This document shows, piece after piece, positions 1 through 64,000 of a DNA stretch of 64,000 nucleotides. The notes beneath the pieces are model-generated. The model saw nothing but the letters and a program-made list of their open reading frames with translations. It did no database searches and was not told the origin of the DNA. The DNA comes from Aureimonas sp. OT7 (GTDB taxonomy: Bacteria; Pseudomonadota; Alphaproteobacteria; Rhizobiales; Rhizobiaceae): positions 4,117,224 to 4,181,223 of the forward strand of contig NZ_CP062167.1 in assembly GCF_014844055.1 (NCBI RefSeq), given 5' to 3'. Numbering within the stretch: position 1 is the first letter of the stretch; each line of letters starts with the position of its first letter. The translations under genes and the position numbers were made by a program.

Positions 1-2
1 TC

Positions 3-443
3 GAAGCGCAGGTGCTGAACCTGCTCAACGACCTGAAGGCCGAGTTCGACCTCACCTATCTGTTCATCAGCCACGATCTGAACGTCGTGCGCTACATCTC
101 GGACAGGATCCTGGTGATGTATCTGGGCGAGGTCGTCGAGATCGGCCCGTCCGAAAGCCTCTGGAACGAACCGCGTCACCCGTATACGCGCGCCCTGTTT
201 GCGGCCATGCCGACGCTGGATCCGGACAGGCGCACGACGCAGGCGCCGATTTCGGGCGATCCGCCCAATCCGATAGATCCGCCATCGGGATGCCGCTTTC
301 ACACGCGCTGTCCCTTCGCCGAACCGGTATGCTCGGCAAGCGCCCCGGCGCTGGTCGACGTCGCGCCATTGCATCAGGCGGCGTGCCACATGGCCATATC
401 CGGTTCGGGGCATTCGAAATCGGGAGAGGTAGCTTCAGCATGA
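3..443 (+). CDS. Oligopeptide/dipeptide-type ABC transporter ATPase, C-terminal part (DppF-like)
   Basis: The gene enters from outside the window, so Walker A and the signature motif are missing. What remains is the end of an ABC ATPase: the H-loop ([19 protein letters not shown]) and then the oligo_HPY tail (RHPYTRALF) with spaced cysteines ([10 protein letters not shown]), typical of the second ATPase of peptide/nickel-type importers. It would energise an inner-membrane importer together with the DppD-like partner at 2067-3044. Its TGA overlaps the ATG of the next gene (ATGA), so the two are translationally linked. The substrate cannot be read from an ATPase. The neighbouring amidohydrolase and racemase suggest a ureido or hydantoin-type compound rather than peptides. 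Confidence 0.9.
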
Positions 444-643
444 CATCGCCACTGACCAGGGAAACGGTTGCAGGTTCGGCGGCGTTGGCCGGCCATCCTG
501 TTTCACCGCAAGACGCAGACCGTATCGCAACGGCAATCGGCCCTGCCCTTCTGGCGTTCTCCGCCGTCGAGGCGACCCTACCCTTCGAGGCGGAGCCGGC
601 CCGGTTCATCGCCGTGCAGATGCAAAGTGGGCAGGACGCATGA
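440..643 (+). CDS. AtzG-like small amidohydrolase subunit (DUF4089)
   Basis: A 67-residue protein starting [10 protein letters not shown], with an ATG overlapping the stop of the upstream ATPase gene by 4 bases and its own stop overlapping the AtzE-like start by 4 bases. Size, helical character and position directly before an AtzE-type amidase match the AtzG/HpxX (DUF4089) family. AtzG is known to form a complex with the amidase AtzE, in a way that resembles GatC with GatA. It has no catalytic residues of its own. The assignment relies strongly on the partner gene. The start at 440 is preferred over an in-frame upstream start at 290, because 290-440 is already coding in another frame. Confidence 0.8.
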
Positions 644-2070
644 GCCATTCGACCGACCCCGCCCTGATGACACTGGCCGAGCTTGCCGCCGCCATCGCCG
701 GCCGCCAGCTATCCTCGCGGGAGGCGACGCAAGCCTGCCTCAGCCGTATCGCTGAGTGGCAGCCGGTTCTGAACGCCTTTATCGCCATCGAGCCCGAGGA
801 GGCCCTTCAAGCGGCCGACGCTGCCGATGCCCGCATTGCCGAAGGCAGGGCTACTGGCCCGTTCGATGGCGTGCCTTTTGCTCATAAGGACATGTTCTAC
901 GCGCGCGGCAAGATCTCCACCTGCGGCTCCAGGATCCGGCGGGACTGGATCGCCGATACGGATTCCACCGCGTTGAAACGCCTGACCGATCAGGGGTCCG
1001 TTCGCCTTGGCACATTGCACATGGCCGAATTCGCCTATGGGCCGACCGGCCACAACGCCCATTTCGGTGCCGCCGGAAATCCGTGGAATCCTCTGCATGT
1101 GACTGGCGGATCGTCGTCCGGCTCGGGCGCCGCCGTCGCCGCACGGTTGACGCCGGCCGCGCTGGGCTCCGATACGGGCGGCTCCATCCGCATGCCGGCT
1201 AATTTCTGCGGCGTCACCGGGTTGAAGACAAGCGTTGGACGGGTCAGCCGGTTCGGGGCGATGCCCTTGTCGCACTCGCTCGATACGATCGGGCCGCTGG
1301 CGCAGACCGCAGAGGATTGCGCCCTGGTCCTGCAGGCGATCGCCGGGCCCGATAGCAGCGACCCGACCGCGCTGCCGGTGCCGGTGCCCGATTACGCCGC
1401 TGCCTGTCGGCTGGGCGTACGCGGCATGCGGCTGGGCGTGCCGGACGCCTTCTATCTCGATGGGCTGGAACCGGCGACGGCGCGGGCTTTCGAAGCGGCG
1501 CTGGACGCGTTCCGCGGCGAAGGCGTGGAAATCGTTTCCGTTACCCTTCCCGATCAGATGCGCCTTTCGGCGGCCGGGCAGATTCTGCTGGCCTGCGAAG
1601 CAGCCGCCTTCCACCGGCGCTGGCTGGCCGAACGGCCGGAAGACTACGGCGCGCAGGTTCGCGCACGGTTGGAAAACGGGCTGGCCATCCCGGCCGTCAC
1701 CTATCTGGAAGCCTTGCGCTGGCGGGCGATCGCGCTGACGGAGCATCTGCAAGCGGTGGAGGGTGTGGATGCCTTCCTGGCGCCCGTCAGCGCCAGCGCC
1801 TCTCCCAGCATCGCGCAAAGCGATGTCGGCGGGGGGCCCAGCGCGGAGGCGGTGATCCAGAGGATCACCCGGTTGATGCGCCCGGTCAATTATCTGGGCC
1901 TGCCCGCCCTCGTGGTGCCGGCGGGCTCAAGCGATACGGGCCTTCCCATCGGCTTGCAGATCGTGGGTCGCCCCTTCGAGGAAGACCGTATCCTGCGGCT
2001 GGGCGCCGGCTTTCAGCGGGCAACCGACTTCCATCGCGCCGTGCCGCAACTGCCGGGAGACCCGCAATGA
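640..2070 (+). CDS. AtzE/HpxY-type amidohydrolase (amidase signature family)
   Basis: A 476-residue amidase-signature hydrolase. The Ser-cisSer-Lys triad is visible: Lys83 (in PFAHKDMF), Ser158 (in GGSSSGSGAA) and Ser182 (in GSDTGGSIRMPA), with the 75- and 24-residue spacings seen in the family. With the AtzG-like partner immediately upstream it fits the AtzE group, whose known members hydrolyse 1-carboxybiuret, and its HpxY relatives are linked to oxalurate in purine breakdown. It is cytoplasmic and lies inside the ABC transporter operon, overlapping neighbours by 4 bases on both sides. A GatA role is unlikely because no gatB or gatC is nearby. The exact substrate is not determined by the sequence. 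Confidence 0.88.
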   Translation: MSHSTDPALMTLAELAAAIAGRQLSSREATQACLSRIAEWQPVLNAFIAIEPEEALQAADAADARIAEGRATGPFDGVPFAHKDMFYARGKISTCGSRIRRDWIADTDSTALKRLTDQGSVRLGTLHMAEFAYGPTGHNAHFGAAGNPWNPLHVTGGSSSGSGAAVAARLTPAALGSDTGGSIRMPANFCGVTGLKTSVGRVSRFGAMPLSHSLDTIGPLAQTAEDCALVLQAIAGPDSSDPTALPVPVPDYAAACRLGVRGMRLGVPDAFYLDGLEPATARAFEAALDAFRGEGVEIVSVTLPDQMRLSAAGQILLACEAAAFHRRWLAERPEDYGAQVRARLENGLAIPAVTYLEALRWRAIALTEHLQAVEGVDAFLAPVSASASPSIAQSDVGGGPSAEAVIQRITRLMRPVNYLGLPALVVPAGSSDTGLPIGLQIVGRPFEEDRILRLGAGFQRATDFHRAVPQLPGDPQ

Positions 2071-3044
2071 CGAATGTCGTGGACGTCCGCAACCTCAGCG
2101 TCCGGTTTTCCGGCGAGCGCACCGTCCATGCCGTCAACGATGTCTCGCTGACCGTGAAGCAGGGGGAAGTGCTTGGCCTTCTCGGAGAATCCGGCTCGGG
2201 CAAGAGCGTCACGCTGCGGGCGCTGATGCGTCTTCTGCCGAAGCGGCGCACCACCATCGGCGGTCGCATCGAAGTGTCCGGGCAGGACGTGATCCAGATG
2301 GGGGACAAGGCCCTGTCGGCCTTTCGCGGCAAGACCGTTTCGATGATCTTCCAGGAGCCGATGCTGGCGCTGGACCCGGTCTACACGATCGGCGACCAGA
2401 TAGCGGAATCGGTGGTGCGGCATGAGGGTGTTTCGCGCAGGGACGGCCGCGCGCGCGCCCTGGAAATGCTGGAACGCGTGAGGATTCCCTCTGCCGCCAG
2501 CCGGCTCGATGCCTATCCGCACGAGATGTCCGGCGGCATGCGCCAACGCGCGATGATCGCGCTGGCACTGGCCTGCCGGCCCAAAATTCTCCTGGCCGAC
2601 GAGCCGACGACGGCGCTGGACGCGACGGTGCAGATCCAGATTTTGTTGCTGCTGCGCGAGTTGCAGGCCGAGTTCGGCATGTCGATGATCTTCGTGACGC
2701 ACGATATCGGCGTCGCGGTGGAAATCTGCGACAGGATCGCGGTCATGTATGCCGGCCAGATCGTGGAAAGCGGCGCGTTGCGCGATGTCGTCCGCGATGC
2801 CCACCACCCCTATGCGCAGGGACTCCTGGCGTCCACCGTGCACGGCAATCCCGGCGGGTCGCGCCTGGAGACAATCCCCGGTGCACCGCCCTCCTTGTCC
2901 GAGCCGCCCACCGCCTGCCAGTTTGCGCCGCGCTGCCGCCATGCCCGGCAAACCTGCCACCAGACGCCACCCCTGGCAGTGGAGCTGGGGGCGCGGCGCA
3001 TGGTGCGTTGTGTCCTTGCCGAGCCGGAGGGAGTGCCGGCGTGA
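2067..3044 (+). CDS. Oligopeptide/dipeptide-type ABC transporter ATPase (DppD-like)
   Basis: A 325-residue complete ABC ATPase. Walker A is GESGSGKS at residues 40-47, followed by the signature MSGGMRQRA, Walker B ILLADEPTTALD and the H-loop FVTHDIGV. The C-terminal oligo_HPY region (HPYAQGL, then a cysteine-rich stretch CQFAPRCRHARQTC) marks the peptide/nickel/opine importer group. The start ATG overlaps the amidohydrolase stop, and the end overlaps the GTG start of the racemase. It pairs with the partial ATPase at the window edge. The permeases and binding protein presumably lie to the left, outside the window. Confidence 0.92.
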   Translation: MTNVVDVRNLSVRFSGERTVHAVNDVSLTVKQGEVLGLLGESGSGKSVTLRALMRLLPKRRTTIGGRIEVSGQDVIQMGDKALSAFRGKTVSMIFQEPMLALDPVYTIGDQIAESVVRHEGVSRRDGRARALEMLERVRIPSAASRLDAYPHEMSGGMRQRAMIALALACRPKILLADEPTTALDATVQIQILLLLRELQAEFGMSMIFVTHDIGVAVEICDRIAVMYAGQIVESGALRDVVRDAHHPYAQGLLASTVHGNPGGSRLETIPGAPPSLSEPPTACQFAPRCRHARQTCHQTPPLAVELGARRMVRCVLAEPEGVPA

Positions 3045-3799
3045 TCCTGTCCATCGTCAACCCCAACGCCACCGCTGCCATGACGGCAAGCGTTGCACAG
3101 ACCGCGCGCACGGTCGCCGCGCCCGGCACCCGCATCGACGCCCGCACCAACACCGCCGGCCCGCTCTCCATCGAAGGGTCGGTCGACGGCGCGATGGCCG
3201 TGCCGGGCATGCTGGCACTGATGCGCGCCGCCGAGGCCGAGGGCGCGCACGCGCATGTGATCGCCTGTTTCGACGATACGGGGCTGGACGCCGCACGCTC
3301 GCTGCTGTCGGCGCCCGTCATCGGCATCGGCGAGGCCGGCGCCAGGGCGGCCAGCTTCATCGCACGCCGGTTCACGATCGTCACTACACTGTCCGTGTCG
3401 GTGCCTATCCTTGAAGACAACCTCATGCGCTACGGCCTTGCCGGCCACGCCACGGTACGCGCCAGCGAGATTCCCGTGCTGGAGCTGGAGGCCGACCCCG
3501 ACCGCACGATGGCGCGCCTTTCGGCGGAGATCGCCGCCGCCATCACCGATGACCGGGCGGAGGCCATCGTTCTTGGCTGTGCCGGCATGACGTCGCTGGC
3601 CACCCAGCTATCCAAGCGGCACGACGTGCCGGTGGTGGACGGCGTCGCGGCAGCCATAACCTTCGCGCAGGCGCTGGTGACGCTGGGGCTGCGCACCACC
3701 GCGCACGGGCATTATGCCCCACCGCGCGGCAAGGCCGAAAAGGATCGAGACTCGGTCTTCGCAAACCAAAATTCCGTGTCAGAAGACACAGTTCTGTGA
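3041..3799 (+). CDS. Hydantoin racemase-like Asp/Glu racemase family protein
   Basis: The likely start is the GTG at 3041, which overlaps the previous stop (GTGA) and follows a strong ribosome site (GGAGGGAG, 3027-3034), giving 252 residues. The N-terminal SIVNPNAT motif and two family cysteines, Cys76 (VIACFDDTG) and Cys180 (VLGCAGM), match the two-base cofactor-independent mechanism of hydantoin and allantoin racemases, where these cysteines lie near 76 and 181. It probably interconverts enantiomers of a 5-substituted hydantoin or allantoin-like compound before hydrolysis. It is the last gene of the transporter/amidohydrolase operon. An Asp or Glu racemase role is possible but less likely given the neighbours. 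Confidence 0.82.
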   Translation: MILSIVNPNATAAMTASVAQTARTVAAPGTRIDARTNTAGPLSIEGSVDGAMAVPGMLALMRAAEAEGAHAHVIACFDDTGLDAARSLLSAPVIGIGEAGARAASFIARRFTIVTTLSVSVPILEDNLMRYGLAGHATVRASEIPVLELEADPDRTMARLSAEIAAAITDDRAEAIVLGCAGMTSLATQLSKRHDVPVVDGVAAAITFAQALVTLGLRTTAHGHYAPPRGKAEKDRDSVFANQNSVSEDTVL

Positions 3800-3814
3800 T
3801 TAACTGACAGTTAA
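3800..3814. repeat. 15-bp inverted repeat between racemase and transpeptidase genes
   Basis: TTAACTG-A-CAGTTAA, a perfect dyad with a one-base centre, starts right after the racemase stop. It lies 62 bases before the transpeptidase ATG and is embedded in AT-richer sequence than its surroundings. It could be an operator or part of a weak terminator. There is no U-run, so intrinsic termination is not supported. Confidence 0.35.
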
Positions 3815-3875
3815 CAGAGGCACCCTACGGTTCGGGCGAACCTGCATTGGCAGTATAGTCCGACCCCCGGGTAAA

Positions 3876-5564
3876 ATGAACCAAGTTGCAACGTCTTTCA
3901 GAACCTACGTCCTGCTGGCCGTATTCTCGGCGGCATTTCTTGCGATCTTCGGTCGACTTATACACCTGACCACGCTGGAGCCCGCCGAGCCGGTTCTTGC
4001 ACGCGCAGCCCCATCGCATTCACGGCCCGACATCCTGGATCGGAACGGCGAAATCCTGGCGCGCGACATCGTGATGTTCTCCGTCTATGCCGAGCCGCGC
4101 CGCGTGATCGATCCCGACGAGACCGTCGAACAACTCCTGACCATCCTGCCCGAGCTGAATGCGGCATCGCTGTATCGACGGCTCAGCGGCAAGTCCGGCT
4201 TTACCTGGGTCAGCCGCTCGATCACCCCGGCCAAGCAGCAGGCGATCCACAATCTCGGTCTGCCCGGCATCGGCTTTCGGCCCGAGGTGCGCCGCCTGTA
4301 TCCCAATGGCGGGGCCGCGGCGCAGGTACTGGGTGCCGTCAATATCGACAATCTCGGGATCGCCGGCATCGAAAGCTGGATCGACGAGAGCGGTCTCAAC
4401 GTCCTGCGGTCCGCCGGCATGGATTACCGCCGCGAGGACCTCGACCCCGTCAACCTGTCCATCGACCTCTATGTCCAGCACGCCTTCGCCGACGAACTAC
4501 GCAAGGCGATCGACCATTACGACGCCATCGGCGGTGCGGGCCTGGTGCTCGACGTCAACAGCGGCGAAGTCGTCTCCCTGGTGTCCCTGCCGGATTTCGA
4601 TCCGAACAACCCGACGGAGGCGCACAAGAAGGAGAACATCAACCGCATCAATGTCGGCGTCTATGAGATGGGCTCCACCTTCAAGGCCCTCACCATGGCG
4701 ATGGGCCTCGACAGCACCGCCTTCAACATCCACTCCGTCGTGGATGCGACCAATCCCCTGCGCTTCGGCCGGTTTTCGATCAGCGATTATCGCGGGGAAA
4801 AGCGCCCGCTGAACATGCCGGAAGCCTTCCTCGTTTCGTCCAACATCGTGTTCGCCAAGATGGCGATGCAGATCGGTGTCGACAGGCACAAGGAATTCCT
4901 GCGGGCGCTCGGCCAGTTGACGCGCCTGACCACAGAGCTGCCCGAAAGCGCCGCCCCGATCGTTCCGCGCAACTGGGGCGCGGTCAACACCGCCACCATC
5001 GCATTCGGGCACGGGCTGGCCGTGACACCGCTGCAGGCCTCCATGGGCGTGGCGGCGCTGGTGAATGGCGGCCGGCTGATCCGGCCGACCTTCATCAAGG
5101 ATACGCCGGTGGAAGACCGCATCATCGCCGAGGACGTCATATCGCCGTCGACCGGCGAGGCGCTGCGCTACCTCATGCGGCTCAACGGCATCGACGGCTC
5201 TGCCCGCCGCGCCACGATCGCCGGCTACCATGTCGGAGGCAAGACGGGCACCGCCGAAAAAGTGATCGACGGACGCTACGCCAAGGGCAAGGTGATGACC
5301 TCCTTCATGGGGCTCGTTCCGGCGCACGAGCCCAAATACCTGATTCTCGTCATGCTCGACGAGCCGAAGCCCGTCGAAGGCACGCATGGCTTCCGCACGG
5401 CGGGCTGGAACGCGGTGCCGACCGCCAAGGCCGTCCTGAACCGCATTCTGCCGATGATGCGCATGCCCCCCGAGTTCACCCCGCCGCAGGACCCGTTCCC
5501 CGGCATCGTCCAAGCGCGGGCGCATGGCCATGAGCACTTCGCGGCCGGCGCGCTGACGCAATAG
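3876..5564 (+). CDS. FtsI/PBP2-type peptidoglycan D,D-transpeptidase (class B penicillin-binding protein)
   Basis: A 562-residue class B penicillin-binding protein with one N-terminal membrane anchor (about residues 11-31), a dimerization region, and a periplasmic transpeptidase domain with all three active-site motifs: Ser267-Thr-Phe-Lys270, Ser321-Ser-Asn323 and Lys456-Thr-Gly458. It crosslinks peptidoglycan and would be a beta-lactam target. Homology is to FtsI, the septal enzyme, but the gene stands alone with no mra, ftsL or mur genes around it. It may therefore be an extra FtsI paralogue rather than the dcw-cluster copy. The start at 3876 places the anchor at the N-terminus as expected. 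Confidence 0.88.
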   Translation: MNQVATSFRTYVLLAVFSAAFLAIFGRLIHLTTLEPAEPVLARAAPSHSRPDILDRNGEILARDIVMFSVYAEPRRVIDPDETVEQLLTILPELNAASLYRRLSGKSGFTWVSRSITPAKQQAIHNLGLPGIGFRPEVRRLYPNGGAAAQVLGAVNIDNLGIAGIESWIDESGLNVLRSAGMDYRREDLDPVNLSIDLYVQHAFADELRKAIDHYDAIGGAGLVLDVNSGEVVSLVSLPDFDPNNPTEAHKKENINRINVGVYEMGSTFKALTMAMGLDSTAFNIHSVVDATNPLRFGRFSISDYRGEKRPLNMPEAFLVSSNIVFAKMAMQIGVDRHKEFLRALGQLTRLTTELPESAAPIVPRNWGAVNTATIAFGHGLAVTPLQASMGVAALVNGGRLIRPTFIKDTPVEDRIIAEDVISPSTGEALRYLMRLNGIDGSARRATIAGYHVGGKTGTAEKVIDGRYAKGKVMTSFMGLVPAHEPKYLILVMLDEPKPVEGTHGFRTAGWNAVPTAKAVLNRILPMMRMPPEFTPPQDPFPGIVQARAHGHEHFAAGALTQ

Positions 5565-5671
5565 GGAAAGCGGCGACACTGCGTTTCCGATCTGCAAATT
5601 GCCGATGGCGCCGGTGGCGCCTATCTCGATAGCTCGCAGGCCCGGCAATCGGGCCGAAAAGGATAGTCGAG

Positions 5672-6691
5672 ATGAAGAAGATCGGGTTTCTCTCCTTCGG
5701 GCACTGGTCTCCTGCGCCGGGCTCGCAGACGCGCACGGCGGGCGACGCCCTGCTGCAGTCTATCGATCTGGCCGTAGCAGCCGAGGAACTGGGCGCCGAC
5801 GGCGCCTATTTCCGCGTGCATCATTTCGCCCGCCAGCTTGCCGCGCCCTTTCCGCTGCTGGCGGCCGTCGGCGCCCGTACGAAACGGATCGAAATCGGCA
5901 CCGCCGTCATCGACATGCGCTACGAGAACCCGTTCTACATGGCGGAGGATGCCGGCGCGGCAGACCTGATCGCCGGTGGACGCCTGCAGCTCGGCCTCAG
6001 CCGCGGCTCGCCCGAGCAGGTCGTCGATGGCTGGCGCTACTTCGGCTACCAGCCCGCCGAGGGCAAGACCGAATCGGACATGGCCCGGGAGCGGACCCGA
6101 ACGCTGCTCAAGCTGCTCGAGGGCCAGGGCTTTGCGGAGCCGAACCCGCAACCCATGTTTCCCAACCCGCCGGGCCTCTTGCGGCTGGAGCCGCATTCGG
6201 AAGGCCTTCGCGACCGGATCTGGTGGGGCGCGGCATCCGATGCCACCGCCGTCTGGGCGGCCGTTCTGGGCATGAACCTGCAAAGCTCGACGTTGAAGAC
6301 CGATGAAACCGGCGAGCCCTTCCATGTGCAGCAGGCACGGCAGATCCGGGCGTATCGTGCAGCCTGGAAAGAAGCGGGCCACGCCCGCACGCCGCGCGTA
6401 TCGGTCAGCCGCAGTATCTTCGCCCTGACCAGCGACGAAGACCGCGCCTATTTCGGACGCGGCGGCGATGCCCGCGACCAGGTTGGAGTCATCGACAGGA
6501 CGCGCTCGATCTTCGGCCGCAACTATGCCGCCGAGCCGGACGCCCTCATCCGGCTTCTGGCCGACGACGAAGCCATCGCCGAGGCGGATACGCTGCTGCT
6601 CACCGTGCCCAACCAGCTCGGGGTCGATTACAATGCGCATGTGATCGAGAATATCCTGAAGCACGTTGCGCCCGGGCTTGGCTGGCGCTGA
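5672..6691 (+). CDS. LLM-class (luciferase-like) flavin-dependent oxidoreductase
   Basis: A 339-residue protein with the bacterial luciferase/F420-FMN oxidoreductase fold signatures: the start MKKIGFLSFGHW, the ELGADGAYFRVHH segment after strand 2, RIEIGTAVIDMRYENP, and the LGLSRGSPE loop. Such enzymes use reduced FMN for monooxygenation or related reactions. The sequence does not reveal the substrate. It stands alone, in the same orientation as the transpeptidase 107 bases upstream. No flavin reductase is adjacent. Confidence 0.85.
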   Translation: MKKIGFLSFGHWSPAPGSQTRTAGDALLQSIDLAVAAEELGADGAYFRVHHFARQLAAPFPLLAAVGARTKRIEIGTAVIDMRYENPFYMAEDAGAADLIAGGRLQLGLSRGSPEQVVDGWRYFGYQPAEGKTESDMARERTRTLLKLLEGQGFAEPNPQPMFPNPPGLLRLEPHSEGLRDRIWWGAASDATAVWAAVLGMNLQSSTLKTDETGEPFHVQQARQIRAYRAAWKEAGHARTPRVSVSRSIFALTSDEDRAYFGRGGDARDQVGVIDRTRSIFGRNYAAEPDALIRLLADDEAIAEADTLLLTVPNQLGVDYNAHVIENILKHVAPGLGWR

Positions 6692-6904
6692 AGGTGACGG
6701 GCGCGGGGGGCCCGATCGCCGTCCTTTCGCAGGGCTCTATCCCGCGCGGCGCAGTCGAAAGGGCCGCCCGGCTTGAAGGACACGGCCTGATACCGAATGC
6801 GGGATCGGCGCTCATCCACATGGAGGACCCGGGCGATATGGCTCCGGTGGCGCGGTCCGTCTATCCTGACGAAAACCGCCGCCCCGCAGACAGCGAGAAC
6901 GACG

Positions 6905-8131
6905 ATGACATGCACGGATAATTCCCTGATGCTGGGCTTCAGCGCCCCGCTCTATCGCCATGGCGGGCGGCTCTACGCCGAACGGCAGACGATTTCCGGC
7001 CTGCATGCGTGGAAGGAAAACTTCTCGCGCCTCGTCGCTTTTGCCATTTGCCATGATGCCCCCCCGCCGGAGGGCTGGGAAGACGCCGCAGAGGGCGGCT
7101 TGACGGAGCCCGGCATCAAGCTCGTGCCGATCCCCAATACTTACGATCTCAAGATCCTCTTCAGCCAACGCAAGGCGCTGTCGAAAACCATGCTGCAAAT
7201 GATGCGGGAGACCCACTACCACAGCTTCGCCTATGGCGGCTGGCTGGGCGATCCGGGCGAGATCGCGGCTGCCATTGCAAGGCGGCACGGCATCGCCCAC
7301 GCGGTCTGGTTCGACAGGGTGGAGTCGCAGGTGGTAAAGGCCGAAGGCGACTCATCCCTGAAGGGCCGTCTCAAGACGGCGCTCAAGATGGCCATCATGG
7401 AGCGGAACGAGAAGCGCGCGGTGCGCGGCGCGCAATTGAGCCTGCTACACGGGGCAACGGTCTTCAACCACTTCAAGCCGATCGCCCGCAATCCGCACCA
7501 GGTGGAGGACATACACTTCAACGCGGACGACAGGCTCACTCAAGGAGAAGTCTCGGCGAAGGCGCAAGGCGCGGCCAGCGGGCCGTTGCGCATCGTCTAT
7601 TGTGGCCGCGCCGCACCGATGAAGGGGCCGCTGGAATGGGTCGCCGCGCTTGTGGCGCTGAAGGCGCGCGGCGTTTCGTTCAAGGCCCGGTGGCTGGGTG
7701 ACGGCGAACTTCTCGGTGCCATGCGGACCGCTGCAGAGAAGGCGGGCTTGACGCAAGAAGAGCTCGTCTTCGAAGGTTTCGTGTCCGATCCGGACCGTGT
7801 CCGAGCCGCCTATCGCGACGCCCAGTTGTTGATGTTCTGCCATTTGAGCGACGAGTCGCCCCGCAATCTCATCGAGAGCCTGCATTCGGCAACGCCGCTG
7901 ATCGGCTACAAGGACCCCTATTCGGCCGGGTTGATCGACGAGAAGGGCGCCGGCCTGCTGGTGCCTCGCGGCAACCCCGAGGCCCTTGCCGACACCATTG
8001 CCGGGCTCGACGCGAACCGCGGCGTGCTGGCGACGTTGATCCGCGCCGCCGGCGCTTCGGCAGAGCACCTGACCCGCGACAGCGTCTTCCGCCATCGCAG
8101 CGACGTCATCCGCAGCCAGCTCGCTGCCTGA
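6905..8131 (+). CDS. Glycosyltransferase, GT4-like family
   Basis: A 408-residue GT-B fold glycosyltransferase. The C-terminal half shows the nucleotide-sugar binding pattern of family 4: IVYCGRAAPMKGPLEW, ARWLGDGELLGAMR, LVFEGFVSDPDRV and ESPRNLIESLHSATPLIGY, with an E-x7-E-like pair near the end (DESPRNLIE). It transfers a sugar from an activated donor to an envelope or exopolysaccharide acceptor that cannot be specified. The ATG at 6905 was chosen because the in-frame extension back to 6797 is arginine-rich and not conserved in character. No other polysaccharide genes adjoin it. It converges on gyrB. Confidence 0.82.
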   Translation: MTCTDNSLMLGFSAPLYRHGGRLYAERQTISGLHAWKENFSRLVAFAICHDAPPPEGWEDAAEGGLTEPGIKLVPIPNTYDLKILFSQRKALSKTMLQMMRETHYHSFAYGGWLGDPGEIAAAIARRHGIAHAVWFDRVESQVVKAEGDSSLKGRLKTALKMAIMERNEKRAVRGAQLSLLHGATVFNHFKPIARNPHQVEDIHFNADDRLTQGEVSAKAQGAASGPLRIVYCGRAAPMKGPLEWVAALVALKARGVSFKARWLGDGELLGAMRTAAEKAGLTQEELVFEGFVSDPDRVRAAYRDAQLLMFCHLSDESPRNLIESLHSATPLIGYKDPYSAGLIDEKGAGLLVPRGNPEALADTIAGLDANRGVLATLIRAAGASAEHLTRDSVFRHRSDVIRSQLAA

Positions 8132-8134
8132 GGT

Positions 8135-8157
8135 CGAGGCGCCTTGTCGGCGCCTCG
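8135..8157. terminator. Hairpin between convergent glycosyltransferase and gyrB
   Basis: A 9-bp perfect stem (CGAGGCGCC / GGCGCCTCG) with a 5-base loop lies in the 35-base gap between two converging genes. It has no T-run on either strand, so it is a weak intrinsic terminator candidate at best. Confidence 0.4.
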
Positions 8158-8166
8158 CACGTTCGA

Positions 8167-10611
<2,445 letters not shown>

Positions 10612-10764
10612 TCATTGGCGCGGCTGCGGCACTGGCGGCGAATCGCCGCTTGCCCTGCCGCGACTGCGGCTTATCAAGCTTCCTGAATATAAGCATTTTC
10701 GGGCGAAAATGAAAGCATGGGCCAAAGCTCGACCTGGGGTTCCGGCCTTCCCATATGAGGGGGC

Positions 10765-12126
10765 ATGGACACAATCACAGAGCCGTTCCTGGCCCCGGCC
10801 CCGACGCCCCACACCAAGCCGCTCGGAATGCTCGGCTTCGTGCTGACGGCATCGCGCAACCCCATCGAGATATGGGGATCGCGCGCTTTCAAGGAGCCGT
10901 ATCTCAAGGCCAACTGGCTGCGGGTGCCCACCGTCATCGTCAACGATCCGGCGGGCATCCGCCACTGCCTCGTCGACAACGCCCGCAACTACGCGATGCA
11001 GCCTCTACGCCAGCGGGTGCTGCGCCCCATGCTGCGCGACGGGCTGCTGACGGCCGAAGGGGAGTTGTGGAAGCGCACCCGAAAAGCGCTCGCCCCGGTC
11101 TTCACGCCGCGCAACATAGATGGGCTGACGCCCGTCATGGCGGCCCGCAGCGCACGCTTCGCCGAGGGGCTCGCCAAAAGCGGCGGACCGGTCGACGTCG
11201 CCTTCCAGATGACGCTGCTGACCTACGATATCCTGCAGGCGACGCTGTTCTCGGACGACATCACCGGCGAGCCGAAGGAATTCGCCCGCTCCATGGAAAC
11301 GTTCCTGGCGCGCATGGGGCGCGTGGATCCGCTGGACATACTCGATGCCCCCGCCTTCCTGCCACGCATCAACCGGTTGATCGGCATGCGGAGCACCAAT
11401 TACTTCCGCAGGCTGATCGCCGACACGATGGAGCGGCGCATCGCGATGCTGGAGCGCGCCCCGGACGCGGCACCCAACGATTTCCTGACGATGCTGTTGA
11501 AGGCCGACGGGCTGTCGCGGTCCGAGATCGAGGACAACATCATCACCTTTATCGGCGCAGGCCACGAGACGACCGCGCGTGCGCTGGGCTGGACGCTCTA
11601 TCTGCTGGCGCAGGCCCCGGACGAGCGCCGCAAGGTCGAGAAAGAGCTGGACGCCACACTGGACGGCCTGCCCGATCCGGCCCAGTGGCTGGACAGGCTG
11701 CCGCGCACGCGGGCCGCACTGGAAGAGGCGATGCGCCTCTATCCGCCCGCCCCGTCGCTGAACCGGACGGCGCTTGCCGACGATTCGGTCGGCGGTATCG
11801 ACATTCCCGCCGGTGCCTCCCTGCTGGTGATGCCGTGGCTCGTCCACCGCAACGAACTCTACTGGGACAGGCCCGGTTATTTCATACCGGACCGTTTCAT
11901 GCCGGGCGAACGCGAGAAGCTGGACCGCTTCCAGTACCTGCCCTTCGGCGTCGGCCCCAGGGTCTGCATCGGGTCGAGCTTCGCTATGCACGAGGGCGTC
12001 ATCGCGCTCGCCAGCCTCATGCGGCATCTGCGCTTCGACTATGTCGGCACCGAGCAGCCCTACCCGGTGCAGAAGATCACCGTTCAGCCGCGCGGCGGCC
12101 TGCCCATGCGGGTCAGCCGCCGCTGA
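10765..12126 (+). CDS. Cytochrome P450
   Basis: A 453-residue cytosolic P450 with no membrane anchor. The hallmarks are in order: the I-helix oxygen-activation motif FIGAGHETTARAL, the K-helix ExxR (EEAMRLYPP), and the heme loop FGVGPRVCIGSSFAMHEG with proximal ligand Cys401. It is preceded by a good ribosome site (GAGGGGG). No ferredoxin or reductase gene is next to it, so redox partners must come from elsewhere. The substrate is not predictable. Its tail end is 6 bases from the converging cysK stop. Confidence 0.95.
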   Translation: MDTITEPFLAPAPTPHTKPLGMLGFVLTASRNPIEIWGSRAFKEPYLKANWLRVPTVIVNDPAGIRHCLVDNARNYAMQPLRQRVLRPMLRDGLLTAEGELWKRTRKALAPVFTPRNIDGLTPVMAARSARFAEGLAKSGGPVDVAFQMTLLTYDILQATLFSDDITGEPKEFARSMETFLARMGRVDPLDILDAPAFLPRINRLIGMRSTNYFRRLIADTMERRIAMLERAPDAAPNDFLTMLLKADGLSRSEIEDNIITFIGAGHETTARALGWTLYLLAQAPDERRKVEKELDATLDGLPDPAQWLDRLPRTRAALEEAMRLYPPAPSLNRTALADDSVGGIDIPAGASLLVMPWLVHRNELYWDRPGYFIPDRFMPGEREKLDRFQYLPFGVGPRVCIGSSFAMHEGVIALASLMRHLRFDYVGTEQPYPVQKITVQPRGGLPMRVSRR

Positions 12127-12132
12127 GACCCC

Positions 12133-13164
12133 TTAGATGGCGCCGCCGGCCGGACGGTCGGCAGGCTTGGCAGGCTCTTCGTCGCCCAAGCCCTCGAACA
12201 GCGCCGTCGACAGATAGCGTTCGGCGAAGGAAGGGATGATGACGACGATGGTCTTTCCCTCATTCTCGGGGCGTTGGCCCACCTTGACGGCGGCCGTCAG
12301 CGCCGCGCCGGACGAAATGCCCACCGGGATGCCTTCGATCCTGGCCAGAAGACGGGCGTTTTCGAAGGCGTCGTCGTTGGAAACCGTCACCACCTCGTCA
12401 TAGACGGTCTTGTCCAGGATCGGCGGCGCGAAGCCGGCACCGATACCCTGGATCTTGTGCGGCCCCGGATTGCCACCCGACAGGACGGGCGAAGCCTCCG
12501 GCTCCACCGCCACGATATGCACGTCCGGCTTGCGCGCCTTCAGCACCTGCCCGACGCCGGTGATGGTGCCGCCGGTTCCGATGCCCGATACGAAGATATC
12601 GACGTTGCCGCCCGTATCGTTCCAGATCTCCTCCGCCGTGGTTATGCGGTGGATCTGCGGGTTTGCCGGGTTCTCGAACTGCTGGGGGATGACCGCGTTG
12701 GGCAGTTCCGCCTTCAGTTCCTCGGCCTTGGCGATGGCGCCCTTCATGCCCTTGGCACCCTCGGTCAGGACAAGATCCGCACCGAGAAGGCGCAACATCT
12801 TGCGCCGCTCGAGCGACATCGTCTCCGGCATCGTCAGGATGAGGCGATAGCCCTTGGCCGCCGCCGCGAAGGCCAGCGCGATACCCGTGTTGCCGGATGT
12901 CGGCTCCACCAGGACAGTCCGGCCGGGCTCGATCGCGCCATCGGCCTCCAGCTTCTCCAGCATGGCGACGCCGATGCGGTCCTTGACGGACGAGATCGGG
13001 TTGAAGAACTCCAGTTTGGCCAGAAGCTTCGCCTTCACGCCCTTTTCGGCGGCGAATTTGTCGATGCGGACCAGCGGCGTATCGCCGATCGTGTCCAGGA
13101 TGGAATCGTAGACGCGTCCGCGTCCGTGCGTCCGCGCGATCTGGTCGTTGACCGTCTTGTCCAT
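12133..13164 (-). CDS. cysK: Cysteine synthase A (O-acetylserine sulfhydrylase)
   Basis: A 343-residue fold-type II PLP enzyme that makes L-cysteine from O-acetylserine and sulfide. The PLP lysine is Lys61 in NPISSVKDR. The substrate loop [11 protein letters not shown] and the phosphate-binding [10 protein letters not shown] are present. It starts at the ATG at 13164, which follows GGGAGAG. The reading frame remains open further upstream, but that part lacks family character. The C-terminal tail ([13 protein letters not shown]) is longer than in enteric CysK. A cystathionine beta-synthase role is less likely because no CBS domains follow. Confidence 0.93.
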
Positions 13165-13293
13165 GGTGCTCTCCCGTCTTCTCATCGTCCAGTCTAGCCG
13201 CCAGGGCGGTTTCGACGCCAGGTTGCAACACCACGCCACGGCGACGACTTGGAGAAAATTCTGCCCGACAAACGCCTGGCGACAACAATTTGT

Positions 13294-14055
13294 TCAGGCG
13301 GCGCGCGCCTCGACCATCATGACGTCCAGCATGAAAGAGCCGTCGTCCTCGATGGCGAAATGCCGGCGCACGGACTGCGACGCGCCGTCCTGCAGCTTGC
13401 GTATGACGCGGGCATTCTCGTCCGGAGTGCGCATCCGCGCTATCCACACCTTGAAGTCCATCCGGACCCTGAACATGCGCGAATTTTCGACGGCAAAACC
13501 CGTGCGCGCCAGCACCGCCATCCATTCGGCCGGACTGTAGTCGCGGACATGCGAGGTGTCGCGCAGAAGCTCCACCGCCTGCAGGTGGGTATCGGCAAGC
13601 GCCGAACCGGCCGCGACCGCGTCGATGAAAACCGCCGGCGATCCGGATTTCAGGACGCGCCGTGCCTGGCGGATGCCGGCTTCGAGATCGCTCCAGTGAT
13701 GCGCGGAATAGCGGCAGGCGAGAAAGTCGAATGCGCCGTCCTCGAATGGCAGCGTTTCCACAGCGCTTTCGACGGTCAGAAGGTTGCCCAGACCCCTGTC
13801 CGACGCCGTCGCCGCGACGGCGGCCAGCATGTCGGCAGACAGGTCCACGGCCGTCACCTGCGTCGCATGGGCTGCGAGACGATAGGCGACGTGCCCCCCG
13901 CCGGTGCCGAGGTCCAGCGCGTTTTCGGGGCGCTTTGCCGCGACGATGCGCTCGAGGGCTTCCAGATCGGGCCCCGACGCGTGAACCGCACTCGCCACGT
14001 AAGCCGCCGCCTGCGGCCCGAACTGCGATACGACATGCGTTTCATGCTCTTTCAT
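13294..14055 (-). CDS. Class I SAM-dependent methyltransferase
   Basis: A 253-residue UbiE/BioC-like methyltransferase. Motif I is ALDLGTGGGHVAYRL, the acidic end of strand 2 is VTAVDLSADML, and the motif near strand 4 is FDFLACRYSAHHW. It uses S-adenosylmethionine, and the acceptor is unknown. The ATG at 14055 follows GAGGGCAGG. A GTG at 14070 would instead overlap the dut stop. It is the last gene of the ubiE-ubiB-coaBC-dut run and could be involved in small-molecule or quinone methylation, but UbiE itself is already present upstream. Confidence 0.82.
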   Translation of the reverse strand: MKEHETHVVSQFGPQAAAYVASAVHASGPDLEALERIVAAKRPENALDLGTGGGHVAYRLAAHATQVTAVDLSADMLAAVAATASDRGLGNLLTVESAVETLPFEDGAFDFLACRYSAHHWSDLEAGIRQARRVLKSGSPAVFIDAVAAGSALADTHLQAVELLRDTSHVRDYSPAEWMAVLARTGFAVENSRMFRVRMDFKVWIARMRTPDENARVIRKLQDGASQSVRRHFAIEDDGSFMLDVMMVEARAA

Positions 14056-14066
14056 GACACCTGCCC

Positions 14067-14513
14067 TCACTGTCCCGTGGAGCCGAAACCGCCGGCTCCG
14101 CGTCCGGTTTCCGCAAGATCGTCGGCCTCGGTATAGCGGGCGCGCGTAACCGGCGCCACGACGGCCTGCGCGATCCGCTCGCCGCGCCGCACTTCGAATG
14201 CGGTGTCGCCAAGATTGACGAGGATCACCTTCACCTCGCCGCGATAATCGCTATCAACCGTGCCCGGCGTGTTGAGAAGGGTGATCCCGTGGCGGGCCGC
14301 AAGGCCCGAACGCGGCCGGACCTGCATCTCGTAACCGTCCGGTATCTCGAAGCACAGGCCGGTCGGCACCAATGCCCGGCCCATCGGCGGTATCTCAAGC
14401 ACGTCCGCGACGGCGGCGCGCAGGTCGGCGCCCGCCGCCCCGGCGCTCTCGTAAGCCGGCAGAGGCATGTCCGCGGCATGCGGCAAGCGCTTCACCTTGA
14501 CGTCGATGCTCAT
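14067..14513 (-). CDS. dut: Deoxyuridine 5'-triphosphate nucleotidohydrolase (dUTPase)
   Basis: A 148-residue trimeric dUTPase that converts dUTP to dUMP and keeps uracil out of DNA. All five motifs are visible: [18 protein letters not shown], the uracil pocket [22 protein letters not shown], and the C-terminal arm [10 protein letters not shown]. It overlaps the end of coaBC by 4 bases. The pair dut-coaBC is common in bacteria. Confidence 0.97.
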
Positions 14514-15727
14514 TCCATATCCCCCAGCATGGTGGCGAAGCGGCGGGCCAGCCGCCGGGCGACTTCCGCTTTCGGCAATTCCGGCCAGTCCTCGGCACCC
14601 GCCGCCGTCAGAAGATGGACGCGGTTCCGCGTGCCGCCCATCACATCGCCGGACACGTCGTTTGCAACGATCATGTCGGCGCCTTTGCGCTCAAGCTTGG
14701 CCCGCGCATTGCCCATCAGCGACGATGTCTCGGCCGCGAAGCCGACCACCAGGCGCGGCCGTCCCGGACCGTGGCCGATCGTCGCGAGAATGTCCGGATT
14801 TTCGGCGAGCGCCAGCGGCCCCGGCGCCTCACCGACGCGCTTCTTGATCTTGTCGCTCGCCTGTTCCGCAGCCCGCCAGTCGGCGACGGCGGCGACGAAA
14901 ACGCCGATATCGGCCGGAAGTGCGGCCTCCACCGCGGCCAGCATCTGCAAGGCCGTCTCCACCCGCACGACATGCACGCCCGCCGGATCGGGGATGGAGA
15001 CCGGGCCGGAGACCAGCGTCACCTGCGCGCCGGCCTCGGCCAGGGCCTCGGCCACGGCGTGGCCCTGCCGCCCGGACGAGCGGTTGGCGATGTAGCGCAC
15101 GGGGTCGATCGGCTCATGCGTGGGGCCGGACGTCACCACGGCGCGACGGCCGGACAGCGGCTTGCCCCCCTGGGCGGCCAGCCGGGCTTCGACCGCGGCA
15201 ACGATGGCCAGCGGCTCGCTCATGCGGCCAAGTCCGCTTTCGCCCGCTTCGGCCATTTCCCCGTGCTCGGGACCGACGAAGCCGATGCCGTCCCGTTCAA
15301 GCAGGGCTGCGCTGCGCCGGGTGGCAGGGTGCATCCACATGGCCGGGTTCATTGCCGGAGCAAGCAGGATGGGGCAGCGCGCCGCCAGCAGCACGGCGCC
15401 GGCCAGGTCGCCGGCCAGGCCGGCAGCCATCTGCGCCATGCGATCGGCGGTCGCCGGCGCGACGAGGATCAGGTCCGCCTCGCGCGCCAACCGGATATGG
15501 CCGACATCCTGTTCATCGTCGCGCGAGAAAAGATCGTCGTAGACGTGCGTTGCCGAGAGCGCGCCCACGGCCAGCGGCGTCACGAACTGCGCTCCGGCCG
15601 CCGTGAGGATCGGCGTCACGGCGGCGCCGCGCTCCCGGAGGCGGCGGATGAGGTCGAGCGCCTTGTAGGCGGCGATGCCGCCGCCGACGACCAGGAGAAT
15701 GCGTTTTCCCGAGAGCGTGCTCTCCAT
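14510..15727 (-). CDS. coaBC: Bifunctional phosphopantothenoylcysteine decarboxylase / phosphopantothenate-cysteine ligase
   Basis: A 405-residue two-domain coenzyme A enzyme. The N-terminal FMN-dependent decarboxylase part has [16 protein letters not shown] and the [12 protein letters not shown] substrate clamp. The C-terminal ligase part has [32 protein letters not shown] and IKKR. It makes 4'-phosphopantetheine from 4'-phosphopantothenate and cysteine in two steps. It starts 4 bases after ubiB ends, within a leftward run ubiE-ubiB-coaBC-dut-methyltransferase. Confidence 0.96.
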
Positions 15728-15731
15728 CGCC

Positions 15732-17315
15732 CTACCTCAGAAGCAGGCTGGCGGCGATCGCCGCCACGCCGATAGCCGTTATCCATTGCGCGATATGCCC
15801 GAACAGGATGCCGGCCTTGGTATCCTGCGCCAGTTCCTGCAGGGAATCGTCGTTGATGCGGATGCCGTTGTCGACCAGGTCGGGCAAGTGCTTGCCGAGC
15901 ACCTCCAGCCCGACCGCATAGTCGGGCAGGCGGCGGCCGATCTTCACGATGGCCTCCAGCACGTCGCGCAGCTCCGACAGCTTGGCCGCGGGGCCGAGTT
16001 CGCCACGGATATAGTCGGACACGACGGGTTCGGCGGCTTCCCACATGTTGAACCTGGGATCGTAGCTTCGGGCGACGCCTTCCACCACGACCATCGTCTT
16101 CTGCAGCAGCACCAGTTCGGGCCGGGTGCGCATGTCGAACAGTTCCGTCACCTCGAAGAGCAGGGTCAGCAGGTGCCCCATGGATATGGTTTCCGCCGGC
16201 TGGCCGTGGATCGGCTCGCCGATGGCGCGCAGTGCCTGCGCGAAGGACAGGACATCCTGGTTGCGGGGCACATAGCCGGCCTCGAAATGCACTTCGGCGA
16301 CGCGTCGGTAATCCCGGCGGATGAAGCCGTAGAGGATCTCCGCCAGGAAGCGCCTGCTGTCCGACGAGAGGCGGCCGACGATGCCGAGGTCGACGGCCAC
16401 GATGGCGCCGTCCGGTGCGACGAAGAGATTGCCCTGGTGCATGTCGGCATGGAAGAAGCCGTCCCGCATCGACTGGCGCAGGAAGTTCTGCACGACATTG
16501 ACGCCGAGCGCCTTCAGATCGTGCCCGGCCGCGGCAACGCCCGCGACGTCGCTCATCTTGATGCCGTCGATCCACTCCATCGTCAGGACGTCGCGGCCGG
16601 TCCGCTCCCAGTCGACGGCCGGAACGCGAAAACCGGGGTCGTTGCGGATGTTCTCGGCCATCTCGGACGAGGCGGCAGCCTCGAGCCGAAGGTCCATCTC
16701 GATCCGCGTACTTTGCGCCAGCGTATCGACGACGGCCACGGGCCGCAGGCGGCGCGACGAGCGCACGAAACGCTCCATCATCCGGGCGATGAAGGCAAAT
16801 GCGTTCAACTCGCGGCGGAAGCGGGCGCGCACGCCGGGGCGGATGACCTTCACGGCCACGTCCCGCTCTCCGTCCGGCGTCCGCACGCGCGCCTTGTGCA
16901 CCTGCGCGATGGACGCCGCGCCCACCGGCTCGCCGAAGCTCAGGAAAAGGTCGTCGATGGTGCGGCCAAGCGATGCCTCCACCGTCGCGATGGCTAGTGC
17001 GGTCGGGAACGGCGGCACGCTGTCCTGCAGATGGCCGAGCTCCAGCGCCAGGCTCTGTCCGACGATGTCGGGCCGTGTCGCAAGAAATTGGCCGAGCTTC
17101 ACATAGGATGGGCCCAGCCGGTTCAACGCCTGCGACAGCCGTTCGGAGCGTGCCTTGCGCCGCGCCGAGCGCCGCGCCACCAGGCCGGCCAGCCTGTGCG
17201 CAAGTCGCGGCCCGGGTGGCAGCCCTTCGGCCGGCAGGGCCGAGATCACGCCTTCGCGCATCAGCACCCAGCCAGCGCGCAGCAGCGCCACGATACCGTA
17301 CAGCGAACCCAGCAA
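15732..17315 (-). CDS. ubiB: UbiB, ABC1/ADCK-type kinase-like protein for ubiquinone synthesis
   Basis: A 527-residue UbiB/ADCK atypical kinase. The invariant KxGQ motif is in GPSYVKLGQFLATRPD, followed by an alanine-rich nucleotide loop (EPVGAASIAQVHKARV) and kinase residues in FHADMHQGNLFVAPDG and AVDLGIVG. Two hydrophobic C-terminal segments near the end fit the membrane anchor. UbiB supports ubiquinone production, probably by handling lipid intermediates rather than by hydroxylation. It begins 2 bases after the ubiE stop. Confidence 0.95.
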   Translation of the reverse strand: MLGSLYGIVALLRAGWVLMREGVISALPAEGLPPGPRLAHRLAGLVARRSARRKARSERLSQALNRLGPSYVKLGQFLATRPDIVGQSLALELGHLQDSVPPFPTALAIATVEASLGRTIDDLFLSFGEPVGAASIAQVHKARVRTPDGERDVAVKVIRPGVRARFRRELNAFAFIARMMERFVRSSRRLRPVAVVDTLAQSTRIEMDLRLEAAASSEMAENIRNDPGFRVPAVDWERTGRDVLTMEWIDGIKMSDVAGVAAAGHDLKALGVNVVQNFLRQSMRDGFFHADMHQGNLFVAPDGAIVAVDLGIVGRLSSDSRRFLAEILYGFIRRDYRRVAEVHFEAGYVPRNQDVLSFAQALRAIGEPIHGQPAETISMGHLLTLLFEVTELFDMRTRPELVLLQKTMVVVEGVARSYDPRFNMWEAAEPVVSDYIRGELGPAAKLSELRDVLEAIVKIGRRLPDYAVGLEVLGKHLPDLVDNGIRINDDSLQELAQDTKAGILFGHIAQWITAIGVAAIAASLLLR

Positions 17316-17317
17316 GG

Positions 17318-18097
17318 TCAGATCTTCCAGCCGGAATGGATGGCGGCGATGCCACCCGACAGGTTGCGCCAGGATACGCGTTCGAAGCCGGCCGTGCGGA
17401 TCATCGACGCGAAATTCTCCTGATTGGGAAATTTGCGGATCGACTCGACAAGATACGCATAGGATGCCCGATCTTTGGCCACTGCCTCGCCGATGGCGGG
17501 AATGGCCCGGAAGGACCAGGCGTCGTAGACCTTATCGAGCACCGGAAGATCGACCTCGGAGAATTCGAGACACAGGAAACGGCCGCCCGGCTTGAGCACG
17601 CGGTAGGCCTCGGCCAGCGCAAGGTCGATGCGCGGCACGTTGCGGATGCCGAAGGCGATGGTGTAGGCGTCGAAATCGCCGTCCGGCAAAGACAGGCTTT
17701 CGGCATTTCCTTCCACGAAGGTCAGATTGTCCTGGAGGCCGCGCTTGGCGGCGCGTTCCGCGCCGACGCCGAGCATCGAGGCGTTGATGTCCAGCACCGT
17801 GCCCTGCGCATTGCGCCTCGACGCCTCGACGATGCGGAAGGCGACGTCGCCGGTTCCGCCGGCCACGTCGACGAAACGCCAGCCCGGCCGGCGCGACGGG
17901 GCCAGCCAGTTGACCAGCGCGTCCTTCCACAGGCGGTGCATGCCTCCGGACATCAGGTCGTTCATCAGGTCGTAGCGGCTGGCGACGCGGTGGAACACCT
18001 CGTCCACGCGGGCCTGCTTCTCTGCCTTGCCGGAGACGGTCTCGAAGCCGTAGGAGGTTTCCATGCCATCGGCGTCGGTGATGCGGTTGCGCGACAT
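17318..18097 (-). CDS. ubiE: Ubiquinone/menaquinone biosynthesis C-methyltransferase UbiE
   Basis: A 259-residue methyltransferase. Family signatures include [17 protein letters not shown], the SAM site [15 protein letters not shown], and [18 protein letters not shown]. It C-methylates demethylubiquinol precursors. First gene of the leftward ubiE-ubiB-coaBC-dut unit. A 131-base gap separates it from divergent mutM and should hold both promoters, though I could not assign -10/-35 elements securely. Confidence 0.97.
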
Positions 18098-18228
18098 AAG
18101 CGAAAGCCTTCTGGTTCGGGATCGGCCCTTCGATTCGAGACCGGCCGATCGCGCGGAAACCTGTAAAGCGTTTCCCGCGCCAAGGGAAACGCGTAAACAG
18201 CCGCGTCGGCACCAACTCAGATAGGGCC

Positions 18229-19125
18229 ATGCCTGAGCTACCGGAAGTAGAAACCGTACGACGCGGGCTCGCCCCTGCGATGGAAGGCGCCACCATAATC
18301 TCGGTTGCGCTCAACCGGGCCGACCTGCGGTTCCCCTTCGATGGAGATTTTGCGCAACGGCTTGCCGGCCAGCGCATCCTGTCGCTGTCGCGCCGCGCCA
18401 AATACCTGCTTTGCGAGTTGGAAACCGACGACATCCTCGCCATGCACCTCGGCATGTCGGGATCTTTCCGCATCGAAAGGCCGCATGCCGAAGCGGACAG
18501 GCCCGGCCTTTTCCACCATCCGAGGGCCGAGGGTCGCCTGCACGATCATGTGGCGATCCATCTCCAGCGGCCGGACGGCTCCACGCCCAGCATCGTCTAC
18601 AACGATCCACGCCGCTTCGGCTTCATGCGTCTTCTGACGCGTGCGCAGATGGCCGAGGACCCGATGTTCCGCAACCTCGGCGTTGAGCCGACGGGCAACG
18701 CGCTGTCGCCCGGGTATCTCGCCCTGCGCCTCGCCGGCCGGGCAGCGCCCCTGAAGTCCGCCCTCCTCGACCAGACGATCATTGCCGGGCTCGGCAACAT
18801 CTATGTGTGCGAGGCGCTGTGGCGGGCACGCCTGTCGCCGCGCAGGAGCGCGGGCTCCCTCGTCCGCGCCTCCGGACAGGCGACGGAACGGCTGGAGCGG
18901 CTGACCGTCCATATCCGCGAGACCATCGCCGACGCCATAGCGGCCGGCGGCTCCTCGCTGCGCGACTACCGGCAGGCCGACGGCAGCCTCGGCTATTTCC
19001 AGCATGCCTTCGCCGCCTACGACCGCGAGGGACAGCCCTGCCGGCACGAAGGTTGCGCAGGCACCATCGCACGGATCGTGCAGTCGGGCCGCTCGACCTT
19101 CTTCTGCCCCGTCTGCCAGCGTTGA
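18229..19125 (+). CDS. mutM: Formamidopyrimidine-DNA glycosylase
   Basis: A 298-residue base-excision repair enzyme removing 8-oxoguanine and formamidopyrimidines. It has the catalytic N-terminus [14 protein letters not shown] (Pro1 after Met removal, Glu2), the H2TH region [19 protein letters not shown], and the C-terminal zinc finger with four cysteines (CRHEGC ... FFCPVC). The arrangement next to rpsT is typical of Hyphomicrobiales. Confidence 0.97.
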
Positions 19126-19140
19126 GACACTGAATCTCGG

Positions 19141-19169
19141 TTGACGCTCAGCGCCATATTCCCTATAAG
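19141..19169 (+). promoter_or_regulatory. Sigma70-type promoter for rpsT
   Basis: TTGACG (19141-19146), a 17-base spacer, then TATAAG (19164-19169). It lies 15 bases after the mutM stop and leaves a leader of about 145 bases before the rpsT start, long enough to carry translational control. No known leader structure was recognised. Confidence 0.7.
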
Positions 19170-19320
19170 GCGCGCCATGTTCAGCCGCTACGAGAGTCGC
19201 GGCTCCATCCCTCTTTGTCGACCTTCGGGCTGCAATGCGGGATCACCGACATCCAGACATGCGCGCCAGCAAGGCCTTTCGGGCACTGCCGGGGCGCGGC
19301 AACAGAAGAGAGACTTCGAC

Positions 19321-19590
19321 ATGGCCAATACCCCTTCGGCCAAGAAGGCTACGCGGAAGATCGCGCGCCGGACGGCTATCAACAAGGCGCGCCGCTCGCG
19401 CGTTCGCACCTTCCTCCGCAAGGTTGAGGAAGCCATCCTCGCCGGCGACAAGGCCGCTGCCACGGCAGCCTTGAAGGCATGCGAGCCTGAAATGGCCCGC
19501 GCCGCTTCGAAGGGCGTGTTCCACAAGAACCTCGTTTCCCGCAAGATTTCGCGCCTGTCGAACCGCGTCAAGGCCGTCGCCGCCGCCTGA
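19321..19590 (+). CDS. rpsT: 30S ribosomal protein S20
   Basis: An 89-residue basic protein beginning [13 protein letters not shown], the normal S20 start, which binds 16S rRNA helices early in 30S assembly. The upstream in-frame extension to 19141 is leader sequence covering the promoter, not protein. In many Hyphomicrobiales dnaA follows rpsT. Here it is followed instead by a terminator, a repeat array and an outer-membrane gene on the other strand. Confidence 0.97.
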
Positions 19591-19616
19591 TCCATCTGGC
19601 GCAGCGTTCCAATACG

Positions 19617-19651
19617 AAAAGCCGGGTGCAGCCTCTGCGCCCGGCTTTTTG
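19617..19651 (+). terminator. Intrinsic terminator of rpsT
   Basis: A long stem, AAAAGCCGGGTGCAG paired with CTGCGCCCGGCTTTT around a 3-4-base loop, ends in a run of five T. It begins 27 bases after the rpsT stop. Confidence 0.9.
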
Positions 19652-19732
19652 ACGTTCCTGCGGCATACACGATCTGGTCGTACGTCCATGCCGCCTGACC
19701 TCCGGTCGCCCACCGTCGCCCTTACCCCCTCG

Positions 19733-20440
19733 CCTTCCCATTGCTCGCCGCACACGCCCCGCCCAGCCGGCGGGCACGAAAAGGAGCTCCCGGGTTTCCC
19801 GGAAGCCCCTGTTCGTTTCCTGATACCGCGCAGCCGGTCCGTGTTCTGGTTGCAGCGGACGCGGCCCTTGGGCCCACGCAGTGCCGGAGCCGTCTCTCCG
19901 TCCGCTGCATCCGCAGACACCCCGCCCCCCTCTTCCAATTGTTCGCTCCACACGCTCCGGCCAAACGACAGGGCATGAAAAAAAGGCGCTCCCGATTTCC
20001 CGGAAGCCCCTTTGTAGTCTGGCTGCCTGCAGCCGTCCCGTTTCTTAGTTGCAGCGGACGCGGCCCTTGGGCCCACGCAGTGCCGGAGCCGTCTCTCCGT
20101 CCGCTGCATCCGCAGACACCCCGACCCCCTCTTCCAATTGTTCGCTCCACACGCTCCGGCCAAACGACAGGGCATGAAAAAAAGGCGCTCCCGATTTCCC
20201 GGAAGCCCCATTGTAGTCTGGCTGCCTGCAGCCGTCCCGTTTCTTAGTTGAAGCGGACGAGGTCCTTGGGCCCACGCAGTGCCGGAGCCGTCTCTCCGTC
20301 CGCTGCATCCGCAGACGCCCCGGCCCACTCTTCCAATTGTTCGCTCCGCACGCTCCGGCCAAACGACAGGGCATGAAAAAAGGGCTCCCGGTTTCCCGGA
20401 AGCCCCTTTGTAGTCTGGCTGCCTGCAGCCGTCCCGTTTC
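19733..20440 (-). repeat. Tandem array of about 199-bp units, each with a terminator hairpin, behind the omp gene
   Basis: Three near-identical units (19846-20044, 20045-20243, 20244-20440; periods 199, 199 and 197) and a fourth, decayed partial unit (about 19733-19845) lie between rpsT and the outer-membrane gene. Read on the minus strand, each unit starts like the last 10 or so codons and stop of the omp gene, continues through a small GGCTGC/GCAGCC hairpin, then a GC-rich terminator stem with a T-run, then about 110 bases of spacer. The first stop plus terminator belongs to the omp gene itself. Open frames through the array (up to 361 codons) are artefacts: 199 is not a multiple of 3, so the same segment is read in successive frames. 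Confidence 0.9.
20376..20407 (-). terminator. Intrinsic terminator of the outer-membrane protein gene
   Basis: On the minus strand GGGCTTCCGG, loop GAAA, CCGGGAGCCC, then six T, 34 bases after the gene's stop. Near-copies recur at 20176-20210, 19977-20010 and, more diverged, 19778-19808, one per repeat unit. Confidence 0.88.
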
Positions 20441-21220
20441 TTAGTTGAAGCGGAACGAAGCCTTGGCCCACACGGTGTGGAAGTCGAGGTCCGACGAGGA
20501 CGTCGTCGTCACGCTGCCACCCGCGCCGCCGGCGACCGGGGTATAGGTGACATCGAGCTTCGAGTCGCCGAGGTCGGTGTAGAGGTACTCGACGCCGAGC
20601 GAGAAGTTCTGCGTCACAAGGTACTCGACGCCGGCGCCAACCGCGTAACCGACATCATCCGTGTCTTCCGAGACGGAGACATCGTACAGGGCGGGAGCAG
20701 CGCCACCGACGGACAGCGTAGCGGTGCTGCTGCCGAGGTAGTTGTTGCTGGTGTCGCCGTAAGCGAGACCACCCGTGGCGTACACGGCGAAGCGGTCAGC
20801 CGCGTAGCCGAGCTTGGCGCGGACGGTACCGACATAGTCGATGTCCTGCTGCGCACCGTAAACCACCGTCGAACCCGGCAGCGTGTAGGACGAAGCCGTC
20901 GAGGCATCGATGTAGTTCAGGTCGGCGACGGCACCAATGAGGAAGTTGCCCATCTGGTAGTCGTAACCGACGTGACCACCGCCGATGAACGAAGCTTCGC
21001 CATCATCGCTGGAACCGATGAAGGACGAGTCCGTGGAGAACAGGCCCGAGTCACGGTTGAAGGCAACGCCGGCCTGGCCACCGACGTAGAAGCCGGTCCA
21101 GGTGAAGGCAGGCTCGTAAGCGACGACCGGAGCCGGAGCCGGCTCTTCATAGATGACGTCCGCAGCCACGGCGGGCGTAACGAAAGCGGCCGAAGCCAGA
21201 AGAAGTGCGAAACGGTTCAT
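20441..21220 (-). CDS. Outer-membrane beta-barrel protein, Omp25/Omp31-like
   Basis: A 259-residue porin-like surface protein. It starts MNRFALLLASAAFVTPAVAA, a clear signal peptide cleaved after AVAA, following the ribosome site GGGGGG. The mature part has FTWTGFYVGGQAG (conserved first strand of the family), alternating aromatic/glycine strands, and ends in Phe-Arg-Phe-Asn, close to the terminal aromatic signal recognised by the BAM complex. The barrel likely has 8 strands. Family members in Brucella and Bartonella are major surface antigens. It is divergent from the Fnr gene, and its 3' end is the apparent source of the downstream repeat array. Confidence 0.9.
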   Translation of the reverse strand: MNRFALLLASAAFVTPAVAADVIYEEPAPAPVVAYEPAFTWTGFYVGGQAGVAFNRDSGLFSTDSSFIGSSDDGEASFIGGGHVGYDYQMGNFLIGAVADLNYIDASTASSYTLPGSTVVYGAQQDIDYVGTVRAKLGYAADRFAVYATGGLAYGDTSNNYLGSSTATLSVGGAAPALYDVSVSEDTDDVGYAVGAGVEYLVTQNFSLGVEYLYTDLGDSKLDVTYTPVAGGAGGSVTTTSSSDLDFHTVWAKASFRFN

Positions 21221-21496
21221 TGCAGAACCCCCCATGTCTGTGGCCGGATCCAGTCGGTGCGTCCGAAGGCTTGGCCGTTGCTCTTGAGTGTTGCGTACCG
21301 ACTAAATGGGGTAACCGCCAGTTGAAAATAGTGGGGTTTCAGAGATCGGGCCTGGGTGTTGCATATCAAACACAAGTTGTTGTTCGGCCTGCGACACAGT
21401 AATTAACGTTGCGTTACCAGCCGGTCCCGAATATGCGTCGGAATGACGCAGCACCGGCAACTTCATGCGGTACTTTGCGCGGATGGTTAAGGATTG

Positions 21497-22258
21497 ATGA
21501 ACACGATAGCCGGCGTCGCATCACCCACTCCCGTGCCGTGCGAGACGTCATGCGCTTCCTGCGATGTCCGCGCTCTGTCGCTTTGCGCGGCGCTTCGCCA
21601 GGACGACCTGTCTGCGATGGAACAGGTTTCGACGGTGCGCAACCTCGCGCCGGACGAGATCCTGATCCACGAAGGCGATCCGGCGCGGCGCGTCTATACC
21701 TTGACCAGGGGTATGTTGCGCCTGTCCACGATCCTTGCGGACGGCCGCCGGCAGATCACCGGCTTCCTGATGCCCGGCGATTTCCTGGGCCTTGCCGACG
21801 AGGAGACGGTTTCCGCCACGGTCGAGGCCGTGACGCATTCGACATTGTGCGCCTTTGCCCGCACCGACATGGACCGGCTCCTGCATGACCATCCAGCGCT
21901 ACAGGCAAGGCTGATGCAGTTTACGCGCGCGGCGCTTCGCGAGGCACGGGACGGGCAGATCATGCTGGGGCGGCTGGCGCCCGTGGAGAAGCTGTCGAGC
22001 TTCCTTCTGGTGATGTCGACGCGGATGGCGGCGCGCGGCCTGCCAGCAAATCCGGTTCCGATACCGATGTCGCGAATGGATATCGCCGATTTTCTCGGCC
22101 TCACCGTCGAGACGGTCAGCCGCAGCTTCACCAAGCTGCGCAATCAGCATTTGATCCGGCTTTCCGACGCCCATCACGTGGACATCGTCGACCGGCGCGC
22201 CTTGGCGGCCGTCGCCGGCATCGACCAGGCCCAGGAGGCCCGGCACTCATCCCGATAA
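21497..22258 (+). CDS. Crp/Fnr-family oxygen-sensing regulator (FnrN-type)
   Basis: A 253-residue regulator starting at the ATG at 21497 (AAGGA upstream; the TTG one codon earlier is less likely). The N-terminal Cys15, Cys19, Cys22 and Cys30 include the C-x2-C-x7-C spacing of FnrN, and a central Cys118 supplies the fourth ligand of an oxygen-labile [4Fe-4S] cluster. The cyclic-nucleotide-type fold is followed by a helix-turn-helix whose recognition helix reads LTVETVSRSF, with the E-x2-S-R residues that read TTGAT half-sites. The perfect TTGAT-N4-ATCAA site between cydD and cydA is a probable target. It converges with cydC, overlapping by 12 bases. Confidence 0.92.
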   Translation: MNTIAGVASPTPVPCETSCASCDVRALSLCAALRQDDLSAMEQVSTVRNLAPDEILIHEGDPARRVYTLTRGMLRLSTILADGRRQITGFLMPGDFLGLADEETVSATVEAVTHSTLCAFARTDMDRLLHDHPALQARLMQFTRAALREARDGQIMLGRLAPVEKLSSFLLVMSTRMAARGLPANPVPIPMSRMDIADFLGLTVETVSRSFTKLRNQHLIRLSDAHHVDIVDRRALAAVAGIDQAQEARHSSR

Positions 22259-23896
22259 GCCGCCGTTTACCGTCAGCACCGTGTCGACGGCGCCGGCAGG
22301 CAGGTCGGCGTGGGTGGCGATGACGACGGTCCGGCCCCGGCAGGCCCGGCGGATGTCCGCGAAGAAGGCTGCCTCCGTTTCCGCGTCCAGCCCGGAGGTG
22401 GGCTCGTCGAGAAGCAGGATCGTCGCCCTGGTCAGAAGAATGCGCGCCAGGGCAAGCCGCCGCCGCTCACCCGCGGACAGGATATGCCCGGCCTCGCCGA
22501 CCTCCGTGTCGAGCCCGTCCGGCAGGGTGCGCACCGCGGCTTCCAGCCGCGCATCGGCGAGGGCCCCCCATAGATCGTGTTCGGCCGCGTCCGGATCGGC
22601 AAGCAGCAGATTATCGCGCACGGTGCCGAGAAAAATGGGCGCTTCCTGTTCCAGCAGGGCGACGCGCGCATAAAGGGCGGCCTGTACGGCATCCTTTGTC
22701 GATACCGTGCCGATGCGGATCGTCCCCGCGCGCAGCGGCGCCAGTTGCAGGACCGATGCAAGCAAGGTCGACTTGCCACTGCCGCTCGGGCCCTCGATGG
22801 CGACAACCGAGCCTTGCGGCACGGTCCAGTCGAGCGGACCGACGGGCGACGCGCCGTCATAGCCCGCGACCGCGGAGTCGAAACGCAGGTCGCCATCGGG
22901 AATATGCTCCACGCCCGCATGGCGCGGCGTCGCCCCGTCCGATGACGTTGCGATCTCCTGCAGGCGCTCGGCGGCGGTTTCCGCCGCGCCCAGTCGTGCG
23001 ACGCTGCGCGTCAGACTGGCGGTCGTCTCGAAGCTTGCCAGAGCGGCCAGCAGCAAGCCGGCCAATGCCGGACCCGAGAGCCGGCCGTGTGCCACCGCGT
23101 CCGTCCCCGGCACCAGCACCAGAAGCAACGCGGCGCCGGTCAACGCCTGAATGGACCCTTGCGCAAAGGCGGCCCGGTCCGCGATATCGATCCGGGCCCT
23201 GCCGAGCGCGGCTGCCGCCGCATCGAACCGGTAGAGAAAGCGGTCGCGGCACCCGAAGCCGAGAATCTCGGACCGGCCGTCGACACCGTCCAGCGCCATC
23301 ATGCGCAAGCCGGTCATCGCTTCCACCGCATCGCGGCCGGCCCGGCGGGTGGCCAGCGTCAGCAGCAGCGGGACACCGATGGCGGCCGCCGTGAAAGCGC
23401 CAAGATAGCCGATGGCGGCAGCCGGCAGCACGAACCACAAGACCAAGCAGAGCGCCGAGCCAGCCAGAAGCGCCGTGGCCATCGGTCCGATCGCCAGCAG
23501 AAAAACGACGTCCAGGGTGTCCACGTCGGCCGTCAGGCGCTGGATCAGGTCGCCCCGACGCAGGCCCTTGCCCAGCGGACCGGCATTCGGCATCAACCGG
23601 GTGAACAACCAGTGCCGCAACTGCGTCAGGGCCTTCAATGTTGCGTCGTGACCGCTCATCCGTTCGCCATAGCGGGACAGGATGCGCAGGAGCGACAGGC
23701 CGCGCACCGCAGACGAGGGCCCGAACAGGTTGAACGCAGCCCCGGCGCCGGCCAGGAACGCCGCCGTCAGGAACCAACCGGATATAGCGAGAAGCCCGAC
23801 GCCGGCCGCAACCGTCACTACAGCCATCAGCAGCGCCACCATGAAGGCGCGATAGTGCCGCATGAACAGCGGCCCGAATGACAGCAGCGCTCTCAT
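22247..23896 (-). CDS. cydC: Thiol reductant ABC exporter subunit CydC
   Basis: A 549-residue half-transporter with six hydrophobic segments in the first 300 residues and a C-terminal ABC domain: Walker A GPSGSGKSTLL, signature LSAGERRRLALARIL, Walker B ILLLDEPTSGLD. With CydD it exports glutathione and cysteine to the periplasm and is needed for cytochrome bd assembly. The ATG at 23896 overlaps the cydD stop (ATGA). The longer in-frame start at 23944 lies within cydD. Confidence 0.95.
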   Translation of the reverse strand: MRALLSFGPLFMRHYRAFMVALLMAVVTVAAGVGLLAISGWFLTAAFLAGAGAAFNLFGPSSAVRGLSLLRILSRYGERMSGHDATLKALTQLRHWLFTRLMPNAGPLGKGLRRGDLIQRLTADVDTLDVVFLLAIGPMATALLAGSALCLVLWFVLPAAAIGYLGAFTAAAIGVPLLLTLATRRAGRDAVEAMTGLRMMALDGVDGRSEILGFGCRDRFLYRFDAAAAALGRARIDIADRAAFAQGSIQALTGAALLLVLVPGTDAVAHGRLSGPALAGLLLAALASFETTASLTRSVARLGAAETAAERLQEIATSSDGATPRHAGVEHIPDGDLRFDSAVAGYDGASPVGPLDWTVPQGSVVAIEGPSGSGKSTLLASVLQLAPLRAGTIRIGTVSTKDAVQAALYARVALLEQEAPIFLGTVRDNLLLADPDAAEHDLWGALADARLEAAVRTLPDGLDTEVGEAGHILSAGERRRLALARILLTRATILLLDEPTSGLDAETEAAFFADIRRACRGRTVVIATHADLPAGAVDTVLTVNGGLSG

Positions 23897-25647
23897 GCCG
23901 CGTCCTTTCCGACCAGGCGGACCCGCGCGGCCCGCCCGCCACAAGGAACGAGCACGCCGTCCGCGAAGCGCAGCACCGTTGTCATCCGGGCGGCGGCACC
24001 GGATGAATGCGTCGCCATGACCAGCATCCGCCCCTTGGCGAATGCCAGAATGTTGGCCATCAGCTCGTCTTCGGTCGCGGTATCCAGGTGCGCCGTGGGC
24101 TCGTCCAGCAGGATCAACGCGGGATCGCGCAGGAACAGGCGCGCCAGGCCGACACGGTGCGCCTGCCCCCCGGACAGGCCGTAGCCGCCTTCACCGATAC
24201 GCGTTTCCAGCCCGTCCGGCAGCCGCGCGGCAAAGCGTTGAACCAGCGCGGCATCGGCGGCCCGCCGAATATCGGCATCCGTGGCGTCGGGCCGGGCAAA
24301 GCGGATATTGTCGGCGATGGTGCCGTGGAACAGTCGCGGCGACTGGCCGATATGGCAGATCGTTTCGGCACGCCGGCCCCAGGACGATTTCAGGAGATCG
24401 GTGCCGCCGAGACGGATCGTTCCGGCCGCCGGTGCGCGCAGTCCGGCGATGGTTTCGATCAGGGTGGATTTGCCGCATCCGCTGGCACCGATGATGCCAA
24501 GATGCCGGTCGGCTTCGATGTCGAGGCTGAAGGCGTGCAGCAATGGCCGCCCTCCCGGAGCTTCCAGCACAAGGCCCCGCAATGCCAGATCGGTCGGGCG
24601 CCCGGCCGCCGGCGGCCGCGCCGTGCCTGTATCTGGCACCGGGCGATCTTCGGCATAGTGTGCTTCGATCATGGCGACGGCCGCCATGGCCCCCGTGCGG
24701 TCATGATAATGGGCCGCCAGCAAACGCAGCGGCTGATAGACCTCGGGGGCTATCATCAGGCAGAACAGGCCGGCCGCGAGGGTAGCGTCGGCACCGGCAG
24801 AGCCGATCATCCCCAGATAGGCGAGCCCGATATAGAGTGCGACACCGGCGACGCCGAGGGCCGCGAACAGCTCCAGCACCGCGGACGACAGGAAGGCGAT
24901 ACGCAGCACCCGGAACGTCCGCCTGCGCAAGGCGTCGCCCCGCTCCATCAGCAGGTGCGCCTCGTCATCCACCCGCCCCAGCAGGCGAATGGTCAGAAGG
25001 CCGCGCAGCCGGTCGGCGAAGAAGCCGGACAGGCGGGCCATCGCATCGGCCTGCGCATCGCTTGCCGCCTGGGCACCCCAACCGACCAGCGCCATGAATA
25101 GCGGAATCAGCGGCGCCGTCACGATGAAAAGCAGCGCGACGACGATATCCACCGGCAGGACGATGGCCGCGAAGGCGATGGGCAGGATTGCCGCCTGGAC
25201 CATGGCCGGCAGGAAACGCGCATAAAAGCCGTCGAGCGCGTCGACCTGCTCGACGATCGTCGATGCCACGGCGCCGCTTTCGGGCCGCACCGGTGCGAGG
25301 GGCCCCTGCAGATAACCGGCCATGATCCGTCGGCGCACCTGGCGCTTGATCGCTTCCGCGCCGCGCGCCGCCGCGCGCTCGCCGAGCGCCGACAGCATCG
25401 CCCGCGCCAGGATCAGGCCGGCCAGGCCGGCAATCCGTGCATCCAGATCGGCCAGCATTGCGCCCCGTACCGCGACGGCATCGACGATGCCCGCCAAAAG
25501 CCACGCCTGCCCGACAAGCAGCAGGCCGGCGGCCAACGGCAGCACGAGGCCCGCCTTCAGCGCCATGCCGCCATCGGCGCGGCGTGCCCGCAGCCATCGC
25601 CCGTGGCGCCGTGCCGTTTCGCGGTCGTGTCTCGTGGTCGTCGTCAT
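23893..25647 (-). CDS. cydD: Thiol reductant ABC exporter subunit CydD
   Basis: A 584-residue partner of CydC: an N-terminal transmembrane domain, then an ABC domain with Walker [13 protein letters not shown], signature LSGGQAHRVGLARL and Walker B ILLDEPTAHLD. The start is uncertain: ATG at 25647 (GGGAC upstream) is preferred over 25674 or 25704, because the last would abut the FNR box. It is divergent from cydA, so one intergenic region serves both cydDC and cydABX. Many alphaproteobacteria instead carry the four cyd genes in one direction. Confidence 0.93.
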   Translation of the reverse strand: MTTTTRHDRETARRHGRWLRARRADGGMALKAGLVLPLAAGLLLVGQAWLLAGIVDAVAVRGAMLADLDARIAGLAGLILARAMLSALGERAAARGAEAIKRQVRRRIMAGYLQGPLAPVRPESGAVASTIVEQVDALDGFYARFLPAMVQAAILPIAFAAIVLPVDIVVALLFIVTAPLIPLFMALVGWGAQAASDAQADAMARLSGFFADRLRGLLTIRLLGRVDDEAHLLMERGDALRRRTFRVLRIAFLSSAVLELFAALGVAGVALYIGLAYLGMIGSAGADATLAAGLFCLMIAPEVYQPLRLLAAHYHDRTGAMAAVAMIEAHYAEDRPVPDTGTARPPAAGRPTDLALRGLVLEAPGGRPLLHAFSLDIEADRHLGIIGASGCGKSTLIETIAGLRAPAAGTIRLGGTDLLKSSWGRRAETICHIGQSPRLFHGTIADNIRFARPDATDADIRRAADAALVQRFAARLPDGLETRIGEGGYGLSGGQAHRVGLARLFLRDPALILLDEPTAHLDTATEDELMANILAFAKGRMLVMATHSSGAAARMTTVLRFADGVLVPCGGRAARVRLVGKDAA

Positions 25648-25703
25648 GGGCGGTCGTCCCGGTTCATCCGGCATACCGATAAGGCGACCGCCGAACGCGG
25701 ACA

Positions 25704-25717
25704 TTGATTTGAATCAA
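25704..25717. promoter_or_regulatory. FNR box (anaerobox) between cydD and cydA
   Basis: TTGAT-TTGA-ATCAA, a perfect match to the FNR/FixK consensus TTGAT-N4-ATCAA, is 57 bases from the proposed cydD start and 106 bases from the cydA start. The regulator at 21497 has the matching recognition helix. It may drive one or both divergent units under low oxygen. Confidence 0.85.
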
Positions 25718-25822
25718 TGCGGGCGCCGGGCGCCGCTCCTACAGCTCCCTCCGACACCGCAACCTGCCCCGCCCGTATCGAGACTCAAATCGACGGTCCG
25801 GCCAAGAGAAGCGAATGAAACC

Positions 25823-27409
25823 ATGATCGATCTGACGGTCGTCGACCTGTCGCGGCTGCAATTCGCGGCAACGGCGATGTACCACTTCATCTTCGTGCCG
25901 CTGACGCTCGGCCTGTCTTTCCTGATGGCCATCATGGAGAGCGTCTATGTCATGACCGGGCGCGACATCTGGCGCCGCATGACGCTGTTCTGGGGCACGC
26001 TCTTCGGCATCAACTTCGCCATGGGCGTGGCCACCGGCATCGTCATGGAATTCCAGTTCGGCATGAACTGGGCCTATTACAGCCATTATGTCGGCGACGT
26101 CTTCGGCGCGCCCCTGGCCATCGAAGGTCTCATGGCCTTCTTTCTGGAAGCCACTTTCGTCGGCCTCTTCTTCTTCGGATGGGACAGGCTTTCCAAGGTC
26201 CAGCACCTCTGCGTCACGTGGCTGGTCGCCCTGGGCGCCAACTTCTCGGCGCTCTGGATCCTGATCGCCAACGGTTGGATGCAGAACCCCGTCGGCTCTA
26301 CCTTCAATCCCGATACGATGCGGATGGAGATCACCGATTTCATGGCGGTGATCTTCAACCCGGTCGCACAGGCCAAGTTCGTCCATACGGTCAGCGCGGG
26401 CTACGTTACCGGCGCCATGTTCGTCATCGCGATCAGCGCCTACTTCATCCTGCGGGGCCGACACCTGGAACTGGCCAAGCGCTCCATCGCAGTCGCCGCC
26501 AGCTTCGGCCTCGCGGCGTCGCTTTCGGTGGTCGTCCTCGGCGATGAAAGCGGCTACGCGGCCACCCAGCACCAGAAGATGAAGCTGGCGGCCATGGAAG
26601 CCATGTGGCACACCGAGCCCGCGCCGGCCGGTTTCAACCTCTTCGCCATCCCCGGCGAGGGGCAGAACCGCTTCGAAATCCAGGTCCCCTACGCCCTCGG
26701 CCTGATCGCGACGCGCTCCCTGACGGGCGAGATCCCCGGCATTCTCGACCTCGTCGAAACCTCCGGCCATCGCATTGCCAATGGCCTCGAAGCCTATCGC
26801 GCTTTGCAGGCCATCCGCGCCGACGGTACCGACGCATCCGCCCGGGCGCAGTTCGCGCAGGCATGGCCCGACCTTGGCTATGCGTTGCTGCTCAAGCGCT
26901 ACCGCGAGGATATCCTCAACGCCACGCCGGAAGAGATCACTGCCGCCGCGCTCGACACCGTCCCTGGCGTCGCACCGATGTTCTGGTCCTTCCGCATCAT
27001 GGTGGCGCTGGGCTTCTATTTCATCGCCTTCTTCGCCTTCGCCTTCTGGCAGACGAGCCGGCACCGCATCGTGGAAAGCCGACGCTTCCTCAAGCTGGCG
27101 CTCGTCAGCCTGCCGCTGCCCTGGGTCGCCATAGAGGCCGGGTGGTTCATCGCGGAGTACGGGCGTCAGCCCTGGGCGGTCGAAGGCGTGCTACCAACCT
27201 TCTATGCCGCCTCCGACCTGTCGGTGACCGACCTTGCGATCAGCCTCGGCTTCTTCATCACGCTCTACACCGTGCTGGCGGTCATCATGGTTCTCCTGAT
27301 GCTCAAGGTCATCAAGGCCGGCCCCAGCGGGCACAACCTCGTCATGGACGCCGTCTCCGGCGCACCCGTCACGCCGAAAGGCGCGACAGCCACCCCGGAC
27401 CGGCACTGA
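25823..27409 (+). CDS. cydA: Cytochrome bd ubiquinol oxidase subunit I
   Basis: A 528-residue membrane oxidase subunit carrying hemes b558, b595 and d. Visible features are the N-terminal heme ligand His in MYHFIFVPL, the second histidine in FVHTVSAGYVTGAM, the methionine ligand region RIMVALGFYF, and the GRQPW motif. A long Q-loop between the GDESGY and FWSFRIM segments places it with canonical long-loop CydA. It reduces O2 to water with ubiquinol at high affinity and without proton pumping. The start was chosen at the family N-terminus. The in-frame region back to 25322 is antisense to cydD. Confidence 0.97.
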   Translation: MIDLTVVDLSRLQFAATAMYHFIFVPLTLGLSFLMAIMESVYVMTGRDIWRRMTLFWGTLFGINFAMGVATGIVMEFQFGMNWAYYSHYVGDVFGAPLAIEGLMAFFLEATFVGLFFFGWDRLSKVQHLCVTWLVALGANFSALWILIANGWMQNPVGSTFNPDTMRMEITDFMAVIFNPVAQAKFVHTVSAGYVTGAMFVIAISAYFILRGRHLELAKRSIAVAASFGLAASLSVVVLGDESGYAATQHQKMKLAAMEAMWHTEPAPAGFNLFAIPGEGQNRFEIQVPYALGLIATRSLTGEIPGILDLVETSGHRIANGLEAYRALQAIRADGTDASARAQFAQAWPDLGYALLLKRYREDILNATPEEITAAALDTVPGVAPMFWSFRIMVALGFYFIAFFAFAFWQTSRHRIVESRRFLKLALVSLPLPWVAIEAGWFIAEYGRQPWAVEGVLPTFYAASDLSVTDLAISLGFFITLYTVLAVIMVLLMLKVIKAGPSGHNLVMDAVSGAPVTPKGATATPDRH

Positions 27410-27436
27410 ACGACGCCGCAAACAGGATATCCGAAG

Positions 27437-28585
27437 ATGACCGATATTCCCCTCGACTATGAAACCATGCGGCTGATCTGGTGGGCGCTGCTCGGCATCC
27501 TGCTGATCGCCTTCGCGGTGACCGACGGCTACGACCTCGGCGTCGGCACGCTCCTGCCCTTCGCCGCGCGCAGCGACGAGGAGCGCCGCATCCTCCTCAA
27601 CCTCATCGGCCCCACCTGGGAAGGAAACCAGGTCTGGCTGGTCCTCGGCGGCGGCGCCATCTTCGCGGCCTGGCCGGCGCTGTATGCCGTGTCGTTCTCC
27701 GGCTTCTACCTGGCCATGATCACCGTGCTGCTTGCGCTGATCCTTAGGCCCGTCGGCTTCAAGTTCCGTGGCAAGGTCGCCGATCCCCGCTGGCGCACGC
27801 TGTGGGATTGGGCCCTGTTCATCGGCGGCTTCGTCCCGGCGCTCATCTTCGGTGTTGCCGTCGGCAACGTCCTGATGGGGGTTCCCTTCGGCCTCGACGC
27901 GGCCATGCGTCCCAGCTATGAGGGAACCTTCTTCGGTCTCCTGCGCCCCTTCCCGCTCCTGTGCGGCGTGCTCAGCGTCGCCATGCTGACGATGCACGGC
28001 GCCGGCGTGATCGCCACCCGGACGCGTGGCGCGGTTGCAAATCGCAGCCGAACCTATGGGCGGATCGCCGCCGTCCTGACGCTCATCCTCTTCGCCCTCG
28101 GCGGATTGTGGATCGCCTATGGCATCGACGGCTACCGCGTCACCAACGCGATCGTCACCACGCTGCCCTCCAACCCGCTCAGCAAGTCGGTTGCGCTTGC
28201 GCGGGGCGCATGGCTCGCCAATTTCAGTGCCCATCCGTGGATGATGGCCGCCCCGGCACTGGGCTTTCTCGGTGCACTCCTGGCCCTTGCCGGCCTGTCT
28301 GCCAGAAACGGCTGGCTGGCGATCGGCGGTTCCAGCCTGTCCGTCACCGGCATCGTCGCCACGGCAGGGGTGTCGATGTTCCCCTTCCTGCTGCCCTCGT
28401 CCCTGAACCCCGTCATCAGCCTGACGGTCTGGGATGCATCGTCGAGCCATCTCACCCTGTTCATCATGTTGCTTGCGACGCTCATCTTCCTGCCGCTCAT
28501 CCTGGCCTACACCACCTGGGTCTATAGCGTCATGCGCGGCCCGGTGACGGCCCAGAGCATCGAGCGCAACCCAAACGCCTACTGA
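27437..28585 (+). CDS. cydB: Cytochrome bd ubiquinol oxidase subunit II
   Basis: A 382-residue polytopic partner of CydA with the family motifs VTDGYDLGVGTLLPF near the start, GPTWEGNQVWLVLGGG and GFKFRGK. Eight or nine hydrophobic segments follow. It lies 27 bases after cydA in the same transcript and 18 bases before cydX. Confidence 0.97.
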   Translation: MTDIPLDYETMRLIWWALLGILLIAFAVTDGYDLGVGTLLPFAARSDEERRILLNLIGPTWEGNQVWLVLGGGAIFAAWPALYAVSFSGFYLAMITVLLALILRPVGFKFRGKVADPRWRTLWDWALFIGGFVPALIFGVAVGNVLMGVPFGLDAAMRPSYEGTFFGLLRPFPLLCGVLSVAMLTMHGAGVIATRTRGAVANRSRTYGRIAAVLTLILFALGGLWIAYGIDGYRVTNAIVTTLPSNPLSKSVALARGAWLANFSAHPWMMAAPALGFLGALLALAGLSARNGWLAIGGSSLSVTGIVATAGVSMFPFLLPSSLNPVISLTVWDASSSHLTLFIMLLATLIFLPLILAYTTWVYSVMRGPVTAQSIERNPNAY

Positions 28586-28603
28586 CGGAAGGAACAAGTC
28601 GCC

Positions 28604-28756
28604 ATGTGGTATTTCTCGTGGATCCTCGGTGTCGGCCTTGCCTGCGCCTTCGCCATCCTCAACGCGATGTGGTTCGAAATGCGCGAGGATCGACTCCTGG
28701 CGCGGCCGGCCGACGGCCCGGCCCATGGAACGCAGGCAACCCGGCGGAACGGCTAG
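28604..28756 (+). CDS. cydX: Cytochrome bd small subunit CydX (YbgT/CydX family)
   Basis: A 50-residue single-span protein, MWYFSWILGVGLACAFAILN followed by AMWFEMRED. The N-terminal WYFxWxLG motif is diagnostic of CydX, which binds CydA and stabilises the hemes. It sits directly behind cydB (ribosome site GGAAGGAA) and ends one base before the hemN ATG. The hydrophilic tail after residue 30 is longer than in E. coli CydX (37 residues). Confidence 0.93.
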   Translation: MWYFSWILGVGLACAFAILNAMWFEMREDRLLARPADGPAHGTQATRRNG

Positions 28757-28757
28757 G

Positions 28758-30083
28758 ATGAACGCCGTGGAGCGTTATGCGGCCGTGTCCGTTCCGCGCT
28801 ATACGTCATATCCGACGGCGGCGGATTTCGACGCCGCCGTCGGCCCGCGCGACCATGCGCGCTGGCTGCGCGACCTCGACCCGCAGGAGGCGGTCTCCGC
28901 CTATATCCACGTGCCTTATTGCCGGCGCCTCTGCCATTATTGCGGATGCCACGCCAAGATGGCGCGCCGCGACGATGTCATAGACGCCTATCGCGACAGA
29001 CTGATGGAAGAGATCGAGCTTGTCTCCGGCCTATGCGGCGGCCGCATCCCGATCGGCCGGCTGGCCTGGGGTGGCGGCACGCCGTCCATACTGGGCGCCG
29101 AGGGGCTTGTCCGCGTCGTCGATGCGCTGGCCCGGCATTTCGATACATCGGCCATTCGGGAACACTCCATCGAGCTAGACCCGCGCCACGTGTCGCCGGA
29201 ACTCTGCCGACGCCTGGCCGATATAGGTGTCGACAGGGCAAGCCTCGGCGTTCAGGACGCGGATCCGGCCGTGCAGCGGGCCATTGGCCGCGAGCAGCCC
29301 ATGGTTATCGTCAGGGCCGCCATGGACATGCTGCGCAATGCGGGAATCGCCCGCATCAATATCGACCTGATCCATGGCCTGCCCGAGCAGACGGAACGCA
29401 GCATCGTCGCGACCTGCCATGCGGTCGCCGCGCTGCGGCCGGACAGGATCGCCTGCTATGGCTATGCCCACCTTCCCCATCGACGCGCCAACCAACGGCT
29501 CGTCGATACGCAGCGGCTGCCCGGACCGATCCTGCGGCTCGCACTGGCAGAGGCCGTGTGCGACACGCTGATCGGCCACGGTTACGGGCGCATCGGCATC
29601 GACCATTATGCCCTTCCCGACGATCCGCTGGCGCAGGCCACGCGCGCGGGCCGGCTCCACCGCAATTTCCAAGGGTATACGGACGACGAAAGACGCAGCC
29701 TGATCGGCTTTGGCGCATCGGCGATCTCGCAACTGCCCGGAGGCTTCGTCCAGAACGAACCCGGGGTCGGTGCTTATTCGCGGATGGTAACGGAAGGGCG
29801 GCTCGCAACGCGGCGCGGACACGCACTCTCGGAAGATGACCGATGCCGTGCCGCCATCATCGAGGCGCTGATGTGCAATCTGCGGATAGATCTCGGCTCG
29901 GATGGAAGCCGGTTCGCCGACGAGATCGCCCTCCTTCGGCCCTATGTGGCGGACGGGCTCGTCCGGGTCGCCGGAACGCGTATCGAGATGACGGAGGCAG
30001 GCCGCCCCTTCGTACGCCTGGCCGCCGCGGTCTTCGATCGTTATCGAACCGAGGGCGGCATGCGCTTCAGCGGAGCCGTGTGA
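28758..30083 (+). CDS. hemN: Oxygen-independent coproporphyrinogen III oxidase
   Basis: A 441-residue radical SAM enzyme. The cluster motif is Cys55-x3-Cys59-x2-Cys62, followed by Gly-Cys64 (VPYCRRLCHYCGC), as in true HemN rather than HemW. GGGTPS follows. It decarboxylates coproporphyrinogen III to protoporphyrinogen IX without oxygen, supplying heme when O2 is low. Placement as the last gene of cydA-cydB-cydX-hemN, one base behind cydX, implies co-expression with the heme-rich bd oxidase under Fnr. Confidence 0.95.
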   Translation: MNAVERYAAVSVPRYTSYPTAADFDAAVGPRDHARWLRDLDPQEAVSAYIHVPYCRRLCHYCGCHAKMARRDDVIDAYRDRLMEEIELVSGLCGGRIPIGRLAWGGGTPSILGAEGLVRVVDALARHFDTSAIREHSIELDPRHVSPELCRRLADIGVDRASLGVQDADPAVQRAIGREQPMVIVRAAMDMLRNAGIARINIDLIHGLPEQTERSIVATCHAVAALRPDRIACYGYAHLPHRRANQRLVDTQRLPGPILRLALAEAVCDTLIGHGYGRIGIDHYALPDDPLAQATRAGRLHRNFQGYTDDERRSLIGFGASAISQLPGGFVQNEPGVGAYSRMVTEGRLATRRGHALSEDDRCRAAIIEALMCNLRIDLGSDGSRFADEIALLRPYVADGLVRVAGTRIEMTEAGRPFVRLAAAVFDRYRTEGGMRFSGAV

Positions 30084-30717
30084 CGGGCTGCGTCATCGCA
30101 CCGGCCGCCTGCATTTGATACTGCTGGAAGGCAGCCACCATCACATGAACCGCCAGGCAGGCAAGCACGACATAGGCCATCGTCTCGAAGGTCTCCTCGA
30201 AGAAGACGCCCATCGACCAGACGGGGAAGTATGGCACAATCGCTTCGGCTGCGGCGCCAAGGCCGACGAGGGCGGCAGACAGGACGAAGGGCCAGCCGCG
30301 CAGCGACACGGCATAGGCCCAGAACTGCGGGATGAGCCGCCAGCGCAGAGCCAGATACGGAAGGCCGAGCGCCAGCAGTGCGATCGTCTCGTGCAGGCGG
30401 AACGTGTCCGTATGGAGGTACGCCGTAACCGGTCCGCTGACCGGCAGTTCCAGTTCGCGCAGGAAGAACACGATGCACAGCAGGACCATGCCGAAGCTTG
30501 CCATCCGGCCGGCGCCGCGCTGATAGATCGCAGCACCCACGAACAGGAAGATCGACAGCGCCAGCACCACTTCCTGAGCGCGCTCGAGCGGCCCCTCCTC
30601 GATGGAGGCCGCCTCGAAACCCAGAAGGCCGGCGGCAGCGAAGGCCAGCACCAGCGTTGCCGCCAGCACAGTGAACGTCCAGCCGGCAAAGCGACGCCCA
30701 ACGGAGAAGGTGTTCAT
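30067..30717 (-). CDS. Polytopic inner-membrane protein of unknown function
   Basis: A 216-residue protein with about six hydrophobic spans (roughly residues 14-34, 49-66, 70-86, 109-126, 142-161 and 174-195). No family was recognised. A histidine in LHTDTFRLHET and another in a late span (LAVHVMVAAF) could be functional but prove nothing. It overlaps the end of hemN tail-to-tail by 17 bases and is divergent from the DUF305 gene. It may belong functionally with either neighbour. Confidence 0.7.
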   Translation of the reverse strand: MNTFSVGRRFAGWTFTVLAATLVLAFAAAGLLGFEAASIEEGPLERAQEVVLALSIFLFVGAAIYQRGAGRMASFGMVLLCIVFFLRELELPVSGPVTAYLHTDTFRLHETIALLALGLPYLALRWRLIPQFWAYAVSLRGWPFVLSAALVGLGAAAEAIVPYFPVWSMGVFFEETFETMAYVVLACLAVHVMVAAFQQYQMQAAGAMTQPVTRLR

Positions 30718-30819
30718 AAGCCCTCCATACGATGACAGCCTTATGAACGGTCATCCTTCTGTCACGCAAGGTTAAATATTCGCCAACGGCTCACATTTGA
30801 TCGACCTGCGAATTACAGT

Positions 30820-30850
30820 TTGACCCTCCCCACGGTTGGAAGGACTACCA
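30820..30850 (+). promoter_or_regulatory. CueR/HmrR-like (MerR-family) promoter-operator before the DUF305 gene
   Basis: TTGACC (30820-30825) is followed by a 19-base spacer carrying an imperfect dyad, ACCCTCC ... GGAAGGA. This matches the layout of CueR-regulated promoters (ACCTTCC-N7-GGAAGGT within an over-long 19-base spacer). The -10 (CTACCA) is poor, as expected for MerR-type activation. The downstream gene belongs to a copper-linked family, which supports copper control. No cueR gene lies in the window. Confidence 0.55.
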
Positions 30851-30908
30851 GTGTCGGCATCACTGGCGCCGGCCGCGTGGCATGGCCGAAACGGAGTTCG
30901 ACAACCTC

Positions 30909-31307
30909 ATGAAGCGGTTTTTCCTTACAGCGGTCCTTGCGGCCATGGCCGCGGGCGGCGCATTGGCGCAGGACACCGGGTCCCATGCCGGACACGACAT
31001 GTCGGTCACGACATCGGCGACGACCGCGTCCCCCGCCGCCGAAGCCTACACGGATGCGATGGACAGGATGCACGGTCCGATGATGGAGGGTGTCGCCAAC
31101 GCCGATCCCGACGTCGCCTTCGTGCTTGGAATGATTCCGCATCACCAGGGTGCGATCGACATGGCGAAGATCGTGCTTGAATACGGCAAGGATGATTTCA
31201 CCCGTGATCTGGCGCAGGAGGTGATCGCCGCCCAGGAAAAGGAAATCGCCGGGATGCGCGACTGGTTGAAGCAGCGCGGCATCGTGGAACCCACCGCACC
31301 CCAGTGA
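30909..31307 (+). CDS. Periplasmic DUF305 protein (CopM-like)
   Basis: 132 residues including a signal peptide (MKRFFLTAVLAAMAAGGALAQ). The mature protein is rich in Met and His (SHAGHDM, MDRMHGPMMEG) and has the DUF305 hallmark GMIPHHQGAIDMAK. Characterised relatives bind copper or silver in the periplasm. The start at 30909 is chosen because it begins the signal peptide. The in-frame extension to 30882 adds nine acidic residues before it. The CueR-like promoter upstream fits copper-induced expression. Confidence 0.88.
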   Translation: MKRFFLTAVLAAMAAGGALAQDTGSHAGHDMSVTTSATTASPAAEAYTDAMDRMHGPMMEGVANADPDVAFVLGMIPHHQGAIDMAKIVLEYGKDDFTRDLAQEVIAAQEKEIAGMRDWLKQRGIVEPTAPQ

Positions 31308-31404
31308 TGCCTGCATGGATGAAATGAAACATCCAGGCTGAACTGGTCGGAACAATGTGTCGCACCCGGCGTTGAATGCACGAACTCAAGAGGAGAGAGA
31401 CGCC

Positions 31405-31476
31405 GTGAACATCTTTTACATCATCGGGGTTGTTGTCGTTATCATCGCAATCCTCAGCTTCCTCGGCCTTGCATAA
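31405..31476 (+). CDS. Very small hydrophobic membrane protein (23 residues)
   Basis: A GTG start after a strong ribosome site (AAGAGGAGAGAGA) opens a 23-codon frame, VNIFYIIGVVVVIIAILSFL then GLA, almost entirely one transmembrane helix. It is followed 35 bases later by a strong intrinsic terminator, which supports a real short gene. I believe similar tiny single-span proteins are annotated in rhizobia, without known function. It could be co-transcribed with the DUF305 gene 97 bases upstream. Confidence 0.65.
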   Translation: MNIFYIIGVVVVIIAILSFLGLA

Positions 31477-31511
31477 GATCTGCCGGAGGGGCTCTCAGAT
31501 GAATCCTCGTG

Positions 31512-31542
31512 AAAGGGCTCCGGACATCTCCGGAGCCCTTTT
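31512..31542 (+). terminator. Intrinsic terminator after the 23-residue protein gene
   Basis: A 13-bp perfect stem, AAAGGGCTCCGGA / TCCGGAGCCCTTT, with the 4-base loop CATC and an ending run of T. Its A-rich start may make it work in both directions, serving the converging gene at 31567 as well. Confidence 0.88.
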
Positions 31543-31566
31543 GCATGTTGCGCTTTATGCCTCGGC

Positions 31567-32007
31567 CTAGAGATGCGCCAGCCGCATGACCGGCTGGCCA
31601 TTGCCGCGCAGTTCGGGCGACACCCCGTCGGCATTCACCGTTGCAGTGACGCGCTGGCGCAGGGTCTTGAACATAAGGTTCGGCGTGACGTCGACCGGCG
31701 TGTCGAACTGGATCGTCACCGACAGAAGCGGACGGCTGCCAAGCAGCCTGACACCGATGACAAGGCCCTCGAAAGGCCGCTCGAGGTAATGGCCGCCGAC
31801 CCGCATTCCGACCTGGAAGGGCGCGGCTGCGTGCTCCGGCAAGGTGGCCCGCGCCGTATTCCAGTCCCGGAAGCCATGCGCCCTGGCGACCTCCTCGAGG
31901 GCCGCTCCATGCGTCATGGCAACGCCGGCCCGTGTACGGCTCTCGCGCAGGGATTTCGCCTCGGACTTGAGAGTCCGGGCGCTGATTGTGTCGAATGTGA
32001 TGCTCAT
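31567..32007 (-). CDS. Glyoxalase-superfamily-related small protein
   Basis: A 146-residue cytoplasmic protein starting MSITFDTISARTLKSEAKSL, after the ribosome site GGAGAG. The N-terminal third contains GAALEEVARAHGFRDWNTAR, a helical motif common in rhizobial proteins annotated as glyoxalase-superfamily-related. The rest is beta-rich, with no obvious metal triad. Function is unknown. The in-frame extension to 32097 lacks conserved character. It is isolated between two terminator-like regions. Confidence 0.6.
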   Translation of the reverse strand: MSITFDTISARTLKSEAKSLRESRTRAGVAMTHGAALEEVARAHGFRDWNTARATLPEHAAAPFQVGMRVGGHYLERPFEGLVIGVRLLGSRPLLSVTIQFDTPVDVTPNLMFKTLRQRVTATVNADGVSPELRGNGQPVMRLAHL

Positions 32008-32210
32008 GTCGGGTCTCTCCGAACGTAGAGAGGCGGCTTCCTGCATGGTGCCCGCATTGCCACGATGCGCCCCGGAGATAACACCGATGGATCGCAAAAA
32101 GGCTGGACTTCACCAAAGGCCCGACTTCGGGCCCGCGGGCGGCAGGTGCCAGCGACCGAAGCTCAATATCGTTTCTTCGGGTTACGGTTTCAAGTCCCGC
32201 GAGCGCGGCC

Positions 32211-32573
32211 CTACAAGCGCAGCGGACCCTTGAAGATGAAGAAGGCCCCGAGCGCGATCAGGCCGAAGCCGACAAGATGGTTCACCGTCAGGCGTTCGCC
32301 GAGATAGGTGACCGAAAACACCGCGAACACGGCGAGGGTAATCACCTCCTGCATCGTCTTCAATTCCGCCGCCGAGTAGACGTGCGCACCGTAGCGGTTT
32401 GCGGGAACGGCGAGGCAATACTCAAAGAAGGCGATGCCCCAGCTGACCAGGATGACGGCCCAAAGCGGCTTGTTCTCGAATTTCAGGTGGCCGTACCATG
32501 CAAAGGTCATGAAGACGTTGGAGCAGAGCAGCAGCAGGATCGGCAGAAGGCTGGGCGAGACGAATTGCGTCAT
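32211..32573 (-). CDS. DMT-superfamily small membrane protein (DUF486)
   Basis: A 120-residue protein with four hydrophobic spans: LLPILLLLCSNVFMTFAWYG, AVILVSWGIAFFEYCLAVPA, MQEVITLAVFAVFSVTYLGE, and LVGFGLIALGAFFIF. The sequence WYGHLKF and CLAVPANRYG are typical of DUF486, a half-size relative of drug/metabolite transporters that probably works as a dimer. The substrate is unknown. Upstream lies a 157-base gap before the lacI-type gene, without a recognised element. Confidence 0.85.
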   Translation of the reverse strand: MTQFVSPSLLPILLLLCSNVFMTFAWYGHLKFENKPLWAVILVSWGIAFFEYCLAVPANRYGAHVYSAAELKTMQEVITLAVFAVFSVTYLGERLTVNHLVGFGLIALGAFFIFKGPLRL

Positions 32574-32730
32574 CGGACTTCAGAATTTCCCGAACAGGCG
32601 GCGGAAACGCGCGACGCGCAGACGGCACATCCGGCCAGTGTTGGATAGGCAGTCGAAAACCCGTAGGCGGAAATGATCGCGCCTGCAATGGCGGGCCCTG
32701 GACGCTCTCACCGATGCGCGTTGCGCCCTG

Positions 32731-33744
32731 TCAGGCGGTCGCCCCCGGGACGATGGTGAAAGGCACTTGCAGACGCTGTGAGGGCTCGCTGGAAAAGACC
32801 TTCAGCGCCGCGATCTCGCCGACTTCGACGCGCGGCGTCAGGACGGTGGCCAGCGGCAGCGGCGCCGCCCGGCCGATATCGAGCCCGTTGTAGCCCATGA
32901 TCGCCAGTTGCCCCGGCACGTCGATCCCGCGCGCCATGCAATGGAACAGCGCGCCGACCGCGTAATCGTCGTTGGAGCAGAACACCGCGTCCATGGGGAC
33001 GCGCTCCACAAGCAGCGACTCAAGGGCGGCACGGCCGAGTTCGGTCGATGATTCGCCGTCCAGTTCACGGATGGCGACGAGATCCAGTCCGGCCTCGCGC
33101 AGGATCTCCCGGAAGCCCGCACACCGTTTGGCGCTGCGCCGGTCGCTGGCGAAGTCGCGGCCGATATAGGCGATCTTGCGATAACCCCGTTCCAGAAGGT
33201 GCCTGGCGCAGGCGCGCCCGGCCTCGCGATGGGAGAAACCAATGACGATATCCACGCCTTCGCCGTCGAGATCCAGCAGTTCCGCGACGCGGATATGGGC
33301 GGCATCCAGCATCTGGCGCGTACGATCGGTATGCTCCAGCCCCACCAGCAGCAACGCCGAGGGCCGCCAGGCCAGCATCGAGGCCACCAGCGCCTCTTCC
33401 CTTTCGATGGAATACTCGCTCACCCCGATCACGGCCTGCTGGCCCGTGCGGTCGAGCTGGCGCGCGACCCCGCGCAGGAGATCGGGAAAGACGACGTTGT
33501 GCAGCGAGGGAATGACGATTCCGACCAGGTTGGACCCGGCCGAGGCAAGGGCGCCCGCCAGCCTGTTCGGCACATAACCGAGCTTTTCCACGGCCTGCAG
33601 CACGCGGTCCCGCGTTCTGGCGGAAAAGGAGCCCTGATTGCGTAGCACGCGCGATACCGTACTGGCACCGACGCCGGCTTCGCGGCTGACTTCCCGAAGC
33701 GTCACGGCGGACATGTCCACCGGTTGCCCGTGACGATCCTTCAT
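32731..33744 (-). CDS. LacI-family transcriptional regulator
   Basis: A 337-residue repressor-type regulator. The N-terminal LacI helix-turn-helix and hinge helix are VTLREVSREAGVGASTVSRV and GYVPNRLAGALAS. A periplasmic-binding-protein-like sugar domain follows (GIVIPSLHNVVFPDLLRG, FCSNDDYAVGALF, MGYNGLDIGRAAP). It is closest in style to GntR/IdnR-like gluconate regulators. The ATG at 33744 follows GGAGGGG. It is divergent from the dehydrogenase/ABC operon and very likely controls it through the palindromic operator at 33840. Confidence 0.93.
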   Translation of the reverse strand: MKDRHGQPVDMSAVTLREVSREAGVGASTVSRVLRNQGSFSARTRDRVLQAVEKLGYVPNRLAGALASAGSNLVGIVIPSLHNVVFPDLLRGVARQLDRTGQQAVIGVSEYSIEREEALVASMLAWRPSALLLVGLEHTDRTRQMLDAAHIRVAELLDLDGEGVDIVIGFSHREAGRACARHLLERGYRKIAYIGRDFASDRRSAKRCAGFREILREAGLDLVAIRELDGESSTELGRAALESLLVERVPMDAVFCSNDDYAVGALFHCMARGIDVPGQLAIMGYNGLDIGRAAPLPLATVLTPRVEVGEIAALKVFSSEPSQRLQVPFTIVPGATA

Positions 33745-33839
33745 ATCGGAACCCCTCCCCCCGGGGTGGGATGCGCCGGCGCGCTCATCCCATGCGACGA
33801 GCGTCCGGTTCGTGCCGCACGAAATCGTCATACTTTTTT

Positions 33840-33853
33840 TGGCAGCGCTGCCA
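33840..33853. promoter_or_regulatory. LacI-type operator, perfect palindrome
   Basis: TGGCAGCGCTGCCA is a perfect 14-bp dyad with the central CG expected for LacI/GalR operators. It lies 95 bases before the lacI-type start, in the shared divergent region, so it can serve autoregulation and control of the operon. Confidence 0.75.
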
Positions 33854-33893
33854 GAATGCGCTTGGCAGAGTGATCGCAATTCGCTAGGCGTAA

Positions 33894-33907
33894 CGCAAGC
33901 GCTACCA
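33894..33907. promoter_or_regulatory. Second, weaker LacI-type operator
   Basis: CGCAAGCGCTACCA shares 9 of 14 positions with the perfect operator, keeping the AGCGCT core. Centre-to-centre spacing is 54 bases, about five helical turns, which would allow cooperative looping. Confidence 0.45.
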
Positions 33908-34151
33908 GAAAGATGGCGCAGGAAACGGAAGCCGGATGTCGGCTCCAGTACGTAATTCTGGTTCTACGGCCACTCCGGAAGCCCGGAAAGGCCGGTCGGG
34001 GGAGGCTTTCATGAGCGTCATGCGCATGCCGGCGGACTGCGGGGTTTCGGCCTGAGGGCCGTTCAACGTCAGACGTCGCGGCTTTTCCCCTTCCTACTGT
34101 CTTGAGGTTCCGGGCGGTCGGCGTTCCGGGTCATGAATGGAAGCAGGCGCA

Positions 34152-35141
34152 ATGCATGTACTGATGATCGGGGCGGCCGGAATGGTCGGCCGCAAGATAC
34201 TGGACAAGGTGGCCGCGGAGCCCGAGGCGCTGGGCGCGGACATCGACAGGCTGACGCTTGTCGACGTGGTGAAGCCCGAGGCGCCCGCGCAGCTTGGAGC
34301 CGTGGCGACCGGCGAGGCGGTGGACTTGTCCGAGCCGGGCGTGGCGGAACGGCTCATCGCCGGCCGGCCGGACCTGATCATCCATCTGGCCGCCGTCGTC
34401 TCGGGCGAGGCGGAAGCCGATTTCGACAAGGGCTACCGCGTCAACCAGACGGGCACGCACGCTTTGCTGGAGGCGATCCGCCACGAGGGCATGAAGCAGC
34501 CCTACAAGCCGCGTGTGGTGTACGCCTCGTCCATCGCGGTCTACGGCGCGCCCTTCGACGAGACGATCGCGGAGGATTTTGCGCTCTATCCGCTCACCAG
34601 CTACGGCACGCAGAAGGCCATCGGCGAGCTTCTGCTGGCCGATTATTCCCGCAAGGGGTTCCTGTCGGGCATCGGCATTCGCCTTCCCACGATCTGCATC
34701 CGCCCCGGCAGGCCCAACAAGGCGGCCTCCGGCTTCTTCTCGAACATCCTGCGCGAGCCGCTTGCCGGGCAGGAGGCCGTCCTGCCCGTGGACGAAAGCG
34801 TCCGGCACTGGTTCGCCAGTCCGCGCTCGGCGGTGGGCTTCTTCATCCATGCTGCGACGATGGATCTTGCACCGGTCGGGCCCCGCATCAACCTGACCAT
34901 GCCCGGCCTGTCGGCAACCGTGGGCGAAGAGATCGAGGCGCTGCGCCGCGTCGCCGGCGACAAGGCCGTGCGCCTGATCCGCCGCGAGCCGGACGAGACG
35001 ATCCAGCGCATCGTCGCCGGCTGGGCCACCAATTTCGACGCGCGCCGCGCGCGTGAACTCGGCTTCACCGCCGAAACCGATTTCGACGCGATCATACGCG
35101 CACATATCGATGACGAGCTCGGCGGGCGCATCGCCGCCTGA
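34152..35141 (+). CDS. NAD-dependent epimerase/dehydratase family protein (DenD-like dehydrogenase)
   Basis: A 329-residue extended short-chain dehydrogenase: N-terminal NAD loop GAAGMVG, acidic strand-2 end (LVDVV), [10 protein letters not shown], the catalytic serine stretch [11 protein letters not shown] and Tyr-x3-Lys in [11 protein letters not shown]. The overall pattern resembles D-erythronate dehydrogenase (DenD). The start at 34152 follows GAAGCAGG; an ATG at 34137 is possible. As first gene of the LacI-controlled operon it probably oxidises a sugar acid or sugar brought in by the importer encoded downstream. Confidence 0.8.
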
Positions 35142-35188
35142 GGCGGCAGGCGGAACCAGACGACAGGACAAGACACAAGGGCATCGCA

Positions 35189-35956
35189 ATGAGCAATGAC
35201 AGGAATGGCGACGGCAAGGTCGCCATCGTCACCGGCGGCGGAACGGGTATCGGCAAGGCCATCACGCGGGAGCTTGCGGAAGCGGGGTTCAACGTGGTCA
35301 TCACCGGGCGCCGCAAGGACGTTCTGGAAGCGACCGCCGCCGAGCTGTCCTCCAGTGGCGCGGTCACCGCCGTGGCGGCGGACATTTCCCGGCCTGCCGA
35401 TGTCACGGCCCTGTTCGACAGCGTCGTCGAGCGTTTCGGGCGCGTCGACCTGCTGGTCAACAACGCCGGTGTCAACGCCCCCTCGAAGAAGTTGGAGGAT
35501 GTCGACTTCGACGAGTGGAACACCGTGGTCGCCGCCAACCTGACGGGTGCGTTCCTGTGCACGCAGGCCGCCGTACGGCAGTTCAAGGCGCAGTCGCCGC
35601 AGGGCGGGCGTATCGTCAACAACGGCTCCATATCCGCCACGACGCCACGCCCCAATTCGGCGCCCTATGCCGCCACCAAGCACGCGATCACCGGGCTCAC
35701 CAAGGCGACCTCGCTGGAGGGGCGGGCCTTCGACATCGCCTGCGGGCAGATCGATGTCGGCAATGCCGCCAGCGAGATGACGACGACGATCTCCAAGGGC
35801 GTGCTGCAGGCAGACGGCAGCACGGCGGCGGAAGCGACCATCGACCCGAAACTGGTTGGCGAGGCCGTCCGCTACATGGCCGGCCTGCCGCTGAGCGCCA
35901 ACGTGCTCACCATGACCGTCATGGCCAACAGGATGCCCTTCGTCGGCCGCGGCTGA
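35189..35956 (+). CDS. Classical SDR-family oxidoreductase
   Basis: A 255-residue short-chain dehydrogenase: cofactor loop GGGTGIGK, strand-4 motif [11 protein letters not shown], catalytic Ser in [10 protein letters not shown] and Tyr-x3-Lys in [11 protein letters not shown]. Residues GRRKD after strand 2 suggest NADP(H) is possible. It lies 47 bases after the DenD-like gene. The two dehydrogenases could act in sequence on one imported polyol, sugar or aldonate. The exact substrate cannot be read. Confidence 0.85.
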
Positions 35957-36023
35957 CGGGACACCGAATCAAAGGCAAACCGCGCCCCGGGAGAGAGGCG
36001 GCGCGCTTGCGGGAGGAGCAAGA

Positions 36024-37091
<1,068 letters not shown>

Positions 37092-37169
37092 TCCGTTCGC
37101 CGCGCAGGATCCGGGATGGGCGCGGCACGAGGATAAGTCCCGGGGAAACGCAGGGAGGAACAAGAACCC

Positions 37170-38486
37170 ATGAAGATCACGCGCAGAAACGTCCTTGCCG
37201 GCACCGCCGGCATCGCCGCCGGCGCGGCCCTCGGTGGCCGCTTCGGTATCGGCAACGCCTTCGCACAGGCGGCGGAGCCCACCTTCACGCCGGAAGCCGG
37301 CGCTTCCCTGCGCGTGCTGCGCTGGGTCCCGTTCGTGCCGGCCGAGGAAGAGGCTTTCCTCGCCAACACCAAGGCCTTCACCGACGCCACCGGCGTCGCG
37401 GTGCGGATCGACAAGGAAAGCTGGGAAGACGTCCGCCCGAAGGCGGCGGTGGCCGCCAATGTCGGTTCCGGCCCCGACATCGTCATGAGCTGGTTCGACG
37501 ACCCGCAGCAATATCCGGACAAGCTGCTCGACCTGACCGACCTTGGCGAGTATCTCGGCGCGCGTGACGGCGGCTGGTATCCGGGCCTGGAAGGCTACGC
37601 CAAGCGCGACGGCAAGTTCATCGCCCTGCCGCTCTGCGCCATCGGCAATGCGATCTGCTACCGCGACAGCCATATGAAGGCCGCCGGTTTCAGCGAATTT
37701 CCGAAAGACACGGCCGGGTTCCTCGAGCTCTGCAAGGCATTGCAGGCCAAGGGCACGCCGGCCGGCTTCCCTCACGGCAAGGCGGTGGGCGACGGCAACA
37801 ACTATGCGCACTGGCTGCTGTGGAGCCACGGCGGCAAGATGGTGGACGAGTCCGGCACCGTCACCATCAACAGCCCCGAGACCCTGGCTGCGATCCAGTA
37901 TGCGCAGGAGCTGTACAAGACCTTCATCCCCGGCACGGAGAGCTGGCTGGACGTCAACAACAACCGCGCCTTCCTGGCCGGCCAGGTATCCCTGACGGCA
38001 AACGGCGTGTCGATGTACTATGCCGCGATGAAGGACCCGGCGCTGGCCGAGCTCGCCGCCGACATGCGCTCCGTGAACCTGCCCATCGGGCCGATCGGGG
38101 AATCGGTCGAGCTGCACCAGGCCTCGACCATGTCCGTCTTCTCCCACACGCAGTACCCGGAAGCCGCCAAGGCCTACCTGAAGTTCATCTACGGCAACGA
38201 CCAGATGAACGCCTGGGTGCAGGGCGCCAACGCCTATTGCTGCCAGCCGCTGCGCGCCTACGAGAGCAACCCGGTGTGGACCGCCAACCCGATCCACGAG
38301 CCCTACTCGCGCGCTTCGGCCAGCCTGCGCCCGAACGGCTATGCCGGCCCGCTCGGCTCGGCATCGGCGGGCGCCATGGCCGACTACGTGCTGGTGGACA
38401 TGTTCGCGGAGGCCGTCACCGGCCAGCGCTCGCCGGAAGATGCGATGCGCAACGCCGAACGCCGCGCCAGCCGCTACTACCGCTAA
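37170..38486 (+). CDS. Extracellular sugar-binding protein with Tat signal
   Basis: A 438-residue family 1 solute-binding protein. The N-terminus MKITRRNVLAGTAGIAAGAA is a twin-arginine signal, so it is exported folded. The body has the usual motif WFDDPQQYPDKLLDLTDLGEYL and a late segment where the partner family aligns (QYPEAAKAYLKFIYGNDQMN). It delivers ligand to the two permeases downstream. Ligand identity is unknown. Confidence 0.93.
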   Translation: MKITRRNVLAGTAGIAAGAALGGRFGIGNAFAQAAEPTFTPEAGASLRVLRWVPFVPAEEEAFLANTKAFTDATGVAVRIDKESWEDVRPKAAVAANVGSGPDIVMSWFDDPQQYPDKLLDLTDLGEYLGARDGGWYPGLEGYAKRDGKFIALPLCAIGNAICYRDSHMKAAGFSEFPKDTAGFLELCKALQAKGTPAGFPHGKAVGDGNNYAHWLLWSHGGKMVDESGTVTINSPETLAAIQYAQELYKTFIPGTESWLDVNNNRAFLAGQVSLTANGVSMYYAAMKDPALAELAADMRSVNLPIGPIGESVELHQASTMSVFSHTQYPEAAKAYLKFIYGNDQMNAWVQGANAYCCQPLRAYESNPVWTANPIHEPYSRASASLRPNGYAGPLGSASAGAMADYVLVDMFAEAVTGQRSPEDAMRNAERRASRYYR

Positions 38487-38566
38487 AGCCTGCGTGGGGT
38501 ATCGCCGGGTCCGCCTCGAAGGCGGGCCCGGCCTTCCGCCCGGCCCATCCTTCGGGGAAACGATCC

Positions 38567-39499
38567 ATGTCCAGCATCGAGAGCGCGCCTAAGCCCTCCT
38601 TCCTCGACCGCCTGTCGCAAAGCCGGAACGGCCTCGGCCTTCTGTTCATGCTGCCGGCAGCGGTCTTTCTGATCTGCTTTCTGACCTATCCCTTGTTCCT
38701 GGGCGTCTGGCTCGGCTTCACGGATACGCAGATCGGAAGGCCGGGCGTCTTCATCGGCCTGGAAAACTACCTCTGGCTGTTCGATGACAGCGTCTTCTGG
38801 ATGTCGGTCTTCAACACCGTTCTCTACACCACCGTGGCGTCGGTGCTGAAGTTCGCGCTGGGCTTGTGGCTCGCCATCATCCTGAACGAGCACCTGCCCT
38901 TCAAGAATCTGTTCCGCGCCATCATCCTTCTTCCATGGGTGGTCCCGACCGTGCTGTCGGCGCTCGCCTTCTGGTGGATCTTCGACAGCCAGTTCTCGAT
39001 TATCTCCTGGGTGCTGATGCAGTGGGGGCTGATCGACGCGCCCATCAACTTCCTCGGCGATCCCAACAATGCCCGCGCTTCGGTGATCGCCGCCAACGTG
39101 TGGCGGGGCATTCCCTTCGTGGCGATCTCGCTTCTCGCCGGCCTGCAGACCATTCCGCAGTCGCTGCACGAGGCAGCGGCGCTCGACGGCGCGACATCCT
39201 GGCAGCGGTTCCGCAGCGTCACCCTGCCGTTGCTGACGCCCATCATCGCGGTCGTCATGACCTTCTCGGTCCTGTTCACCTTTACCGATTTCCAGTTGAT
39301 CTACGTGCTGACACGCGGCGGCCCCGTCAATGCCACGCACCTCATGGCGACGCTGTCCTTCCAGCGCGGCATACCGGGCGGCCAGCTCGGCGAGGGCGCG
39401 GCCATCGCCGTCTCCATGATCCCCTTCCTGCTCGCAGCGATCCTGTTCAGCTTCTTCGGCCTGCAACGGCGCAAGTGGCAGCAGGGCGGCAACGACTGA
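38567..39499 (+). CDS. Sugar ABC transporter permease (MalF/UgpA-like)
   Basis: A 310-residue inner-membrane protein with six spans. The EAA loop contacting the ATPase reads EAAALDGATSWQRFRSVTLP. The start MSSIESAPKPSF was chosen because it precedes the first span directly, although the ribosome site (GGGGAAA) is modest. The open frame further upstream overlaps the binding-protein gene. Confidence 0.93.
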   Translation: MSSIESAPKPSFLDRLSQSRNGLGLLFMLPAAVFLICFLTYPLFLGVWLGFTDTQIGRPGVFIGLENYLWLFDDSVFWMSVFNTVLYTTVASVLKFALGLWLAIILNEHLPFKNLFRAIILLPWVVPTVLSALAFWWIFDSQFSIISWVLMQWGLIDAPINFLGDPNNARASVIAANVWRGIPFVAISLLAGLQTIPQSLHEAAALDGATSWQRFRSVTLPLLTPIIAVVMTFSVLFTFTDFQLIYVLTRGGPVNATHLMATLSFQRGIPGGQLGEGAAIAVSMIPFLLAAILFSFFGLQRRKWQQGGND

Positions 39500-39509
39500 G
39501 GCACCGACA

Positions 39510-40409
39510 ATGACCGACACGACCCAGACCAACGCCGCCCCAGTCACCGACGATATCGTCGGCATGTCGCATCACGACACGCTGGCCCGCCGCATCCTGG
39601 TGATCTACCTGCCCCTGGCGATCTTCGTCTTCGTCCTGCTGTTTCCCTTCTACTGGATGACGATTACCGCCATAAAGCCGAACGAGCAGCTCACCGACTA
39701 CCAGACCTACAGCCCGTTCTGGGTGGTCAGGCCAACGCTGGACCACATCCGCTACCTGTTGTTCGAGACGTCCTATCCGGGCTGGCTGTGGAACACGATC
39801 ATCGTGGCGGTGGCCTCCACCTTCCTCTCGCTGGGGGCATCCGTCTTCGCCGCCTACGCCATCGAGCGGGTGCGCTTCAGCGGTGCGCGTGTCGCCGGCC
39901 TGTCGATCTTCCTGGCCTATCTGGTGCCGCCCTCCATCCTGTTCATTCCGCTGGCCTTCATCGTCTTCCAGGCCGGCATCTTCGATTCGCGGCTGGCGCT
40001 GATCCTGACCTATCCGACGTTCCTCATTCCCTTCTGCACATGGCTTCTGATGGGCTACTTCAGGTCGATCCCCTTCGAACTGGAGGAAAGCGCGCTGGTC
40101 GACGGTGCGACACGCTGGCAGATCCTGACCAAGATCGTGCTGCCGCTGGCGGTCCCCGGGCTCATCTCGGCCGGCATCTTCGCCTTTACCCTGTCGTGGA
40201 ACGAGTTCATCTACGCCCTGACCTTCATCCAGTCGTCCGAGAACAAGACCGTACCGGTCGGCGTTCTGACCGAACTGGTGCGCGGCGACGTCTATGAATG
40301 GGGTTCGCTGATGGCCGGCGCGCTGATCGGCTCGCTGCCGGTGGTGATCCTCTATTCCTTCTTCGTCGACTATTACGTCTCGTCGATGACGGGCGCCGTG
40401 AAGGAATAG
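39510..40409 (+). CDS. Sugar ABC transporter permease (MalG/UgpE-like)
   Basis: A 299-residue permease with six spans and the EAA loop ESALVDGATRWQILTKIVLP. It begins 11 bases after the first permease and completes the importer. It is the last gene of the LacI-controlled operon; the next gene is on the opposite strand 66 bases later. Confidence 0.93.
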   Translation: MTDTTQTNAAPVTDDIVGMSHHDTLARRILVIYLPLAIFVFVLLFPFYWMTITAIKPNEQLTDYQTYSPFWVVRPTLDHIRYLLFETSYPGWLWNTIIVAVASTFLSLGASVFAAYAIERVRFSGARVAGLSIFLAYLVPPSILFIPLAFIVFQAGIFDSRLALILTYPTFLIPFCTWLLMGYFRSIPFELEESALVDGATRWQILTKIVLPLAVPGLISAGIFAFTLSWNEFIYALTFIQSSENKTVPVGVLTELVRGDVYEWGSLMAGALIGSLPVVILYSFFVDYYVSSMTGAVKE

Positions 40410-40475
40410 ACCGGCAAACCGGCGTCGGCCGCATGCGGCCGGTGTCCCGGGCCGATGCCCCGACGCTGAGGGGCT

Positions 40476-40916
40476 CTAGAGCACGCTGCGGATCGCGAAG
40501 CTGGAATTGATCCGCAGCACGCCGGGCAGACGCGACAGGATTTCCTTGTGGACACGCTCGTAATCGCCCGCACCGGCGACTTCGAGCCGTAACAGGTAAT
40601 CCTCCTCGCCCGTCATCAGGTAGCATTCGCGGATCTCGGGATGCTTCAGCACCTCGGCTTCGAAACGGTTCAAGACGTCTTCCGTCTGCCGCTCCAGGCT
40701 GATCCGCACGATCACCACATGCGCATCCGCCGCCGCCGGCCCGGAAACCAGCGCCGTGTAGCCGCGGATCACCTTCCGCTCCTCCAGAATCTGCACACGC
40801 CGAAGGCAGGCCGACTGCGACAGGCCGACCTTCTGCGCCAGCGCGGAATTGGTCTGCCGCCCATCCTGCCGCAAGGCGCGGATAATGGCCCGGTCTATCC
40901 GATCGAGGTCGTGCAA
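40476..40916 (-). CDS. Lrp/AsnC-family regulator, probably of alr-dadA
   Basis: A 146-residue regulator with helix-turn-helix (NSALAQKVGLSQSACLRRVQ) and the RAM ligand domain (ECYLMTGEEDYLLRLEVAG). The start is unusual: no ATG or GTG is available, and the TTG at 40916 gives the canonical MHDLDRIDRAII N-terminus. It is divergent from alr-dadA, as are the DadR-type activators of alanine catabolism, so alanine is the probable ligand. The 148-base gap would hold its binding sites. Confidence 0.88.
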   Translation of the reverse strand: MHDLDRIDRAIIRALRQDGRQTNSALAQKVGLSQSACLRRVQILEERKVIRGYTALVSGPAAADAHVVIVRISLERQTEDVLNRFEAEVLKHPEIRECYLMTGEEDYLLRLEVAGAGDYERVHKEILSRLPGVLRINSSFAIRSVL

Positions 40917-41064
40917 ATTATTGCGAGCCTTTCGAATTTCATGCGAAGAAACTGCGAATATTGGTCTGTCCTTTTGTCATAAGCGCGAACATTCGACAAT
41001 CATTCGGCCATTCTTTCCGTAGCGCGCGCCGGCGCGGAAGATCGGGATAAACGGGCCGAACGTC

Positions 41065-42210
41065 ATGCAGTCCAAGAGCTCAATCGCGACTCCACCGCTG
41101 GCCATGGCCGGCGCCGGCATCCTGACGATCGATCTTGCCGCCATCCGGTCGAACTATCGTGGCCTCGGCAAAACCGCCTGCGGCGCCGCCGTGGCCGGTG
41201 TCGTCAAGGCCGACGCCTATGGCCTCGGCGCCCAGCGGATCGTGCCCATCCTGTACGCGGAAGGATGCCGCACATTCTTCGTCGCCCAACTGATGGAAGC
41301 CCTCGCCCTGCGTGAGGCATTGCCCGGCGACGCCGAACTCCTCGTCCTGAATGGCGTGCAACCGGGGCTCGAGGCGGTGTGTGCGGAGCGGCGGATCGTC
41401 CCCGTTCTCAACTCGCGTCCGCAGTTCGAGGCCTGGCGCGCCCTTGCCCACCGCCTCGGGCAACGCCTGCCCGTCGCCCTGCAGGCCGACACCGGCATGT
41501 CCCGCCTGGGCATGCCACCGGAAGAGGTCCAGGCGCTGGCCGCCGACGCCACGGCGTTCGAGGGTCTCGACTTCACCCTGTTCATGAGCCATCTCGCCTG
41601 CGCCGACGAGCCGGACAACCCTGCCAACGCCATGCAGCTCGCCAACTTCCGGGCCCTGTCGGCACGCCTGCCCGCGGCGCGCCGGTCGCTGGCCAATTCG
41701 GCGGGCGTCTTCCTGGGAGAAGAGTATCGCTTCGATCTCGTCCGGCCCGGCATCGCGCTCTATGGCGGCGTACCCATCTCCGGCCGGCCGAACCCGATGA
41801 CACCGGTGGCGACGGTGAAAGCGCCGGTGGCGCAGGTCCGCACCGTGCCGGCCGGCGCCGGCATCGGCTACGGATTCAGCCGCCACGCGGCGGACCCGAT
41901 GCGCCTTGCGACCATCCCCGTCGGCTACGCGGATGGGTGGCATCGCAGCCTCGGCAACAGGGGGGCGGCCTGGTTCGGCGGTCATGAGCTGCCCTTCGCC
42001 GGGCGGGTGTCGATGGACAGCATCATCCTCGATGCGACCGCCGCGCCAGGGCTGGCGCCCGGCGACATGGTCGAGCTGGTCGGACCGCACCGCGATCTCG
42101 AAGAGGTTGCAGCCGATGCCGGCACCATATCCTATGAAATCCTGACGTCGCTCGGCACCCGCTTCACACGGGTCTATCGCGATGACAGCGGCAAGGGAGC
42201 CATTGCATGA
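41065..42210 (+). CDS. Alanine racemase, catabolic type
   Basis: A 381-residue fold-type III PLP enzyme. The PLP lysine is Lys48 in [10 protein letters not shown], and the second-base tyrosine region is [19 protein letters not shown] near the end is typical. It interconverts L- and D-alanine. Overlap with dadA by 4 bases and the adjacent Lrp-type regulator point to the catabolic DadX role (L-Ala to D-Ala to pyruvate), though it would also supply D-Ala to the wall. Confidence 0.94.
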
Positions 42211-43463
42211 AGGTTGCAGTTCTGGGTGGCGGCGTCGTCGGCGTCACATCGGCCTGGTATCTGGGCAAGGCCGGCCACGAGGTGACGGTCTTCGACCGCG
42301 AAAAGGGTCCGGCGCTGGAAACCAGCTTCGCCAATGCAGGCCAGGTCTCGTTCGGCTACTCTTCGCCCTGGGCCGCCCCCGGCATTCCCGTCAAGGCGAT
42401 GAAGTGGCTGATGATGGAGCATGCCCCGCTGATCCTGCGGCCGAAGCCCGATGCTGCGATGCTGGGCTGGATGGCGCAGATGCTGTCCAACTGCACGGCC
42501 GCGGCCTATGCGCGCAACAAGGGCCGTATGCTGCGCGTCGCCGATTACAGCCGCCAGTGCCTGGCGGCGCTGCGGACCGATACGGGCATCGCATACGACG
42601 CCCGCCAGCGCGGCACCCTGCAACTGTTCCGGACGCAGGCGCAGGTCGACGCCTCGGCCAAGGACGTCAAGGCGCTGGCCGCCGACGGCATCCCCTTCGA
42701 GGTGCTGGACGCGGATGGCTGCGTTGCGGCCGAACCCGCGCTGGCGCGTGTGCGGGGCAAGATCGCCGGCGGCCTGCGGACCCCGCAGGACGAAACCGGA
42801 GACTGCTTCAAGTTCACCAATGCCCTCGCCGCCATGGCCGAGACGGCCGGAATTTCGTTCCGCTTCGGGTGCACGGTCGAGCGGATCGTGGAACAGGGCG
42901 GCCGGGCCACGGGCGTCGTCGTCGATGGGCAGACCGAGGCCTTCGACGCGGTCGTCGTGGCGCTGGGGAGTTTCTCGCCCTTCATGGTGCGCCCGCTCGG
43001 CATCCGCATCCCCGTCTATCCGGTAAAGGGCTATTCGCTGACCATCCCCATCCGCGACGCTGCGCTGGCCCCCGAATCGACCGTGATGGACGAAACTTAC
43101 AAGATCGCCCTCACGCGGCTCGGCAACCGGATCCGCGTCGGTGGCATGGCCGAGATTTCCGGATACAACAACGCCTTGCCGCAGGCGCGGCGGCGTACGC
43201 TGGAACATTCCGTCAGCGACCTCTTCCCCGGCGGCGACCTGTCGGCAGCCAGCTTCTGGTCCGGCCTGCGCCCGATGACGCCGGATGGCACGCCGATCAT
43301 CGGCAGGACCTCGGTGGGCAACCTCTTCCTGAACACCGGCCACGGCACACTCGGCTGGACGATGAGCTGCGGTTCGGCGCGGCTTCTGGCCGATATCGTC
43401 AGCGGCCGAAGCACCGACATCCGGAGCGACGACCTGTCGGTCGACCGCTACGGGAGGACATAA
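42207..43463 (+). CDS. dadA: D-amino acid dehydrogenase small subunit
   Basis: A 418-residue FAD enzyme with the dinucleotide motif [20 protein letters not shown] at the start, [16 protein letters not shown], and [10 protein letters not shown], characteristic of DadA. It oxidises D-alanine and other D-amino acids to keto acids and ammonia, passing electrons to the quinone pool at the inner membrane. It is translationally coupled to the racemase gene. Confidence 0.94.
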
Positions 43464-43549
43464 GGAAAAGTTTATATCCACCTTGTGCGCTGCGCCGGCC
43501 ATCTGGTAGATCGGTCGCCAATCGAGGCTCCGGAACGGGATTTTCCGTC

Positions 43550-44947
43550 ATGACCGCACAAGACTACGTCGTCCGCGACATCGCCCTGGCCGACTGGGGC
43601 CGCAAGGAACTCACCATCGCCGAAACCGAGATGCCGGGCCTGATGGCCTGCCGCGACGAGTTCGGCACCGACAAGCCGCTCAAGGGCGCGCGCATCTCCG
43701 GCTCGTTGCACATGACGATCCAGACGGGCGTGCTCATCGAGACGCTGCAGGCGCTGGGCGCCGACGTGCGCTGGGCTTCGTGCAACATCTTCTCCACCCA
43801 GGACCACGCGGCGGCCGCCATCGCGGCCACGGGTACGCCCGTCTTCGCCGTGAAGGGCGAAAGCCTGGAGGAATACTGGGAATACACCGACCGCATCTTC
43901 CAGTGGCCGGATGGCGGGCCCTCCAACATGATCCTCGACGATGGCGGCGATGCCACGATGTACATCCTGATCGGCGCGCGCGCCGAAGCGGGTGACGACG
44001 TGTTGTCCAACCCGGGCAACGAGGAAGAGGAGATCCTCTTCCGTCAGATCGCCAAGCGCATGCAGGCGACGCCGGGCTTCTTCAAGCGTCAGCGCGATGC
44101 CATCCGTGGCGTCACCGAAGAGACGACCACCGGCGTCAACCGGCTGTACCAGCTGCAGAAGAAGGGGCTCCTGCCGTTCCCGGCCATCAACGTGAACGAC
44201 AGCGTCACCAAGTCGAAGTTCGACAACAAGTATGGCTGCAAGGAATCGCTGGTCGACGGCATCCGCCGCGGCACCGACGTGATGATGGCCGGCAAGGTGG
44301 CCGTCGTCTGCGGCTATGGCGATGTGGGCAAGGGTTCCGCCGCGTCGCTGGCCGGCGCCGGAGCGCGCGTGAAGGTCACGGAAGTCGATCCGATCTGCGC
44401 CCTGCAGGCTGCGATGGACGGTTTCGAGGTCGTGACGCTGGAGGATGCCGCGCCGACGGCCGACATCGTCATCACCACCACGGGCAACAAGGACGTCGTG
44501 CGGCTGGAGCACATGCGCGCCTTCAAGGACATGTGCATCGTCGGGAACATCGGCCATTTCGACAACGAGATCCAGGTCGGCGCGCTGCGTAACCTGAAGT
44601 GGACGAACGTCAAGCCGCAGGTCGACCTGATCGAGTTTACCGACGGCAAGCGCATCATCCTCCTGTCCGAGGGGCGCCTGCTCAACCTCGGCAACGCGAC
44701 GGGCCACCCGTCCTTCGTGATGTCCGCCTCCTTCACCAACCAGACGCTGGCGCAGATAGAGCTGTTCACCAAGGGCGATGCCTACGCCAACGAAGTCTAC
44801 GTGCTGCCCAAGCACCTGGACGAGAAGGTGGCGCGGCTGCATCTCGGCAAGCTGGGCGCACGCCTGACCGAGTTGAGCGTGGAGCAGGCCGACTATATCG
44901 GCGTGTCGCCGCAGGGCCCCTATAAGGCCGAGCATTACCGCTACTGA
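43550..44947 (+). CDS. ahcY: Adenosylhomocysteinase
   Basis: A 465-residue NAD-dependent hydrolase splitting S-adenosylhomocysteine to adenosine and homocysteine. The motifs [35 protein letters not shown], the NAD loop [11 protein letters not shown], and the C-terminal YKAEHYRY (NAD-contacting Lys/Tyr) are all present. The start at 43550 matches the family N-terminus. I saw no SAH or SAM-II riboswitch in the 86-base leader. It is followed by divL, a common alphaproteobacterial order. Confidence 0.98.
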
Positions 44948-45020
44948 CGCATTCGTTGCCGGGCAGGCTACGGAAGCGATTCCATCTGCCCGCTTGACGC
45001 TCTAGACTTGGGCGAATCGA

Positions 45021-45040
45021 GCCGGGGTGCACGCCCCGGC
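45021..45040 (+). repeat. GC-rich hairpin before divL
   Basis: GCCGGGG / CCCCGGC with a 6-base loop lies 23 bases before the divL start, immediately ahead of GAGGGG, its ribosome site. It could slow or tune translation. It has no T-run, so it is not a terminator. Confidence 0.35.
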
Positions 45041-45063
45041 GGGGACGCTCGAGGGGACTGCGA

Positions 45064-47454
45064 ATGCAGGGTGAAACGCAGGCGGGACAACTGGCGGGTT
45101 CCGCCAGCCCGGAGATGATTCTCGCGCTTGCGGTGGCCGCCCTGTTCCTGGCCGGCGCCCTGCTGATCGCCGTCTGGCACATGCGCCAGCGCGCCCGCCT
45201 CATGGCCGATGCCGACAGGCTGCGCGGAGAACTCGCCGACGCCCACGGCCTGGCCGACATCCGCGCCGGCATCATCGCCGCGACCGACCAGCGTATCGTG
45301 GCCTTTGCCGGCCGCGACACGCCCGAGGTGCTCGGCAGCCTGCCGCGGGAATACGAGGCCCCGCGTGAGGCCGCCGCCTTCCTGTCGTTCCGGGACTGGA
45401 TGCCGGCCTATGACGCGATGGCGCTGGAACGCGAGATCGACCGGCTGCGCGCCAGCGCGGAAAGCTTCCGCCGCGAAGTCGAGCTGGCCAACGGCCGGCC
45501 GCTGGAAGTGGCCGGCCGCACCGTCGGGGCGCTCGCCGTCGTGCGTTTCACGCCCCTGTCCGGCATGCGCGAGGAGCTGGCAACCCTGCGCATCGAACGG
45601 CAGCGCACCACCGCCACGATCGAGACCATGCAAAGCCTGTTCGACGCCGCGCCCATGCCCATGTGGCTGCGGGCGCGCAGCGGCGTGCTGGTGTGGGTGA
45701 ACACCGCTTTCGCCCGCAGCGTCGAGGCGGACAGCGTCGACGAGACGGTGGACCGGCAGGTCGAGTTCTTCAATGCCCAGGATCGAGCCGCAATCGCGCA
45801 ATCGGTTGCCGGAACGGGTGTGTTTCGCGGCGGGCTGACCGCGGTGGTGGAAGGCGACAGGCGCAATTTCGACGTCATCGAGGCGGCGGGCCCGCTCGGC
45901 TCGGCCGGCCTTGCCTCGGACGTGTCCGCCGTCGAGGCGGTGCGCCGCGAATTGAAGGCGACGTTGCGCAGCCATTCCGAGACGCTCGACCACCTGACGA
46001 CGGCGGTGGCGCGCTTCGACGCCAAGACCCTCCTGACCTATTACAATGCCGAGTTCCAGAAGCTCTTCGACCTTTCGGAATCCTACCTGGACGGCAAGCC
46101 CGATCATGTCGCCATCATGGACCAGTTGCGCACGCGCGGCATCATGCCGGAAGACAGGCCGCTGCGCGACCTGAAGGACGAGATCCTGGCCGCCTACCGC
46201 GCCACGCGCCCCACCGACGCGCTGTGGCATCTGGCCGACGGACGCACGCTGCGCGTCTTCGCCAGCCCGGAGCCCCAGGGCGGCGCGACATGGGTGTTCG
46301 AGGATCTGACCGAGAAGTTCCAGCTCGAAAGCCGCCTCAACTCGCTGGTCCGCCTGCAGGGCGAAACGCTCGACTATCTGAAGGAGGCGGTCGCCGTGTT
46401 CGGCCAGGATGGCCGGCTGCGCCTGTCCAACCCGACCTTCGCGGAAATGTGGGGCCTCTCGCGCGATTTCCTGGCCGCCAAGCCGCACATCCGCTCCTTT
46501 GCCAAGGCGACGCCCTTTCCGCTGCGCAAGGGGGTGGCGGGATCGCCGTCCTGGGAGCTGTTCGCCAATGCGGTGACGGCCTTCGACGAGGGTGCGCGCC
46601 TGACCGAAAGCGGCGAGTTCGAACTGGAGGACGGCCGTACCCAAAGCTACGGCATCGTGCCGCTGCCCAACGGCCAGACCATGCTGACCTTTTCCGACGT
46701 TTCGGTGGCGCGCCAGGCCGCGCGCATGCTGCGCGAGCGCAACGAGGCGCTGGAGGAAGCGGACCGCCTGAAGAACGATTTCGTCCAGCATGTCAGTTAC
46801 GAGCTGCGCTCGCCGCTGACCAACATCATCGGCTTCTCGGCGCTGCTGCGATCCCTGGACACCGGCCCGCTGACGGAGCGCCAGAGCGAATATCTGGATT
46901 ACATCATCACCTCGACACGGGCGCTGATGACCATCGTCAACGATATTCTGGACCTCGCCTCCATCGATGCCGGCACGCTGCAGCTCGACCTGTCCGACGT
47001 CGACATCGCGCGCACGGTCGAGCAGGCCATCGAGGCGGTCGAGGACAGGACGCGGCAGGGCGATATCGAGATCGAGACCGACCTTGCGGCGGGCAGCACG
47101 TTCCGCGCCGATGGCAAGCGGGTTGTACAGATCCTGTTCAACCTTTTGTCCAATGCGGTCAATTTCTCTCCCGCCGGGGGCGTCGTGCGGTTGACGGTGC
47201 GGCGAGACGGCACCGATACGCTTTTTTCCGTAACCGATGAAGGACCGGGCATGTCGCCGGAAACCGTGACCAAGGCGTTCGAGCGCTTCGAGCAGAATGC
47301 GGCGGGGGCCCGCAAGTCGGGCGCCGGCCTGGGCCTGTCCATCGTCAAGAGCTTTGTCGAGTTGCATCAGGGCGAGGTGGAGATTACCTCAAGCGCCGGC
47401 TCCGGAACCGTCGTGACCTGTCGTTTCCCCAAATTGCACGAGGCCGCGCATTGA
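45064..47454 (+). CDS. divL: DivL-type tyrosine pseudo-histidine kinase, cell-cycle regulator
   Basis: A 796-residue membrane-tethered sensor kinase homologue: one N-terminal span (about residues 17-41), several PAS-like regions to about residue 545, the dimerization helix pair, then a GHKL ATPase domain (LLSNAVNFSP, DEGPGM, GAGLGLSIVKSF). The phospho-acceptor box reads VSYELRSPLTNIIG, with Tyr579 where kinases have His. This is the hallmark of DivL, which senses DivK and controls CckA, hence CtrA, in alphaproteobacteria. Position between ahcY and tsaE also fits divL. Confidence 0.9.
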   Translation: MQGETQAGQLAGSASPEMILALAVAALFLAGALLIAVWHMRQRARLMADADRLRGELADAHGLADIRAGIIAATDQRIVAFAGRDTPEVLGSLPREYEAPREAAAFLSFRDWMPAYDAMALEREIDRLRASAESFRREVELANGRPLEVAGRTVGALAVVRFTPLSGMREELATLRIERQRTTATIETMQSLFDAAPMPMWLRARSGVLVWVNTAFARSVEADSVDETVDRQVEFFNAQDRAAIAQSVAGTGVFRGGLTAVVEGDRRNFDVIEAAGPLGSAGLASDVSAVEAVRRELKATLRSHSETLDHLTTAVARFDAKTLLTYYNAEFQKLFDLSESYLDGKPDHVAIMDQLRTRGIMPEDRPLRDLKDEILAAYRATRPTDALWHLADGRTLRVFASPEPQGGATWVFEDLTEKFQLESRLNSLVRLQGETLDYLKEAVAVFGQDGRLRLSNPTFAEMWGLSRDFLAAKPHIRSFAKATPFPLRKGVAGSPSWELFANAVTAFDEGARLTESGEFELEDGRTQSYGIVPLPNGQTMLTFSDVSVARQAARMLRERNEALEEADRLKNDFVQHVSYELRSPLTNIIGFSALLRSLDTGPLTERQSEYLDYIITSTRALMTIVNDILDLASIDAGTLQLDLSDVDIARTVEQAIEAVEDRTRQGDIEIETDLAAGSTFRADGKRVVQILFNLLSNAVNFSPAGGVVRLTVRRDGTDTLFSVTDEGPGMSPETVTKAFERFEQNAAGARKSGAGLGLSIVKSFVELHQGEVEITSSAGSGTVVTCRFPKLHEAAH

Positions 47455-48986
47455 TGGTGACAGTAGACCCCGGCCTGATCGTCCACCTGCCGGACGAAGC
47501 CGCCGCCCATGCCTTCGCGCAGGATCTGGCGGCCATCCTGCGTACAGGCGACGTCGTGGCGATGACCGGAGACCTCGGCGCCGGCAAGACGACGCTGGCG
47601 CGCGCGCTGATCCGCCAGTTGGCCGGCGAGCCCGACCTGGAAGTCCCCTCGCCGACCTATACGCTGACGCAGACCTACGAGACGGCGCCCAAGGTGACGC
47701 ATTTCGACCTGTATCGCCTGGCCGATGACAGCGAGCTGGACGAGCTCGGCTTCGAGGAAGCCGCCGAAACCGGCATCGTGCTGGTGGAGTGGCCCGAGAG
47801 GGCGCGCCAGGTGCTGGAAGAGGCAAACCTGACGATCGCACTGCGCATCGCGCCGGACGGTGGCCGCGACGCCACCCTGTCCCCCACGCCCGAACTCGCG
47901 CTTAGGCTGGCGCGCAGCCTGGCGATCCGCCAGTTTCTGGTCGATGCCGGCTTCGACGGGGCGCACCGTATGCCCTTTCCGGCCGACGCCAGCATGCGCC
48001 GCTACGAGCGCGCCACCCATGACGGCCGATCGATGGTGCTGATGGACGCGCCGGCGCAGCCGCCGGGCCCGGCGATCCGCGACGGCCGCGCCTATACCGA
48101 AATCGCCCATATCGCGCGTGACGTCCGCCCCTTCGTCGCCATTGCGGAAGAACTTACTGCACGCGGCTTCACCGCGCCGCGAATCCTTGCGGCCGACGTT
48201 CCTGCCGGGCTCGTCCTTCTCAGCGATCTCGGCGTCGAGGGGATCGTCACCCCGGACGGCGTGCCGATCCCCGCGCGCTACGAAGCGAGCGCCCGTGCGC
48301 TGGCGCTGCTGCATGCCGAGGACTTCACCGGGCCGATCGAGACGCGGCACGGTTTCGCCTGGGCGATACCGCCATTCGACAGGCCGGCATTGGCCATCGA
48401 GGTGGAGCTTCTTGCGGACTGGTACTGGCCCCGGCAGCACGGCGAGCCCATCCCCGACGCGAAGCGGGACGCGTTCCGCGCTGCTTGGTCGGCCACGTTC
48501 GACGCCCTCGAAGGCGCGCGCCGCGGCCTGGTGATGCGCGATTTCCATTCGCCGAACATCCTGTGGCAGGCGGCGGAAGACGGGCCCCGGCGGATCGGCC
48601 TCCTGGACTTCCAGGACGCCATGATCGGGCCGGTCGCCTACGACCTCGCCTCCCTGGCGCAGGACGCGCGCGTGGATATGCCGCTGGAGCTGGAAGAAGC
48701 GGTTTCGGCCGCCTATCTGGAAGAGGCGCTGGCCATCGACCCGGCCTTCGACGCCGAGATGCATGCCGCGCAATACGCGATCATGGCGGCGCAACGCGCG
48801 ACCAAGCTGCTCGGACTGTTCGTGCGGCTGCACGAACGTGACGGCAAGCCGCAATACCTGCGTCACATTCCACGTATTCAGACCTATCTGAACCGATCGC
48901 TCGCGCATCCGGCCAATGCGCGGCTGAAGGCGATCTACGATGACTGGGGCGTTACCGGCGCCTGGCGGACGACAGACGAGACATGA
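47454..48986 (+). CDS. TsaE-AmgK fusion: tRNA t6A synthesis ATPase fused to amino-sugar kinase
   Basis: 510 residues in two domains. Residues 1 to about 155 are TsaE: P-loop GDLGAGKTT at 39-47, SPTYTLTQTY, and HFDLYRLAD. TsaE drives the TsaBD cycle that makes the t6A modification. Residues about 160-510 are an aminoglycoside-phosphotransferase-fold kinase with the catalytic loop VMRDFHSPNILW and metal site LLDFQDA, matching AmgK, which phosphorylates recycled MurNAc/GlcNAc at carbon 1. The ATG at 47454 shares its A with the divL TGA. The MurU-like gene follows with a 4-base overlap. Confidence 0.9.
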   Translation: MVTVDPGLIVHLPDEAAAHAFAQDLAAILRTGDVVAMTGDLGAGKTTLARALIRQLAGEPDLEVPSPTYTLTQTYETAPKVTHFDLYRLADDSELDELGFEEAAETGIVLVEWPERARQVLEEANLTIALRIAPDGGRDATLSPTPELALRLARSLAIRQFLVDAGFDGAHRMPFPADASMRRYERATHDGRSMVLMDAPAQPPGPAIRDGRAYTEIAHIARDVRPFVAIAEELTARGFTAPRILAADVPAGLVLLSDLGVEGIVTPDGVPIPARYEASARALALLHAEDFTGPIETRHGFAWAIPPFDRPALAIEVELLADWYWPRQHGEPIPDAKRDAFRAAWSATFDALEGARRGLVMRDFHSPNILWQAAEDGPRRIGLLDFQDAMIGPVAYDLASLAQDARVDMPLELEEAVSAAYLEEALAIDPAFDAEMHAAQYAIMAAQRATKLLGLFVRLHERDGKPQYLRHIPRIQTYLNRSLAHPANARLKAIYDDWGVTGAWRTTDET

Positions 48987-49717
48987 CACGACAGACGATG
49001 CACCGGCCGAAGACGGCCATGATCCTGGCGGCCGGAATCGGCAAACGCATGCGGCCGATCACCGCCACGATTCCCAAGCCGCTGGTGGAAGTGGGTGGCA
49101 AGGCTCTCATCGACTACGGAATCGAGGCGCTGCTGCGCAACGGCGTCGACCACCTGGTCGTCAACGTTCATTACCTGCCCGATCTCGTGCGGGCCCATAT
49201 GCGCAAGCGCCGCGACGTGCGCGTGGACATCTCCGACGAAAGCGACGCCCTTCTGGAAAGCGGCGGCGGCATCGCCAAGGCCCTGCCCCTTCTGGGGCCG
49301 GATCCGTTCTACGTCATCAACTCGGACACATTCTGGGTCGAGGGCTACCGCGACAATCTCGACCTCATGGCCGCGATGTGGGACGACAGGACCATGGACG
49401 TCCTGCTGCTCATCGCCGACATGAAGCGCGCGACGGGCTACGACGGACGCGGCGATTTCGTCATGGATGTGGAGGGACGGCTGACCCGCGTCGACGAGCG
49501 CGACATGTCGCCCTTCATCTATGCCGGGGCCGCCATCATCCACCCGCGCGCCTTCGACGGCTTCGGCACCGAGCGCTATTCGCTCAACCGCGTCTTCGAC
49601 CGCGCCATCGAGAACCGCCGGCTGTTCGGCGTGCGTCTCGACGGGCTGTGGCTGACGGTCGGCACGCCCGACGCCATCGGCGCCGCCGAGCGGGTGCTCG
49701 TCGCCAGCGCGGCGTGA
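48983..49717 (+). CDS. murU: N-acetylmuramate-1-phosphate uridylyltransferase-like nucleotidyltransferase
   Basis: A 244-residue sugar nucleotidyltransferase with the signature LAAGIGKRMRPITATIPKPL and the Asp-containing VINSDTFW metal site. Directly behind an AmgK domain it fits MurU, which makes UDP-MurNAc from recycled MurNAc-1-phosphate. That route bypasses MurA and underlies intrinsic fosfomycin tolerance where studied. The start overlaps the previous stop. A GlmU or RfbA role is less likely since it lacks their extra domains. Confidence 0.87.
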   Translation: MTRQTMHRPKTAMILAAGIGKRMRPITATIPKPLVEVGGKALIDYGIEALLRNGVDHLVVNVHYLPDLVRAHMRKRRDVRVDISDESDALLESGGGIAKALPLLGPDPFYVINSDTFWVEGYRDNLDLMAAMWDDRTMDVLLLIADMKRATGYDGRGDFVMDVEGRLTRVDERDMSPFIYAGAAIIHPRAFDGFGTERYSLNRVFDRAIENRRLFGVRLDGLWLTVGTPDAIGAAERVLVASAA

Positions 49718-49722
49718 CGGCG

Positions 49723-52700
49723 ATGGATGGGCGGGCCTTGCGCGTTTTTTCCATTCCGCCGCGCCTGCCCTTCCTGCCGACCCTGGCGAAAGAGATTCTC
49801 GGCGGCCGGATCGTGCCCGGCATGGCCGCAGGTACCGGCGACCCGCTGGCGCTCGCGGCCCTGACGATCTATGTGCCGACGCGGCGCGCCGGACAGACTC
49901 TCGCCGCCGCGCTGGCAGCGGAACTGGGCGGGGTATCGGCCATCCTCCCCCGCATCCGCACCCTCGGCGAAGAAGACGAAGCCGCCGGCTTCCGGCCGGA
50001 TGGCCCGTCCACCCTTCTGCCTGCCATGGAGCCGTTGCACCGCCGCCTGCTGCTGGCGCGCCTGATCCGTTACTGGAAAACGCAACTGGCCGGCGCCTCC
50101 CTCGACGTCCTCGGCGAGGAGGAACTGGTGCTCCCCGCCTCGGCGGCGGACGCCGTTTGGATGGCCTCCGACCTTGCCGCGCTGATGGACGAGGCAGCCG
50201 GAGAAGGAATCGACCTCGGCGCGCTGGCGCGCATCGACATGAGCGACCGGCTGGCCGGCTGGTGGCAGTTGACGCAGACCTTCCTGTCCATCGTAACCGA
50301 ACACTGGCCGGGCGAACTCGCCGCGCTCCAACTGGCCGACGCCGCGGCCCTGCGGCTTGAGCTCGCGCGGCGGGAGGCGGCGCGCTACCGCGCCGAAGGC
50401 AGCAAGGACCCGGTCCTGGTGGCCGGCGCCGTCACCAGTGTCGGCGCGACGCTGGACCTCATGAAGGCGATCGCCGGCCTGCCCAACGGGGCCGTCGTGC
50501 TGCCCGGGCTGGACAAGCGGCTCGACGACGATGCCTTCCAGCGGGTGCGCCGCGCCCATGAAGCCGCGGCGGCGGGCCACCCGCAATACACGCTGGCGCG
50601 CATGCTGGATGGCCTTGGCCTGGCCCGCGCCGACGTCCGCGAGATAGACGGCCCCGTTGCACCGGCTCTGCGCGCGCGGGAAACCATTTTCTCCGAAGCG
50701 ATGCGGCCTGCCGAGACGACGGAGCGCTGGCACGCCGCCGCCCTGGATGTCCCGGCCGGGTTGGATGGCGTCAGCCTGATCGAGGCGGCGGACGAAGCGG
50801 AAGAGGCCCTGGCCATCGCCATCGCCATGCGCGAGGCCCTGTCGCAGCCCGGCAGCCGCGTCGCGCTGGCAACGCCGGACCGGGCGCTCGGCCGCCGTGT
50901 CTGCGCCGAACTGGAGCGTTTCGGCATATCGGCCAACGATTCCGCCGGGCGTCCGCTGGCCGCGACGCCGCCGGGCGAACTCGTCCGGCTGGCACTGCAG
51001 GCCGCGCTGGCGCCCGGCGATCCCGTGGTGCTTCTGTCTTTGATCAAGCATCCGCTGACCCGCCTGGGGATGGCGCCGGCCGATGTTCGGCGCGGCGCCC
51101 GTGCGGTCGAGATCGTGGCGCTGCGCGGCGGCACCGGGGTTGCCGATGCCGGCGGCCTGGCAGCCCTGTACGACAGGCGCCGCCGGCAACGGGCGGACGA
51201 TCCGCGCGTGGCGCGCGCCGTGGAGCTTCTGCCCAAGGCAGACCTTGCACTTGGCGCCTCGGTTGCCGAGGCGCTGGAACTGGCCCTGGCGCCGCTGACG
51301 GCCCTGCGCGGCGAGACCGCGCTGGAACTGGCCCCGCAGGCGATGCAACTGACCCTGGCGCTGGAGGCTCTTGCCGCCGACCCCGAAGGCACGCCCGCCG
51401 CCCTCTATGCCGAGGAAGCCGGGCAGGTCCTTGCCGCATGGCTGCGCGAAACCGTCTCGGCGCCGGCAACGGATTTCGCCTTCGCCCCGGCGGAGCTTCC
51501 CGATGTCGTCACGGCCTTGATGGCCGACCGACGCGTCGCCCCGCGCGGTGGCCTGTCGCATCGCGCCTTTGTCTGGGGCACCCTGGAAGCGCGCCTGCAA
51601 AGCGTGGATACGCTGATCCTCGGCGGTCTCGACGAGGGAACCTGGCCACAGGGCGCGCGCGCCGACGCCTTCCTGTCCCGGCTGATGCGCACCGAGATCC
51701 TGCTCGATCCACCCGAGCGCCGGATCGGCCTCGCCGCGCACGACCTCTGGATGTCGATCGGCAACAGGCGGCTGATCCTGACGCGGGCCGAGCGCCGGGG
51801 CGGCGCGCCATCCATCGCCTCGCGCTGGATGCAGCGGCTTGCGGCGGTGGCCGGCCCGGACGCCACGGCCCGGCTGCGGCAGCGGGGTGCTGCGTATATC
51901 GCCGAGGCCCGTCTGCTTGACGCGGGCCCCGAATTGCCGCGCCACCCCCGCCCCGAGCCGCGCCCCCCCGTCGAGTTCCGCCCCGACCGCATCTCGGTGA
52001 CCGAGGTGGAGCGCCTGGTGCGCGACCCCTATGCCGTCTATGCGCGGCGCATCCTGAAGCTGGAGCCGTTCGAGCCGTTGATACGGGCGCCCGGCGCCAC
52101 TGAGCGCGGAACGCTGTTCCACGATATCCTGGCCGACGTCGTGTCGGAGGGGCTGGATCTGGCGGCCCCCGACACCTTGTCCGCGCTGCTGGACATCGCG
52201 CGGCGCCGCTTCGCTGCGGCGGATCTGCCGCCGGAGATCGAGGCCGTATGGTGGCCGCGCATGGAAGGGCTGGCGCGGCGCTATCTGGCCTGGGAGCATG
52301 AAAGGAGCCCCCGCATCCGCGCCCGAAGGGCAGAGCTTGGCGGCCGGCTCGACCTTGCCGAGATCGGGTTGACGCTGACGGGCTATGCCGACCGCATCGA
52401 CATGACGGTCGATGGCGGCGCGGAGATCATCGACTTCAAGACCGGGCTTTCTCCGTCGATCAGGCAGGCGCGCACGCTGCTGGCACCGCAATTGCCGCTG
52501 GAGGGGGCGATGTTGAAGCTCGGCGCCTTCGACGGCCTGCCCGCCGGCACGCCCATCGCCGGCCTGAGCTACGTGCGGCTTCGCGAGCGGGACTTCGTCG
52601 AAGAGGCACTGGCGACACCGGGCAGCGCGAAAGGCGAGGCCATCACCGTGGACGGGTTGGCCGATGCCGCCCTGGCGCGGCTGCGGGCCCTCGGCGCCGC

Positions 52701-52836
52701 CTATCGCAACCCCGCCAAGGGCTATCTGTCGCGTGCGCGCCCGTTCATCGCCGCCGACATGTCGGGCGATTACGACCAGCTTGCCCGCTCGCGCGAATGG
52801 GCGATGGCCGAGGAAGGAAGCGAGGAACAGGAATGA
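49723..52836 (+). CDS. addB: Double-strand break repair protein AddB (alphaproteobacterial type)
   Basis: A 1037-residue subunit of the AddAB helicase-nuclease. It begins near MDGRALRVFSIPPRLPFLPT, with an inactive-looking helicase core (YVPTRRAGQTLAAAL where a P-loop would be), and ends with a RecB-type nuclease domain whose active-site Asp904-x-Lys906 lies in IIDFKTG. ATG 49723 is preferred; a GTG at 49714 would overlap the murU stop (GTGA) and is a real alternative. It is coupled to addA by an ATGA overlap. Confidence 0.94.
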   Translation: MDGRALRVFSIPPRLPFLPTLAKEILGGRIVPGMAAGTGDPLALAALTIYVPTRRAGQTLAAALAAELGGVSAILPRIRTLGEEDEAAGFRPDGPSTLLPAMEPLHRRLLLARLIRYWKTQLAGASLDVLGEEELVLPASAADAVWMASDLAALMDEAAGEGIDLGALARIDMSDRLAGWWQLTQTFLSIVTEHWPGELAALQLADAAALRLELARREAARYRAEGSKDPVLVAGAVTSVGATLDLMKAIAGLPNGAVVLPGLDKRLDDDAFQRVRRAHEAAAAGHPQYTLARMLDGLGLARADVREIDGPVAPALRARETIFSEAMRPAETTERWHAAALDVPAGLDGVSLIEAADEAEEALAIAIAMREALSQPGSRVALATPDRALGRRVCAELERFGISANDSAGRPLAATPPGELVRLALQAALAPGDPVVLLSLIKHPLTRLGMAPADVRRGARAVEIVALRGGTGVADAGGLAALYDRRRRQRADDPRVARAVELLPKADLALGASVAEALELALAPLTALRGETALELAPQAMQLTLALEALAADPEGTPAALYAEEAGQVLAAWLRETVSAPATDFAFAPAELPDVVTALMADRRVAPRGGLSHRAFVWGTLEARLQSVDTLILGGLDEGTWPQGARADAFLSRLMRTEILLDPPERRIGLAAHDLWMSIGNRRLILTRAERRGGAPSIASRWMQRLAAVAGPDATARLRQRGAAYIAEARLLDAGPELPRHPRPEPRPPVEFRPDRISVTEVERLVRDPYAVYARRILKLEPFEPLIRAPGATERGTLFHDILADVVSEGLDLAAPDTLSALLDIARRRFAAADLPPEIEAVWWPRMEGLARRYLAWEHERSPRIRARRAELGGRLDLAEIGLTLTGYADRIDMTVDGGAEIIDFKTGLSPSIRQARTLLAPQLPLEGAMLKLGAFDGLPAGTPIAGLSYVRLRERDFVEEALATPGSAKGEAITVDGLADAALARLRALGAAYRNPAKGYLSRARPFIAADMSGDYDQLARSREWAMAEEGSEEQE

Positions 52837-55800
52837 GCGGTCTTTCCGTTTCCGCCGCCACGGTCCACGCGCAGGAGCGCGCCTCCGATCCGTCCCTGTC
52901 GGTCTTCGTGGCGGCCAATGCCGGCTCCGGCAAGACGCACGTCCTGACGATGCGGGTGGTGCGGCTGCTCCTGGCCGGCGTCAGCCCCGGCCGTATCCTG
53001 TGCCTTACCTATACGAAGGCGGCGGCGGCGGAGATGCAGGCCCGCGTCTTCACCACCCTGTCGCGCTGGACGCGTGCCGATGACGACACCCTCGGCAAGG
53101 AGCTGGCCACCCTGCGCGGCGGCACGCCGGGCGATATCCCGGCCGCGCGCCGCCTGTTCGCCACCGCGCTGGAGACGCCGGGTGGCCTGAAGATCCAGAC
53201 CATTCACGCCTTCTGCGAAGCCATCCTGCACCAGTTTCCGCTCGAGGCGAACGTACCCGGCCATTTCCAGGTGATGGACGATGGTGAAAGCGCACTGCTG
53301 CTGGCCGAGGCGCGCCGCCTCCTGGTCGTGCTGGCCAGGTTGGACGGCGGCACCGGGGCGGACCCGGCGCTGGCGGAGGCCTTCGCCGAGGCGCTCGAGC
53401 TTGCGGGGGAAGCCGGCCTCGACGGGTTGATCAATGCGTGCATCGCCCGCCGCGACCGCATCGGCGCCTTCATCGAGGGCAATGGCGGTCCGGAGAATGC
53501 CGTCCGGGTGCTGAAACAGGCGCTGGGCGTCGGCGACACCGATCCCCTCTCTGGCATCGTCGATCCGCCCGGTTTCGATGCCGCATTCTGCCGACAGCTC
53601 GGCGTCGTAGCGGCGCAGGCCGGCGGCTCCACGAACGACAAGCTCTGCGAGAAGCTGGCGCGCCTCGCGGCCTCGCAAACTGCGCAGGAGCGATATGGCG
53701 TCCTTCGCTCGCTGGTGTTCACAGCCAAGGGCGATCGCTTCAAGCTGGGCAGTGTCGCCACCAAGGCCGTCGTGGCAGCCGTGCCGGAGCTCGAGGCCCG
53801 GCTCGGGATGCTGGGCGACTTCCTCGACGGCTGCGCCGAACGCCTCGCCAGCGAGCGGCTGTTCCGTGCCAGCCGCGCGGCCCTCGTGATCGCCAACCGG
53901 CTGGAGCGCGATTATCGCGCCCTGAAGCAGCGGCGCGGCAAGCTGGATTTCGAGGATCTGATCGTGCGCACAGCAGATCTTCTGCTGCGGCGCGAGGCCT
54001 CGGCCTGGGTGCACTACAAGCTCGACAAGGGGATCGACCATGTGCTCGTCGACGAGGCGCAGGATACGAGCCTGCGCCAGTGGCAGGTGGTGCGGGCGCT
54101 GGTCGACGAATTCTTCCACGGTGCCGGCGAGTCGCGGCGGCGCACCGTCTTCGCGGTCGGCGACGAAAAGCAGTCGATCTATTCGTTCCAGGGTGCGTCC
54201 CCCGCGATGTTCGCGCAGGAGCGACGGCGGCTGGAGCAACTGGCCGCACGATCGGGCCAGCCCTTCCATCGCGTCGGGTTGCACCAGTCGTTCCGCTCCG
54301 CGGCCGAAATCCTGTCCGCGGTCGACAGGATCTTCGCCGACGAAACGCGCCGTCGCGGCCTGTCCAGCGAGGGCGAGGCGCCGGTGCATGAATCCGCGCG
54401 TGCCGCCCAGGCGGGCCTTGTCGAGGTGTGGCCCACCGTCAGGCCGCTTCCCGCCAGCGAAACCGACGACGATTGGCTGCGGCCCATCGACCATCAGCCG
54501 ATGGATGCGCCCATTCATCGCCTGGCCCGACGGATCGCCGGGCAGATCGAGGAATGGGTTGGCACACCCGTCGAGGTGAAGGGCGTGACCCGCCCGCTGG
54601 ATGCGGGAGACGTCATCATACTGGTGCGCAAGCGCTCGGCCTTCGTGTCCGCCATGGGCGCCGCCATCCGGGCGCTGGGCAACCCGGCCATACGCGTCGC
54701 CGGGGCCGACCGGCTCACCATCACCGACCATCTCGCCGTGCAGGATCTGATGGCCATCGGCCGCACCGTCGCCAACGCCGAGGACGAGCTGTCGCTGGCC
54801 GAGGCGTTGAAAAGCCCGATCTTCGGTTTCAGCGACGCCGACCTGATGGCGCTTGCCTTGTCGCGCGGCAATGCAGGCCGGCCGCAATCCCTCTATCTGG
54901 CCCTGCGCCGGCTGGCGGGCGGGCTCGATCCTGCCCGTCTGCAACCGTTCGGCGTCGATGCGGATGCACTGGCCGAACGTGCCAAAAGCGCCTTCGAGCG
55001 CCTGGAATCGCTGCGCGACCGGGCCGGCTATACCGGCGTCTACGGCTTCTATGCGCGCCTTCTCGGCCCCGAGGGCGGCCGGGCTGCCCTGTCCGCCCGC
55101 CTTGGCCGCGATACCGGCGAGGTTCTGGACGCGTTCCTGGATCTTGCCCTGACCGCCGAGCAGGATGGACGCGCCGGGCTCGACGCGTTCCTTGCCGACC
55201 TTGCCGCAAGCCCCCCGGTCGTGCGCCGGGAGATGACGCCGCTGAAGGGCGAGGTCCGCATCATGACGGTGCATGCCGCCAAGGGGCTGGAAGCACCCGC
55301 GGTCTTTCTGGTCGACCCCGGTTCGGAGCCGTTCACCACCAGCCATGCCGCGCGCCTGATCGAGTGGGAGGGCATGCCGGGGCAACCATCCGAAAGCCAG
55401 CCCGGCTTTCTCTGGTGTCCCGACAGATCGTGCCGCAACGCCGAGATCGAAAGGCTGGCGGCGCTGGAGCGCGCGCGGGCGGAAGACGAGTATCGCCGCC
55501 TTCTTTACGTGGGCTTGACGCGCGCGGCCGACCGCCTCGTCGTCTGCGGCTATTCCGGTGTCAGGGAGCCGAGTGCCGAGAGTTGGTCCGCCCATGTCCG
55601 GGACAGCCTCGGCGACGCCGCCGAGGCGATTCTCGACCCCTCCGGCGCGGTCGTCGCCTGGCGCATCGGGGCACCGCCGCAGGGCAGGATGGCGGACGTG
55701 GCCGTGTCTGCGCCGGCCCATCCCACGGCTATGGACCTGTCCCCGTTGCCGGCCGAGGAGATCGGCCCCCGCCCGCTGACGCCCTCGACGGCCGGCGGCC

Positions 55801-56378
55801 AGACGATCGAACGCTTCGAAGGGCCGGCATGGCGCTCGCCGGTCCTGGACGGGCCGGCCGATCCGGCCACCGCGCTCCTGCGCGGACAACTGGCCCACCG
55901 CCTGCTGCAGGTCCTGCCCGACCTCGCCGACGACGCGCGGACCGAGGCCGCCCGCAGCTATGTCGCGCGATCCGCACCCGCCTGGCCGGCGGAGGAGCGC
56001 GAAAAGTTGATCGAGGAGGTGAACGCCGTGCTGCGGGAGCCGGCATTCGCCCCCATCTTCGCGCCGGCCAGCCGCGCCGAGGTCGCGATTGCCGGAACGG
56101 TCGAGCTCGATGGTCGACGCCTGCCGGTGAATGGCCTGATCGACCGCCTGGCCGTGGAGGCGGACCGCGTCCTTCTGGTGGACTACAAGACCAACCGCCC
56201 CGTCCCGCGGGATGCCGCCGCCATTCCGCAGGCTCATCGCCGGCAGATGGCGCTCTATGCGGCCTTGCTGGCCCCGCTGTTTCCGGACCGGCGGATCGAG
56301 GCCGCGCTGCTGTATACCGAAGGGCCGGTGCTGCACCGTCTGGACCCGGAGGCGCTGTCGCTCGGGCCACCTGCTTGA
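52833..56378 (+). CDS. addA: Double-strand break repair helicase-nuclease AddA
   Basis: A 1181-residue UvrD/RecB-like helicase with Walker A AANAGSGKTH (Lys34), ILCLTYTKAAAAEM, Walker B VDEAQDTSLRQW, GDEKQSIYSFQGA, MTVHAAKGLEAPAVFL, and YVGLTRAADRL. The C-terminal nuclease domain has Asp1117-x-Lys1119 in LVDYKTNR. With AddB it resects DNA ends for RecA. Its start overlaps the addB stop. Confidence 0.96.
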   Translation: MSGLSVSAATVHAQERASDPSLSVFVAANAGSGKTHVLTMRVVRLLLAGVSPGRILCLTYTKAAAAEMQARVFTTLSRWTRADDDTLGKELATLRGGTPGDIPAARRLFATALETPGGLKIQTIHAFCEAILHQFPLEANVPGHFQVMDDGESALLLAEARRLLVVLARLDGGTGADPALAEAFAEALELAGEAGLDGLINACIARRDRIGAFIEGNGGPENAVRVLKQALGVGDTDPLSGIVDPPGFDAAFCRQLGVVAAQAGGSTNDKLCEKLARLAASQTAQERYGVLRSLVFTAKGDRFKLGSVATKAVVAAVPELEARLGMLGDFLDGCAERLASERLFRASRAALVIANRLERDYRALKQRRGKLDFEDLIVRTADLLLRREASAWVHYKLDKGIDHVLVDEAQDTSLRQWQVVRALVDEFFHGAGESRRRTVFAVGDEKQSIYSFQGASPAMFAQERRRLEQLAARSGQPFHRVGLHQSFRSAAEILSAVDRIFADETRRRGLSSEGEAPVHESARAAQAGLVEVWPTVRPLPASETDDDWLRPIDHQPMDAPIHRLARRIAGQIEEWVGTPVEVKGVTRPLDAGDVIILVRKRSAFVSAMGAAIRALGNPAIRVAGADRLTITDHLAVQDLMAIGRTVANAEDELSLAEALKSPIFGFSDADLMALALSRGNAGRPQSLYLALRRLAGGLDPARLQPFGVDADALAERAKSAFERLESLRDRAGYTGVYGFYARLLGPEGGRAALSARLGRDTGEVLDAFLDLALTAEQDGRAGLDAFLADLAASPPVVRREMTPLKGEVRIMTVHAAKGLEAPAVFLVDPGSEPFTTSHAARLIEWEGMPGQPSESQPGFLWCPDRSCRNAEIERLAALERARAEDEYRRLLYVGLTRAADRLVVCGYSGVREPSAESWSAHVRDSLGDAAEAILDPSGAVVAWRIGAPPQGRMADVAVSAPAHPTAMDLSPLPAEEIGPRPLTPSTAGGQTIERFEGPAWRSPVLDGPADPATALLRGQLAHRLLQVLPDLADDARTEAARSYVARSAPAWPAEEREKLIEEVNAVLREPAFAPIFAPASRAEVAIAGTVELDGRRLPVNGLIDRLAVEADRVLLVDYKTNRPVPRDAAAIPQAHRRQMALYAALLAPLFPDRRIEAALLYTEGPVLHRLDPEALSLGPPA

Positions 56379-56504
56379 ACGCGGCCATGCGAGGTTCTAA
56401 CTATGGGACAGGCCCGGCGGCATGCGCGCAGAATCGTCGCGTGCCACCGGCAGTTGCAATCAACCGGCGCCGCCCCGTCGGGCCGGCGCGAAGTGGAGCC
56501 CCAA

Positions 56505-56828
56505 ATGGCTACGAAGAAAACCGACAAAGCGTCTTTCCAGGCCGATGTTCTTCAGGCGTCCAAGCCTGTCGTCGTCGACTTCTGGGCCGAATGGTGCGGC
56601 CCCTGCAAGATGATTGCCCCCAGCCTCGAGGAAATCTCGGAAGAAAACGACGCTGTCCAGATCGTCAAGGTCAACATCGACGACAATCCGGATCTGGCTG
56701 CGCAGTTCGGTGTGCGGTCCATTCCGACGCTGATGCTGTTCAAGGATGGCCAGCAGGCATCCGTGCAGGTCGGCGCGGCGCCCAAGTCCAAGCTCGTCGC
56801 CTGGATCAATTCCAACCTGTCGGCATGA
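56505..56828 (+). CDS. trxA: Thioredoxin
   Basis: A 107-residue thioredoxin, start [11 protein letters not shown]. The redox site Trp-Cys31-Gly-Pro-Cys34 sits in [11 protein letters not shown], and the cis-proline is in RSIPTLMLF. It reduces cytosolic disulfides. It lies 126 bases behind addA; in related genomes folC and accD often follow, but here the next gene is an unrelated dehydrogenase. Confidence 0.96.
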
Positions 56829-56852
56829 ACGCACCGTTCACACGCGATTCGA

Positions 56853-56886
56853 CAACCCGCCGCGCAACGGCGGGTTGTTTCTTTTT
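56853..56886 (+). terminator. Intrinsic terminator of trxA
   Basis: The stem CAACCCGCCG / CGGCGGGTTG with a 5-base loop, then TTTCTTTTT, starts 25 bases after the stop. It closes the divL-to-trxA gene run. Confidence 0.9.
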
Positions 56887-56957
56887 GACGCCGCGCTAAT
56901 CACTCTCCGTGGCGCACGCCGTTTCGGATGCAGCGCCGTGTCTCGGGGACGTACAGC

Positions 56958-59354
56958 ATGCCAGAACAGACATCCTCCGCCTTCGGCCGCTTCCTCCTGC
57001 GGTTCATCGGTATCGTCGTCATCATCGCCGGACTGTATCTTGCCGGCGGCGGAGCCTGGCTCGCCGGCCTCGGCGGCAGTTGGTACTATCTTCTGGCCGG
57101 CCTCGTCCTGCTTGCCTCCGGCGCGCTGATCGTCTCGCTCAGCCCCACCGGCACGGTGCTGTTCTGCCTCGTCTTCCTCGTCACCATCCCCTGGGCGTTG
57201 TGGGAGGTCGGGTTCGACTTCTGGCAACTCGTGGCGCGGCTGTTCGCCGTCGCGGTCGCCACCTGCCTTCTCCTGTTCCTGCATCCGACATTGCAAAGGG
57301 CCGCCGGGCGGCAGCCCTCTTTCGCCCCCTACGGCGCCGGGCTCGTTCTTCTGGTCGCCATCGTGGCAACGGGGGTCGCCGCCTTCTCTCCCAAGAACGT
57401 CGTCGCGCCGACGGCCAGCTACGCGGCACCGGACACGCCGGCACAGCCGGGCGAATGGCGCGAATGGGGCAAGGACAGCTTCGGCACGCGTTTCGCGTCC
57501 ATCGACCAGATCACCCCTGCCAACGTACAGGATCTGCAGGTGGCCTGGACATTCCGTACCGGCGACCTGCCGGAAAGCACCGGCTCCGGTGCGGAAGACC
57601 AGAATACCCCCATACAGGTCGGCGATACGGTCTATGTCTGCTCCGCCTACGGCAAGGTCTTCGCCATCGACGCCGATGCCGGCACCGAGCGTTGGCGCTT
57701 CGACCCGCAGGCGCAGTCACCCAACTGGCAGCGTTGCCGCGGCCTTGCCTACTGGGAGGCCGGCGAAGAGCCCGCCCCGGCTGCGGACCCATCGCTTCCC
57801 GCCGGCGGCCAGCCGGCCCCTCAGGAAGCCGATGCCGCCCTGTGCAGGGGACGCCTGTTCCTGCCGACCATCGATGCCCGCCTGATCGCGCTGGACGCCG
57901 AAACCGGCCAGCCCTGCGCCGATTTCGGCCAGAACGGGACGGTGGACCTGACGGTCGGCATGGGCGAGGTCCAGCCGGGCTATTACCAGCAGACCTCCAC
58001 CGCGCTCGTTGCCGGTGACCTCGTCATCGTCGGCGGCCGCGTGGCCGACAATTTCTCGACAGACGAGCCCCCGGGCGTCGTACGGGCCTTCGACGTGCGC
58101 ACCGGCAACCTCGTCTGGGCATGGGATCCCGGCAACCCGGACCTGACCGGTGAGCCGCCCGCCGGAGAAACCTATACGCGCGGTACGCCCAACGTCTGGG
58201 CCGCCATGTCCTACGACCCCGAACTCGGCCTCGTCTATCTGCCGACGGGCAACGCCACCCCGGACTTCTGGACCGGCCATCGCAGCGAACTGGACAACCG
58301 GTACTCCTCTTCGGTGGTGGCGCTGGACCAGGCGACCGGCCAGGTCCGCTGGACCTTCCAGGGCGTTCGCCGCGATATCTGGGATTTCGACATGCCGGCC
58401 CAGCCGGTGCTGTACGATATTCCGGACGGCAACGGCGGTACCGTGCCGGCGCTGGCGCAGGTGACCAAGCAGGGCATGATCTTCCTTCTCAACCGCGAGA
58501 CGGGAGAGCCCATCGCCGAGGTGGAAGACAGGCCGGTGCCGCAGGGCGACCTCGAAGGGGAAACCTACAGTCCCACGCAGCCCTTCTCGGTCGGCATGCC
58601 GATGATCGGCAACGAGACGCTGACCGAGGCCGACATGTGGGGCGCAACGCCCTTCGACCAGTTGCTGTGCCGGATCGCCTACCGCGGCATGCGCGTCGAC
58701 GGCATCTTCACCCCGCCGGGCCTCGACAAGTCGTTGCAGTTCCCCGGGTCGCTGGGCGGCATGAACTGGGGCGCGGTGTCCATCGATGCCACCACCGACC
58801 TGATGTATGTCAACGACATGCGGCTCGGCCTCGCCAACTACATGGTGCCGCGCGCCGACATACCGGCCGGCGCCAGCGGCATCGAGATGGGCGTGGTCCC
58901 GCAGGAGGGCACCCCGTTCGGCGCGATGCGCATGCGCTTCCTGTCGCCACTGGGTATTCCCTGCCAGAAGCCGCCTTTCGGCACCCTGTCGGCGATCGAC
59001 CTGAAGACGCAGGAACTGGTGTGGCAGGTTCCGCTCGGCACGGTCGAGGATACCGGCCCGCTCGGCTTCGCGATGGGCCTGCCCATCCCGATCGGCATGC
59101 CGACGCTCGGCCCGTCGCTGGCCACGCATTCGGGCCTCGTCTTCTTCGCCGGCACCCAGGATTTCTACCTGCGGGCCTTCGACGGACGGACGGGCGCGGA
59201 ATTGTGGAAGGGGCGCCTGCCCGTCGGCAGCCAGGGCGGCCCGATGAGCTACGTCTCACCCGCAAGCGGAAAGCAGTATGTCGTGGTGACTGCCGGGGGC
59301 GCGCGCCAGTCGCCCGAGCGCGGTGACTATGTGATCGCCTATACCCTTCCCTGA
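56958..59354 (+). CDS. Membrane-bound PQQ-dependent dehydrogenase (glucose/quinate/shikimate family)
   Basis: A 798-residue quinoprotein. Five hydrophobic spans occupy about residues 10-140, followed by an eight-bladed propeller with tryptophan-docking-type repeats (LQVAWTFRTGDLPES, GTERWRFDP, GQVRWTFQGVRRDIWDFD, AELWKGRLP). The IWDFDMPAQP segment is the usual PQQ pocket. It oxidises an aldose or polyol in the periplasm and reduces ubiquinone. Glucose (Gcd) is the likeliest substrate, but quinate or shikimate are not excluded. The start at 56958 follows GGGGAC. No pqq genes are in the window. Confidence 0.9.
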   Translation: MPEQTSSAFGRFLLRFIGIVVIIAGLYLAGGGAWLAGLGGSWYYLLAGLVLLASGALIVSLSPTGTVLFCLVFLVTIPWALWEVGFDFWQLVARLFAVAVATCLLLFLHPTLQRAAGRQPSFAPYGAGLVLLVAIVATGVAAFSPKNVVAPTASYAAPDTPAQPGEWREWGKDSFGTRFASIDQITPANVQDLQVAWTFRTGDLPESTGSGAEDQNTPIQVGDTVYVCSAYGKVFAIDADAGTERWRFDPQAQSPNWQRCRGLAYWEAGEEPAPAADPSLPAGGQPAPQEADAALCRGRLFLPTIDARLIALDAETGQPCADFGQNGTVDLTVGMGEVQPGYYQQTSTALVAGDLVIVGGRVADNFSTDEPPGVVRAFDVRTGNLVWAWDPGNPDLTGEPPAGETYTRGTPNVWAAMSYDPELGLVYLPTGNATPDFWTGHRSELDNRYSSSVVALDQATGQVRWTFQGVRRDIWDFDMPAQPVLYDIPDGNGGTVPALAQVTKQGMIFLLNRETGEPIAEVEDRPVPQGDLEGETYSPTQPFSVGMPMIGNETLTEADMWGATPFDQLLCRIAYRGMRVDGIFTPPGLDKSLQFPGSLGGMNWGAVSIDATTDLMYVNDMRLGLANYMVPRADIPAGASGIEMGVVPQEGTPFGAMRMRFLSPLGIPCQKPPFGTLSAIDLKTQELVWQVPLGTVEDTGPLGFAMGLPIPIGMPTLGPSLATHSGLVFFAGTQDFYLRAFDGRTGAELWKGRLPVGSQGGPMSYVSPASGKQYVVVTAGGARQSPERGDYVIAYTLP

Positions 59355-59369
59355 CCCGATGGGAGCGTC

Positions 59370-60344
59370 ATGGACTTCACCGAACGCGGATCCGGGGCCG
59401 GCACGCCCTCACAACTGGACAGGCTGCTGGGGCTGGCCGACGCGGCAGCGCCGGCGCGGACCGCCGTGGTGCATCCCGTCGACGCCGTCTCGCTGGAAGG
59501 GGCGGTCGAGGCGGCACGCATCGGCTTGATCGAGCCGGTGCTGATCGGCCCGGCGGGACGCATCGACAAGGCGGCCGCAGCGGCCGGCATCGACATCGCC
59601 GGGATCGAGCGCGTCGACGTCGAGCATAGTCATGCCGCGGCCGAGGCCGCCTGCGCCCTGGCGCGCGACGGTCGCGTGGAGGCCCTGATGAAGGGCAGCC
59701 TCCACACCGACGAGCTTCTGGGCGCGGTGGTGGACCGCGCCAAGGGCCTGCGCACCGATCGTCGCATGTCGCATGTCTTCATCATGGATGTTCCGACCTA
59801 TCCGCGCCCGCTCTTCATTTCCGACGCGGCCATCAACATCGCACCGGACCTGGCCACCAAGGCCGATATCGTCCGCAATGCCATCGACTGCGCCCATGCG
59901 CTGGGCGTGCCCGAGCCGCGCGTCGCGGTGCTGGCCGCCGTGGAGACCGTTCACCCCAACATGCCGGCGACGCTGGACGCGGCGGCCCTGTGCAAGATGG
60001 CCGACCGTGGGCAGATCGAAGGCGCCATCATCGACGGGCCGCTCGCCTTCGACAACGCCGTCTCGCCGGAGGCGGCCGAGCGCAAGGGCATAAGGTCAGC
60101 CGTGGCGGGGCGCGCCGACATCCTGATCGTGCCGGATATCGAGGCCGGCAACATGATGGCCAAACAGCTCTTCTACCTTGCGGCGGCACAGTCGGCCGGG
60201 CTCGTGATGGGGGCGCGCGTACCGATCATGCTGACCAGCCGCGCCGACGGGCGGCGGTCGCGGCTGGCTTCGGCGGCGGCGGCGCTGCTTGTGGCGCGCC
60301 GTCAGAAAAGCATGCGCGCCGCCAAGCAGGATAGCCCCGCATGA
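59370..60344 (+). CDS. Phosphate acetyl/butyryltransferase
   Basis: A 324-residue Pta/Ptb-type acyltransferase with DGRVEALMKGSLHTDELL, a conserved segment around SHVFIMDVPTYPRPLFISDA, and the late VPDIEAGNMMAKQLFYLA. It swaps CoA for phosphate on an acyl-CoA. Relatives often carry an N-terminal MaoC/enoyl-CoA hydratase domain, which is absent here. Coupled to acetate kinase by a 4-base overlap, so acetyl-CoA/acetate interconversion is likely. Confidence 0.88.
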   Translation: MDFTERGSGAGTPSQLDRLLGLADAAAPARTAVVHPVDAVSLEGAVEAARIGLIEPVLIGPAGRIDKAAAAAGIDIAGIERVDVEHSHAAAEAACALARDGRVEALMKGSLHTDELLGAVVDRAKGLRTDRRMSHVFIMDVPTYPRPLFISDAAINIAPDLATKADIVRNAIDCAHALGVPEPRVAVLAAVETVHPNMPATLDAAALCKMADRGQIEGAIIDGPLAFDNAVSPEAAERKGIRSAVAGRADILIVPDIEAGNMMAKQLFYLAAAQSAGLVMGARVPIMLTSRADGRRSRLASAAAALLVARRQKSMRAAKQDSPA

Positions 60345-61507
60345 CCCGGTGGCTCGTGCTCAATGCCGGTTCGTCCAGCCTGAAATTCGCCCTCTATGCC
60401 GATGACGGAGACGAACGCCTGCGCGGCTCCGTTTCCGGCATCGGCCACCGGCCGCGCCTGCGCATCCGGTCGGCTGACGGCGAGACCGAGGAGGAGACCC
60501 TCGACAACGGGCCGATCGACATGGACGGCGCGGCCGAACTCGTCTTCGACCGGCTGGAAAAGGGCGCGCTCGGCAGCCAGGAGATTTCCGCCATCGGCCA
60601 TCGCATCGTCCATGGCGGCCGGAGGCTGACGGGCCCGGCACGGCTGAACGGGCCGACGCTCGATTATCTGTCCACGCTGGAGCCTCTGGCCCCGCTGCAC
60701 CAACCCTACAACCTCGCCATCGTCGCCGCCTCCGCCCGGCGCTTCCCGGGTGCGTTGCAGGTCGGCGCGTTCGATACGGCTTTCCATGCCGCGCGCCCGG
60801 CGGTGCAGAAGCTCTACGGCCTGCCCCGCTCCCTGATCGACGACGGCATCATCGCCTACGGCTTTCATGGCCTGTCTTTCGAAGCCATCGCAGACAGGCT
60901 GACGCAGCGTTTCGGGGCGGACGCCGGCGGGCGCGTCCTGGTGCTGCATCTCGGCAGCGGCTCCAGCCTCTGCGCCATGCAGGGCGGCCGCAGCGTGGCG
61001 ACCACCATGGGGTTCTCGCCACTCGACGGGCCTGTCATGGCCACGCGGTGCGGGGCGATCGACCCCGGCGTCCTGCTGCACCTGGTGCTGCGACAGGGCA
61101 TGGCGCCGGACGCGGTGGAGGAGATGCTGTACCGGCGCTCAGGCCTTGCCGGCCTTGCCGGCCTGTCCGGCGACATGCAGGAACTGATGGCCGCCGACAC
61201 GCCGCAGGCCCGTGAGGCGCTGGACTATTTCGCGCTCACCGTGTGCCGCCAGATCGGCGCGCTGGCGGCTGCGCTGGAAGGCGTCGACCGCATCGTCTTC
61301 ACGGCCGGTATCGGCGAAAACTCGCCCGCGGCGCGCTCCATGGTGGCCCGCCGCCTGGGCTGGCTGGGCATCAGCCTCGACGAAGCCGCCAATGAGGCCG
61401 GGTCCGAGGACATATCGTCAGGACAGGGGCCCGCATTGCACGTCGTCGCCACCGACGAGGAGCGGATGGTGGCCCGCGCCATCGCCGCCGTCATCGACGG
61501 CGCGTAG
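60341..61507 (+). CDS. ackA: Acetate kinase
   Basis: A 388-residue ASKHA kinase with the phosphate-1 loop VLNAGSSSLKFALY, GHRIVHGG, AFDTAFHAA (catalytic Asp) and VFTAGIGENSPAARS. It converts acetyl phosphate and ADP to acetate and ATP or the reverse. The last 90 bases overlap the 3' end of rmuC on the other strand. Phosphoketolase, its frequent partner, is not in the window. Confidence 0.95.
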   Translation: MTRWLVLNAGSSSLKFALYADDGDERLRGSVSGIGHRPRLRIRSADGETEEETLDNGPIDMDGAAELVFDRLEKGALGSQEISAIGHRIVHGGRRLTGPARLNGPTLDYLSTLEPLAPLHQPYNLAIVAASARRFPGALQVGAFDTAFHAARPAVQKLYGLPRSLIDDGIIAYGFHGLSFEAIADRLTQRFGADAGGRVLVLHLGSGSSLCAMQGGRSVATTMGFSPLDGPVMATRCGAIDPGVLLHLVLRQGMAPDAVEEMLYRRSGLAGLAGLSGDMQELMAADTPQAREALDYFALTVCRQIGALAAALEGVDRIVFTAGIGENSPAARSMVARRLGWLGISLDEAANEAGSEDISSGQGPALHVVATDEERMVARAIAAVIDGA

Positions 61508-62785
61508 GCGCCGGTCGATCGCGCGTCCGCGCGTCCGCGCCCCGTCGACGGCGGTCTGCGCCTCGCCCAGCTTCTTCTGCACCTTGTCCAGCATGTCGCC
61601 GAACCGTGAAAACTCGGTCTTCACGCCGCCCAGCACCTGCCACACCTCGCTCGATCGCTCCTGTATGGCCAGCGAGCGGAACCCCATGCGCAGCGATGTC
61701 AGGAGCGCCATCAGCGTGGTCGGCCCGGTCACGATCACCCGGTTGTCGCGCTGCAGCTGGTCGATCAGGCCCGGTCTGCGCACGACTTCCGCGAACAGGC
61801 CCTCCGTGGGCAGGAACATGACGGCGAAGTCCGTTGTATGGGGCGGCTGGACATATTTGGCAGCGATGTCGGCCGCGGCCTTGCGGATGGCGCGGTCCAG
61901 CCCCTTGGCCGCCTCTTCGACTCCATCGGCGTCGCCGCGCTCCGAGGCATCGACCAGACGCTCGTAATCCTCGGTCGGCAGCTTCGCGTCGATCGGCAGC
62001 CAAACCGGCTCCGCGCCGTCTCCGGGCAGGCGGATGGCATACTCCACGCGCTGGCCGCTATGCGGACGCACCTCCACATTGGTGGCATACTGCTCGGGCG
62101 TCATCACCTGCTCCAGCGCCAGCCCAAGGGTCGCCTCGCCCCAGGTGCCGCGCGCCTTCACGTTGGAAAGTACACGCTTCAGGTCGCCGACGCCGGTGGC
62201 GATGGACTGCATTTCCCCGACCGACCGGAAGACCCGCTCCAGATTCTCGTTCACCGTGTTGAAGGACGCGCCGAGACGCTGCTCCAGCGTCCCCTGCAGC
62301 TTCTCGTCCACGGTCACGCGCATTTCTTCCAGCTTGGCGGCATTGTCCTGCCGCAGGCGGTCGAGCCGGCTCTCCAGGGTCTGGCGCAGCGCCTCCTGCC
62401 GGCGCTCATTGGCCTCGGACATTTCGTGCAGACGGCCGGCGACACCCTGCAAGCCGTCGGCCTGGCGTCGCGTCGCGCCGTCCAGCGTGGTCATGGTCTG
62501 CGTGCCGAGGCGGTGCAGCGAAGCCCCGACCTCCTCCCGAAGGTGCCGTGCATCCGCCCGCGTCTGCGCGGCGGAATGGGCGAAATCCTCCCGCATGGCG
62601 CTGAAGCCGGCCTGCGCGAAACTCTGGGTCTCCGACATGCGGGCATCGAGCTGATCCAGCCGGTCGATGATCTCGTCCCGGGCCGATCCGCCCCGCGCAA
62701 CCCGCGATAACAGCCAGACTGAGAAGCACAGGTTGAGAATCGTCAAGGCCAGAAGCGAGGCCCGCAGGATCGTGTCGGTAAGCAT
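61418..62785 (-). CDS. rmuC: DNA recombination protein RmuC
   Basis: A 455-residue protein with an N-terminal membrane span, a long coiled coil (about residues 45-190), and the RmuC nuclease-like core (VKARGTWGEATLGLALEQV, VEYAIRLPGDGAEPVWLPID, FMPTEGLFAEV-like FLPTEGLFAEVVR). It limits inversions at short repeats in E. coli; the biochemical mechanism is unsettled. The last 30 or so residues overlap ackA tail-to-tail and look unlike a conserved family end, so the protein seems simply to read into the neighbour before a stop appears. Confidence 0.92.
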   Translation of the reverse strand: MLTDTILRASLLALTILNLCFSVWLLSRVARGGSARDEIIDRLDQLDARMSETQSFAQAGFSAMREDFAHSAAQTRADARHLREEVGASLHRLGTQTMTTLDGATRRQADGLQGVAGRLHEMSEANERRQEALRQTLESRLDRLRQDNAAKLEEMRVTVDEKLQGTLEQRLGASFNTVNENLERVFRSVGEMQSIATGVGDLKRVLSNVKARGTWGEATLGLALEQVMTPEQYATNVEVRPHSGQRVEYAIRLPGDGAEPVWLPIDAKLPTEDYERLVDASERGDADGVEEAAKGLDRAIRKAAADIAAKYVQPPHTTDFAVMFLPTEGLFAEVVRRPGLIDQLQRDNRVIVTGPTTLMALLTSLRMGFRSLAIQERSSEVWQVLGGVKTEFSRFGDMLDKVQKKLGEAQTAVDGARTRGRAIDRRLRAVDDGGDGAGHHPLLVGGDDVQCGPLS

Positions 62786-63476
62786 GGGCCAGTCCTCGAC
62801 TCGAGTCGCAATGATCTCCTTTTGTTCTCATTTCATGATGTCGGCCGTCAAGCCAGGCGCATCGCAGCGCCGATTCCCGAAACGGAATCAACGCCTCGCG
62901 CGGATCGGCGTCATGCAAACGCCACAGCAGACCGCGGCGATTCTGCCACAGGCCAGGCCCTGCGCAAAATTAGGCCAAATTTTTCAACAGCTTGTCGAAG
63001 GTCTGATTGAAACTTTTCTGTCATCTGCCGGGAAGTCCGGCACCGCGCGAGAGTCAAGCAAGGGGGCGCGAAATAAAGTCGAAATTTTCCTTGTCGTTTC
63101 GCGATGCCTCGAGCGGAAAACGAATCCGTTGAGGAATCAGCCCATTAATCAAATGGGCTACACTATGGCTTTGTCCTCAGCGCCACAGTGCCCGCGCCGC
63201 GACGACGTTTTCCACGATTCGAAGCTTGCCCCAAACTGTCGACATGCGTAGCTTCCATTCAGCGACAAGAGCTTGCGGAAACGAAGTGTGGGGACAACGC
63301 GTGTTTTCCAGAACAAAATTGGAAATCTGGTGTCCTTCTAGGTTCAGCACACCCCTCGCTTAAGCTCTCGCAATTCCCGATCTGGCAACCGCGCGTCTTT
63401 GCGGCGTTGCCGACCCGTGTTGTGTTGTCATTTACCTGCCCGGCAGATGCTGCCGCGGCCCATGGAGAGTATCGTC
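62786..63476. other. 690-base intergenic region before the rhodanese gene
   Basis: Several open frames cross it but none has protein-like character or a good start. Base composition is lower in GC than the flanks. One hairpin, AGCCCATT / AATGGGCT (63139-63159), stands out, without a T-run. The region could hold an sRNA or leader element for the downstream genes; I could not match a SAM-II or other riboswitch. Confidence 0.5.
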
Positions 63477-63911
63477 GTGACGAAGCCCTATAAGGACGAT
63501 GTAACGGCCCGGCAGTGCTGGGACGACCTCGAAGCCGGGGGTGACGCATTCCTGATCGATGTCCGGACACTGGCCGAGTGGACCTATGTCGGCTTCCCGC
63601 TGCTGCCCGGTGCGGCAAGGGACCCGCTCTTCGTCGAGTGGCAGAGCTATCCGTCGATGTCGGTCAACCCGGCCTTCGTGGAGCGGGTTTCCGCCACCGT
63701 CGAGGAGCGCGGCGGCTCCCGCCAGTCGCGGTTGTATTTCCTGTGCCGCTCGGGGGCCCGCTCGATGGCCAGCGCGGCGGCGATGTCGGCCGCCGGCTTT
63801 ACCGAAAGCTTCAACATCCTCGATGGCTTCGAAGGCCCGCCGGATCCCGATGGCCACCGTGGCCGCGTGGCGGGATGGAAGGCCGAAGGCCTGACCTGGG
63901 TGCAGAAATGA
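63477..63911 (+). CDS. Rhodanese-domain protein
   Basis: A single-domain 144-residue rhodanese: FLIDVRTLAEWTYVGFP at the start of the fold and the catalytic loop Cys90-Arg-Ser-Gly-Ala-Arg95 in YFLCRSGARSM. It should carry persulfide sulfur. The GTG at 63477 has an ideal ribosome site (GGAGAG, 7-base spacing); the ATG at 63462 has none. In many rhizobia this type of gene precedes metZ (O-succinylhomoserine sulfhydrylase). Here the next frame overlaps by 4 bases, but its N-terminus is not recognisable. Confidence 0.88.
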   Translation: MTKPYKDDVTARQCWDDLEAGGDAFLIDVRTLAEWTYVGFPLLPGAARDPLFVEWQSYPSMSVNPAFVERVSATVEERGGSRQSRLYFLCRSGARSMASAAAMSAAGFTESFNILDGFEGPPDPDGHRGRVAGWKAEGLTWVQK

Positions 63912-64000
63912 GCGCGACGGGCGGCACCTGGTCGCTGGATGCGACGAAACGCCAGACGACGCATACGGCATTCGACCCTCATGAAGGAGCACAAACCCAG
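63908..64000 (+). CDS. Start of an unidentified gene, cut by the window edge
   Basis: An ATG overlapping the rhodanese stop (ATGA) opens a frame through the last base of the window: MSATGGTWSLDATKRQT and on, 31 residues. Too short to identify. An alternative is that AAGGAG at 63983-63988 is the ribosome site for a gene beginning just outside the window. Confidence 0.4.
   Translation, partial: MSATGGTWSLDATKRQTTHTAFDPHEGAQTQ

Follow-up and report, generated by a model that had tools for sequence, protein, structure and literature searches.

A tandem array of omp gene ends and predicted terminators between omp and rpsT in Aureimonas sp. OT7

Introduction

Serial terminators are known, rrn T1-T2 being an example, and so are dispersed palindromic repeats of the REP/BIME type, i.e. 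short non-coding elements that form hairpins and lie downstream of genes. A pair of termination signals, one Rho-independent and one Rho-dependent, is likewise described for galM (PMC9927376). With regard to convergent genes, earlier work deals with overlapping 3' UTRs in general (PMC7821165) and with the sbrB-lexA pair of Staphylococcus aureus, in which a mismatched terminator hairpin allows antisense RNA (PMC8745188).

In Aureimonas sp. OT7, an array of short units was found at 19654-20485 on the minus strand of the window (the whole stretch of 64 kb that was analysed), placed between omp and the converging rpsT. Like REP/BIME elements, its unit is a short non-coding repeat with hairpins downstream of a gene, but it is confined to the array in its genome, the sole significant match elsewhere being to an omp paralogue end. 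Serial termination signals downstream of a single gene are also displayed by rrn T1-T2 and, according to PMC9927376, by galM. Unlike in these two systems, the OT7 terminators are homologous copies produced by gene-end tandem duplication, up to four in number, and the number of units differs between related species. With sbrB-lexA (PMC8745188), the locus shares a convergent gene pair and a mismatch in a terminator hairpin; whereas the lexA case turns on one terminator, OT7 has several predicted ones, with strong first and last hairpins around two mismatched ones. A full-text literature search, whose coverage leaves out most subscription journals, returned no description of such an array.

The array is real and represents a modest genome curiosity. 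With one, two and four units in related species, it affords a natural series for the origin and retention of back-up terminators. Should insulation of rpsT be what keeps the old second terminator in place, duplicating a gene end would offer evolution an easy way of making terminators redundant; otherwise, the locus would be a small example of an unstable repeat at the end of a gene.

Layout of the array

The array comprises three minus-strand units of 197-199 bp and a decayed fourth. Every unit combines approximately 45 nt from the end of omp, either genuine or degenerate, with a short 3' UTR, a hairpin followed by a T-run, and a spacer. The features of the locus are as follows:

19321..19590, plus strand: rpsT, 30S ribosomal protein S20, converging on omp (TIGR00029, E 1.1e-23, scanned part 19333-19587)
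19615..19653, no strand assigned: rpsT terminator, an inverted repeat between an A-run and a T-run (inverted-repeat search)
19654..19890, minus strand: unit 4, decayed, with degenerate gene end lacking a stop, diverged UTR, terminator 4 and diverged spacer reaching the rpsT terminator
19891..20089, minus strand: unit 3, 199 bp, with degenerate gene end (TAA ending at 20045), UTR, terminator 3 and spacer
20090..20288, minus strand: unit 2, 199 bp, with degenerate gene end (TAA ending at 20244), UTR, terminator 2 and spacer
20289..20485, minus strand: unit 1, 197 bp, with the real omp gene end, 3' UTR, terminator 1 and spacer
20441..21235, minus strand: omp, 264-aa outer-membrane beta-barrel protein (open reading frame; Pfam PF13505 OMP_b-brl, E 3e-15)

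As its A-run and T-run lie on opposite sides, the rpsT terminator is possibly bidirectional. Tandem Repeats Finder (TRF) reports the array at 19779-20454 with a period of 199, 3.4 copies, 93% matches and a score of 1125, the sole other entry in the rest of the window being a 33-bp array of period 10. A repeat search gives copies at 19830-20028, 20029-20227 (96%) and 20228-20426 (77%, ungapped), and a 39-nt repeat family extends into the fourth unit. The gene-end stops are located at 20441, 20244, 20045 and, with the stop lost, 19846, corresponding to spacings of 197, 199 and 199. Thus arranged head-to-tail and with high identity, the units form a tandem duplication array. Resemblance to the omp end covers approximately 45 nt, with local-alignment scores against the real end of 24 for unit 2 and 20 for unit 3, and neither score was equalled by any of 5000 mononucleotide shuffles. 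The initial annotation, which had described three near-identical units of 197-199 bp plus a decayed fourth, each resembling the 3' end of omp, is hence borne out by TRF, repeat search, stop spacings and gene-end scores alike. It had also assigned two hairpins to every unit, the larger one with a T-run, and both could be located, the short one being reduced in unit 4.

Between themselves, units 1-3 are identical to 100% in the UTR, 92-97% in the terminator and 94-99% in the spacer, so that the recent expansion of near-identical copies proposed earlier was correct. Unit 4 matches unit 1 to 68.8% over 208 aligned columns, and its identity to units 1 and 3 is 58% in the UTR, 75% in the terminator and 68-70% in the spacer. 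Its stop codon is gone (CAG) and its short hairpin is down to a four-pair stem on folding, while the terminator hairpin is still present. In the gene end, by contrast, units 4 and 3 agree to 96%, which defines the amplified block as extending from the UTR to the degenerate gene end.

An assembly artefact is unlikely, since the chromosome of this human skin isolate, deposited as KCTC 82307 (4,181,223 bases, one contig), was assembled from PacBio RS II long reads (SRX9198886) at 267.7x (PMC7936629); with a read N50 of 15.8 kb, an array of 0.8 kb is easily spanned. A genome-wide dispersed repeat unrelated to omp was considered as well and is refuted for the OT7 genome by a search with the unit (E up to 10): the 15 matches are the four of the array, one omp paralogue end (E 2.9e-6; protein 82% identical) and 10 at E >0.8, and a REP/BIME-like dispersed repeat was rejected on the significant matches, which are those of the array and this one paralogue end. 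Against 151 genomes drawn from the family, the 199-bp unit gave E <=1e-5 only in the genome of OT7 itself, with at most five first-look candidates scored per genome in a sample that may lack A. altamirensis A31 and DSM 21988. A 228-bp query matched 14 of 21 genus genomes (OT7 included) at E <=0.001, the matches outside OT7 being gene-end, terminator-sized or short pieces. Such similarity searches overlook decayed units, as the second unit of DSM 21988 is absent from the 21-genome result.

Terminator and 3' UTR hairpins

All hairpins considered in the following lie on the minus strand:

20417..20430: short 3' UTR hairpin, first copy, GGCTGCAGGCAGCC (GGCTG-CAGG-CAGCC)
20370..20417: terminator hairpin 1 stretch, -25.4 kcal/mol, 14 pairs, T6
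20171..20220: terminator hairpin 2 stretch, -17.6 kcal/mol, G-G mismatch, T7
19972..20021: terminator hairpin 3 stretch, -20.4 kcal/mol, G-G mismatch, T7
19773..19822: terminator hairpin 4 stretch (decayed unit), -31.8 kcal/mol, T4

Each of the four OT7 units forms 12-14 of its first 14 loop-anchored pairs and has four to seven T in the eight bases past the tenth pair. Each is thus predicted to contain a G+C-rich hairpin directly followed by a T-run, as in an intrinsic (Rho-independent) terminator. Eight terminator stretches were examined (four from OT7, one from A31, two from DSM 21988 and one from A. frigidaquae), and for seven of them none of 200 shuffles folded as well, while four of 200 did so for OT7 unit 2. 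A pattern scan of 19100-22300 found seven terminator-like sites compared to 2.6 (sd 2.1) in shuffles. On the minus strand it listed only units 2 and 3, units 1 and 4 appearing as plus-strand sites, probably because their long stems pair away some of the T-run. The proposal of three to four consecutive terminators behind omp is accordingly consistent with four predicted hairpins with T's in series.

The short hairpin was followed into other omp ends. When the 45 nt after the stop codon were folded singly, 16 of 28 ends beat all but at most two of 200 mononucleotide shuffles, the hairpin at L041 looking like the terminator itself. The corresponding stretch of OT7 is no more stable than its shuffles (108 of 200 as good), nor is this stretch unusually stable in A31 (30/200) or DSM 21988 (49/200). 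For covariation, 19 omp ends were chosen by eye, namely those of OT7, L093 and L104 together with 16 of the 25 available Aureimonas ends. In this hand-picked set, a five-pair hairpin located after the stop codon and ahead of the terminator shows covariation at each of its pairs (92.6% of cells paired). A second hairpin, of seven pairs, spans the stop codon, its left arm being coding; 80.5% of its cells are paired, and it has no two-sided change. For both hairpins together, the covariation score was reached by 0 of 500 shuffles and the count of two-sided changes by 21 of 500. Once the nine ends left out before were included, the alignment of 28 ends did not line up the hairpin and predicted no covarying pair. 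Given this alignment and the single folding, the claim is limited to a frequent hairpin in other Aureimonas species and does not extend to a conserved module in the array. Strong hairpins just past the omp stop were observed at L044-L051, L054, L056, L060-L063 and others.

Related genomes at the locus

The order fnrL - omp - rpsT - mutM is shared at the locus. A. altamirensis DSM 21988 carries two units. Its second one lies 215 bp past the first, contains a terminator, a UTR and a degenerate gene end, and is decayed (70.6% identity over 160 bp). A. altamirensis A31 has one unit with one omp terminator. The loci compared do not include that of ON-56566, another isolate of the OT7 species (97.46% ANIb; PMC7936629). 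A. frigidaquae (L093) likewise has one omp terminator, with a longer spacer ahead of rpsT; here the contig ends inside omp, and fnrL lies outside it. Hence, the four related genomes contain 1, 1, 2 and 4 units, one of the four being decayed. A downstream copy was detected behind two of 78 omp gene ends searched, i.e. OT7 itself and DSM 21988, the ends being from Aureimonas, more distant relatives and OT7 and the search using a cut-off of E 1e-3 over at most 1000 bases or to the locus end. Of the 80 loci taken for this search, L105, L109, L111 and L116 gave no gene end, and one further end was too short.

OT7 units 2-4 and DSM unit 2 have degenerate gene ends with one junction in common; in OT7 unit 4 and DSM unit 2, a decayed GGCTCCG-like junction replaces the omp codons, and both have GAACA in the terminator arm. 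Between species, spacer identity is low (33-59%); the A31 spacer resembles that of OT7 with a score of 19, matched by 8 of 5000 shuffles. Joint analysis of mutM and rpsT weakly groups OT7 with DSM 21988 (22 informative sites versus 14 and 13; bootstrap 69), and fnrL distances agree with this grouping. The omp gene of OT7, in contrast, is nearer to that of A31 (94.1%) than to that of DSM 21988 (92.4%), while fnrL and mutM are nearer to DSM 21988. Because of these opposite affinities, recombination may blur the history of the locus.

Proposed origin and possible maintenance of the units

On balance, the observations are explained best, and with reasonable though far from complete confidence, by a tandem duplication of the end of omp together with its 3' UTR, its intrinsic terminator and the spacer, the copies of which would act as back-up terminators. 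Judging from the relatives, a single duplication of the gene-end block would have predated the split of OT7 and DSM 21988 and thus probably arose in their common ancestor. After this event, two terminators in a row would have separated omp from rpsT, and the second copy would have decayed while retaining a strong hairpin. Subsequently, the OT7 lineage would have amplified a 199-bp block of UTR, terminator, spacer and degenerate gene end from one to three copies, presumably by slippage or unequal recombination between similar repeats. One older duplication followed by amplification in OT7 is the simplest account in view of the shared junctions and of the high identity of units 1-3 compared to the diverged unit 4, and the repeated duplication of gene end plus terminator put forward by the initial annotation was right. 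In functional terms, the array is probably a redundant transcription barrier, as far as can be predicted: RNA polymerase leaving omp would meet up to four serial intrinsic terminators, with a stepwise drop in read-through into the antisense strand of rpsT, provided that omp is strongly expressed, as the model assumes.

Selection on the hairpins was assessed with a null model in which the terminator of DSM unit 1, taken as similar to the ancestor, received an equal number of random changes in 2000 mutants. None of these folded as well as DSM unit 2, 21 as well as OT7 unit 4 and 43 as well as OT7 unit 1. In both OT7 and DSM 21988, the hairpin of the decayed unit is thus more stable than expected under random mutation, so that selection seems to have preserved the old second terminator. 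In DSM unit 2, one pair has clearly changed on both sides (A-T to C-G) and another has probably done so (G-C to A-T). Identity of terminator over spacer was significant in three of five comparisons (Fisher), namely DSM unit 1 with unit 2 (p = 0.006), OT7 unit 4 with DSM unit 2 (p = 0.017) and A31 with DSM unit 2 (p = 0.0002), and not significant for OT7 unit 1 with unit 4 (p = 0.31) and OT7 unit 4 with A31 (p = 0.12). For the new OT7 copies there is no sign of selection, since 1458 of 2000 random mutants of OT7 unit 1 fold as well as or better than unit 2 and 1259 of 2000 as well as or better than unit 3; these newest copies may be neutral passengers. Hence, the earlier idea of a block selected against read-through into rpsT stands in part: it gains indirect support from the fact that the decayed unit has retained its hairpin in two species, while a strong need is made less likely by units 2 and 3, whose hairpins are weakened, and by relatives that have a single omp terminator.

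The main rival is neutral repeat instability, in which repeats grow and shrink by slippage or recombination, terminator 1 already suffices and the extra copies are without effect. This is a serious contender, albeit one judged less probable than back-up termination, and it may suffice to explain units 2 and 3. It accommodates the varying unit number (1, 1, 2 and 4 across the four genomes), new copies whose mismatched hairpins are no better than those of random mutants, and relatives that live with a single omp terminator; that A31 and A. frigidaquae manage in this way is at the same time a point against a need for back-up. Speaking against it are the strong hairpins kept by decayed copies in two species relative to the random-mutation null, and at least one two-sided pair change in decayed copies. 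At the other extreme, the array could be a selected, still evolving one and gene-end tandem duplication a general bacterial route to insulate a strong gene from a converging one, with older copies turned by compensatory mutations into long, almost perfect inverted repeats that could stop transcription from both sides (cf. DSM 21988 unit 2), a far-reaching extension that is rather unlikely to hold.

A source of stable small RNA, in which read-through or processing between the terminators would set free structured 3' fragments of approximately 200 nt with a regulatory or sponge function and a dose raised by copy number, is improbable. In several Aureimonas species, the omp 3' UTR does bear a strong hairpin upstream of the terminator, and OT7 units 1-3 repeat a short hairpin, but the stability of the post-stop stretch of OT7 is that of its shuffles (108/200), a 228-nt region is folded no better than shuffles (z -1.29) and spacers are as poorly conserved across species as given above. 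Moreover, no promoter was found in 19100-22300 by a scan covering the sigma-70-like type, and a known RNA family was rejected as Rfam gives three matches, all far under gathering scores. The idea that the units are remains of several tandem omp genes with deleted bodies, also raised earlier, had to be abandoned as hardly credible, although there are seven omp-like matches in the OT7 genome (the gene itself and two adjacent pieces counted) and side-by-side omp matches in G003, G006, L046, L047 and L055. Gene-body sequence is missing from the extra units, each of which begins only approximately 45 nt before the stop at one common junction; DSM 21988 has the same short form, at E <0.8 the unit spacer matches no omp gene body of the genome, and the three relatives have one omp gene and one or two gene ends at the locus. 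The side-by-side genes in L013 (G003) and L014 (G006), furthermore, are without rpsT in their 1.5-kb flanks.

Further observations

A protein-coding repeat was rejected, as open reading frames through the array gave no family match and 199 is no multiple of 3: a 361-aa frame on the minus strand had no match in Pfam or NCBIfam and a 168-aa frame on the plus strand none in Pfam. That the 361-aa frame (19246-20328) continues without a stop through a large part of the array and opposite rpsT is probably due to chance in G+C-rich DNA. A junction hairpin, TGCAGCGGACG/CGTCCGCTGCA, folds between units 2-3 and 3-4; as an array element it was discarded, since these regions fold with no clear gain in stability over shuffles (z -1.46 and -1.57, respectively, and 0.14 between units 1-2).

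In DSM 21988, terminator 2 (L043, 4025-4073) is a near-perfect inverted repeat, CATGAACAAGGGCTCC...GGAGCCCTTGTTCATG, and possibly a bidirectional terminator. The A31-like omp at 20441-21235 of OT7, next to DSM-like fnrL and mutM, may reflect an exchange of the omp gene. Finally, the two A. frigidaquae contigs L093 and L104 both break inside near-identical omp genes, and their 3' UTRs match closely as far as the terminator, pointing to duplicated or converted omp copies.
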